NCBI GenBank assembly: GCA_028819575.1
Contig: JAPPLB010000186.1
Location: 1 to 44,474 of the forward strand
Direction: 5' to 3'
DNA length: 44,474 bases
Source: Bryobacterales bacterium
GTDB lineage: Bacteria; Acidobacteriota; Terriglobia; Bryobacterales; UBA6623
Shown here: positions 1 through 44,474 of the stretch, in pieces
Layout: every line of letters starts with the position of its first letter
Numbering within the stretch: position 1 is the first letter of the stretch
Notes under the pieces: generated by a model
What the model was told of the DNA's origin: nothing
The model's input: the letters and a program-made list of their open reading frames with translations, nothing else
Databases searched by the model: none
Program-made: the position numbers and the translations under genes

Positions 1-171
1 GACGAACGACAAAGCCGACGGCCGCAAATGTCCGTCGCCCAAAGGGTTACGCGCCTCTTCCGCTCGGTTGAGCGCAGAGCGAGATGCCGCCTTCCTGAAG
101 CAGCCAGGGAGTACGCAATCGGTCCAGGGGCGCGTAACGCCGCCCGCGTGACTTTTGACACGGGCTGCTAG
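1..171 (-). repeat. Copy 1 of a repeat element (partial, cut by window edge)
   Basis: Reverse-complement match to the element at 21553-21722. Bases 1-55 match 21668-21722 at 53 of 55 positions, and bases 129-164 match 21559-21594 at 34 of 36. The 73 bases between the two blocks have exactly the same length in both copies but have diverged strongly. A nested inverted repeat (GTTACGCGCC at 46-55, GGCGCGTAAC at 129-138) is kept. The element ends near 169-171 with the same terminal sequence as the other copy. The left end lies outside the window. No gene lies in 1-236. Confidence 0.8.
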
Positions 172-236
172 AGGCTGGCAAGCTCGGCGTGTGGAGCGCA
201 CTCGGAGTTTGTCGATCTCACCCGGAATTCGGATTT

Positions 237-1247
237 TCATTCCTTCCAGTCCGCGACGAAGATATTGAACTCGTAGCGGCCCGTGGCCTTCCAGTCGGAG
301 GTAAACACCAGCTTCCCGCCGTCGGGCGAGAACTCGGGGAATGAGGTGAACCCCCCGAAGTCCGTCACCTGGCGCAGGTTCGAGCCGTCCAGGTCCATCA
401 GGAAGAGCTCGAAATGGCGGCTGTCGCAATCGTGCCGGTTGGACGAAAAAATGATCTGCTTGCCGTCCGGGGTGAACTGCGGGGCGAAGCTGGCGCAGCC
501 GAAATCCGAGATCCGCTTCGCGCCGCTGCCGTCGGAGTCCGCCACGAAGATCTCCATCCTCATCGGAGCGGTCAGGTCTTGCGCCAACAGGTCCTTGTAC
601 TTCCGGATGTCCTCCTCGCCGCTGGGGTGATGGGCGCGCCACACCATCTTCTCCCCGTCGGGTGAGAGGAAAGCGCCGCCGTCATAGCCGAGGCTGCGAG
701 TGAGTTGGCGCTTGCCGGAGCCGTCCGGCGACATCGACCACAATTCCAGATCGCCCGAGGCCTTCGAGGTGTAGATGATCCGCTTCGTCTTCCAGTTGAC
801 GGTCCCTTCGGTGTCGTACCCATCGGCCGTCGTCAGCTTCCGCAGGCCCTTCCCGTCCCGCCCCACGGCAAAGATGTCGTAGCTGGGATACACCGCCCAG
901 ACGTAGCCCTTCGAGCGGTCCGGCCGCGGCGGACAGGCATCGCCGCCCTCGTGGGTCGAGCCGAACAGGATCTCGTCGCCGCCGGGCAGGAAGTAGCCGC
1001 AGGTCGTCGCACCCTTGCCGGTCGAGACCATCCGGACATCGCTGCCGTCGCTCTTCATCACGTAGATCTGGTCACAGCGATGCTCGCCTCGCGTCGACTG
1101 AAACACCAGCTCCTCGCCGTCGGGCGACCAGTAGGCCTCGGCGTTCTGGCCCCCGGAGGTGAGTTGCCGGATGTTCGCGAGGTAGCGGCTGCTCTGCGCG
1201 GGGAGCAGAGCGCAGCCCAAGAGGAGGATCCAAAGACGGCTCATCAC
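237..1247 (-). CDS. Secreted PD40/TolB-like beta-propeller protein
   Basis: A 336-residue protein with a short hydrophobic signal peptide (about residues 4-20). At least five repeats of the form 'WSPDGEELVFQS', 'FLPGGDEILFGS', 'LSPDGEKMVW', 'FTPDGKQIIFSS' and 'FSPDGGKLVFTS' follow, typical of PD40/TolB-type propeller blades. Such proteins act in the periplasm or at the cell surface; some are part of Tol-Pal or fused to peptidases. This one has no peptidase or other extra domain, so its role is open. The first codon is GTG at 1247, directly followed by ATG at 1244, and either could be used. It lies 27 bases downstream of the tRNA-binding gene on the same strand and is probably co-transcribed with it. 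Confidence 0.8.
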   Translation of the reverse strand: MMSRLWILLLGCALLPAQSSRYLANIRQLTSGGQNAEAYWSPDGEELVFQSTRGEHRCDQIYVMKSDGSDVRMVSTGKGATTCGYFLPGGDEILFGSTHEGGDACPPRPDRSKGYVWAVYPSYDIFAVGRDGKGLRKLTTADGYDTEGTVNWKTKRIIYTSKASGDLELWSMSPDGSGKRQLTRSLGYDGGAFLSPDGEKMVWRAHHPSGEEDIRKYKDLLAQDLTAPMRMEIFVADSDGSGAKRISDFGCASFAPQFTPDGKQIIFSSNRHDCDSRHFELFLMDLDGSNLRQVTDFGGFTSFPEFSPDGGKLVFTSDWKATGRYEFNIFVADWKE

Positions 1248-1274
1248 TGTATGGCTTTCTCCCTCTCCGATTTC

Positions 1275-1640
1275 TCAACCCGCGCGGGCGCCATTCGGGA
1301 CCGAGTGCTCTGGGGTCAGGAACGCCGGTTGAAGGCCGTCCTCATAACCGACGTCGAATATCATGCCCTCCGAGATTTCCCCTCCCATCATCTTCCTCGG
1401 CTCCAGGTTGACGATGAACAACGCCTGTCGACCTTCGATTTCGGTCGGATCCTCGCGCTCCTGTTTCATCCCCACGAATATCGTCCGCTTGTGGTCGCCG
1501 AAATCGACCTTGAGACGAACGAGTTTGTTAGACCCTTCGACCTCACTGACGCTCTCGATCGTGCCGACGCGGGCGTCAACTTGATTGACGACATCGATGT
1601 TGATGGGGGGCTTGACCCGTGCAGGCTTCATTTCTTCCAA
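1275..1640 (-). CDS. CsaA-like tRNA-binding domain protein
   Basis: A 121-residue single-domain protein of the tRNA-binding (OB-fold) family found in CsaA and at the C-terminus of methionyl-tRNA synthetase. The family pattern is clear: 'DARVGTIESVSEVEGSNKL' near the N-terminus, then 'NLEPRKMMGGEISEGM' in the second half, matching the usual N-L-x-P-R-K-M-x-G-x-x-S-x-G-M signature. Members bind tRNA or act as chaperones; the specific client here is unknown. TTG at 1640 is preceded by GGGAG at a 5-base spacing, whereas ATG at 1631 is 14 bases from it, so the TTG start is preferred. First gene of a likely two-gene operon with the PD40 protein. Confidence 0.82.
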   Translation of the reverse strand: MEEMKPARVKPPINIDVVNQVDARVGTIESVSEVEGSNKLVRLKVDFGDHKRTIFVGMKQEREDPTEIEGRQALFIVNLEPRKMMGGEISEGMIFDVGYEDGLQPAFLTPEHSVPNGARAG

Positions 1641-1728
1641 TCGACTCCCATAAAGCGCTCCCAGGAAGCGCTCAGAGGCGTTTCGTGGCGTGAGAAGTCA
1701 AGAGATAAAGTCATGGTTGAGACTCCCG

Positions 1729-1734
1729 ATTATA
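1729..1734 (-). promoter_or_regulatory. Probable -10 box for the tRNA-binding/PD40 operon
   Basis: On the minus strand this reads TATAAT, a perfect -10 hexamer, about 90 bases before the TTG start at 1640. No good -35 lies at 16-18 bases. The implied leader contains a 6-bp hairpin (AGCGCT at 1654-1659 and 1667-1672). Confidence 0.4.
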
Positions 1735-1771
1735 GTCGATTGACCGCAAAACGCACCGTTTCCACCGGTGA

Positions 1772-1836
1772 GCAAGATGTCGTGCTAAACTATTCATGAT
1801 GTGCAAGATGTTGCGCTAAGATGCCTATGCAAGATG
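1772..1836 (+). repeat. Three spaced GCAAGATG repeats in the divergent spacer before smc
   Basis: GCAAGATG occurs at 1772-1779, 1803-1810 and 1829-1836. The first two copies extend to a 17-base unit (1772-1788 and 1803-1819) with only two differences and a 31-base period, i.e. about three helical turns. The middle copy contains a small dyad, GCAA-GATG-TTGC. The 334-base spacer 1641-1974 separates the minus-strand operon from smc and has no gene. The arrangement suggests a regulator-binding array; the regulator is unknown. Confidence 0.5.
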
Positions 1837-1920
1837 CATGACCAGGGATAGGATATTCACACGGGGCGGCCTTGATCCGCCTGCTTCCCTTCCCCCGCCA
1901 TCCCGGAAAAGGGGGAAGGT

Positions 1921-1937
1921 TCCTGTCCGGGACAGGA
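1921..1937. promoter_or_regulatory. Perfect 8-bp-arm palindrome upstream of smc
   Basis: TCCTGTCC-G-GGACAGGA, an uninterrupted dyad with a single central base, 38 bases before the smc start. It could be an operator or a leader hairpin. There is no T-tract, so a terminator is unlikely. Confidence 0.4.
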
Positions 1938-1974
1938 GACCCGCGCCGTCCCGGGCCCGAAAGGCTTCGCTCTC

Positions 1975-5688
<3,714 letters not shown>

Positions 5689-5694
5689 AGAGAT

Positions 5695-5732
5695 AAAGGC
5701 CGTGATTCGTGTCTCGTGATTTGTGAAAAACC
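5695..5732 (+). repeat. Short dispersed repeat of GTGATTCGTG type
   Basis: The string starting GCCGTGATTCGTG and ending GTGAAAAACC lies just after smc. It is matched closely at 10049-10077, after the aminotransferase gene, where eight internal bases are missing. A weaker trace occurs near 34786. All copies lie in intergenic positions just downstream of genes. Internally it is made of GTGATTCGTG/ACTCGTG-like units. Confidence 0.5.
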
Positions 5733-5841
5733 CGTTGGCCGGGCTTGGGGTTGCTCTCGGTGGAGCCGCCGGAGGGGCAGGGAAACCCCCGTGTTTTGTG
5801 TTGCGTGATGCTTGTGGCGGGCGGCGTGGCAGGGGCTGCTG

Positions 5842-5850
5842 TGGTATACT
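5842..5850 (+). promoter_or_regulatory. Extended -10 promoter for rpsO
   Basis: TGGTATACT, a TGn-extended -10 (TATACT at 5845-5850), 54 bases before the rpsO start. No clear -35 at 17 bases, which is usual for extended -10 promoters. Confidence 0.5.
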
Positions 5851-5903
5851 CACGGTGTAACGTAAAGGGAAAAGAAGAAAAAGGAGTCGAAAGACGGACG
5901 GCC

Positions 5904-6173
5904 ATGCCCTTAGAGACGCAGGCGAAGAAAGAGATTATCGCCACGTATCGAACCCACAGGTCCGACGTGGGCTCGACGGAAGTGCAGGTTGCCATCCTGA
6001 CCACGAGGATCAAGGGGTTGACCGAGCACCTCAAGGGACATCACAAGGATTTCTCTTCCCGGCGAGGCTTGCTGACCATGGTGAGCCGCCGGCGCCGATT
6101 GCTGCGGTACCTCCGCAACACCAGTCCCGGGCGATACCGGAAGCTGATCAAGAGTCTGGGCCTGCGCGGCTAG
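5904..6173 (+). CDS. rpsO: 30S ribosomal protein S15
   Basis: 89 residues, the exact usual size of bacterial S15. It shows the family hallmarks '[20 protein letters not shown]', '[12 protein letters not shown]' and 'RRRRLLRYL'. S15 is a primary 16S rRNA binder in the platform of the small subunit. An in-frame upstream extension to 5745 exists, but the ATG at 5904 gives the family N-terminus. A purine-rich AAGGAG (5881-5886) lies 17 bases upstream of this ATG, unusually far. In many bacteria S15 represses its own translation through its leader, so this long spacing and purine run may be part of such a leader (inference). pnp follows, as in many bacteria. Confidence 0.97.
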
Positions 6174-6232
6174 GCCGTTCGTCGTGTCCGGGATGAGCCC
6201 GTTCACGAAAACCGATCCCCATCCAGTTGCCG

Positions 6233-6267
6233 GCGAACCGACGGTTCGCAGCCGAGTCCCTTGACTC
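6233..6267 (+). promoter_or_regulatory. Tandem hairpins in the rpsO-pnp spacer
   Basis: GCGAACC-GAC-GGTTCGC (6233-6249) is a perfect 7-bp stem with a 3-base loop. GAGTC-CCTT-GACTC (6254-6267) follows directly. Neither has a T-tract. They may attenuate or mark a processing site between rpsO and pnp in the 326-base spacer. Confidence 0.4.
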
Positions 6268-6450
6268 TGCCGACCGCCGGTCTCGCACTTGGCGGCGTCC
6301 TCGGGCGTCACCGTGAATCTTTCCGTCGTATCCCTCCACTTCACCCGGACGACGGATGCGGGCGAGGATTTTTCCTTCGTACGCGCTCCCAGGTTCCCGG
6401 GGCTTGCTTCTGGTTCCCTCCAACATTTCAAACCAAGACGAGCAGGGCCT

Positions 6451-6481
6451 CCGCCGCGTTGTTGCGGCGGCGCCAAGCGCC
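6451..6481 (+). promoter_or_regulatory. Leader hairpins immediately before pnp
   Basis: CCGCCGC-GTTGTT-GCGGCGG (6451-6470), overlapped by an alternative GGCGC-CAA-GCGCC (6469-6481), ends 18 bases before the pnp start. In E. coli the pnp leader hairpin is cut by RNase III and PNPase then represses its own synthesis. The placement here fits a similar control; that is inference. Confidence 0.45.
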
Positions 6482-6499
6482 TGCTCCTGAAAGAAGAAC

Positions 6500-8620
6500 A
6501 TGAAACAAACAGTAGAGATCGAGCTCGGCTCTCGAACGATCGAGCTCGAAACCGGCCGTCTGGCCAAACAAGCCGGCGGCGCGGTCATCGTGCGCTGCGG
6601 CGATTCGACCGTATTGGTCACGGCGACCGCTGCCGAAAAGCCCCGCGAGGGCATTGACTTTTTCCCGCTCACGGTCGACTACCGTGAATACACCTATGCC
6701 GCGGGCAGAATCCCCGGCGGCTACATCAAACGTGAAGGGCGTCCTTCGGAAAAGGAGGTCCTGACCAGCCGTCTCATCGACCGGCCGATCCGGCCGTTGT
6801 TCGCCGAGGGCTTCCGCAACGAAACGCAGGTGATCGCGTTCGTGCAATCGGCGGACCCGGAGTTCGACCCGAGCATGCTGGCGATGGTGGGAGCCTCCGC
6901 CGCGCTGACGATATCCGATATCCCGTTCCTGTATCCGATCGGCGCGGTGCGCGTCGGGCGGGCCGCAGGCGAGTGGGTGCTCAACCCGAGCTACCCACAG
7001 ATCGACGAGGGCGACTTGAACATCGTCGTCGCGGCCGCGGACGAGGGCCTCGTGATGGTCGAGTCGAGCGCCTCGGGAGTGAGTGAAGCCGACATGGTCG
7101 CGGCCATGCGAGTGGGCCACGAAGGCTGCCGCAAGATCATTCAGGGCGTGCGGGAACTGGCGGCGAAAGCCGGCAAGCCGAAACGGAACGTCGAGCCTCC
7201 TGTGTTTGACGAAGAGGCCTTCCAGGCCTTCTCGGACAAGTGGAGCGCGCGGATGACCGAAGCGCTCGATACGAGCCAGACCGGCAAACTCGACAGTCAA
7301 GCCAGGGTCAACGCCCTGAAGAAAGAGGTTGTCGAAGAGCAGGGCGACGACGATGACCAGGCCGCCCAAGCCGGCAAGTTTTTCAACCGCCTGAAGGAAT
7401 CGTTGTTCCGGCAATCGATTCTCGAAAAGAAACGACGGCCCGACGGCCGCTCTTTCGACGAGATCCGCGAACTCACCTGCGAAGTGTCCGAACTGCCGCG
7501 CGCGCATGGCTCGGCCGTCTTCACACGCGGCGAAACGCAAGCGCTGGCAACGGTGACCCTGGGCACCCAAGACGAGGGCCAGCGACAGGAGAAGCTCGAA
7601 AACCCCGATACCCAGAAGAGCTTCATGGTGCACTACAACTTCCCGCCGTTCAGCGTCGGCGAGGTGTCGTTCCTGCGCGGCGCGGGCCGCCGCGAGATCG
7701 GCCACGGCATGCTGGCCGAGCGCGCGCTTTCGGCCGTGATCCCCGACGACGAGGATTTCCCCTACACGATCCGGATCGTCAGCGACATCCTCGAATCGAA
7801 CGGATCGAGCTCGATGGCGACCGTCTGCGGCGGAACGCTGGCGATGATGGACGCCGGCGTGCCGATCAAAGCGCCCGTGGCGGGCATCGCGATGGGGCTG
7901 GTGACCGGCGGCGACGGGGACACGGCGATTCTCACCGACATCGCCGGCGCCGAGGATCACTACGGCGACATGGATTTCAAGGTCGCCGGCACGCGGGACG
8001 GGATTACGGCGCTGCAGATGGACATCAAGCAGCCCAACGTCAGCCTGGAAGTGCTCGAAACGGCGCTCGATCAAGCCAAGCGGGCGCGATTCGAGATTCT
8101 CGACGCGATCGAGGCCGCCATCCCCGAACCGCGCAGCAACATCTCACCCCATGCGCCGCGCATCTACACGTTGAACATTCCGACCGCCAAGATTCGCGAC
8201 GTGATCGGACCGGGCGGCAAGATGATCAAGAGCATCGTGATGGAGTCGGGCGCGAAGATCGACGTCCATGACGACGGCACGGTGCAGATCGCGTCGAGCG
8301 ACGAGCAGGCCGCGAACAAGGCGATCCAGATGATCAAGGACCTGACGGCCTCGGCCGAGGTCAACAAGACCTATCTGGGCACGGTGACGCGCATCGTGGA
8401 CTTCGGCGCGTTCGTCGAGATTTTCCCCGGCACCGAGGGCCTGCTGCACATCAGCGAGATCGCCGAGCACCGCATTCGCAGCGTCAAGGACGAGCTGAAG
8501 CAGGGCGACCAGATTCTGGTCAAATGCCTGGCCCTGGACGGTAATAAAATCAAGCTGAGCCGCAAGGCCGTGCTGCGCGAACAGCGCAACAAGCGCAAGT
8601 TCGCGAAACAGGCCGAATAG
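6500..8620 (+). CDS. pnp: Polyribonucleotide nucleotidyltransferase (PNPase)
   Basis: 706 residues, normal PNPase length. It carries out phosphorolytic 3'-to-5' RNA degradation, usually as a trimer and often bound to a degradosome. Two RNase PH domains flank a helical linker. The second core holds the catalytic acidic cluster ('EDHYGDMDFKVAG' and 'LQMDIK'). It is followed by a KH domain with the GxxG loop in 'DVIGPGGKMIKSI', then a C-terminal S1 domain ('GTVTRIVDFGAFVEIFPGTEG'). The ATG is preceded by a modest AGAAGAA ribosome-binding site. The gene follows rpsO, the classical order, with hairpins between them. Confidence 0.97.
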   Translation: MKQTVEIELGSRTIELETGRLAKQAGGAVIVRCGDSTVLVTATAAEKPREGIDFFPLTVDYREYTYAAGRIPGGYIKREGRPSEKEVLTSRLIDRPIRPLFAEGFRNETQVIAFVQSADPEFDPSMLAMVGASAALTISDIPFLYPIGAVRVGRAAGEWVLNPSYPQIDEGDLNIVVAAADEGLVMVESSASGVSEADMVAAMRVGHEGCRKIIQGVRELAAKAGKPKRNVEPPVFDEEAFQAFSDKWSARMTEALDTSQTGKLDSQARVNALKKEVVEEQGDDDDQAAQAGKFFNRLKESLFRQSILEKKRRPDGRSFDEIRELTCEVSELPRAHGSAVFTRGETQALATVTLGTQDEGQRQEKLENPDTQKSFMVHYNFPPFSVGEVSFLRGAGRREIGHGMLAERALSAVIPDDEDFPYTIRIVSDILESNGSSSMATVCGGTLAMMDAGVPIKAPVAGIAMGLVTGGDGDTAILTDIAGAEDHYGDMDFKVAGTRDGITALQMDIKQPNVSLEVLETALDQAKRARFEILDAIEAAIPEPRSNISPHAPRIYTLNIPTAKIRDVIGPGGKMIKSIVMESGAKIDVHDDGTVQIASSDEQAANKAIQMIKDLTASAEVNKTYLGTVTRIVDFGAFVEIFPGTEGLLHISEIAEHRIRSVKDELKQGDQILVKCLALDGNKIKLSRKAVLREQRNKRKFAKQAE

Positions 8621-8640
8621 GATCAACACCGTTTTCCCCC

Positions 8641-8662
8641 GGGGCGGCTGTTGCGCCGCCCC
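8641..8662 (+). terminator. Hairpin after pnp
   Basis: GGGGCGGC-TGTTGC-GCCGCCCC: a perfect 8-bp GC stem with a 6-base loop, 20 bases after pnp and 20 before the next start. It lacks a downstream T-run (a T-run lies upstream), so it may stabilise the 3' end rather than terminate fully. Confidence 0.45.
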
Positions 8663-8681
8663 GACCCATGGGAGGTTCACG

Positions 8682-10019
8682 ATGGCGGAACGATCGCGCC
8701 GTTTCTTCTTGAGCATGGCGTCGGCGGCCGGAACGGCCGGGGCGCGCATGGCGGCGGCAACCCTGGGGGACAAGCCGGCCGTGCTCGGCGGCAGGCCGAT
8801 CCGCAAGAAACCGTTCCCCGTCTGGCCGATCGTCCGCAAGAGCGACGAGAAGGTCTGGATGTCGGTCCTGAGGACGCTGAAGTGGAACCGCACGCGGGGG
8901 AGCGCGGTCAAGCAGTTCGAGGAGACCTGGGCCCGCCGTCTCGGCGCAAGCTACTGCCTTGCCACGTCCGGCGGGACAACCGCCCTATGGACGGCGCTGA
9001 ACGCCCTCGACGTCGGGCCGAAGGACGAGGTGCTCGTTCCGCCGTACACGTTCATCGCCACGGTGAACGTCGTATTGCTGCAGCACGCCTTGCCGGTGTT
9101 CGTGGACACCGACCGCGAGACGTTCCAGATCGACGCCAAGAAGATCGAAGAGCGCATCACTCCCCGGACGCGCTGCATCCTGCCGGTCCACATGGGCGGC
9201 GCGGCGGCGGAGATGGACCTCATTCTCGAGCTGGCCAGGAAGCATAAGCTGTCGGTCGTGGAAGACGCCTGCCAGTCGCATCTCGCCGAGTGGCGCAATC
9301 AGCCCGTTGCAACCGTGGGAGACATCGGGTGCTTCAGCTTCCAAGCGTCGAAGAACCTGAACTGCGGCGAGGGCGGCGCGCTGATCACCAACAGCGACGA
9401 ACTGATCGCGCGGGCCGAGCGCTTCCATACCAACGGCGGCTCGGTAGGCAAGGCGGACAACCCGATTCCGCACCGCACGAACGGATGCAACCTGCGGATG
9501 ACGGAGTTTCAAGGGGCGCTGCTTGCGGCGCAGTACGACCGGGTCGAAGAACAGGCGCGGGAGAGAGAGGACCATGCCGGCTACCTGACGAGCCTGTTCG
9601 ACGAGATCGACGGCATCGCGCCGGCGCGCGTGTACGAAGGCTGCACGCGCAACGCCTACCACCTGTACATGTTCCGCTACGACCCGCATGCCTTCGCCGG
9701 ACTGCCGCGGGAAGGGTTCGTCAAGGCGCTGCGAGCGGAGGGCGTTCACTGCTCGACCGGCTACCGTCCGCTCAACAAGGACAAGTTCCTCGAGCACACC
9801 TTCCAGTCGCGCGCATTTCGAAGCATTTATTCCGACAAGGAACTGAACAACTGGCGCGAGCGCAACCACACGCCTGAAAACGACCGGCTGTGCAGCGAGG
9901 CGGTCTGGCTCACGCAGAGCAAGCTGCTCGGCTCCCGCGACGACATGGATCAGATCGCCGAGGCGGTGCGGAAGATCCAGGCGTTCGCTCCGGAAATCCG
10001 CAAGGCGGGGGTTGGGTGA
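8682..10019 (+). CDS. DegT/DnrJ/EryC1/StrS-family aminotransferase with Tat-like N-terminus
   Basis: A 445-residue PLP-dependent fold-type I enzyme of the sugar aminotransferase family. The PLP lysine is K224 in 'FSFQASKNLNCGEGGAL', and the cofactor-nitrogen aspartate is in 'VVEDACQSH' (D195). 'SGGTTALWTAL' forms the phosphate-binding turn. The substrate would be a keto-sugar or similar ketone, or a relative such as AHBA. It has no sugar-biosynthesis neighbours here. The N-terminus is odd: 'SRRFFLSMASAAG' (residues 5-17) resembles a twin-arginine signal, followed by an Ala/Gly stretch, in a family that is normally cytoplasmic. GGGAGG precedes the ATG at a good distance, which supports this start. 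It may be exported folded with its PLP. Confidence 0.85.
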   Translation: MAERSRRFFLSMASAAGTAGARMAAATLGDKPAVLGGRPIRKKPFPVWPIVRKSDEKVWMSVLRTLKWNRTRGSAVKQFEETWARRLGASYCLATSGGTTALWTALNALDVGPKDEVLVPPYTFIATVNVVLLQHALPVFVDTDRETFQIDAKKIEERITPRTRCILPVHMGGAAAEMDLILELARKHKLSVVEDACQSHLAEWRNQPVATVGDIGCFSFQASKNLNCGEGGALITNSDELIARAERFHTNGGSVGKADNPIPHRTNGCNLRMTEFQGALLAAQYDRVEEQAREREDHAGYLTSLFDEIDGIAPARVYEGCTRNAYHLYMFRYDPHAFAGLPREGFVKALRAEGVHCSTGYRPLNKDKFLEHTFQSRAFRSIYSDKELNNWRERNHTPENDRLCSEAVWLTQSKLLGSRDDMDQIAEAVRKIQAFAPEIRKAGVG

Positions 10020-10048
10020 AGAGGGGAAAAAGGCTGTGTTTCGAAAAA

Positions 10049-10077
10049 AAGCCGTGATTCGTGACTCGTGAAAAACC
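10049..10077 (+). repeat. Second copy of the GTGATTCGTG-type repeat
   Basis: GCCGTGATTCGTG followed by ACTCGTGAAAAACC, matching 5695-5732 with a short internal deletion. Related half-units (AAGGCTGTG) lie on both sides at 10030 and 10081. It sits in the 301-base spacer 10020-10320 between the aminotransferase and hicA. Confidence 0.5.
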
Positions 10078-10097
10078 TTAAAGGCTGTGATGCCGGC

Positions 10098-10116
10098 GCG
10101 GGCTGCTCCAGCCCGC
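10098..10116 (+). terminator. Hairpin downstream of the aminotransferase gene
   Basis: GCGGGCT-GCTCC-AGCCCGC, a perfect 7-bp stem with a 5-base loop, 79 bases after the aminotransferase stop. Only a short pyrimidine stretch follows, so terminator strength is uncertain. Confidence 0.4.
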
Positions 10117-10274
10117 CGCGCCTCTTCTGAAGGCGGTCCGCTTGCACCACATACATGATCCTGTTCACAGTGTCCTCTCCGTCCATATCACCTGCCCGTA
10201 AGGGCTCAGTCCGATTCAAAATCGAAACGGGCCTGTGTTGGCTGCGACGGGTGCTCTTGGAGAAAGAGAGAACA

Positions 10275-10314
10275 CAACAGTTCTGTTGACAACAACATTT
10301 CTGTTTACTATCCT
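10275..10314 (+). promoter_or_regulatory. hicAB promoter with two tandem operator-like repeats
   Basis: TTGACA (10286-10291) is spaced 17 bases from TATCCT (10309-10314), so transcription should begin at about 10321, which is the hicA start codon itself. Two related 14-base sites lie 18 bases apart: CAACAGTTCTGTTG (10275-10288, a perfect 6-bp-arm dyad over the -35) and CAACATTTCTGTTT (10293-10306, in the spacer). These are the natural targets of the DNA-binding C-terminus of HicB. Confidence 0.65.
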
Positions 10315-10320
10315 GCAAGC

Positions 10321-10509
10321 ATGAACGCCAGCGAACTTCGCCGCTGGCTGAAAAAGCAGGGCTGCACCTTCGAAACGCACAAGGGAGGCAGCGGACACCT
10401 CACGGTGCGTCGCGGGGACCGCACCTCGCAACTGCCAATGCACGGCGGGCGCAAGGAACTTGGCAAGGGTCTGGTGGAGAAGATCAAGAAGGACCTGGAG
10501 TTGGCATGA
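10321..10509 (+). CDS. hicA: HicA toxin (mRNA interferase)
   Basis: 62 residues, typical of HicA. These small double-stranded-RNA-binding-fold RNases cut mRNA and stop translation unless bound by HicB. The sequence has the family pattern 'LRRWLKKQGCTFETHKGGSGHL': H20 and H26, the second in the G-S-G-H motif, hold the expected active site. It ends with the usual 'LGKGLVEKIKKDLEL' helix. The 3' end overlaps hicB by four bases (ATGA). There is no ribosome-binding site, and the promoter places the transcript start on the ATG, so the message is probably leaderless. Confidence 0.93.
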   Translation: MNASELRRWLKKQGCTFETHKGGSGHLTVRRGDRTSQLPMHGGRKELGKGLVEKIKKDLELA

Positions 10510-10916
10510 TGGCCGAATACCCCGTCAGACTCACACCAGATGACAACGGCACGTTGCTCGTCACGTCGCCGGACTTCCCGGAACTGACCACTTTTGGTGA
10601 AGATCGCGACGATGCCCTGGCGCGGGCCATCGACGCCTTTGACGAAGCGATTGCGGCGCGAATTGCGCGACGCGAGGATGTTCCACGGCCTTCAAAAGGA
10701 AGGGTTCGCGTTGCCTTGCGCAGCATGACCGCCGTGAAACTCATCCTCTACCAGGAGATGCGGGATCAAGGAATCGGCAAGGCCGAACTCGCGCGGCGGC
10801 TTCACTGGCATTTGCCGCAGGTTGATCGCGTTCTCGACATTCAGCACCAGTCGCGGCTCGATCAGATCGACGCCGCTCTTGGCGCTATCGGTCTGCGCCT
10901 GCATGTAAACGTCTGA
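10506..10916 (+). CDS. hicB: HicB antitoxin
   Basis: 136 residues. The N-terminal half is the HicB partial RNase H-like fold ('YPVRLTPDDNGTLLVTSPDFPELTTFGEDRDDALARAIDAF'-type pattern, residues 4-45), which blocks HicA. The C-terminal half (about residues 75-125) contains an Xre-like helix-turn-helix ('GIGKAELARRLHWHLPQVDRVLD' region) for autorepression. The start is ATG at 10506, overlapping the hicA stop; a second ATG follows at once. Translational coupling keeps antitoxin and toxin in proportion. Confidence 0.92.
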   Translation: MMAEYPVRLTPDDNGTLLVTSPDFPELTTFGEDRDDALARAIDAFDEAIAARIARREDVPRPSKGRVRVALRSMTAVKLILYQEMRDQGIGKAELARRLHWHLPQVDRVLDIQHQSRLDQIDAALGAIGLRLHVNV

Positions 10917-11193
10917 CCTGCCTTTCTTCACCACGCGGCAAGGCGAAGTGCGTGAGCGAGCCGTCAGGACGAGGCGCGAGCCGCTTAACGCGTAGGCGTA
11001 CTTGATCGTACAAGTTGTCTGCCAAAAGGTTTGAGAGCCAGATGTGTCCTCGGTTTGCTTGAAGGTTATTGACGTTGACAGCACGGAGGGAGCCCGCCGG
11101 GGGACTACCGCAGGTATTCCGGGCGGGCGAGAATATTACCGGCGAACAGTTGCATCCGAGGTGAGCCGGCGGCTCGCTTCCAACGATGGGAAG

Positions 11194-13854
11194 TCACTCG
11201 TGCCGCAAGGCCGTCATCGGATCGACCCGGGTGGCTCGCCGTGCAGGAAGGTAACACGCTGTCAGCGAGACGAGCATGAGAACGGCCACGACGCAGACGT
11301 ACGTCAAGGCGTCGGTCGGAGAGATGCCGTACAGAAGCTCGGCCAGCACCCGGGCGGAGAAGACGGCGGCGCTCACTCCGATCGCCAAACCCAGCACCGT
11401 CAGTTTCAGGCCGTCGCCCATGACTTGCCCGAGCACGGTGGACCTTTGGGCGCCCAGCGCCATGCGCAGTCCGATTTCGCGAGAGCGCCGGCTGACCATG
11501 AAGCTCAAGACGCCATAGAGTCCGACCGACGCCAGCAAGAGCGCCAGAACGCCAAAGGCTCCCAGCAACGCGGTGTAGAAACGCGGCTCCGCGTATTCCT
11601 GATTGGCGGCATAGTGCTGTTCGAGGGTAGTGACGTTCCGGAAAGCCTGGTTGGGATCGATTTCGCGGATGACGCTCTTCACTGCAGGGACCAGCGAAAG
11701 CGGTTCCACCGAAGTTCGCATCACGATTTGACTGGATGGGAAGCGGCCGGTCTGCTCGGGGTTCATGTACATGACGTCCGGCGGGCCCTCCGTCAAGCCG
11801 TGCGTTCGCACATTTTCCACAACGCCGATAATCTCCGCGGGCACTTCTTGCCGCCTTTCACGAAGAATGATCCGTTTCCCCAAGGCGCTTTCTTGGGGCC
11901 AATACTTGTGCGCCATGGCTTTGTTGATGACGAGCAACCTCGTGGAGTGGAGCCGGTCTCGTTCTTCAAAAACTCTTCCCTCAATGGGCCTGATCCGAAG
12001 TGTTTCGAAGAATCCCGGCGTTGCCAAACGAGAGTACGTATAGGGCATTTCGTCCCTATCAGCGTACTGCCGACCCGGTAGACGGAACTTGTGTGTCCTG
12101 TAGATGTGGGAAGGCGGCAAGTGGCCCGTCCATGCCACGGACTCGACACCGGGAAGCGCGCGCACCCTCGCTGTGATGTCGTCCTGGAACGCCAGACGCT
12201 TGTCGCGATCGCGGAGGAGTGACCGTGGTGGAGCGACTGACACCGCCAGGACATTCTCGGGATCGAATCCCAACTCGATCCGGTTGATCCGGATGAACGT
12301 GTTCACCATCAGACCAGCGCCTACGACGAGGACAACCGAGAGTGCAACCTCGGCCACGACGAGAGCACCCTGCATTCTCTTGAATCCGCGCTTGGCGGTT
12401 TCCTGCGGACCTCCCTGCTTCAATGACTCGCTCACGCTGGAACGCGACAGGCGCAGCGCGGGCAAAGTTCCAAACAGCAGTCCCGTCAAAACAGAAAGAG
12501 CGAAGGCGTAAAGCGCGACATCAGTGTCGATGGCGATGTCGGAAACGAGAGAGAGCCGCGAGAAACTGACGGCAGCCAGTCCCCGGACACCCCAGTGGGC
12601 CACCAGCATCCCCAGTGCGCCTCCGAGAACGGCGACGAGAATGCTTTCGGTCAAGACCTGCCGGGCGAGCCGCCAGCGGCCCGCTCCCAATGCATTGCGT
12701 ACGGCCATCTCGGTTCGCCTCCCGAGGCCGCGGCCCAGGAACAGGTTGGCCAGGTTGACGCAGGAGATGAGGAGAACGCAACCGACCGCCGCCAGCAACA
12801 GGACTATGCCCTGCCGAACGCTATGGACCAAGTCGTCATGCAGCGTGCGGAAAACGAGGGTTCTTCCTTCGCCGGCTTCGTTTTCGGGGTGGATTCTTCT
12901 CCGAAGCACCTCCAGCTCGGCGCGGGCCTGTTCGAACGACACACCATTTTTAAGGCGGGCGATCGTGTAACTGAGCCCCCAAGCGGGGTTCCGCTCCATG
13001 TATTGGCGAGAGAGACTCATCGGCGACCAGGAGTCAAACCGGATACCGCGCCAAGGGAAACGGAAATCGGCCGGCAAGACTCCGATGACCGTGAAGCTCT
13101 CTTCGTTCAAACGGATGGATTGGCCAACCATCTCCGGATCCCCGGAAAACTGGCGCATCCAGAGAGAATGGCTTATGACGACGACACGGGCTCGCTCTTC
13201 AAGGTCTCTTTCCTCAAGCAGACGGCCATGAAGGGGTTGCGCCCCGAGGATCGTGAAGAAGTCTTCCGTCGTCCGAACATTCAGAATCCTTTCGGGATCT
13301 TCCACGCCGGTGAGGTGTTGACTTGCGAGCACGAAGCCGCTGAGATGATCGAAGCTCTGCAGTTGGTCCCGCTGGAACACGTAATTGACTTCTGGCGGAA
13401 AACGGCGGCCCCTGTAGCGTTGGAAGTCAGGAATTTCCTCCTGAATCGCTACAATCCTGTCCGGCTCGGGGAAAGGCAGGGGCCGCAGCAGAACGGTATT
13501 GGCCACCGTGAAGATGGCCGTATTGGCTCCGATGCCGAGCGCCAACGTCGCCACGGCGACCGCGGTGAAGCCCGGCGATTTCGCCAGCATGCGCAGTCCG
13601 TACCGGATATCCCGCGCAAACGCCTCCAGGACCGGTAAGCCTCTTCGATCCCGATAGGCCTCCTTGACCGACTCGACACCGCCGAACTTCAGTCTCGCTT
13701 TGCGGTGAGCTTCCTCAGGGCTCATGCCGGCGCGGACGTAGTCGTCCGTCTGCATGCGGAGGTGGAACTCGATCTCATTCGCGAGATCGTCTTCTCGGCG
13801 ATAGCCGGTCAGCGCGCCGGATATCCTCCGCCAGATACTGCGCAGCGCTTTCAT
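11194..13854 (-). CDS. ADOP-type MacB/FtsX ABC permease (PadR-linked)
   Basis: 886 residues from the ATG at 13854, which has GGAAGG just upstream and overlaps the PadR stop by four bases. An N-terminal cytosolic region of about 85 residues ('[31 protein letters not shown]') is typical of the acidobacterial duplicated orphan permeases. It is followed by two MacB_PCD plus FtsX modules. About eight membrane segments are visible, e.g. '[21 protein letters not shown]' and '[17 protein letters not shown]'. The protein ends in the conserved '[11 protein letters not shown]'. No ATPase gene is adjacent, hence 'orphan'. The substrate is unknown; MacB relatives move peptides, lipids or drugs by mechanotransmission rather than direct transport. 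A GAGCC-GGC-GGCTC hairpin lies just beyond the stop (11163-11175). The 277-base spacer 10917-11193 shows no gene. Confidence 0.9.
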
Positions 13855-14195
13855 GGCCTTCCACTCGAGGCCGCAAAGAAAGCGGCAATGATCTCGGTGG
13901 TCTGCGTCCACTGACGCCTCTCGGATTCAAGCCGGCGGCGCCCCGCCTTCTTAATCCGATAGAACTTCGCCTTGCGGTTGTTATCGGAGACGCCCCACTT
14001 CGAAGCGATCGCCCCCTCCTGTTCCAGCTTCAACAGGACCGGGTACAGTGTTCCGTGATTGATGGACAGCAGATCGCCGCTGGTCTGCTCGATCCTGCGG
14101 GCGACACCGTAGCCGTGCAGTGGCCCCATCACCTCGAGGGTCTTGAGAACCATGAGCGAAAGCGTGCCCTGCCAGACGTCGTTCTTTTCTTTCAT
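13851..14195 (-). CDS. PadR-family transcriptional regulator
   Basis: 114 residues. A winged-helix PadR protein with the family signature '[27 protein letters not shown]', followed by '[19 protein letters not shown]' (recognition helix region, about residues 43-63) and the wing '[15 protein letters not shown]'. It is the first gene of a two-gene unit with the ADOP permease, overlapping by ATGA. This is the standard acidobacterial pair, and it presumably represses its own operon through the dyads just upstream at 14209-14259. The inducer is unknown. Confidence 0.93.
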
Positions 14196-14208
14196 CGACC
14201 TATGGGAT

Positions 14209-14259
14209 TGCCATATGAGTATGGCACACTTTCCTATGGGAAAGCAATAGGAACCTATT
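14209..14259 (-). promoter_or_regulatory. PadR-ADOP promoter with overlapping operator dyads
   Basis: TGCCATA-TGAG-TATGGCA (14209-14226) is a perfect 7-bp-arm dyad. AATAGG-AA-CCTATT (14246-14259) is a second perfect dyad. CCTATGGGA occurs at 14199-14207 and again at 14233-14241. On the minus strand, TTGCTT (14247-14242) and CATACT (14223-14218) with an 18-base spacer form a plausible promoter, and the first dyad covers the -10. This fits autorepression by PadR. Confidence 0.55.
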
Positions 14260-14260
14260 T

Positions 14261-14703
14261 AATTCCGTGGAGACGTGCCTGCTCATTCCGCGCTCCCAAG
14301 CAGATGTTGTTGGTGATTTCTGTGTCTTGCCGAATCACCACCACATCACCAGGACCCGATTGGCGGCTTCTACAGCCTGGAAACTCTCTCGCTCGCATTG
14401 CGGCCGGCCGATCTCCGACCAAGGGCCTCAGGTCATCGGCTAGGACTGCGAGGTGTGCATCCGCATCTCGGGGATAACCCTGGTGAGAACGTCGTCCTGC
14501 CATCGCGGGGGACCATTTTCGTAGGTTGTCGAGGCACAGGGCCAGCGGTCCCTGAGCTTTTGGTCGAAACAGTGAACTCTTCTCTGCCGTCGTCGTCTAC
14601 CGATTGCAGTGAGATTCATGCGGACGCAAGGGCAGGTTCCGGTTGCCTGCGGGTCTCAAGCTATCCGAAGGGGAGCTGCCATGGGGTTTCTCCATAACCT
14701 GCG
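14261..14703. other. Gene-poor stretch between the PadR unit and the export locus
   Basis: No convincing coding region was seen on either strand in this part of the 831-base interval 14196-15026. The short open frames here lack a ribosome-binding site and family features. The rest of the interval holds a possible small gene (14704-14916) and a candidate sigma-54 site (14957-14972). Confidence 0.4.
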
Positions 14704-14916
14704 TTACCGCTTGCGGATGTTGACGAGTTCCGAGATTTCGGCCGGGGCGATGGTGCTGCCTGGATTGGTCGGGATGGGGCCGAAGATCGGTTCGACGGGT
14801 CGCGAAGATCGATCCGATGGCCGGAGTTCGATACGAGCAGGGCGGTACCCGTCCCGATATTGGGACGCGGCCGTCCCATTAGCGGACAGCTCAGGTTCCG
14901 CAGCAGCAATGGACAT
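14704..14916 (-). CDS. Possible small protein, 70 residues, unknown
   Basis: An ATG at 14916 with AAGGA nine bases upstream opens a 70-codon frame whose second half uses GC-ending codons like neighbouring genes (C-terminal part 'PIFGPIPTNPGSTIAP' then 'AEISELVNIRKR'). No signal peptide, cysteine or membrane segment is seen, and the family is not recognised. It is divergent from the export locus and overlaps none of its genes. It could be a real small protein, a peptide precursor, or chance. Codon use and the ribosome-binding site are the only support. Confidence 0.3.
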   Translation of the reverse strand: MSIAAAEPELSANGTAASQYRDGYRPARIELRPSDRSSRPVEPIFGPIPTNPGSTIAPAEISELVNIRKR

Positions 14917-14956
14917 ACCGTCAAGTCCTTCTATATCAGCAGGTTCCGTGATCTCC

Positions 14957-14972
14957 GGGCAAATGGTTCGCC
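14957..14972 (+). promoter_or_regulatory. Candidate sigma-54 (-24/-12) promoter of the export locus
   Basis: GGGCAAATGGTTCGCC contains the GG-N10-GC spacing (GG at 14958-14959, GC at 14970-14971) and GGCA of the -24 element; the -12 element (TTCGC) is imperfect. The start would be near 14983, 31 bases before the ribosome-binding site of the adaptor gene. It is relevant because the locus ends with a sigma-54 activator. Confidence 0.35.
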
Positions 14973-15026
14973 ACGTGCATGTGTGATGGGTCGAGATGAC
15001 GGCAACCTGTCAAAGAGGAGTTCAGC

Positions 15027-16277
15027 TTGGATATTCCGCGTAAAGACCTCGTCCGAAAGCGCCGGATTCGCCGCATCGTGTATTCCATCGCGGCCGTCGC
15101 GGCGATGGGAGTGATTACGTACGGTCTCTCGCGGCTCGAGCCGGCCGCGCCCACGGTCGACGGATCGCCTTTCATCGACACGGTCCAGCGCGGGGACATG
15201 GTGCTCGACGTCCGCGGTCTGGGCACGCTGGTACCGGAGAACGTGCTTCTGGTGCCCGCCCGGGATCAGGGCCGGATCGAGCGCCGCTTCCTGCTGCCCG
15301 GCGAGCAGGTCGAGGCGCACACGGTGCTGTTCCAGCTCAGCAACCCGCAGCTCGAGCAGGAAGTGTTCGACACCGAATCGGAGATTCGCGCCGCCGAGGC
15401 CGAGTACGCCGACCTCGAAGTGCGGTTGGAGAACGAGACGCTCACGCAGCGGGCCAACGCCGCCACGGTGGCAGCGAATTACCAGCAGGCGCGGACCGAG
15501 TACCTGGCGCAGAAACAGATGGCGGAAAAGGGTCTCACCGATCAAGTGACGCTCACCAAGGCCAAGGTTACGGCCGAGCAACTGGAAATCAGCGTTCACT
15601 TGGAGAAGGAGCGGGCCGCGATCCGCGAGAAGGCCGTCGAAGCGCAGTTGGCGGCGAAGCGGGCGCGCATCGAGCAGCAGAAACGCCTGTTGCGCTTGCG
15701 CCAGCAGAAGCTGGAGCGTTTGATCGTGCGAGCCGGGGCGACGGGAGTCTTGCAGCAACTCGAAGTCGAGGTGGGCGAACTCGTCTCAGCGGGCACCGTG
15801 CTGGCGCGCGTATCGGACCCCCGCCACCTCAAAGCCGAGCTGCGCATCGCCGAGACGCAGGCGAAGGACATCACGTTCGGCCAGCGGGCCGAGATCGACA
15901 CTCGCAACGGCGTAATCCCGGGCACGGTGACGCGCATCGATCCGGCGGCGGAAGAAGGCACGGTGACGGTGGACGTCCGTCTCGACGGAGAACTGCCCAA
16001 GGGCGCGCGACCCGACCTGAGCGTCGACGGCAGGATCATTCTCGACCACCTCGTGGACGTCGTCAAAGTCGGGCGGCCCGTCTACGCGCAGCCCGACGCG
16101 ACCATCTCGCTGTTCCGGGTGGAGCCCGACGGGGAACATGCCTCGCGCGTGCGGGTCGCCGTGGGCCGCACTTCCGTGAACGAAATCCAGATCCGGCAGG
16201 GACTGCAACCGGGCGACCGGGTCGTCTTGTCGGACATGTCAGCAATGGACGCGTACGACCGCGTGCGATTGGATTAA
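15027..16277 (+). CDS. MacA/HlyD-like periplasmic adaptor of an ABC efflux system
   Basis: 416 residues. One N-terminal membrane anchor (about residues 15-36) is followed by a barrel-sandwich half-motif ('RGLGTLVPENVLLVPARDQGRIE'). A long helical hairpin (about residues 105-235, rich in Gln, Glu, Arg and Ala) comes next, then the second lipoyl half ('GVLQQLEVEVGELVSAG') and a beta-barrel/membrane-proximal part ending 'GLQPGDRVVLSD'. It bridges the inner-membrane permease and the TolC-type channel. The start is TTG at 15027, six bases after AGAGGAG. First gene of the export operon, 20 bases before its ATPase. Confidence 0.9.
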   Translation: MDIPRKDLVRKRRIRRIVYSIAAVAAMGVITYGLSRLEPAAPTVDGSPFIDTVQRGDMVLDVRGLGTLVPENVLLVPARDQGRIERRFLLPGEQVEAHTVLFQLSNPQLEQEVFDTESEIRAAEAEYADLEVRLENETLTQRANAATVAANYQQARTEYLAQKQMAEKGLTDQVTLTKAKVTAEQLEISVHLEKERAAIREKAVEAQLAAKRARIEQQKRLLRLRQQKLERLIVRAGATGVLQQLEVEVGELVSAGTVLARVSDPRHLKAELRIAETQAKDITFGQRAEIDTRNGVIPGTVTRIDPAAEEGTVTVDVRLDGELPKGARPDLSVDGRIILDHLVDVVKVGRPVYAQPDATISLFRVEPDGEHASRVRVAVGRTSVNEIQIRQGLQPGDRVVLSDMSAMDAYDRVRLD

Positions 16278-16297
16278 CGCCTTGAAGGAAAATCAGC

Positions 16298-17029
16298 ATG
16301 AATGAATCCGTCACGAACGACTCAACCCTGATCCGTCTCCACAACGTCAAGAAGGTGTTTTTGGCCGAGGAAGTCGAGACCCACGCGCTCTCGAACATCA
16401 ACATGGAGATTCGCCGCGGGGAGTATGTGGCCATCTCGGGGCCGTCGGGGTGCGGCAAATCGACGCTGCTGTCGATCCTGGGCCTGCTCGACACGCCATC
16501 GGAGGGCGAGCACTTTCTCAAGGACGAGCCGGTCGAAAATCTCTCGGCGAGCCAGCGCGCGCGCGTCCGCAACCGCGAGATCGGGTTCATTTTTCAGGCT
16601 TTCAACCTGATCGGCGACCTCAACGTGTACGAGAACGTCGAGTTGCCGCTCACCTACCGCGGGATGCCCTCGAAGGAGCGCAAGGAGCGGGTGAAAAGCG
16701 CTCTCGAGCAAGTGGAGATGGCGCACCGGATGAAGCACTATCCGTCGCAGCTCTCGGGCGGCCAGCAACAGCGCGTGGCAGTGGCTCGGGCGCTGGTGGG
16801 GGACCCGGCGATCCTGCTGGCGGATGAGCCGACGGGCAACCTCGACTCGAAAAACGGCGAGGCCGTGATGGACTTGATGCGGGAGCTGCATCAGAACGGC
16901 GCGACGATCTGCATGGTCACGCACGACCCGCGCTATGAGAAATACGCGGAGCGCACCGTGCACCTGTTCGACGGCCGCATCGTGGACGAGAGCGAGGCGC
17001 CGGATTTGAACCTTACGACAGACGGGTAG
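16298..17029 (+). CDS. ABC transporter ATPase (MacB/LolD type)
   Basis: 243 residues. Walker [10 protein letters not shown] (48-56), signature '[15 protein letters not shown]', Walker B 'ILLADEPTG' followed by the D-loop 'NLDS', and a switch histidine in 'MVTHDP'. The Q-loop lies in '[11 protein letters not shown]'. The stand-alone ATPase of the MacB/LolD class powers FtsX-type permeases. AAGGA precedes the ATG. It follows the adaptor by 20 bases and precedes the permease by 102, consistent with one tripartite pump. Confidence 0.94.
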
Positions 17030-17131
17030 GTTTCAGATGGCGGATTCACTGTGGAATGAAACCGATGCAGGGACGGCGGCGATGAACGGACCGGTTCAGG
17101 GTTTGCGCCATGCCGTCAAGGGGGCCACGAG

Positions 17132-19579
17132 ATGAGCAGGTTGATACAGGACCTTCGCTATGCGGTTCGGATGCTCGCGAGAACGCCGGGATTTACGGCG
17201 GTGGCCGGGATCTCCCTGGCGCTCGGCATCGGCGCCAACACCGCCATCTTCAGCCTCACCTATGCCGTTCTGATGAGGCCCCTCCAGGTGGACGACCCGG
17301 AGCGGCTGGTAACTGTTTTTTCGCGCCACGAGGGCGGCGGTCCCTATGGCACGTCCTCTTATCCCGACTACAGAGACTTTCGGGACCAAAGCGACGTCTT
17401 CTCCGGACTTGCCGCCAACACGGTGGCGCCCGTCAGCTTGAGCAGTGGTGACTCGGCGCAAGTCGTTCTCGGCAAAGTCGTCACAGCGAACTATTTTTCG
17501 GTTCTCGGCGTGGACGCGGCACACGGACGCACGTTCCTACCCGAGGAGGGCTACCCCTCCCGAGCCGGCGACGTTTGCGTGATCAGCGACGGGCTGTGGA
17601 AGCGGCGGTTCGGGGCCGACCCGGCCGTCGTCGGGCGCAATCTGGTCGTCAACGGCTCGCCGACAACGGTGGTCGGCATTACCCCGGAAGGCTTCCGCGG
17701 GACATGGGCCGCTCTCGAGATCGACATTTGGACCCCGATGTCGATCGTCGAACGGATGGTCCCCTTCGGGGTCGACATGGAGCGGCGCGGGAACGAGTGG
17801 CTTGCCATCGTGGGCCGTCTCAAACCCGGAGTCACGCTCAGTCAGGCGTCTTCCCGGCTGCAGGTCATTTCGAACCGGCTTGCCGAAGAGCACCCCGGCA
17901 GCAACCGCAACAAGCGAGCGGTCGTCGTCGGGTTTCATCAAGACCGGGTCCCACTGGTCAGCGGCGCGGCCGACGCCGCCCGCGGCGTCCTGTCGATGCT
18001 GTTGGCCGTGGTCGGATTTGTCCTGCTGATTGCCTGCACGAACGTCGCCAACACGCTGCTGGCGCGGGGCGTGTCCCGGCGCAGAGAGATCGCAGTGCGG
18101 CTCGCGATCGGGGCGGGCCGAGGGAAAATCGTGAGGCAACTGCTGACCGAAAGCGTCTTGTTGGCGCTGATCGGGGGGGCCGCGGGTCTGCTGGTGGCTC
18201 GCTGGGCCATGCATGGTCTGCTCGCTCTGATGCCAACCCTGCTGGTGCCCGTGCGCTTGGAGATGGGTCTCGATGTCCCGGTGTTGCTGTTCACGCTTGC
18301 GGTATCGGTGGTCACGGGTGTTCTTTTCGGACTCTTTCCCGCATTGCAGGCGACCCGGCCGCAATTGATCCCGGCGCTGAAGGAGTCCGGCGCTTTGGCC
18401 GCGGTCAGCGGCTCCCGATCGAGGCTGCGTCACGCGCTCCTGACGGCGCAAGTCGCTCTGTCGCTGGTTTTGCTCATCGGCGCGGGGCTTTTCTTGAAGA
18501 GCCTGTGGAACGCGAGTACGATCGATCCGGGTTTCAATCCCCAAGGCCTGTTGCGAGCCGGGATCAGCGTAGGACTGCAAGGCTACGACGAATCGGAAGG
18601 ACGGCGATTTCACCAAGCCCTGCTCGAGAAGGTCCGCGCAATCCCCGGCGTGCAATCAGCCGCCTGGGGCGCCCAAGTGCCGCTGGGACCGATGGCGCGC
18701 AGCCGCAGCATTTCCGTTCCGGGGCATGAACCGAGGGAGGGGGAGTTCATGTCGTTCGGTTTCAACGGCATCGGCCCCAGCTATTTCGAAACCATCGGCA
18801 CCCCGATCCTCTTTGGCCGCGGCTTTCTGCGGAGCGACACGGACGACAGCGAAAACGTGGTGATCGTCAACGAGGCGCTGGCGCAGCGCTTCTGGCCCGG
18901 CCGGAATCCGGTCGGAAACGCCATGGGCGTCGGCGACGTGGAGCATCGCATCATCGGCGTCGCCAAGACCGGCAAGTACCGAACCCTGGGAGAGGATCCG
19001 ACTCCTTATTACTACTTGCCCCTGGAACAACACTACGAGCCCTTGCTGTACCTGCACGTGCGCACAGCGGGCAACGCGAGTTCCGTGCTGGCGGCCATGC
19101 TGACGGAGATGCGCACGCTCGACCCGCATATCCCGGCGTTCGACGTGCAAACGATGAGCGACCACTTGCGCTACGCGCGCTTCCCGGCCACTCTGGCCGG
19201 CGCGCTGTTCGGGGTGTTCGGCGCATTGGCTCTGGTGCTGTCGGTGGTGGGAATCTACGGAGTGATCTCGTACTGGGTCAACCAGCGAACACGGGAAATC
19301 GGCATTCGCACCGCCCTGGGCGCCGTGCGCGGCGATGTCATCAAGATGGTGCTTCGGAGGGGCCTCGTGCTCACCTGCGGCGGCATCGTCTGCGGGCTGC
19401 TCGCCGCCGCCGCGCTGAGCCGGCTGGTTGCCCGGTTTCTGTACGGCGCGGACCCACTGAACGCGGAGATGTTCCTGGGCGCGTCGGCGGTGCTGGTGCT
19501 GGTCACTCTTGCTGCTTGCTATGTGCCCGCGCGGCGAGCGACGAAGGTCGATCCGATGACAGCGTTGCGATACGAATAG
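17132..19579 (+). CDS. ADOP-like MacB/FtsX permease (pump component 1)
   Basis: 815 residues. Two tandem MacB_PCD-FtsX modules without the PadR-type N-terminal cytosolic domain; it begins directly with 'LIQDLRYAVRMLARTPGFT' and the first membrane helix. Other helices include 'VVGFVLLIACTNVANTLLARG' and 'LALVLSVVGIYGVISYWV'. It ends with the canonical '[11 protein letters not shown]'. A purine-rich AAGGGGG lies about eight bases before the ATG. It lies in line with an adaptor, an ATPase and a TolC-like gene, so it is probably the membrane part of a tripartite efflux or secretion system. The cargo is unknown. Confidence 0.92.
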   Translation: MSRLIQDLRYAVRMLARTPGFTAVAGISLALGIGANTAIFSLTYAVLMRPLQVDDPERLVTVFSRHEGGGPYGTSSYPDYRDFRDQSDVFSGLAANTVAPVSLSSGDSAQVVLGKVVTANYFSVLGVDAAHGRTFLPEEGYPSRAGDVCVISDGLWKRRFGADPAVVGRNLVVNGSPTTVVGITPEGFRGTWAALEIDIWTPMSIVERMVPFGVDMERRGNEWLAIVGRLKPGVTLSQASSRLQVISNRLAEEHPGSNRNKRAVVVGFHQDRVPLVSGAADAARGVLSMLLAVVGFVLLIACTNVANTLLARGVSRRREIAVRLAIGAGRGKIVRQLLTESVLLALIGGAAGLLVARWAMHGLLALMPTLLVPVRLEMGLDVPVLLFTLAVSVVTGVLFGLFPALQATRPQLIPALKESGALAAVSGSRSRLRHALLTAQVALSLVLLIGAGLFLKSLWNASTIDPGFNPQGLLRAGISVGLQGYDESEGRRFHQALLEKVRAIPGVQSAAWGAQVPLGPMARSRSISVPGHEPREGEFMSFGFNGIGPSYFETIGTPILFGRGFLRSDTDDSENVVIVNEALAQRFWPGRNPVGNAMGVGDVEHRIIGVAKTGKYRTLGEDPTPYYYLPLEQHYEPLLYLHVRTAGNASSVLAAMLTEMRTLDPHIPAFDVQTMSDHLRYARFPATLAGALFGVFGALALVLSVVGIYGVISYWVNQRTREIGIRTALGAVRGDVIKMVLRRGLVLTCGGIVCGLLAAAALSRLVARFLYGADPLNAEMFLGASAVLVLVTLAACYVPARRATKVDPMTALRYE

Positions 19580-19581
19580 CC

Positions 19582-21534
19582 ATGTTTTTTGAGATGCGAT
19601 TTCCGGAGTTTGTCTTGCCGATGACCCTGACCAGGCTTTGCGCCGTCTTTCTCGCCGCGCAGTTGGCTTTCGCGCCGCTCATGGCGCAGATGCCGGCGGC
19701 TTCCAGCGAGCGGGATTACAGCATCGGTCCGGACACTTGGCCGAACATCCTCCACGCTTTCCAGATGCCCGATGAGCCGTACGTCGAGGAGGGGAATTCG
19801 CCGCGGCTCGATGAGCTGATCCATGACGGGAAGCTGTACCTGTCGCTGAGCGACGCTATTGCCCTGGCGCTCGAAAACAACCTGGACGTGGCCGTCTCGC
19901 GCTTTTCGCGAAAGATCGCCGAAACGCAGCTCCTGCGTGCGAAGACGGGCGGGGCCGTATCGGGGGTCCAAGGCGGCGTCAGCACGGCCTCGACGGGGGA
20001 CTCTTCGAGTGCTACGAGCGGCGTCGCGGGCCGGGGGGCCGTTTCCGGCCGAGCGGCAACCGATGGAAGGGGCGCGGGCGGCGTTGCCGGCTCGGGCGCC
20101 TCCGGGGGACTCAACCTCGACCCCGTGCTTTCGGCGCAATTCTCGAAGCGCCATAACAGCGCCCCGACGTTCAGTGATTTCACCACCGGCACCAACTTCC
20201 TGGTCAACGACGACACTATCTCACGGATCTCCATCGGCAAGAGTTTTTGGAGCGGCGCTTCCGGTTCTCTTTCATGGACCACGCGACGTTCTTTCTCGAA
20301 CTCCCTTCGCTCGAACTTCAATCCGTTCTCGACTTCCGATCTGCGTCTGGATTTCCGACAACCGCTCCTGCAGGGATTCGGCGGAGTGAACAAGATCAGC
20401 CTTCGAGTCGCCCGCAACAACCTGAAGTCCTCGGATCTGCAATTCAAACAGCAAGTGATCTTTACCGTGGCATCGATTCAGCGGCTCTATTGGGATCTCG
20501 TCCGGTTTCGCGCCGAGGTCGAGAGCAGCCGCGAGGATCTACGGCTGGCCCGGCAGCTCTACGAGGGCAACCGGGAGCGCGTGGAGATCGGCAAGCTGGC
20601 GCCCATCGACCTGATCGAGTCCGAAGCCGAAGTCGGCCAGAGGGAACAGGAACTGACCATTGCGCTCACCGCGGTGCGGGAACAGGAAGGGACTCTGAAG
20701 ACCGCACTCAGCAAGAACGGCCTGGCGAGTCCTTTTCTGCTCGAGGTCGAGGTCATCCCCACCGATCATGTGGAAGTGCCCGCAACTCTCGAGATCAAGC
20801 CCCTGCGGGAACTGATGCGGATGGCGCTGGCGTCGCGCCCGGATATTGCGCAGGCCCGTCTGCAACTTGAAAATGCCGATATCCTGCTCAAGGGGACCCG
20901 CAACCGGCTGCTGCCGTCGGTCGACCTCGTCGCCAGCACGACGAACAACGGCCTGGCCGGAGATCTGAATCCCAACCTGATCCTCTTGCCGGGGCAGGTT
21001 CCGAACACTCCGGATTTTTTCATCGGGGGACTCAGCAGGGCGCTGGGGCAGATGTTTCGACGCAATTTCCCCGACTACTCGGTCGGCTTGGCGGTCTCGA
21101 TTCCGCTTAGAAACCGCCGCGCGCAGGCGGATGCCGCCAACGCCTTGTTGCGGCGCCGGCAGAGCCAACTGCGGATGCAACAACAGCTCAACGAGATTCG
21201 GCGCGAGGTTCAGTCGGCTGTGGTCGGTTTGGAACAGGCGCATGCGCGCTACCTGGCGGCGCGAGCGACACGCGAGCTTCGCGAAAAGATGCTCGACGGC
21301 GAGGAACAGAAATTCAAACTCGGGTATTCGGACACGTTCAAGGTCGTCCAACGGCAGCGCTCCCTGGCGCAGTCACGGGCCGGCGAGATCCTGACCCGGA
21401 ACGAGTTCGTGATCGAGCGGACGAACCTGGATGAAGTGACCGGCCAAACACTTGCTGTGAACAACATCTCGATCGATGAAGCCCATGACGGCAGAGTGTC
21501 CAAGAGGCCGGATCCGGTTCCCGTTTCGCGGTGA
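19582..21534 (+). CDS. TolC-like outer-membrane efflux protein
   Basis: About 650 residues from ATG 19582, two bases after the permease stop (coupled). An internal ATG at 19621 gives a tidier signal peptide ('MTLTRLCAVFLAAQLAFAPLMAQ'-like pattern). Two OEP domains are visible: 'LSLSDAIALALENNLDVAVSRFSRKIAETQLLRAK' and the second repeat 'LMRMALASRPDIAQARLQLENADILLK', each followed by long amphipathic helices that form the periplasmic tunnel. An unusual low-complexity Gly/Ala/Ser/Thr insert (about residues 128-175) interrupts the first repeat, and the length exceeds the ~450 residues of typical TolC. It forms the outer-membrane exit for the adjacent ABC pump. Confidence 0.9.
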   Translation: MFFEMRFPEFVLPMTLTRLCAVFLAAQLAFAPLMAQMPAASSERDYSIGPDTWPNILHAFQMPDEPYVEEGNSPRLDELIHDGKLYLSLSDAIALALENNLDVAVSRFSRKIAETQLLRAKTGGAVSGVQGGVSTASTGDSSSATSGVAGRGAVSGRAATDGRGAGGVAGSGASGGLNLDPVLSAQFSKRHNSAPTFSDFTTGTNFLVNDDTISRISIGKSFWSGASGSLSWTTRRSFSNSLRSNFNPFSTSDLRLDFRQPLLQGFGGVNKISLRVARNNLKSSDLQFKQQVIFTVASIQRLYWDLVRFRAEVESSREDLRLARQLYEGNRERVEIGKLAPIDLIESEAEVGQREQELTIALTAVREQEGTLKTALSKNGLASPFLLEVEVIPTDHVEVPATLEIKPLRELMRMALASRPDIAQARLQLENADILLKGTRNRLLPSVDLVASTTNNGLAGDLNPNLILLPGQVPNTPDFFIGGLSRALGQMFRRNFPDYSVGLAVSIPLRNRRAQADAANALLRRRQSQLRMQQQLNEIRREVQSAVVGLEQAHARYLAARATRELREKMLDGEEQKFKLGYSDTFKVVQRQRSLAQSRAGEILTRNEFVIERTNLDEVTGQTLAVNNISIDEAHDGRVSKRPDPVPVSR

Positions 21535-21552
21535 GGAGCAGGAGCAATGCTT

Positions 21553-21818
21553 AGACAGCCCGTGGTAAAAGTCACGCGGGCGGCGTTACGCGCCGGGAGC
21601 CGATGGAGTAACGGCTTGGTCGTTCGAGGAACACGGCGCTGCACCCTCTGTGCCGTTGGCCGGAAGCGGCGCGTAACCCTTTGGGCGACGGACATTTGCG
21701 CTCGTCGGCTTTGTCGTTCGTCGGAGGAGATCACCCGGATCGCCATCCTCCTCACTCCGCGCCGAGCGACCGCAGGAGCCCGCCGCGCCTTCCACGGGAC
21801 TTTTACCACGGACTGTAG
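21553..21818 (+). mobile_element. MITE-like element with ~20-bp terminal inverted repeats (repeat copy 2)
   Basis: The left end 21555-21574 and the reverse complement of 21797-21816 match at 18 of 20 positions (core CCGTGGTAAAAGTC). A nested inverted pair, GTTACGCGCC (21585-21594) and GGCGCGTAAC (21668-21677), also lies inside. The first ~170 bases are shared, inverted, with 1-171. No transposase is encoded. It fills most of the 302-base gap between the TolC-like gene and the next permease, ending only ~8 bases before that gene's ribosome-binding site. A clean target-site duplication was not found; TAG occurs near both ends. Confidence 0.65.
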
Positions 21819-21836
21819 GGTATTGGGAGGTTAGCC

Positions 21837-24212
21837 ATGAGAGAAGCCCTTCGTAGCTTTTGGAGAAGCCCGTTGGTCGTGGCGCTCGCCGTGGTTACTC
21901 TGGCCCTGGGCCTGGGTGCCGCCATGGCCGTATTCGGCGTCGTCGACGTTCTCCTCATCAGGTCTCTACCCTATCCGAACTCCGAAAGGCTCGTCGAGGT
22001 ATGGTGGGAACGAGTCCCGGGTAGCAGGTCTCCCCAATTCAGGGGCGGTGAGATCGTCCATGCGCTCCGTGAAGAAGCACGGTTATTCTCCTCCGTTGAG
22101 GGCTATCAGCCGGAAAGTGCAACCATCACCGGGGCAGGCGAACCCGAATCCGTCAACGCCCTGCGTACTTCACCCGGCCTCCTCCATCTGCTCGGGGCCG
22201 CGCCGCGCAGAGGGCGGCTCTTCTACGATGAGGATGCCTTGCCGGGCGTACGGGTCGCCTTGATCAGTGAACGACTCTGGCTGAGCCGGTTCGGGGGCGG
22301 CGCTTCGGCTGTGGGCGGCCGTATTTCGATCGAGGACGAACCGCACACGATCGTCGGAGTGTTGCCTGGGAATTTCGGGTTCCTGTCACGAAGAGCCGAC
22401 GTGTGGCGGCCTTTGGCCGCGGATTCACGCGGCGTCTTCACAGTGATCGCAGCCTTGCAGTCCGGCGTACCGCGAGAAGGCGCCGGGGATCGACTGCGCG
22501 CCGTTTCCGGGAACCTGCGGCAAGCCGGCGTACTGCCTGGCGGTTCCGGCAACTTGCTGATCGAAGAGTTGCGTCAGTCGAAGCGGGCCCGGCAACACGG
22601 CGCCGCTTTCTACGTGTTGTTGGCTGCCGTGGCGCTGGTCTTGCTGGTGGCCTGCGGGAATGTGGCGAACCTTTTTCTCGTTCGGGCGCACGGACGCGAG
22701 AGCCGCTTCGCCATTATGCAGGCGCTCGGTGCGAGACGGTCCGACCTGCTGCGCCAGTCGGTCTGGGAGGGCCTTGTCCTGGCGCTGCTCAGTGGATGCG
22801 GCGCTCTCCTGGTTGCCGAAGCGTGCCTCGCGGGTATCTCTCGGATCATGCCGCCGGAGCTGGCGGTCTTTTCCAGCGCCGCCGTGACGGTCGATGGGCG
22901 TTTCCTCGGGTTCGCGGTGCTGCTCTCCACGGTGACCTGTCTGGCCGTAACCGTCATCCCGTCATTCAGTGTTTCGGAGACTCATCTGGTCGAGTCGCTG
23001 AAAGGCCGGACTGTCCAACAGGCAGGCGCGCATCGCCGGTGGCAGCCGGCTCTGGTCGTTGCTCAGCTTGCGGTTGTCCTGGTCCTGCTGGCGGGTTCCG
23101 GCCTGCTCTTGCGGAGTTTCGTACGGCTGGTGAACGTCGACCCCGGATTCGACACGGAAGATCTGCTGGTCTTCGAGCCTCGGCTTAGGGGTGACCGCTA
23201 TCGGGCGCCGGGCGCCGGGCTCGGCTTTTTCGAACAGTTCGACGAGTTGGTGGAAGACTCGGGCAGCGTGCGAAGCGCGACCTTTGCATCCGGCGTGCCC
23301 CCAACCAGCGGCTATACTTCCTTCGCCATTCAGCCCGAGGCGGAAGGCCGGCAGGCGGTTGACGCCACCGGCCTCGTGCTGCCACACACGGTCGTGGCTC
23401 CAGACTACTTTGCCACGATGGGCATCCCGCTCATCAAGGGGCGCACTTTCAACAGCGACGATCCGGAAACCGTCGTGATCGTGAACGAGGTCCTGGCAAG
23501 GCGCTACTGGGGAAGCGACTCCCCTGTCGGCCGCCGTTTCCGCCTTGATGCGGACGAGCCGTGGCACACCGTTGTCGGCGTTGCGCGGGACGTCAAGCAA
23601 AGCGGGCTCGACGACCCGATGGGTGACGGCATGGAGTTGTATTTCCCTTACCCGCGAACGAAACGAGAGAGGAGCTTCACGTTCATCGTCCGCACGGATG
23701 GGACGGACGCTGCTGTCGTGGCGCGGCAGGTGAAGGAACTCCTGTGGAGGCTGGACCGAAGCCTGCCCATCAGTCAGGTGACGACGATGGAGCGGCGCCT
23801 CGGTGAATCGGTGGCGAGACCAAGATTTTTCCTCGTGCTGATGAGCATCTTCGCTTTGCTCGGCGTCCTTCTGGCGAGTGTCGGGGTTTACGGCACCACG
23901 GCCTACTGGGTCGCTCAACGAATGCGGGAACTCGGTCTGCGGATGGCGTTGGGCGCGACACGCGGACGGATTGTCGGGCTCGTTCTCGGGCGAGGCCTGA
24001 GGCTGGCGGCGCTGGGAGCAGGCATCGGCCTGGCGGGCGCGATGGCGACACTGCACGTTCTGGAGTCTTTCCTGTTCGCTACTGACCCGAGCGATGCGGG
24101 GACGCTGGCCGGCGTGACGGTTCTCCTCGTCTCCCTGGTGCTCATCGCCTGTTACTTGCCGGCTCTGAGAGCCAGCAGGCTTGATCCCGCTGACGTGCTG
24201 CGCAGTGAGTGA
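21837..24212 (+). CDS. ADOP-like MacB/FtsX permease (pump component 2)
   Basis: 791 residues, two MacB_PCD-FtsX modules. The first helix is 'LVVALAVVTLALGLGAAMAVFGVVDVLL', with later ones at 'VLLAAVALVLLVACGNVANLFLV' and 'FALLGVLLASVGVYGTTAYWV'. It is more divergent than the other two permeases in this window: it ends 'RLDPADVLRSE' instead of the usual '[10 protein letters not shown]'. It also has a strong GGGAGG site directly behind the repeat element, so that element may supply its leader. With the ATPase at 24273 it could form a second transporter sharing the upstream adaptor and channel. Confidence 0.9.
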   Translation: MREALRSFWRSPLVVALAVVTLALGLGAAMAVFGVVDVLLIRSLPYPNSERLVEVWWERVPGSRSPQFRGGEIVHALREEARLFSSVEGYQPESATITGAGEPESVNALRTSPGLLHLLGAAPRRGRLFYDEDALPGVRVALISERLWLSRFGGGASAVGGRISIEDEPHTIVGVLPGNFGFLSRRADVWRPLAADSRGVFTVIAALQSGVPREGAGDRLRAVSGNLRQAGVLPGGSGNLLIEELRQSKRARQHGAAFYVLLAAVALVLLVACGNVANLFLVRAHGRESRFAIMQALGARRSDLLRQSVWEGLVLALLSGCGALLVAEACLAGISRIMPPELAVFSSAAVTVDGRFLGFAVLLSTVTCLAVTVIPSFSVSETHLVESLKGRTVQQAGAHRRWQPALVVAQLAVVLVLLAGSGLLLRSFVRLVNVDPGFDTEDLLVFEPRLRGDRYRAPGAGLGFFEQFDELVEDSGSVRSATFASGVPPTSGYTSFAIQPEAEGRQAVDATGLVLPHTVVAPDYFATMGIPLIKGRTFNSDDPETVVIVNEVLARRYWGSDSPVGRRFRLDADEPWHTVVGVARDVKQSGLDDPMGDGMELYFPYPRTKRERSFTFIVRTDGTDAAVVARQVKELLWRLDRSLPISQVTTMERRLGESVARPRFFLVLMSIFALLGVLLASVGVYGTTAYWVAQRMRELGLRMALGATRGRIVGLVLGRGLRLAALGAGIGLAGAMATLHVLESFLFATDPSDAGTLAGVTVLLVSLVLIACYLPALRASRLDPADVLRSE

Positions 24213-24228
24213 GCCCGCTATGTAAACC

Positions 24229-24252
24229 CTGACGTTGCTGCGATACGAGTAA
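24229..24252 (+). pseudogene. Remnant of an ADOP permease C-terminus
   Basis: Sixteen bases after the permease stop, the frame reads L-T-L-L-R-Y-E-stop, matching the conserved ADOP ending (DP-M-T-A-L-R-Y-E-stop, as at the end of the 17132-19579 gene). It is too short to be a gene. It looks like the leftover tail of an earlier permease that was replaced by the present, divergent one. Confidence 0.5.
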
Positions 24253-24272
24253 AAGCGAAGTCCGGACCAACT

Positions 24273-24944
24273 ATGATCAAACTCAGAGACCTTGAGAAAT
24301 TCTATCTCAGCGGGTACGGCAAGACGTTCGTCCTGCGCCGGATCAACCTCGATATCAGCGAAGGCGAGTTCGTTACGATCATGGGGCCGTCAGGGGCGGG
24401 AAAGTCGACCTTGCTGGGCATCCTGGGCATGCTGGACGGCGACTTCGAGGGCGAGTTCCACTTTCTCGATCAACCCGTCCACAAGCTCAAGCCGCGCCAG
24501 CGGGTGGAACTCAACAAGCAGTACATCGGGTTCGTCTTCCAGAGCTATCATCTGCTCGACGACATGACGGTCTACGAGAACCTCGACCTGCCGCTCTCCT
24601 ACCGCAACGTCAGCCGCAAGGAGCGCCAGTCGATTGTCGCCGACGTGCTTGACCGCTTTCACATCGTCGCCAAGAAAGACCTTTTCCCGAATCAGCTCTC
24701 CGGCGGCCAGCAGCAACTCGTCGCCGTGGCGCGAGCCATCGTGGCCCGTCCTAAACTGATTCTGGCCGACGAGCCGACCGGCAACCTGCACTCCGCACAG
24801 GGCAAGGAAATCATGGAGTTGTTTAAGAAACTCAACGAGGAGGAGACCACGATCATCCAGGTCACGCACTCGGAAGACAACGCCGCGTACAGCGACCGCA
24901 TCATCAACCTGCGCGACGGTTGGGTTGTGGACGGAGAGGTTTAG
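24273..24944 (+). CDS. ABC transporter ATPase (MacB/LolD type), second copy
   Basis: 223 residues. Walker A GPSGAGKST (38-46), Q-loop in 'IGFVFQSYHLL', signature 'LSGGQQQLVAVARAI', Walker B 'LILADEPTG' and switch histidine in 'VTHSED'. The D-loop is 'NLHS' instead of the usual 'NLDS', a slightly unusual substitution. It belongs to the same class as the ATPase at 16298 but is clearly divergent from it, so the locus carries two ATPases and two permeases. It likely pairs with the permease just upstream. The response regulator follows 62 bases later. Confidence 0.93.
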   Translation: MIKLRDLEKFYLSGYGKTFVLRRINLDISEGEFVTIMGPSGAGKSTLLGILGMLDGDFEGEFHFLDQPVHKLKPRQRVELNKQYIGFVFQSYHLLDDMTVYENLDLPLSYRNVSRKERQSIVADVLDRFHIVAKKDLFPNQLSGGQQQLVAVARAIVARPKLILADEPTGNLHSAQGKEIMELFKKLNEEETTIIQVTHSEDNAAYSDRIINLRDGWVVDGEV

Positions 24945-25006
24945 TACCGGCTTGCCGTTCTTCGTTGCAGCGCCGCGCAATCGTCCCTGCATATCGCCGT
25001 ACCGCC

Positions 25007-26356
25007 ATGCCGAAAGTTCTCATCGCTGACGACCAACCGGACGTCCTCACGGCTTTGCGTCTCCTGCTCAAGGGAGAAGGCTACGAGACGAAAACGGCGG
25101 TCAAGCCCGCGCAGGTCATCGATTCGGTCTCCGCGGACGAGTTCGACGTCGCCCTGATCGACTTGAATTACACGCGGGATACGACCTCGGGACAAGAGGG
25201 ACTTGACCTGCTGCCACAGCTTCGGGCGATCGATTCCACTCTGCCCGTGGTGGTGATGACCGCCTGGGGAAGCGTCGATCTCGCCGTGGAGGCGATGCGC
25301 CGCGGCGCCCGCGATTTCGTACAGAAGCCATGGGACAACACGCGGCTCTTGAGCATCGTCCGCGCACAGGCCGAACTGGCGCGGGCGCTCCGGAGCGAAC
25401 GCCGCCTGCGAGTGGAGAACGAAATCCTGCGCGGCGGCGGTCTGCCGACCCTCATCGCGGAATCGGCCGTGATGAAGCCCGTCCTGGACATGATCGCTCA
25501 GGTCGGCCCATCCGACGCCAACGTGCTCATCACTGGCGAGCACGGCACGGGCAAGGAAGTCGTCGCGCAGACCCTGCACCAGATCTCGCCGCGCGCCGGG
25601 AACGCCATGATTTCCGTCAACGTCGGCGGTCTGGCTGAGGGAGTGTTCGAAAGCGAGATCTTCGGACATACGAGAGGCGCGTTTACCGGCGCGGCATCGG
25701 ACCGCATCGGCCGCTTCGAGCTGGCCCACCGCGGAACGTTGTTTCTCGATGAAATCGCCAATATCACTCCGGATCGGCAGGCGCGTCTGCTGCGCGTTCT
25801 CGAGACCGGTGAAGTCGAGCGCGTCGGCTCATCGAAGACCCGCAAGGTTGACGTGCGGGTCCTGTCAGCGACCAACGCGGACCTGCGCCTTGAAGTCGAG
25901 CAAGGCAGGTTTCGCGAGGATCTGCTGTTCCGGCTGAACATGGTGGAAATCCATCTGCCACCGCTACGGGAGCGACCGGACGACATCCCCGCGCTTGCCG
26001 CGCACTTTCTCGAGACGGCCAGAAGTCGCTACGGCAAGCGGCCGGAGGGATTCGAGCCGGCGGCGATGGATTCGCTGCTACGGCATCCCTGGCCGGGCAA
26101 TGTGCGCGAATTGAATCACGTCGTCCAGAGGGGCGTGCTGATGGCAAAGGGCGAGCAGGTGACCGAAGCGGACCTGGGCCTTGCCGCTCCCGTTTCCGGC
26201 GCTCCCAGGCTGGAGGACATGAGTCTGGAAGAGGTCGAGCGACACCTCATCAAGAAGACGCTCGAGAGATGCAACGGCAGCGTCAGCGACGCGGCGAAGG
26301 AGCTGGGCCTGAGCCGCAGCGCCATGTACCGGCGGCTGCAAAAACACGGCCTTTAG
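25007..26356 (+). CDS. Sigma-54-dependent response regulator (NtrC family)
   Basis: 449 residues from ATG 25007. Receiver domain with acidic pair 'ADDQPD' and phospho-acceptor D52 in 'VALIDLNY'. The sequence after it ('TRDTTSGQEGLDLL') has a small insertion relative to common receivers. The AAA+ domain has Walker A GEHGTGKE (177-184) and an intact GAFTGA loop (224-229), so it can contact sigma-54. Walker B is 'GTLFLDEIANI'. The C-terminal Fis-type helix-turn-helix is 'VSDAAKELGLSRSAMYRRLQKHGL'. With the following kinase it probably activates the upstream export genes from a -24/-12 promoter (inference). Confidence 0.94.
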   Translation: MPKVLIADDQPDVLTALRLLLKGEGYETKTAVKPAQVIDSVSADEFDVALIDLNYTRDTTSGQEGLDLLPQLRAIDSTLPVVVMTAWGSVDLAVEAMRRGARDFVQKPWDNTRLLSIVRAQAELARALRSERRLRVENEILRGGGLPTLIAESAVMKPVLDMIAQVGPSDANVLITGEHGTGKEVVAQTLHQISPRAGNAMISVNVGGLAEGVFESEIFGHTRGAFTGAASDRIGRFELAHRGTLFLDEIANITPDRQARLLRVLETGEVERVGSSKTRKVDVRVLSATNADLRLEVEQGRFREDLLFRLNMVEIHLPPLRERPDDIPALAAHFLETARSRYGKRPEGFEPAAMDSLLRHPWPGNVRELNHVVQRGVLMAKGEQVTEADLGLAAPVSGAPRLEDMSLEEVERHLIKKTLERCNGSVSDAAKELGLSRSAMYRRLQKHGL

Positions 26357-26375
26357 GCGCAAGGAAGCGAGTCTC

Positions 26376-27743
26376 GTGCTGTTCCATCGCAATGATCCGA
26401 AGGCGCCGCCGCGGCATGAGCGGCGCGTGCTCGTCTATGCGCTCCTGGCGGGGTTGCCGGCCGTGGCCCTTTCGACCGCGCTGCTGTTCGCCGGCGAGTA
26501 CAGCGACAAGACCCGCTGGACGCTGCTGATTCTCGTGGCGGCGGCGTGGATCGGGTTTTCTCTCGCCGTACGTCAGCAAGTCGTGTTTCCGTTGCGAACG
26601 CTTTCGAATCTGCTGGCGGCCTTGCGCGAGGGCGACTATTCGTTGCGAGCCCGAGTTGCGAAGGAAGACGTGCTGGGCGAAGTGATGAGTGAAGTGAACC
26701 TGATGGGGCAGATGCTTCGGGAGCAGCGCCTCAGCGCGCTCGAAGCCACGAACCTGCTCCAGAAAGTGATGCAGGAAATCAACGTGGCGGTCTTCGCTTT
26801 CGATGAAGAGAACCGCTTGCGCCTGGTTAATCACGCAGGGACGAAACTCCTGGGAGCGCACGAGAAACGCCTGCTGGGCCGCACCGCCGGAGAACTTGAT
26901 CTGATGGATTGCCTCGCCAAGAACGCGCCGCGGACTCTACAGAAGTCGTTCGCCGGCGGGTCCGGGCGCTGGGGAATCGCTTGCACCGGGTTTCGTGAGC
27001 AAGGCGTGCCGCATCGATTGCTTGTGCTGACGGACCTGACGCTCGAGCTGCGGGAAGAAGAACTACAGGCCTGGCAGCGGTTGGTCCGTGTTCTGAGCCA
27101 TGAGCTCAACAATTCTCTGGCGCCGATCAAATCGATCGCCGGCAGTCTGCGGTCTCTTCTGCGCCGGCCGGCATCCGACCCCGATTGGCGACACGACATG
27201 GAGCAGGGACTTGGCGCCATCGGGTCGCGCGCCGAGGCTCTCGGCCGCTTCACCAGCGCCTACGCCCGGCTTGCCAAGCTTCCACCGCCGACCCTTGAAC
27301 CGGTAAACCTTCGCGATTGTGTCGAGAGGGTCGCCGAGATCGAGCGAACACCCGAGCTTCAGATCGAAGCAGGACCCGACCTGATGGTCGACGCCGATGC
27401 GGCGCAGCTCGAACAGTTGCTCATCAACCTCGTTCAGAACGCCGCCGAGGCTTCGGACCAGACGGGTGGGCGCATTGGGATCAGGTGGAGCCGAAATGGA
27501 AAGGCGGCCTGCATCGACGTGCTGGATGAAGGTCCGGGACTATCGAGCGATGCGAACCTGTTTGTGCCTTTCTTTACGACCAAGCCTCAAGGAACGGGCA
27601 TCGGGCTCGTGCTTTCCCGCAAGATCGCCGAGAACCACGGCGGCGGGCTGACGCTCCGCAACCGCGATGATCGGCCGGGCTGCATCGCCCGACTCGAGTT
27701 GCCGCTCCGCTCGGGTCATGACCAAGAGCCGGCCGGCGTGTAA
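26376..27743 (+). CDS. Membrane sensor histidine kinase (NtrY/NtrB-like)
   Basis: 455 residues; GTG start with AAGGAA nine bases upstream. Two membrane helices (about 18-40 and 47-66) with almost no periplasmic loop, then HAMP (about 67-118). A PAS-like region ('LLQKVMQEINVAVFAFDEENRLRLVNHAG') follows, then a HisKA with H242 in 'VLSHELNNSLAPI' and HATPase with 'NLVQNAAEA', 'DEGPGL' and 'GTGIGLVLSRKI'. The short loop suggests that it senses a signal in the membrane or cytoplasm rather than a periplasmic ligand. It directly follows its cognate NtrC-type regulator by 20 bases. Confidence 0.94.
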   Translation: MLFHRNDPKAPPRHERRVLVYALLAGLPAVALSTALLFAGEYSDKTRWTLLILVAAAWIGFSLAVRQQVVFPLRTLSNLLAALREGDYSLRARVAKEDVLGEVMSEVNLMGQMLREQRLSALEATNLLQKVMQEINVAVFAFDEENRLRLVNHAGTKLLGAHEKRLLGRTAGELDLMDCLAKNAPRTLQKSFAGGSGRWGIACTGFREQGVPHRLLVLTDLTLELREEELQAWQRLVRVLSHELNNSLAPIKSIAGSLRSLLRRPASDPDWRHDMEQGLGAIGSRAEALGRFTSAYARLAKLPPPTLEPVNLRDCVERVAEIERTPELQIEAGPDLMVDADAAQLEQLLINLVQNAAEASDQTGGRIGIRWSRNGKAACIDVLDEGPGLSSDANLFVPFFTTKPQGTGIGLVLSRKIAENHGGGLTLRNRDDRPGCIARLELPLRSGHDQEPAGV

Positions 27744-27744
27744 A

Positions 27745-27777
27745 CGCCCGCGACGTGACTCGATCAACAAGCGGGCG
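27745..27777. terminator. Inverted repeat between convergent genes
   Basis: CGCCCGC (27745-27751) and GCGGGCG (27771-27777), 19 bases apart, sit between the stop codons of the histidine kinase and the minus-strand selenoprotein gene. The position suggests a shared terminator; no T-run is present. Confidence 0.35.
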
Positions 27778-27794
27778 CGGCAAGACTGCCTTGG

Positions 27795-29468
27795 TCAGCG
27801 TGCGGCTCGGATCTCGCCGGGGGTCAGGAAGCCGTCGCCGTCGGCGTCCATCGCATCGAAGCGCCGTTCGAGCTGAGCCGGCGCCTCCTCTCGGCTGATT
27901 TTGCCGTCGCCGTCGCCGTCAGCGCGCATCATCCTTGCCGCGCGGCCGCCGCCCCCGCGTCCGCCCATCCGCCCGCGCAGCGCAGCGAGCTCCTGTTCGT
28001 CCAGGAGCCCGTCCCCATCGGTATCGAACTGTTCGAAGCGCTCCTGCAAACGCGGTGGCACCTCATCGATGCTCAGCTTGCCGTCGCCGTCGGCATCGCG
28101 CTGCATCCAGGCGCCGCGGCCTCGGCGCGAGGTTGCGCGCTGCATCATGGTCTCGATCTCGGAGGGTTCGACGTAGCCGTCGCCATTCTCGTCCATGCGG
28201 TCGAACCGTTGGCGCATCGGCTCGGGGAGCTCCTCCGGTGCGAGGCGGTCGTCGCCGTCGGCGTCCATCGCAAGCAGACGCTCGATCATTCCCTCCGGGT
28301 TGCCGAAGAAGCCCGGTCCCAGCGGCCCTCCTCCGCTGCCGGGCCGGCCGCCACGCCCGCGGCGGGGGCCGTCGCTGTTGAAGTCCATGCGGCGCGAGAC
28401 GACCCGGCCGGCGTCGCGGTTCACATTCCAGGAAATCAGATACTCCTGGGTGACCGGCCGGCACCACTGCTTGGTGCAAGCGAAGTACCGGACCTTCAGT
28501 CCGAGCGGCTCACGCGCTTCGTCGAGCTTCACATCAACCAGAAACTCGCGCGGGTCGGCGTCGGCGTCCTGTTTCACATCCGGCCCCTTCATTCTTGTCG
28601 GAGAAATCCTGATGCCTTCCGGCGGCGTCAGCTCGATATCCATCGCCGGCGCACGGTTGTTCCAATACACGCCGTGGATCGGATCCGGCAGGAAGGCCAG
28701 GTAGAGCTTCCCTTCCCCGGCGCTCAACAGCTTCCGCTCGGCTTCGGCGCGCAGTTTCGCGTAGAACGGATCGCCAGTCTTCTCGAACCGCGGTTCGGAC
28801 CGCAATGTGCGGTAGAACCCTTGCTTCCGGATGCGCGGAACCACCCCGGTCGGCGCATGCTCCGGCGGGGGCTTGATCTTCATGTTCAGTTCCGCAACCT
28901 CAGTCGGGTTCTCGACAGGCCCGACGAATTCCTCGAGATCTTTCCGGAGCTGCGACGGATTGCTCCACGCGCGCACGCGCAGAACCTTGCCCTCGGGGTC
29001 GAGAAGATACTCGGAATTCGGCCGGTTCCCGATGGCGTGCTTGAGATCGTTCGTCATGGTATCGGCGATCCAGGGAATCTCCGATCCCAAGGTGCGCTTC
29101 GCCTCCTCGATGTGCGCCAGACGCTCTTCGAGCGTCACCGGATTGACGTAGCCGTTCAACTCCGGGTGCGCCAACGCCTTGTACAGATAGACGAACCTCA
29201 CACCTTTCGGCGAATAATCTCGATAGATGGTCTCCAACCTGGAGACGTTGCGGATGAACGGCGGTCAAGTCAAACAGCCGTTGACGATGACCGTGTACTT
29301 GCCCTTGAGGCTGCGTGTGTTGAGCCTTTTGCCCGCGGCATCGCGGACGTCGATTTCCGGGAACGGGTCTCCCGGGGCCAGCGGCATCGGCCCGCGATTC
29401 TGGGCGGCCCCCGGCGTGGCCGACAACAGCATTCCCAGTGTGAGCGCCGCGAAGTGAGAAGGTTTCAT
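27795..29468 (-). CDS. Secreted deiodinase-like selenoprotein with EF-hand tail (in-frame TGA read as Sec)
   Basis: One frame of 558 codons with a single internal TGA at 29267-29265 (codon 68). Residues 1-23 form a signal peptide ending in A-A-Q. The region around the TGA reads V-N-G-C65-L-T-U68-P-P-F, the CxxU site of iodothyronine deiodinases (vertebrate enzymes have G-S-C-T-U-P-P-F). Downstream family features include 'YLYKALAHPE' (animal enzymes: 'YIEEAHPSDGW') and 'WIADTM' before a strand-rich end. Residues ~190-360 contain C331 and C336 in 'YFACTKQWCRP', resembling the DsbD-alpha/DsbC-like domain. Residues ~402-557 hold six EF-hand loops starting near 402, 426, 458, 482, 517 and 541 (e.g. 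DADGDGKLSIDE), in three pairs. Likely an extracytoplasmic thiol/selenol redox enzyme; true deiodination is unproven. Reading it as two ORFs or a nonsense mutation is less likely because the TGA falls on the catalytic position and a SECIS hairpin follows. Confidence 0.85.
29230..29246 (-). promoter_or_regulatory. Bacterial SECIS-like hairpin after the in-frame TGA
   Basis: On the mRNA strand, GUCUCC-AGGUU-GGAGAC: a perfect 6-bp stem with a 5-base loop, beginning 18 bases after the UGA, so the loop is 24 bases downstream. Bacterial SECIS elements lie within the coding region just after the UGA and need a G in the first two loop positions. Here the loop begins A-G-G-U, like the AGGUCU loop of E. 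coli fdhF. SelB bound there would deliver Sec-tRNA. Confidence 0.78.
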
Positions 29469-29740
29469 CTTTGCGTGTGACCTCTCCCTTCTTGATAGCA
29501 CCCTCTCGCCGTCTTGGTTGTTAAACGTAGGTAAATTCCCCTAGTTTGCTGCGAAAGCACCCGGATTGGGGCTGGGAAGGAGGTCTCTTGCCGAGCTAAT
29601 AGGAGTCTTCCGGCAACTTTTTCTGCTTCACAGCATCCATGATCCTGCGCTGAATCCGGCCTGGAAACTCGCCCCGATAGGTTAAGCAACACCCGCGGAA
29701 TGCTCCGAGGACAGACCACAGGGCTCCAGATGGACATGGC

Positions 29741-29773
29741 TTGACATACCCTGACTGGTCTCTAATACTAGTC
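29741..29773 (+). promoter_or_regulatory. Promoter and operator-like dyad of the phd-vapC module
   Basis: TTGACA (29741-29746) and AATACT (29764-29769) with a 17-base spacer. The start would fall at about 29776, the antitoxin ATG itself. GACTGGT (29753-29759) and ACTAGTC (29767-29773) form a 7-base dyad with one mismatch that overlaps the -10, a likely autorepression site. The rest of the 307-base spacer 29469-29775 shows no gene. Confidence 0.55.
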
Positions 29774-29775
29774 AT

Positions 29776-30015
29776 ATGGAATCCATCAACGCATCCGACT
29801 TCAAGGCCCGATGCCTAGCGATCCTCGATCGCGTGCAGGCTACTGGAGAGGGGATGGTCATACTGAAGCGCGGGCAGCCTGTGGCGGAGCTGTTTCCCGC
29901 AAGCCGATCTCGCGCCGGGTACCCGCAGTTGGAGCTCAAGGGGACCGTCATTGAGACCGGCGATATTGTCGAGCCGACAGTCCCGGAAGAACACTGGGAA
30001 AGCCTCGGGCGATGA
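29776..30015 (+). CDS. Phd/YefM-type antitoxin
   Basis: 79 residues. The N-terminal Phd fold has the pattern 'INASDFKARCLAILDRVQATGEGMVILKRGQPVAELFP' (residues 4-41), the usual DNA-binding dimer domain, and a C-terminal toxin-binding tail follows. It neutralises the PIN-domain toxin encoded next and should repress their shared promoter. No ribosome-binding site is visible, and the promoter position suggests a leaderless message. It overlaps vapC by four bases (ATGA). It is sometimes called vapB in such pairs, though the fold is Phd-like. Confidence 0.9.
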   Translation: MESINASDFKARCLAILDRVQATGEGMVILKRGQPVAELFPASRSRAGYPQLELKGTVIETGDIVEPTVPEEHWESLGR

Positions 30016-30410
30016 CGGCTCTGCTCGACACCCATATCCTGGTTTGGTGGCTCAACGACAGCAGTCGGCTCTCGCCGGCTCAGCAGGAAATTGTCTCTTC
30101 AGCCAGTGCAGAGTCACCGCTGCTGGTATCCGATATTTCGATCTGGGAAGTGGCGACATTGCACAGCCTGAGCCGCATCCAGCTCACCATTTCCCTTCGG
30201 GCGTGGCTGGACAAGGCGGTGGCTCCCCCGCTGGTGCGCCGGCAGGGCATCTCCCCGGCCATTGCGGCGGAGCTGGCCACATTGCCCGACACCTTTCAAC
30301 GCGATCCGGCAGATCGAATCCTCGTTGCGACCGCACGGGTACTCGGCGCGACGCTGTTGACGCAGGACCGCAGAATCGTCGAGGCAGCGCTGGTCAACAC
30401 GTTACCCTGA
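30012..30410 (+). CDS. vapC: VapC-type PIN-domain ribonuclease toxin
   Basis: 132 residues. PIN acidic residues are visible: D6 in 'LLDTHILVWWL', the Glu in 'SDISIWEVA', and the Asp pair in 'DPADRILVATARVLG', followed by 'LLTQDRRI'. These coordinate Mg2+ for RNA cleavage, often of initiator tRNA or rRNA. The subclass that pairs with Phd-type antitoxins has the 'D-T-H-x-L-x-W-W' start seen here. It is translationally coupled to the antitoxin. Converges with the dehydratase gene on the other strand, with a hairpin between them. Confidence 0.93.
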   Translation: MTALLDTHILVWWLNDSSRLSPAQQEIVSSASAESPLLVSDISIWEVATLHSLSRIQLTISLRAWLDKAVAPPLVRRQGISPAIAAELATLPDTFQRDPADRILVATARVLGATLLTQDRRIVEAALVNTLP

Positions 30411-30439
30411 CCGCAGGCCGGAGAGCGCGGCAGCCACGG

Positions 30440-30459
30440 GCCCGTTGGGGGCAACGGGC
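30440..30459. terminator. Bidirectional hairpin between vapC and the enolase-superfamily gene
   Basis: GCCCGTT-GGGGGC-AACGGGC, a perfect 7-bp stem with a 6-base loop, in the 102-base gap between convergent genes. No long T-run follows on either strand. Confidence 0.5.
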
Positions 30460-30512
30460 TTGGCACTCGGGCGACGGCATCGACCGGGGAGACCGGTCCT
30501 CACGCAGCTTCA

Positions 30513-31637
30513 TCACGCACCGCTCTCGGACACCAGGAACTCGCGCACGCAATCCTCGTTCAGGGTCACGCCCAGTCCGGGCCGGTCGGGCACGGTGATC
30601 AGGCCATCGGAGTCCGCCTGCAACCGCTCGACCGCCAAGTCGTGGCGCAGCGGCGAATCCTCGACGCAGTCCTCGAAGATGAACGCGGAGGGCGCCGTGG
30701 CCAGCCAGTGCAGGCAGGCGGCCACGCTGACCGGCGTCTTGTAGCAGTGGTTCACGACTCGCGCTCCCGAGTCCTCGACCTGACGGCGGATGACCTGGCC
30801 GTCCGTAAAACCGTTTCTCGCCAAGTCGACCTGGTAGATGTCCAGGGCATGACGCTTGATCCAGGGATGGTAGGCCCAACGGCCGCACTCCCCCTCGCCG
30901 GCGGCAATGGGCACCGGCGACCGGTCGCGCAGCCACACGTAGCCGTCGAGATCATCCTGTGAGAGAGGCTCCTCGAGCCAGCCGATGTCGAACTCGGCAA
31001 ACTGGTGCGCTCGCCGCAGCGCCGTGCGGGAGTCCCAAACACAGCCGGCGTCGACAAGCACCGTATGGTCGCCGCAACCGGCGCGCGCGCCGCGGACCAG
31101 ATCCAGGTCCACCGCTTCCGAAGTCCCCATGGGCGCCCAGCCGAACTTGACCGCCGTGTAGCCGGCCTCGATCCAGCGCCGCCCGATCTCGCTGGTTTCC
31201 GAACCGTCCCGGCCGAACAGGATAGACGCATAGGCGGGAATGCGGTCGTACCGCTTGCCGCCGAGCAGTTGATGGACCGGGGCGCCGGCATGCTTTCCCT
31301 TCAGGTCCCACAGAGCCAGATCCACCCCGGCCATAGCCGTGATCGCGACGCCGCGCCTTCCGAAATAGATGCAGCCACGGTACATCTTGTCCCAGAGCCG
31401 TTCCGTGTCGAGAGGATCCTCGCCGATCAACAACTCCCGCAAGCCGCAGACCTCGGAATGACTGAAGGGTGCATCGATAACCGCCTGGGCCACTTCTGGG
31501 CTGGAGTCGACTTCGCCGACGCCCTCGAGGCCGGAATCGGTCCGGATGCGGACGAGCAGGGTATCCTGGGTGCCGGCCGTCTTGTCTTCCACCTGGTGCA
31601 GCCGCAGTATCTGAGTGATTACACGTTCAATCTTCAT
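30513..31637 (-). CDS. Mandelate racemase/muconate lactonising enzyme family dehydratase
   Basis: 374 residues, enolase superfamily, MR-like subgroup. Metal ligands are D196 ('VLVDAGC'), E222 ('WLEEPL') and E248 ('AAGEGE'). The candidate acid/base pair is K164 ('AVKFGW') and H297 ('VVNHCYKTP'). The N-terminal capping domain begins 'MKIERVITQILRL'. These enzymes abstract a proton alpha to a carboxylate, commonly dehydrating sugar acids or epimerising substrates. K164 lacks the second lysine of a K-x-K motif ('K-F-G'), which narrows but does not fix the substrate. No sugar-acid transporter or aldolase is adjacent. The upstream 175-base spacer to mobA (31638-31812) shows nothing clear. Confidence 0.87.
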   Translation of the reverse strand: MKIERVITQILRLHQVEDKTAGTQDTLLVRIRTDSGLEGVGEVDSSPEVAQAVIDAPFSHSEVCGLRELLIGEDPLDTERLWDKMYRGCIYFGRRGVAITAMAGVDLALWDLKGKHAGAPVHQLLGGKRYDRIPAYASILFGRDGSETSEIGRRWIEAGYTAVKFGWAPMGTSEAVDLDLVRGARAGCGDHTVLVDAGCVWDSRTALRRAHQFAEFDIGWLEEPLSQDDLDGYVWLRDRSPVPIAAGEGECGRWAYHPWIKRHALDIYQVDLARNGFTDGQVIRRQVEDSGARVVNHCYKTPVSVAACLHWLATAPSAFIFEDCVEDSPLRHDLAVERLQADSDGLITVPDRPGLGVTLNEDCVREFLVSESGA

Positions 31638-31812
31638 TTTCAGGATGTTCTTTTGCCGGGGCGGAGGGCACGGCTTGGGTTGAGCGCAGGTACAAGCTTA
31701 ACGAACCGGCAGAGGTTTTTGCGGAGTGGTTCGGACTCAGCGGAGGCTTGGCAATCTGTAGTCATCTTCTCGTGAGAGGACCGAACCGAGCCGCCGTGGT
31801 ACTATCGCCTCA

Positions 31813-32424
31813 TTGCCGGTGGGGGGATACATCCTGGTTGGCGGGAAGAGCTCCCGCCTGGGGCAGGACAAGGCGCTGCTGGAGATCGAGGGCAAGCCGC
31901 TTGCCGTCCGCATCGCCGCGTGCATGCGGCCGGCCGTCGATTCGGTGACACTCGTCGGACCTACTGCGAAGTACGGCCGCCTGGGTCCACGGGTCATTCC
32001 CGATGCCGTTGCGGATTTCGGACCGCTGGGCGGGCTGCTGGCGGCGCTCGAGGACTCGACGTACGAGTGGAACCTGATCGCGGCCTGTGACATGCCCTGC
32101 GTCACGACGGAACTGTTCCGGTCGCTCGTCGGCCGGACGGCGGACTGCTCCGGAGACCTGGTGCTGCCCTATGACGGCGAGGGACGGCCCGAACCGCTTT
32201 GCGCGGTCTACCGATCGACAGCTCGGACCGCTGTCCGGAGGTCGGTCGAAAGCGGGGTCCACAAAGTCATGAGAGCGCTGGACGGTTTGAAGGTGTTGCG
32301 CCTGATGCCCGCCGACTACGCGGCTGTCGACCCCGATGGCCGCGCTTTCACCAACCTGAATCACCCCGGCGATCTCGAACATGCCGGTTTATCAGCCCAT
32401 GTCATAAGTCAGGGCACGCGATGA
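31813..32424 (+). CDS. mobA: Molybdenum cofactor guanylyltransferase (MobA)
   Basis: 203 residues. The nucleotidyltransferase signature 'GGYILVGGKSSRLGQDKALLEI' sits at the N-terminus. Also present are 'DFGPLGGLLAAL', the metal-binding 'AACDMPCVTTELF', and the C-terminal 'FTNLNHPGDLE'. It links GMP to molybdopterin to make the bis-MGD cofactor of DMSO-reductase-family enzymes such as formate dehydrogenases. The start is TTG at 31813, or GTG at 31819; no ribosome-binding site is visible for either. First gene of a four-gene chain with overlaps (next start overlaps its stop, ATGA). No molybdoenzyme is in the window. Confidence 0.9.
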   Translation: MPVGGYILVGGKSSRLGQDKALLEIEGKPLAVRIAACMRPAVDSVTLVGPTAKYGRLGPRVIPDAVADFGPLGGLLAALEDSTYEWNLIAACDMPCVTTELFRSLVGRTADCSGDLVLPYDGEGRPEPLCAVYRSTARTAVRRSVESGVHKVMRALDGLKVLRLMPADYAAVDPDGRAFTNLNHPGDLEHAGLSAHVISQGTR

Positions 32425-33584
32425 ACGCTGCACGGACACGCTCTTACCTGCCTCATCTCGTCCGCACGCGTTTGCGCACTCTCGGCGGCCGCCGCGTCAC
32501 ACCACCGTTCCTCACTCTCTACGTGACGACGCGCTGCGACGAGCAGTGCATCCATTGCTACTACTGGGACGAGCTGAATCCCAAGCCGAACCGCGACTTC
32601 ACTCTGGAAGAGTTCGACAAGACGCTCGCCTCGATGGGCGAAATCTTCAACCTCTTCATCGGCGGAGGCGAACCGTTCCTGCGCGCGGACCTGGCCGACA
32701 TCCTTCTCGCCGCCGCCCGACGGAACGACGTTGCGAACGTTTACGTTCCGACCAACGGCCAGCACACCGGGCGCACGGTCGAGATTCTGGAAGAGACGCT
32801 GACAAAAGCGCCGGCCATGCGCTTCCATCTGAACCTCAGCGTCGATCACGTCGACGAAGAGATCCATGACCGGATTCGAGGCAAGACCCGGGGGCATCAG
32901 CGCCTGCTTGCAACGCTCGATGCGATCCGGCCGTTACGGAAGCGGTTCAGCAACCTGATCGTTCACACCCTGACGACGGTGATGAAAGAGAACCAGAACC
33001 GCATACTCGAGATCTATGAAGAGCTGCAACGCCGCTTTCAGCCGGATGGGGCTTCGTTCAACTATTGCCGCGGGCACCCGCTCGACCCGGAGCAGACCGA
33101 GGTCGATCCGGCGATCTACCGGCGGCTGATGGATCGAATGGAGCAGGACTTCAAGGCGGGGCGCATCTCGCACGCCGGCCCAAGCGAGTACACCGGCGCG
33201 AACCACATCCTCGACCAGGAGATCCGCCGTACTGTCGAGCGGACCGTAGTCCGGCAGCGGGCGCAGTTCTCTTGCGTTTCGGGGCGGCTGGCCGGCGTCA
33301 TCTACAGCAACGGCGATGTGGTCGAGTGCGAGATCAACAACTCGAAGCTCGGCAATCTGCGCGATGTGGACTACGACTTCCGGCGTTTGTGGTTCACGGA
33401 TGAAGCGCGCGAAGTGGCGCACAAGGCCGCGGACGGCTGCTTCTGCACTCACGAATGCGGTCACTACGCTTCGACGATCTATCGTTTCCCGAAAGTGGTG
33501 AAGATTGCAGCCAAGACTTTGGCAGAGCGTCCCCGACTCGTAAAAGGCAACACGTTGGTCGAGCAGGATGGCCCGCAAACTTGA
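32421..33584 (+). CDS. Radical SAM protein with SPASM-like C-terminus
   Basis: 387 residues. The [4Fe-4S]-SAM motif is C39-x3-C43-x2-C46 ('RCDEQCIHCYYW'), followed by 'FIGGGEPFLRADL'. The C-terminal region has a C-x12-G-x4-C unit ('FSCVSGRLAGVIYSNGDVVEC') and a later cysteine cluster in 'GCFCTHECGHY', as in SPASM auxiliary-cluster domains. SPASM members modify peptides or proteins, or act on carbohydrates. The substrate here is unknown, and no precursor peptide is visible. Start ATG 32421 overlaps the mobA stop, and the 3' end overlaps the hexulose phosphate synthase gene by 17 bases. That tight packing suggests co-translation. Confidence 0.85.
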   Translation: MNAARTRSYLPHLVRTRLRTLGGRRVTPPFLTLYVTTRCDEQCIHCYYWDELNPKPNRDFTLEEFDKTLASMGEIFNLFIGGGEPFLRADLADILLAAARRNDVANVYVPTNGQHTGRTVEILEETLTKAPAMRFHLNLSVDHVDEEIHDRIRGKTRGHQRLLATLDAIRPLRKRFSNLIVHTLTTVMKENQNRILEIYEELQRRFQPDGASFNYCRGHPLDPEQTEVDPAIYRRLMDRMEQDFKAGRISHAGPSEYTGANHILDQEIRRTVERTVVRQRAQFSCVSGRLAGVIYSNGDVVECEINNSKLGNLRDVDYDFRRLWFTDEAREVAHKAADGCFCTHECGHYASTIYRFPKVVKIAAKTLAERPRLVKGNTLVEQDGPQT

Positions 33585-34215
33585 GCTACAGGTCGCTCTC
33601 GACTGCCTGAGGATCGAGGAAGCCCTGCGGCTGATGGAGCAAGTTCACCCGTACGTGGACATCGTCGAGATCGGCACCCCACTGATCTTCGAAGCGGGCT
33701 TGGCGGCGGTCGAACAGATCAAGTCGAGATATCCGGACAAGAGCTGCGTTGCCGACCTCAAGATCATGGACGCCGGCGGGGTCGAGGCAAGCAGCGGCTT
33801 CAAACGCGGCGCAGATATCGTAACCATACTCGGTGTCGCCGCCGACGTGACGGTACAGGCGGCCCTGGAGGCCGCAGCAGACCACGGCGGCAAAGTGATG
33901 GCCGACCTGATCAATGCGCCCGACCCGATTCGCCGCTGCCGGGAACTCGAGGCGCTCAGGGTTCCGATCCTCTGTCTGCACACGCCTTTCGATCGACAAG
34001 GCGTTCAAAAGGCCGATGCACAGCCGCTGGCCGAAGTGCGCCGACAAACAACGTGCCGGCTTGCTGTCGCCGGCGGCATTACCCTCGATACCATGCCCGC
34101 GGTCATCCAGAACGGAGCCGACGTCGTCATCGTCGGCGGAGCCATTGCCCGCGACCCCAATCCCGGTGAAGCGGCCTCCGCGATGAAGCAACTCACCGGG
34201 AGCCTGACATCGTGA
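33568..34215 (+). CDS. hxlA: 3-hexulose-6-phosphate synthase (OMP decarboxylase superfamily)
   Basis: 215 residues. HPS/KGPDC-type TIM barrel with 'LQVALDCLRIEEAL' (D12), 'VDIVEIGTPLIFEAG', the metal-binding 'VADLKIMDAGG', 'GADIVTILGVA', and the phosphate-binding 'VAGGI...VIVGGAIA'. It condenses formaldehyde with ribulose 5-phosphate, the first step of the ribulose monophosphate pathway. The close relative 3-keto-L-gulonate-6-phosphate decarboxylase is the main alternative, but the next gene is the PHI partner, which favours HPS. It overlaps the radical SAM gene by 17 bases and hxlB by four. Confidence 0.85.
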   Translation: MARKLELQVALDCLRIEEALRLMEQVHPYVDIVEIGTPLIFEAGLAAVEQIKSRYPDKSCVADLKIMDAGGVEASSGFKRGADIVTILGVAADVTVQAALEAAADHGGKVMADLINAPDPIRRCRELEALRVPILCLHTPFDRQGVQKADAQPLAEVRRQTTCRLAVAGGITLDTMPAVIQNGADVVIVGGAIARDPNPGEAASAMKQLTGSLTS

Positions 34216-34778
34216 ATACCCTGAAAAAGACCCTAGCCGAGATGCAGGCGGAAATCCGCGATTGCCTCGATGCCGTGTCCGATCAAGCCGTCGAGCAGGC
34301 CGTCGAGGACATCCTGTCCGCCGGTAAGATCGTGCTTGCCGCCGCCGGCCGGAGCGGGGCTGCCCTGCGAGCCGGCGCGATCCGGCTCAGACACCTCGGT
34401 ATCGACGCCTATTTTATGGGCGAGACATCGACTCCTCCCGTCGGTCCCGGCGACTTGCTGATCGTCGGTTCCGGCTCGGGACGCACGCAGAGCGTTCTCG
34501 CTCAAGCCAGGAAGGCCCAACAAGCCGGCACGAGGCTGCTGCTGATCACCATCGACCCGGCTTCGCCCCTTGCCGAGTCGGCGGACACGGTCGTGGTGAT
34601 TCCCGCCTCCTCGCCGAAAGCCGAAGGTCCGGCTCAGGCCAAAACGTCCATTCAGCCCATGGCCTCACTGTTCGAGCAGTGCCTTTTCCTGTTGATGGAT
34701 GCGCTGGTGATCCTGCTGATGAACCGGCTCGGAGCAACCTCCGAAGACATGTTCAAGCGTCACGCCAACCTGGAGTGA
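34212..34778 (+). CDS. hxlB: 6-phospho-3-hexuloisomerase
   Basis: 188 residues, one SIS domain. 'AAAGRSGAALRAGAIRLRHLGIDAYFMGETSTPPVGPGDLLIVGSGSGRT' (residues 43-92) has the PHI pattern with both phosphate-binding Ser/Gly loops. The C-terminal 'ASLFEQCLFLLMDALVILL' is also typical. It isomerises 3-hexulose 6-phosphate to fructose 6-phosphate. GTG start overlapping the hxlA stop (GTGA). Together they give formaldehyde fixation or detoxification, or, run backwards, ribulose 5-phosphate synthesis. The spacer to the kinase (34779-35004) shows nothing beyond a faint GTG-repeat trace. Confidence 0.9.
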   Translation: MNTLKKTLAEMQAEIRDCLDAVSDQAVEQAVEDILSAGKIVLAAAGRSGAALRAGAIRLRHLGIDAYFMGETSTPPVGPGDLLIVGSGSGRTQSVLAQARKAQQAGTRLLLITIDPASPLAESADTVVVIPASSPKAEGPAQAKTSIQPMASLFEQCLFLLMDALVILLMNRLGATSEDMFKRHANLE

Positions 34779-35004
34779 GCGACTTGGCCGTGTTTCGTGG
34801 CGCCATGTGAGCCGGTTGTGAAGGGGCGCATAATGACCGTTCCGATACAGCTGTTCCGACCGTGTTCGACTGCTTGAAAAAGGGCTCAGACGGGGATCGG
34901 ATTTACGGATCACCTACCCTGCGCAGCCGGACTTGGAGGGCGAATTCAGCGCCGTGCAGCGTGCTAGAGTGATGAGTCACCTCAGCCTTCACTTGCGCCT
35001 CGCC

Positions 35005-36885
35005 ATGGATCGAATCGGACGATACGAGATCGTTTCAGAACTAGGCCGCGGGGCCATGGGAATCGTCTACCGCGCCCACGATACCCGCATCGCGCGGGAC
35101 GTCGCGATCAAGACCATCAAGCTCGCCGATCAAGTGGCCGCTGACGAAATGCAGGGGCTGCGAGAGCGGCTTTTCCGAGAAGCGCAATCCGCCGGCCGGC
35201 TCTCCCATCCCGGTATTGTCACGATTTACGACATTGCCGAGGAAAACGGCATCGCCTACATCACGATGGAGTTCGTCGAGGGCCGCACGCTGGAAGAGTT
35301 GATGAATGCCGGCGAAGTCGGTGACCTGAAAGCCGTCGCGCAGTTGGTCGATCAGATGGCGGGGTCTCTCGACTACGCGCACGCACGGCAGATCGTTCAC
35401 CGCGACGCCAAGCCGTCGAACATCCTCGTAACGCCCGACGGCCATACCAAGATCACGGACTTCGGCATAGCGCGCATCACATCTTCGCAGATGACGCAGA
35501 CCGGCACCGTGATGGGCACGCCCAGCTACATGTCGCCGGAACAGGTGCGCGGCGAGCCGATCGACGGACGATCGGATCAGTTCTCTCTCGCGGTGATGGC
35601 CTACGAACTGGTCACGGGGCGCAAGCCGTTCATCGGAGACGGCCTTACGGACGTGATCTTCAAGATCGTATCGGAGAAGCCGGAGCCGCCCAGCGCCATC
35701 AACACCGCTCTGCCCACGGAACTCGACAAAATCATTCTCAAAGGTTTGGCGAAACGCCCCGACGAACGTTTTCGGGATTGTCATGCGTTCGCGACGGAGT
35801 TCAATGCATGCCTCGCCGGTTACGAAACAGCGTCAACCATGGGTTCCGCTGCGACCAGGACGACCCTTCGGGAGCCATCTCCCAGCATCGTTTCCACGCT
35901 CGATAAAACCGCTCCGATCAGCGGCGCATCGACAGCAAAGAGCGGCGAACAGCAAGAGAACGCGCCCGCCGATCCCGCCGAGGCTCACAAGCTGCCGCCC
36001 TTGCGTTCAAAAGCCGCCGCGGGGGACGGCGGCGCGCCGCGCTCCCAGACCGAGCCGTCCCTGCACAGGAGGCGCGCCCGCTTCGTGCTCGTTGCCGCAT
36101 TGGCCACGATGCTGGGCGTTGCAGCCACGGCGATCGCCGTGAACCCATGGTTACTGGAGGACCCGGTGGGATTGTTGGGGCTGGTCGCCACTGACATCTT
36201 CGAACAGGTCGAGTCAACTCCAGAAAAGGGCGCGGGCGCCTCTAGTAAACTTGAAACCAGAATCAGCAGCTTGAGCAAGTCCCCGCGCGCAATAAGCAGG
36301 GGCGCTCCGGTACCAATCCAGCCAACCGAACCGAGTTTGGACAACCCCGCTGTCGTTGAAGAGGTCGAAGAGCCCGGTCCGCCGCTGCCGGAAGAACCCT
36401 CCGAGAAGGAGGAGAAGGCCGCAGCCGTCGAGAAGACCCCTCCGCCTGGCCCGGAGGCGCTGTCGAACGTGGTTGTCTCTTTCACGGGCCAACCCGGCGG
36501 AGCCACGGTCGTCGTTGACCAAAGAGCGGAATGGACTTGCAGGTCGCCCTGCAATGTGGAAGTGCCCGCCGGCGATCATTCGGCGGTTATCAGGTCGAAC
36601 GGCTACTTCCCGCACCGAAGAGCGTTCACGGTGGGTGCAGAACCGTTGAAGCTGAACTTCTCGTTGGAAGAAATACTCGGAACCCTCAATGTAGCGACCG
36701 AGCCTTCCGGGGCCGCGATCTACGTAAATGGCAAAAAGCACTCAGAAACCACGCCCGGTACGATCAAGTTGCCTCCCGGAAAACATGTCGTGCGTGTCGA
36801 GAGCAAGGGGAAAAAGCCGCTTCAGCGGACCATCGAGATCGAGCCGAATACACTACGATCGATCCGATTCGCTTGGGGCCGATAG
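35005..36885 (+). CDS. Membrane Ser/Thr protein kinase with PEGA repeats
   Basis: 626 residues from ATG 35005. Hanks-type kinase domain: glycine loop 'LGRGAMGIVYRA' (13-24), K36 in 'VAIKTI', catalytic D134 in 'VHRDAKPSN' (A replaces the usual L or I), DFG at 152-154, and 'GTPSYMSPEQ'. A Pro/Ala/Ser-rich linker (about 275-355) leads to one membrane helix (about 359-379). The outer part holds two PEGA repeats ('TGQPGGATVVVDQRAEWTCRSPC' and 'ATEPSGAAIYVNGKKHSETTPG'), surface-type beta domains. An upstream in-frame ATG at 34972 and TTG at 34933 give longer but unsupported N-termini. It likely senses an extracytoplasmic or envelope cue; targets are unknown. Confidence 0.9.
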   Translation: MDRIGRYEIVSELGRGAMGIVYRAHDTRIARDVAIKTIKLADQVAADEMQGLRERLFREAQSAGRLSHPGIVTIYDIAEENGIAYITMEFVEGRTLEELMNAGEVGDLKAVAQLVDQMAGSLDYAHARQIVHRDAKPSNILVTPDGHTKITDFGIARITSSQMTQTGTVMGTPSYMSPEQVRGEPIDGRSDQFSLAVMAYELVTGRKPFIGDGLTDVIFKIVSEKPEPPSAINTALPTELDKIILKGLAKRPDERFRDCHAFATEFNACLAGYETASTMGSAATRTTLREPSPSIVSTLDKTAPISGASTAKSGEQQENAPADPAEAHKLPPLRSKAAAGDGGAPRSQTEPSLHRRRARFVLVAALATMLGVAATAIAVNPWLLEDPVGLLGLVATDIFEQVESTPEKGAGASSKLETRISSLSKSPRAISRGAPVPIQPTEPSLDNPAVVEEVEEPGPPLPEEPSEKEEKAAAVEKTPPPGPEALSNVVVSFTGQPGGATVVVDQRAEWTCRSPCNVEVPAGDHSAVIRSNGYFPHRRAFTVGAEPLKLNFSLEEILGTLNVATEPSGAAIYVNGKKHSETTPGTIKLPPGKHVVRVESKGKKPLQRTIEIEPNTLRSIRFAWGR

Positions 36886-37088
36886 CGGCAAGCGACGGCG
36901 GCGGAGATCGACAAAATCCTGCTTTCCGCGCTACCCGGCTTGCACTGTATGCAATAATGAGGCGACTTAAGCAGCTCGCCCCGAGCTGCCTGACTGTTTC
37001 TCGCGGAATCGAAGGACGCCCTCTCGCACTCCCCGAATTCGCCGGCGATAGATTAAGCAGCCCGGAGCGAGCCACCCCGAGCAGGAGA

Positions 37089-37108
37089 GAGTACTCAAGT
37101 GAGTACTC
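37089..37108 (+). promoter_or_regulatory. Hairpin against the ribosome-binding site of the cold-shock gene
   Basis: GAGTACTC-AAGT-GAGTACTC: a perfect 8-bp stem with a 4-base loop ending directly at the AGGAG (37109-37113) of the csp gene. Such stems just before the ribosome-binding site can control csp translation with temperature. The 235-base spacer 36886-37120 has no gene. Confidence 0.55.
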
Positions 37109-37120
37109 AGGAGTTTTGAA

Positions 37121-37333
37121 GTGAGAGAGCAAGGCACTGTAAAGTGGTTCAACGACGCCAAGGGATACGGATTCATCCAGCGCGCGAGCGGAGAGGATGT
37201 GTTCGTACATTTCTCGGCAATTCAAGCTGAAGGATACCGCAGCCTCCAAGAGGGAGCGGATGTCGAGTTCGACGTGCAACAAGGCCCAAAGGGCCTGCAA
37301 GCCGTCAACGTGATGCCCCGAGCCAGCGACTGA
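37121..37333 (+). CDS. Cold-shock domain protein (CspA family)
   Basis: 70 residues. Single cold-shock OB fold with RNP1 'KGYGFI' and RNP2 'VFVHF', starting '[16 protein letters not shown]'. These proteins bind single-stranded nucleic acid and melt RNA structure. GTG start seven bases after AGGAG. The leader hairpin immediately upstream suggests post-transcriptional control. It converges with the glycerate kinase gene. Confidence 0.96.
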
Positions 37334-37370
37334 GGGACGGATTGGGCAGACGTCCCCTATCCCTTCGGGA
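37334..37370. terminator. Two hairpins between csp and the glycerate kinase gene
   Basis: GGGACG (37334-37339) pairs with CGTCCC (37351-37356), then TCCC-TTC-GGGA (37360-37370). They lie just after the csp stop, in the 85-base gap between convergent genes. No T-run is present. Confidence 0.4.
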
Positions 37371-37418
37371 ATCGAGTTAAGCTAGGTTCGGAAGACAGAC
37401 GGAACTTTGTCCAGCTAG

Positions 37419-38723
37419 CTACCAAGCGACGAGAAGCCGGAGATCGCGGACATTGTTGCCTGTGGGACCGGTTGTCAAATCGTCTTGCAGCCGTTCAAAA
37501 AAGTGATACGAGTCGGACCGGCGGGCGAAATCGCCTGGATCCAAGCTCGACAATTGCGCCCGCTCCAGAGTTGACCCGTCCGCGACAGCTCCGGTCGCTG
37601 GCGAGTTGCCGTCAACGCCGTCGGTGCCCGCGCTGACAACTGCGATGGTGTCGCCCGCAATCTTTTCGACGCAATCGAGAACAAAAGCTTGATTGCGGCC
37701 TCCCTGCCCGTCACCTATCACCGGACAACTCAACTCACCGCCCGTCAACAAGGCAACCGTGCGTCCAGGATTGTTCGAGCGGAGCTCGCGCAGCCTCGCG
37801 AGCAGATGGTCAACGGCCCTCTCAAGGGGCCAATCATCGACCGAGATATCCGTCTCGAGGACCCAGCCTTCAGACCGCACCTGGTGCTCGAGACGATTCA
37901 ACCCGTCATGGTTATCCAGGAGGCAAAACCAGGAGTTACCGTGAAAGGCCTCGTGGCCCGGTTTCGGTGTTTCGGGGATACGGCGGTCGCGGAAGAAACC
38001 GCGGATCGATGCCGGCAGACTTTCGACGATGCCGAGCTTCTCGGCGATCTCGATTGTGTCGCCGACCGTCGATTCGTCCGGCATCGTCGGCCCTGACGCG
38101 ACGGTCGATGGTTGCTCGGGAGGAACGTCGGAAACGTAGAAACTGACTTGTCTGGCAGGGAAAGCCCTTTCAGCGAGCCGGCCTCCCTTGATGGCCGAGA
38201 AATGCTTGCGAAGCACATTCATTTGCACAATGTTCGCTCCGCACGTCACGAGCACGCGGTAGAACTCTCTCAGGTGATCAATCGATATTTCATCCGAGAT
38301 CGGTTTTTCACAGATCGCGGACCCACCACCGGACAGCAGATAGACGACGAGGTGGTGCGGCTCAAGATCACTCAGCGTCTCGAGCGCACGTTCGGCGGCC
38401 TGCACGCTTTCCAAATTCGGATAAGGATGCCCGCCTTGGTAGGTTTCGAAGTCGGGGTGATGCGGAGGCGAAAGGGAACTGACCGCCAAGCCGGCGGCGG
38501 TTCGCGGCCGAACCGTCTCCGCAAAGACTTCGGCCATTTGAAAAGCCGCCTTGCCGATCGCGATCGTAACGATCTTCTTGTAGCGCTCCAATTCGATCTG
38601 CTCTTCACCCCAACAGAGCACACCCTCCCGGCACTTGATTTTCGCGTTCATCACGCGCCGGAGCGACAAGTCTTCCAGCGCCGCGAGGAACAGTTGACGG
38701 AGTGTCTCCTTCATGAGAATCAT
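37419..38723 (-). CDS. Glycerate 2-kinase (GckA/MOFRL family)
   Basis: 434 residues. N-terminal DUF4147 domain with 'LLSGGGSAICEKP', 'LRKHFSAIKGGRLAE' and 'SDVPPEQPSTVASGP'. The C-terminal MOFRL domain has 'LLTGGELSCPVIGDGQGGRNQAFVLDC' and 'SAGTDGVDGNSPATGA'. It phosphorylates D-glycerate at C2, feeding 2-phosphoglycerate into glycolysis, as in the serine cycle or sugar-acid catabolism. Met codons at 38723 and 38714 are both possible starts. Whether it works with the enolase-superfamily dehydratase or the HPS/PHI operon is speculative. The spacer 38724-39006 shows nothing clear. Confidence 0.92.
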   Translation of the reverse strand: MILMKETLRQLFLAALEDLSLRRVMNAKIKCREGVLCWGEEQIELERYKKIVTIAIGKAAFQMAEVFAETVRPRTAAGLAVSSLSPPHHPDFETYQGGHPYPNLESVQAAERALETLSDLEPHHLVVYLLSGGGSAICEKPISDEISIDHLREFYRVLVTCGANIVQMNVLRKHFSAIKGGRLAERAFPARQVSFYVSDVPPEQPSTVASGPTMPDESTVGDTIEIAEKLGIVESLPASIRGFFRDRRIPETPKPGHEAFHGNSWFCLLDNHDGLNRLEHQVRSEGWVLETDISVDDWPLERAVDHLLARLRELRSNNPGRTVALLTGGELSCPVIGDGQGGRNQAFVLDCVEKIAGDTIAVVSAGTDGVDGNSPATGAVADGSTLERAQLSSLDPGDFARRSDSYHFFERLQDDLTTGPTGNNVRDLRLLVAW

Positions 38724-39006
38724 CCGGACTCACCCTGTCCGGGTCGGTTCCTCAAGCTCTACCGACCGGCATAGCTTGGAGAACCACATCGAATCTTGAC
38801 CGAAAACCTCTTGACATTGCAGGCAATCAGTAGAAGCAGGATTGTGCGCAATGGTGCACCAGCCTGCATTTCTCACCACATGACGTCCGTAGCACGAGAT
38901 AAGACCGCCGCGTGATGAAAAATGCAGGCTATGAGTGTTGCAGCAGGATACGGAAGAGGCAGCGGGTGCATGAAGAGCTGTTGGGTTCCAGGTCTCGGAT
39001 AGGCAA

Positions 39007-39969
39007 TCAGGCCGACATTCGGTCGGCAGCGCGGGCCGCAGTGCTACTGCCTTGCGGCATCGCGACCCGGCCGGCATAGCGTTCGAGGTAGCCCATCCAA
39101 CGCTTCCCCACCCCCTCACCAGCGAAGTGGCTTTCCCAGTAAGCGAACAAGTCAGCCCGCTCGCTTTTGATACGGCGTTTGAGAGCGTCCCGTAATCGCC
39201 GGGCCCCCTCCTGTTCGAGGAGACCGGGCCTCTTCAGCAGGGACAGCGTGGCAGCGCAATCGTTCATCGTTCCCAAGTGGTCCTGGAGCCGCCTGACGGC
39301 GGTGATGTGCTTGTCGAGGGTGGGTCCGTAGCAAGGCTTGAACAACTCCAGGGTGTATCGAAAGCGTTTCACCCGCAGTCGAAAGTCGTGCAGCTTTTTG
39401 TCTGGGGTTTTCACCTGAATCAGCTTGCGGCCCCTGCTAAAGAACTTCTGCGTCAGTCCCGGCAGCACGAAGGCAGCGTTCTCCGAGCTTGTGAGGGAGG
39501 AGTCCCAAGTCGACTTGGCGCTTCCACGCCGATCCATATGCGAGCTTACAACGAGGCGCCGTCGCCACTTATCCGACGAATTGCGCTTGCTCCACCGCTT
39601 TACATCCTCCTGAAAGCCTTTCGCAAGCTCCTGCCGCTGTTTGGACAGGACACGAACCAAAGAGGTATCCGGTGTCAGCCCCGCCTCGCTGGCGAGTTGC
39701 AGGGCTATATCCCGATCGCGCACGATGCCCGCCGGTTTCAGGATTTCCCGCAAACGTCTATCGAACTTGCGAACCGGGCGGGGCGGGAAGAAACCATTGA
39801 ACGCATCCACACAGCTTTCATAGCGACGGATCGAGACTCGCAGGTCGTGCACCGTATGCGCATCGGTCGACTTGCAGCCACGTCCAAGCTCGTAAGCAAA
39901 GCGGTCGAGACGAGCTTCGCTCCGGCGAGCCACATACTCCTTCATGGGGGACAGCGCTTCAGGGGACAT
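39007..39969 (-). CDS. CHAD-domain protein
   Basis: 320 residues, all-helical CHAD fold. Both repeats carry the conserved His/Arg pattern: 'VHDLRVSIRRYESCVDAF' (about residues 40-57) and 'LHDFRLRVKRFRYTLELF' (second half), plus 'RDRDIALQLA' and 'LQDHLGTMNDC'. CHAD proteins bind inorganic polyphosphate through these basic residues and are often attached to polyphosphate granules or paired with CYTH triphosphatases. There is no CYTH gene or polyphosphate kinase in the window. It is divergent from the radical SAM gene at 40191, with a 221-base spacer. Confidence 0.9.
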   Translation of the reverse strand: MSPEALSPMKEYVARRSEARLDRFAYELGRGCKSTDAHTVHDLRVSIRRYESCVDAFNGFFPPRPVRKFDRRLREILKPAGIVRDRDIALQLASEAGLTPDTSLVRVLSKQRQELAKGFQEDVKRWSKRNSSDKWRRRLVVSSHMDRRGSAKSTWDSSLTSSENAAFVLPGLTQKFFSRGRKLIQVKTPDKKLHDFRLRVKRFRYTLELFKPCYGPTLDKHITAVRRLQDHLGTMNDCAATLSLLKRPGLLEQEGARRLRDALKRRIKSERADLFAYWESHFAGEGVGKRWMGYLERYAGRVAMPQGSSTAARAADRMSA

Positions 39970-40190
39970 CAGTACTCGCGATTGACTTCAAGGGAGACAG
40001 ACGCACCGGAAACCGGGTTTCAGCCCATTGCGCCCACCGGACGATACAGCAGGAACTCGTGTGCTGTCAAGGCGAGTTCAGCGGGCGGCAAGAGTCTGCC
40101 GCGGCCGGCGCCGCTTGTTTTGGTGCTCCGTCGACAGATATCGACCTGTCTGCTCGACTAGAATTAAAGTACGTTCCGGACAACATCCCA

Positions 40191-41516
40191 ATGAGCGCGA
40201 CGAGCAGCGGTGGCACGAACGGAGAGGCGACGACCGTCGGCAACTATTTCGTCTCCAACTATCCGCCGTACAGCTTCTGGAATGCGCAGGCTGCCGAACA
40301 GGCGGTGGTTACCCTGGACCATCCGCCGAGCGTGGAAGGGCCTTTTGGGTTGTATCTTCACATCCCGTTCTGTCGCAAGCGCTGCCGTTTCTGCTACTTC
40401 AAGGTTTATACCGACAACGATTCGTCGGAGATCACTCGATATCTCGAAGGCGTCGCGAAGGAGTTGACGCTGTACTCCAACAAGCCGGCCGTTTGCGGAC
40501 GCAAACCAAAGTTCATCTATTTCGGCGGCGGCACTCCGTCGTACATTTCGACGCAACAGTTATCCCGGCTCGTGAATGCCATCCAGCCGCTCTTCCCCTG
40601 GGATGAAGCCGAGGAGATCACCTTCGAGTGCGAGCCGGGCACGATCACCAAACATAAACTCGAGATCCTCCGTGATATCGGCGTGACCCGCCTGAGCCTC
40701 GGAATCGAGAACTTCGACGATGAGATCCTCGAAGTCAATGGCCGCGCCCATGGATCGAGGGAGATCGACCGGGCATACGGCTTCGCGCACGATACCGGCT
40801 TTCCGCAAATCAACATCGACCTTATTGCCGGGATGGTCGGCGAAACCGACGCCAACTGGGAGAAATGCGTCCGTAAGAGCATCGCACTACAGCCTGACAG
40901 CATCACGATCTATCAAATGGAGCTGCCCCCGAACACCGTCATCTCCAAGGAGATGCGCATCAATGGGCAACCCGCTCCTGTTGCAGACTGGAGGACGAAG
41001 CGCCATTGGACGGGCTACGCATTCGCAGAGTTCGAAAAAGCCGGCTATACGCTGACGAGCGGCTACACGGCTGTCAGGGACACGGCGACGGCCACCTTTC
41101 TTTACCGCGACCTGCTCTGGAGCGGCGCAGACATGTTAGGCATCGGGGTGTCCTCCTTCGGCCATCTGCAGGGAGTGCACATCCAAAACGAGCATCACAT
41201 GCAGCCCTATCTCGAAGCCGTCGAGGACGGTGAGATTCCGATCCGCCGCGCGCTCCCGACGACCGCCGATGAACGGATGATCCGTGAGTTCATTTTGCAA
41301 ATGAAGAAGGGACGTGTCGACAAACTGTACTTCCAATCCAAGTTTGGGGTTGACTTACAGGACCGCTTCGGTACGGCCCTTGAAGAACTGCGCCAGAGAG
41401 GTCAGGTCGAAATCGACTCCGCCAGCGTCACGCTCACCCGCGAGGGATTGCTCCGCGTCGATCAGTTGCTGCATCGATTCTTTCTTCCCCGTCATCGAGT
41501 CACGAACGCCGCATAG
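40191..41516 (+). CDS. HemN/HemW-like radical SAM protein
   Basis: 441 residues from ATG 40191; the frame is open upstream to 40059 but that part looks non-coding. Radical SAM motif C61-x3-C65-x2-C68 in 'HIPFCRKRCRFCYF', then 'IYFGGGTPSY', 'LSLGIENFDDEILEVNGRAH', 'INIDLIAGMVGET' and a HemN-C-like end ('RGQVEIDSASVTLTREGLLRVDQLL'). The family includes coproporphyrinogen oxidase, heme chaperones and class C radical SAM methyltransferases of natural-product pathways. An extra N-terminal stretch of ~50 residues and its operon with a halogenase-like and a ligase-like gene suggest a biosynthetic role rather than heme synthesis (inference). Confidence 0.82.
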   Translation: MSATSSGGTNGEATTVGNYFVSNYPPYSFWNAQAAEQAVVTLDHPPSVEGPFGLYLHIPFCRKRCRFCYFKVYTDNDSSEITRYLEGVAKELTLYSNKPAVCGRKPKFIYFGGGTPSYISTQQLSRLVNAIQPLFPWDEAEEITFECEPGTITKHKLEILRDIGVTRLSLGIENFDDEILEVNGRAHGSREIDRAYGFAHDTGFPQINIDLIAGMVGETDANWEKCVRKSIALQPDSITIYQMELPPNTVISKEMRINGQPAPVADWRTKRHWTGYAFAEFEKAGYTLTSGYTAVRDTATATFLYRDLLWSGADMLGIGVSSFGHLQGVHIQNEHHMQPYLEAVEDGEIPIRRALPTTADERMIREFILQMKKGRVDKLYFQSKFGVDLQDRFGTALEELRQRGQVEIDSASVTLTREGLLRVDQLLHRFFLPRHRVTNAA

Positions 41517-41531
41517 GTCCCGCCATCTACG

Positions 41532-42779
41532 ATGAACCGCTACGACGCCATCGTGATCGGCGCAGGGCCTTCCGGTTCCACCGCCGCGGCAGTTCTGGCT
41601 TCCAAAGGCCGCCGCGTCCTTGCCATCGAGCGGGAAAAGTTTCCACGGTATCACGTCGGCGAGTCGCTCATCCCGTACACCTATTTCCCACTCGAGCGCA
41701 TCGGCATGATCGAGCGCATGAAGAAATCACACTTCCCCAGCAAGTACAGCGTCCAGTTCGTTGGCCGCAGCGGGAACCTCTCGCAGCCGTTCTACTTCTT
41801 CGAGCACCTCAAACACGAGGCAGCCTGCACCTGGCAGGTGCTTCGCAGCGAGTTCGACCAGATGCTTATGGACAACGCCCGCGAAAAGGGCGTCGAAGTT
41901 CTGGAAGAAACAAAGGTCACAGAGACGATCGATGAAAACGGCACCGTTACCGGCGTGCGTGCGAAAGCCAAGGACGAGGGTACGCTGGAGTTCCGCGCAC
42001 CGATCACCATCGACGCCTCTGGGCGCGACTCGCTCTCGATGCTCCGCAACAACTGGCGTGTGCGGGACGACCAGCTCAAGAAGATTTCGATCTGGACCTA
42101 TTACAAAGGCGCTCTTCGCGATCCCGGCCGTGATGAAGGCGCAACCACCATCGCCTCGATTCCTGAACGAGGTTGGTTTTGGTACATCCCTCTCCCCGAC
42201 GACATGGTCAGCGTCGGTGTCGTCGCGGAAAGCGATTACCTATATCGCGACACGCGCGACCTGGAAGAAATCTTCGTTCGCGAGGTCACCAACAACCGCT
42301 GGATCGAGAAGCATCTTGCGATCGCTCAAAGAACGGAACCCTTGCGGGTCACCGGAGAGTTCTCCTATCGCTCGCGCTACACCGCCGCCGACGGGTTGGT
42401 ACTGACAGGAGACGCCTTCGGTTTCCTCGACCCCGTGTTTTCCTCGGGACTCTTCTTCGCGCTGCGGGGCGGAGAACTCGTCGCCGACGCCGTTGACGCG
42501 GCGCTCACCGCAGGCGACTACTCAGCCGGGCGCTTCAACGACTATGCCAACGAGATGTGCAGCGGCATGGAAGCAATGCGCCGCCTGGTCTACGCTTTCT
42601 ACGACCACGGCTTCAGCTTCGCTGACCTGATGAAGGAGCACCCTGATCTCAGCCCCGACCTGACCGATTGCCTGATTGGAAACCTATCCCGAGATTTCGA
42701 GCCACTCTTCAAAGCGGTGTCGAAGTTCGCCGCCGTCCCGGACCCGCTGTCCCACGGCCGTCCGCTGGCGGCCGCGTGA
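41532..42779 (+). CDS. Flavin-dependent halogenase-like oxidoreductase
   Basis: 415 residues. FAD-binding GxGxxG in 'VIGAGPSGSTAA'; 'YHVGESLIPYTY' with E44; a lysine, K71 in 'FPSKYSVQF', at the place of the catalytic lysine of CmlS-type halogenases (position from memory). W215-x-W217-x-I-P220 ('WFWYIP') is the halogenase signature, and 'GDAFGFLDPVFSSGLFFAL' (293-311) is the second flavin motif. These enzymes use FADH2, O2 and a halide to make HOCl that is passed to the lysine, but some family members are plain oxidoreductases. It lies 15 bases after the HemN-like gene and overlaps the ligase gene. No flavin reductase gene is seen here. Confidence 0.78.
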   Translation: MNRYDAIVIGAGPSGSTAAAVLASKGRRVLAIEREKFPRYHVGESLIPYTYFPLERIGMIERMKKSHFPSKYSVQFVGRSGNLSQPFYFFEHLKHEAACTWQVLRSEFDQMLMDNAREKGVEVLEETKVTETIDENGTVTGVRAKAKDEGTLEFRAPITIDASGRDSLSMLRNNWRVRDDQLKKISIWTYYKGALRDPGRDEGATTIASIPERGWFWYIPLPDDMVSVGVVAESDYLYRDTRDLEEIFVREVTNNRWIEKHLAIAQRTEPLRVTGEFSYRSRYTAADGLVLTGDAFGFLDPVFSSGLFFALRGGELVADAVDAALTAGDYSAGRFNDYANEMCSGMEAMRRLVYAFYDHGFSFADLMKEHPDLSPDLTDCLIGNLSRDFEPLFKAVSKFAAVPDPLSHGRPLAAA

Positions 42780-44104
42780 ACAGCCGCCGGTATGTTGTTG
42801 CCAAGCGCATGAATTCATTGAAGACGCTGCATCTCGACAGAGCCGCGCTCAATGCGCACCAGTTGAAGAAACTGCACGCTCTTCTAAAGACGACCCTTGC
42901 CGATAACCCCTTCTACAAGGCGAAGCTGCGGGCCGCCGGTACCGATCACCTTCCCGAGAGCCTCGACGACTTCATCGCGCGCACACCCTTGACGACCAAG
43001 CGGGAGTTGGTCGACGATCAACGACGGAACCCACCGTACGGGTCCAACCGTGCCTTTCCGATCGAGCACTACTGTCGGTACCACCAGACCAGCGGTACGA
43101 CCTCCACTCCAGTTCGCTGGCTTGACACGCGCGAGAGTTGGAACTGGATGGTCGACTCCTGGGAGCGTATCTTCGAGTCCGCCGGAATCACGGCACAAGA
43201 TCGGATCTTCTTCCCCTTCTCCTTCGGTCCGTTTCTCGGTTTCTGGTCAGCCTTTGACGCGGCAAACCGGATGGGCTGTCTCGCGATTCCCGGCGGCGGC
43301 CAGCGCAGTGCGGCACGGCTCAGCACCATCGTCGACAATGCCGTCACCGCAATCTGCGCCACGCCTACATACGCGATTCACCTTGGGGAAGCGGCCCACG
43401 AAGAGAACATCGCCCTCTCGGCCATGAAGGTTCGGGCGATCATCGTTGCCGGCGAGCCGGGCGGCGCGATCCCGTCCACTCGAGGCCTGATCGAAAAACT
43501 CTGGCCGGGCATCCGCGTGTTCGACCACTACGGCATGACTGAGGTCGGGCCTGTCAGCTACGAATGCCCCAGCCGACGGGGTGTCGCCCACGTGATGGAA
43601 TCGGCCTACCTTGCCGAGGTCATCGATCCCGAAACACTCGCGCCGGTGAAGCCGGACGACATCGGCGAACTTGTCCTTACGCCTCTCGGCCGCCTCGGGT
43701 CACCCGTCATTCGCTATCGTACGGGCGACCTCGTGAGACCCGCGAACCCAGAACGCTGCGAGTGCGGCAGCTACGAGCTGTCTTTGGAAGGGGGCATCCT
43801 CGGGCGGACAGACGACATGGTGATCGTGCGCGGAGTCAACCTCTATCCCAGCGCCGTCGAGGACGTGCTGCGGGCTGTTGGCGGGATCGCGGAATTCCAA
43901 GTTGATATCAGCACCAACAACGACTTGACGGAGCTACGGCTTCGGGTCGAGCCTTCCGCCCCGGTCACGGACCCATCTCGTTTCGCAATTCATGTCGAGC
44001 AGGCCCTTCACCGAGCATTCGGCCTTCGCTTCTCGGTGGAATGCGTCACTCCGGGTACACTTCCTCGATTCGAGATGAAAGCAAAGCGCTGGAAACACAA
44101 ATGA
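42776..44104 (+). CDS. Phenylacetate-CoA-ligase-like AMP-forming enzyme
   Basis: 442 residues from GTG 42776, which overlaps the previous stop (GTGA); ATG at 42809 is an alternative and the frame is open further upstream. ANL superfamily, PaaK branch: P-loop 'YHQTSGTTSTPVRW', 'IIVAGEPGGAIPSTRGLIEKLWPG', 'DHYGMTEVGPVSYEC', 'IRYRTGDLV' and the C-terminal 'GRTDDMVIVRGVNLYPSAVEDVL'. It adenylates an aryl or alkyl acid and makes its CoA thioester, or loads a carrier protein. With the halogenase-like and radical SAM genes it suggests activation of a modified aromatic acid (inference). Further operon genes may lie beyond the window. Confidence 0.88.
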   Translation: MNSRRYVVAKRMNSLKTLHLDRAALNAHQLKKLHALLKTTLADNPFYKAKLRAAGTDHLPESLDDFIARTPLTTKRELVDDQRRNPPYGSNRAFPIEHYCRYHQTSGTTSTPVRWLDTRESWNWMVDSWERIFESAGITAQDRIFFPFSFGPFLGFWSAFDAANRMGCLAIPGGGQRSAARLSTIVDNAVTAICATPTYAIHLGEAAHEENIALSAMKVRAIIVAGEPGGAIPSTRGLIEKLWPGIRVFDHYGMTEVGPVSYECPSRRGVAHVMESAYLAEVIDPETLAPVKPDDIGELVLTPLGRLGSPVIRYRTGDLVRPANPERCECGSYELSLEGGILGRTDDMVIVRGVNLYPSAVEDVLRAVGGIAEFQVDISTNNDLTELRLRVEPSAPVTDPSRFAIHVEQALHRAFGLRFSVECVTPGTLPRFEMKAKRWKHK

Positions 44105-44474
44105 ACCGGAGTCCGGAACCCTCCTGCCGAATACCCTGTTTTTCCGAGCTCGGGCATAAACCGTAACGCGTAGCTCGCCCGGAAGCCTTCCTTGCTGACG
44201 AGCACTTGTTCTGGCGCCACGGCGAGCAGACGACACGCAATCCGTCCCAACGGGATGAAAGGTCAGCAGGCACCAAAGAAGCGGATCCCGAGATAGAGAC
44301 GTTATACCGACGAAGCGCCAATGATACAATGAGAGCCGCTCAGGACAGAAAAGGGCGCGCGCCCACAGCGCGCGGCCGGTTAAGAAAACAAACAATGAGT
44401 TATTTAACCATGCGGGCGCGGAGGGGAATTTGTAGAGGAATTGACGCTTAATAAAAAAGTTGGGGGGTGGATTA
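44105..44474. other. 370-base end region without a recognised gene
   Basis: No convincing coding region. A TGA-TACAAT extended -10 (44322-44330) could start a transcript towards the window end, but its -35 is poor. GCGCGC-GCCCACA-GCGCGC (44355-44373) is a strong GC hairpin. GGTTAA and TTAACC flank an A-rich stretch at about 44378-44410. The last ~70 bases drop in GC and end in a poly-A and poly-G run, which may mark a contig edge. Confidence 0.35.

Follow-up and report, generated by a model that had tools for sequence, protein, structure and literature searches.

Deiodinase-like selenoproteins have been known in bacteria since 2005, when both Sec and Cys forms were described from the Sargasso Sea (PMC1088965). 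They were listed again in the GOS data in 2008 (PMC2398784) and in a 2026 review, where their motif is given as UxxC (PMC13188914). In 2021 a fusion of a deiodinase-like protein with EF-hands (PF13499) was reported from GOS data (PMC9402790, Figure 2B), as was a fusion of PF11412 with a Prx-like U/CxxC protein (PMC9402790, Figure 2D).

The gene described here lies in a stretch of 44,474 nucleotides of DNA from an Acidobacteriota genome (the window, i.e. the whole stretch that was analyzed), and its product is of this recognized kind of bacterial selenoprotein, known since 2005 and as an EF-hand fusion since 2021. In common with the published bacterial proteins, it has a Trx-type fold, the T-Sec-P-P-F sequence, a His-Pro segment and the bacterial SECIS position, and Sec and Cys forms occur in both. 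The window family, unlike the published type, has a CxxU site, no relay Glu, a DsbD_N-like domain and often EF-hands. Genomes of the same order were also seen to encode six deiodinase-like proteins of shorter length, in which GSYT-TGA-PPF is combined with EAHPTDGW-like segments; the two that were tested scored 103-106 bits, above the Pfam T4_deiodinase cut-off, whereas the window family fell below it.

The reading frame and its in-frame TGA

We observed that the minus-strand frame 29468..27795 begins with MKPSHFAAL (read from the sequence) and contains only two TGA codons, the terminal one and codon 68, which stands in the context V-N-G-C-L-T-TGA-P-P-F and is followed by 489 sense codons.

27795..29468, minus strand: complete selenoprotein gene (557 residues, U68, stop TGA 27797-27795)
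29265..29267, minus strand: UGA codon, read almost certainly as selenocysteine 68 (Sec machinery, homologue comparison, selA association)
29481..29490, minus strand: AAGGGAGAGG, a possible Shine-Dalgarno sequence lying 12 nt upstream of the ATG (read directly)
29400..29468, minus strand: signal peptide-like N-terminus, residues 1-23 (MKPSHFAALTLGMLLSATPGAAQ), suggested by its hydrophobic stretch

A preliminary description of this DNA had named the TGA at 29267-29265 as the sole interruption of a long open frame, which the frame read confirmed exactly. The 490-codon continuation that it gave matches our count, and the segment ALAHPELNGY that it placed downstream is present in the frame. Its expectation that automatic annotation would break the gene is also realistic, since the ORF listing gives only a headless 480-aa piece with a TTG start (27795-29237).

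The TGA was found at the same column in 10/10 close relatives from other genomes (those readable across the site, among the 61 nearest genomes). Compared with a sibling of 91% identity, pN/pS was 0.22 upstream and 0.22 downstream of the TGA, indicating that purifying selection acts on either side of it. As the column is conserved in the ten relatives and selection is seen on both sides, the TGA is not a product of chance or of an assembly error.

A scan for promoters and terminators gave no signal above chance. An ABC-transporter ATPase, an NtrC-type response regulator and a histidine kinase (named by eye) lie in a row on the plus strand at 24273-27743, convergent with the selenoprotein gene. 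When 25 related loci were compared with the window, the only neighbors recurring outside the close Bryobacterales group were sulfatases and TonB-type receptors, at variable distance, and we claim no operon partner from this comparison.

Evidence for decoding of the TGA as selenocysteine

The host genome (5.37 Mb, 98.7% complete) encodes a tRNA-Sec (79 bits, anticodon TCA), SelB (357 bits), SelA (544 bits) and SelD (321 bits). A scan of a species-genome collection gave 29 loci, in Bryobacterales, other Acidobacteriota, Planctomycetota, Verrucomicrobiota, Kiritimatiellales and Cytophagales. Wherever the column could be read it was TGA, except for Cys in five loci and Glu in one degenerate member, and in a phylum survey of 396 genomes every match covering the column had TGA. 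The gene thus shows the pattern of a bacterial selenoprotein, in which a UGA within the frame occupies a conserved redox position that is Cys in some homologues.

We further examined the association of the column with selA. SelA was over the cut-off in 16/16 tested TGA genomes and in 0/5 Cys genomes; it was also below the cut-off in the Glu genome and in the genome of a member whose column is not covered. Fisher's exact test (16/0 vs 0/6, with the Glu genome included) gave 1.3e-5, kinship being ignored. A tRNA-Sec above 60 bits was found in 13/16 TGA genomes, the three exceptions being draft assemblies, and in none of the others.

Immediately beyond the codon we observed a hairpin:

29229..29247, minus strand: SECIS-like hairpin, numbered from the T of the TGA, with a stem of nt 21-27/33-39 around the loop AGGTT (nt 28-32)

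The sequence GUCUCC-AGGUU-GGAGAC spans nt 22-38 counted from the start of the UGA. Each of the 27 distinct TGA sequences forms 5-6 of the 6 pairs, compared with 1-3 in the Cys homologues. At pair 21-39, 8 distinct sequences have C-G and 6 have G-C, and pair 24-36 shows a single exchange of C-G to U-A. The hairpin lies just 3' of the UGA and its small apical loop contains a G, as described for the bSECIS element (PMC1088965). With synonymous-codon shuffles, the z-scores of the TGA loci were mostly negative, many of them weak, and the energy test was weak for any single sequence. The DNA conservation of the region is partly due to the conserved protein motif V-P-S/R-L-E. Since many of the shuffle z-scores are weak, we base the case for the hairpin on its position, its covariation and the contrast with the Cys homologues more than on energy alone. 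Comparison strongly supports a decoding step in which this hairpin would guide SelB to deliver Sec-tRNA-Sec at codon 68.

Reassignment of TGA to Trp was rejected, since the gene itself ends in TGA, the relatives carry no in-frame TGA at any other column, the homologues have Cys, and the genome has a tRNA-Sec. We conclude that the in-frame TGA is almost certainly read as selenocysteine. The preliminary description had proposed this reading from the sequence. Of what it had suggested looking for, selA, selB, selC (the tRNA-Sec) and selD were all found, and the column is Sec (TGA) or Cys apart from the one Glu member; the TGT or TGC that it had named as counting against selenocysteine is not what was seen, many independent assemblies showing TGA.

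The catalytic domain and its likely chemistry

28914..29381, minus strand: deiodinase-type thioredoxin-fold domain, residues 30-185 (AlphaFold2 with structure and profile comparison)
29265..29276, minus strand: active site C65-L-T-U68 (CxxU)
29163..29168, minus strand: H101-P102, which align with His-Pro in the EAHPSDGW segment of deiodinases

The AlphaFold2 model of residues 24-366 had a mean pLDDT of 89.7. Its best match among solved structures was the core of mouse Dio2 (Z 20.2, rmsd 1.9, 158 aligned), followed by Dio3 (Z 18.9), and the family profile likewise found Dio3 first among PDB sequences (E 1e-4). The bacterial thiol-disulfide oxidoreductases ResA/DsbE gave Z values of about 17 and lower. 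In the alignment with Dio3, Thr67, Sec68, Tyr96 and His101 fall on active-site residues of the deiodinase. The NCBIfam 'deiodinase family protein' model matched 24/24 members, with the window protein far below the cut-off. With Pfam T4_deiodinase (PF00837) the window protein reached 14.6-15.9 bits against a gathering score of 27, and another member reached 26.3.

The proton relay described around the Sec of deiodinases consists of Ser, Thr, Tyr, Glu and His (PMC11592359). This relay is incomplete here, as in 24/24 members the Glu is replaced by Leu99 and the Ser of GSCTU by Cys65. The term 'deiodinase-like' used in the preliminary description thus holds for the fold and superfamily, given the Dio2 and Dio3 matches, but not in the sense of an iodothyronine deiodinase, given the sub-gathering Pfam score, Leu99 and the CxxU site. 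Of the families it had suggested searching, T4_deiodinase stayed below its gathering score, while AhpC-TSA was matched, along with Redoxin, in 23/24 members. Because the site is CxxU in the Sec forms and CxxC in the Cys homologues, thiol-disulfide chemistry fits better than deiodination. The best reading is that the protein would be a thioredoxin-type oxidoreductase on a deiodinase-type fold and not an iodothyronine deiodinase.

The AhpC-TSA and Redoxin matches, the peroxiredoxin structures among the structural matches (Z about 15-16), and the presence in the same genome of a Prx-like protein of UxxC type joined to a DsbD_N-like domain are what a mainly peroxidatic, peroxiredoxin-like enzyme would lead one to expect. 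Sec68 would then attack peroxides, and Cys65 or the cysteines of the DsbD_N-like domain would resolve the selenenic acid. This is unlikely, as the deiodinase and ResA/DsbE structures outscore the peroxiredoxins, and the site is GCLTUPPF and not the PxxxTxxU of peroxiredoxins (motif, PMC13188914). The nearness of the catalytic fold to Dio2 and Dio3, and the Thr-Sec-Pro-Pro-Phe, Tyr96 and His101 in common with them, could also suggest an enzyme that reductively dehalogenates phenolic compounds carrying iodine or bromine, i.e. a functional counterpart of the deiodinases. The replacement of the relay Glu and of the Ser in every member makes this very improbable; the CxxU/CxxC site points to disulfide chemistry instead, and dehalogenation-related neighbor genes were not recurrent in the 25 related loci and the window. 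Least credible of all, to the point of being negligible, is that the TGA truly ends translation, or arose by misassembly or pseudogene decay, so that the gene would yield a short peptide, perhaps with a second gene downstream: the 480-aa frame with its TTG start is available, but 27 distinct sequences, drawn from several phyla, have TGA at this column, TGA is linked to the presence of selA, selection is purifying on either side, and a protein made from the downstream frame by itself would be missing its export signal and half of the thioredoxin fold.

The DsbD_N-like domain and the EF-hands

28413..28784, minus strand: predicted DsbD_N-like beta-sandwich domain, residues 229-352
28461..28478, minus strand: Cys pair C331...C336 (YFAC-TKQW-CRPVTQ)
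27813..28265, minus strand: six EF-hand loops (first residues 402, 426, 458, 482, 517 and 541)

These two parts go beyond what the preliminary description had observed. The stretch 195-352, when folded alone, gave a pLDDT of 91.8 and mainly beta strands. DsbD_N (PF11412) was the sole Pfam family matched by residues 229-352, at 18.5 bits (E 0.0022) against a cut-off of 25 bits for the window protein, and at E<=1 in 8/23 members (best 1.9e-5). Profile comparison by hhalign with the genome's own DsbD_N domains gave 90% probability, with C331 and C336 aligned to the Cys pairs at the domain end. The structural match to nDsbD covered 100 aligned residues with rmsd 3.4 and Z 7.1, which is below the Z of about 8 for adaptin ears, and a profile search of the domain against PDB sequences gave nothing credible. 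Both cysteines are invariant in the 24-row alignment. The Glu member (L075, 6001-6987, Kiritimatiellales) has also lost both cysteines of the DsbD_N-like domain; the loss of Sec and Cys pair together, seen in this one genome, is what redox coupling would predict, and the protein is perhaps a non-redox descendant.

The host carries a second selenoprotein candidate (contig C16, near 48057-48398, minus strand), which is peroxiredoxin-like and of UxxC type ('...FHRSADW-TGA-PFCKGQL...'). It is fused to a DsbD_N-like domain ending FHYQACDDKVCYLPQQ, and matches the Prx-like/PF11412 fusion reported in PMC9402790.

The EF-hands scored 79.6 bits against a Pfam cut-off of 25. Their six canonical 12-residue loops (residues 402-552) form three pairs, with exactly 12 residues between the members of a pair. 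EF-hands are present in 13/24 members, and since Sec and Cys forms have them alike, they appear to be a variable accessory. We also evaluated lanmodulin, a small protein with loops 12-13 residues apart, one or more of which have Pro at position 2 (PMC10232371). It was rejected, as the window protein has no Pro at position 2, is large and multidomain, and scored 64 bits with NCBIfam LanM against a cut-off of 135. The NCBIfam match to XopAW was general EF-hand similarity below the cut-off.

Proposed function

The best explanation of these observations is an exported selenoprotein, as judged from the sequence, and the enzyme probably acts as a thiol/selenol oxidoreductase. The Cys65-x-x-Sec68 site of the thioredoxin-fold domain would serve to reduce a substrate in the envelope, for instance a disulfide. 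The DsbD_N-like domain would be a built-in redox partner, Cys331 and Cys336 exchanging electrons with the Cys-Sec site; the architecture and the joint loss of redox residues tip the balance slightly towards direct transfer between the two modules. The C-terminal EF-hands may bind Ca2+ and stabilize or regulate the protein outside the cytoplasm. We give this reading as a whole (an exported Sec enzyme of three modules with a redox partner and Ca2+-binding EF-hands) a probability of roughly 0.8.

A metal-gated form of the exported selenoenzyme, in which the Cys-Sec site would draw its electrons from a DsbD-alpha-like Cys pair, with the EF-hands as the switch of the activity, would be a long shot. 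The gating ion could even be a lanthanide instead of calcium, which is conceivable because the three loop pairs show lanmodulin-like 12-residue spacing (PMC10232371); no loop has the lanmodulin proline.

The family matters in that standard gene calling breaks it at its active site across several phyla, and its first two domains reach no Pfam or NCBIfam cut-off. As a bacterial relative of the deiodinase core in which Sec and Cys are interchangeable, fused to a likely redox partner, it is useful for asking how thiol-disulfide exchange gave rise to deiodinase chemistry. Its Sec lineages, which have selA, can be set against matched Cys lineages that lack it, a natural test of the benefit of selenium to the enzyme.

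Comparison with known systems

The core of the window protein shares with Dio2/Dio3 the fold, the Sec position, Thr-Sec-Pro-Pro-Phe and the active-site Tyr and His. It differs in having about 20% identity, Leu for the relay Glu, and Cys at -3, not -2. It is predicted to be exported with extra domains, whereas the vertebrate deiodinases are membrane-anchored. Like the DsbD N-terminal domain (PF11412), the second domain is probably a beta-sandwich and has a Cys...Cys pair in the corresponding position, but its score is sub-gathering, it is fused behind a Sec-Trx domain, and the protein is without the DsbD membrane domain.

The Prx-like/PF11412 fusion of PMC9402790 resembles the window protein in joining a selenocysteine redoxin to a DsbD_N-type domain; its redoxin is of the UxxC peroxiredoxin type, without EF-hands, whereas that of the window protein is of the deiodinase type. 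The deiodinase-like/EF-hand fusion of the same report joins a deiodinase-like selenoprotein to EF-hands, as here, and has further conserved Cys. Its description in the text mentions neither a DsbD_N-like middle domain nor a CxxU motif nor a host group. The window gene most likely belongs to that fusion or is a sister to it, and the two may be one and the same family. Literature searches for selenoprotein with Acidobacteria and deiodinase, or with EF-hand and Planctomycetes, found no paper by those topics. The present analysis adds the architecture of three modules, the CxxU motif, the case of one lineage that has lost its redox residues together, the spread across phyla and the association with selA.
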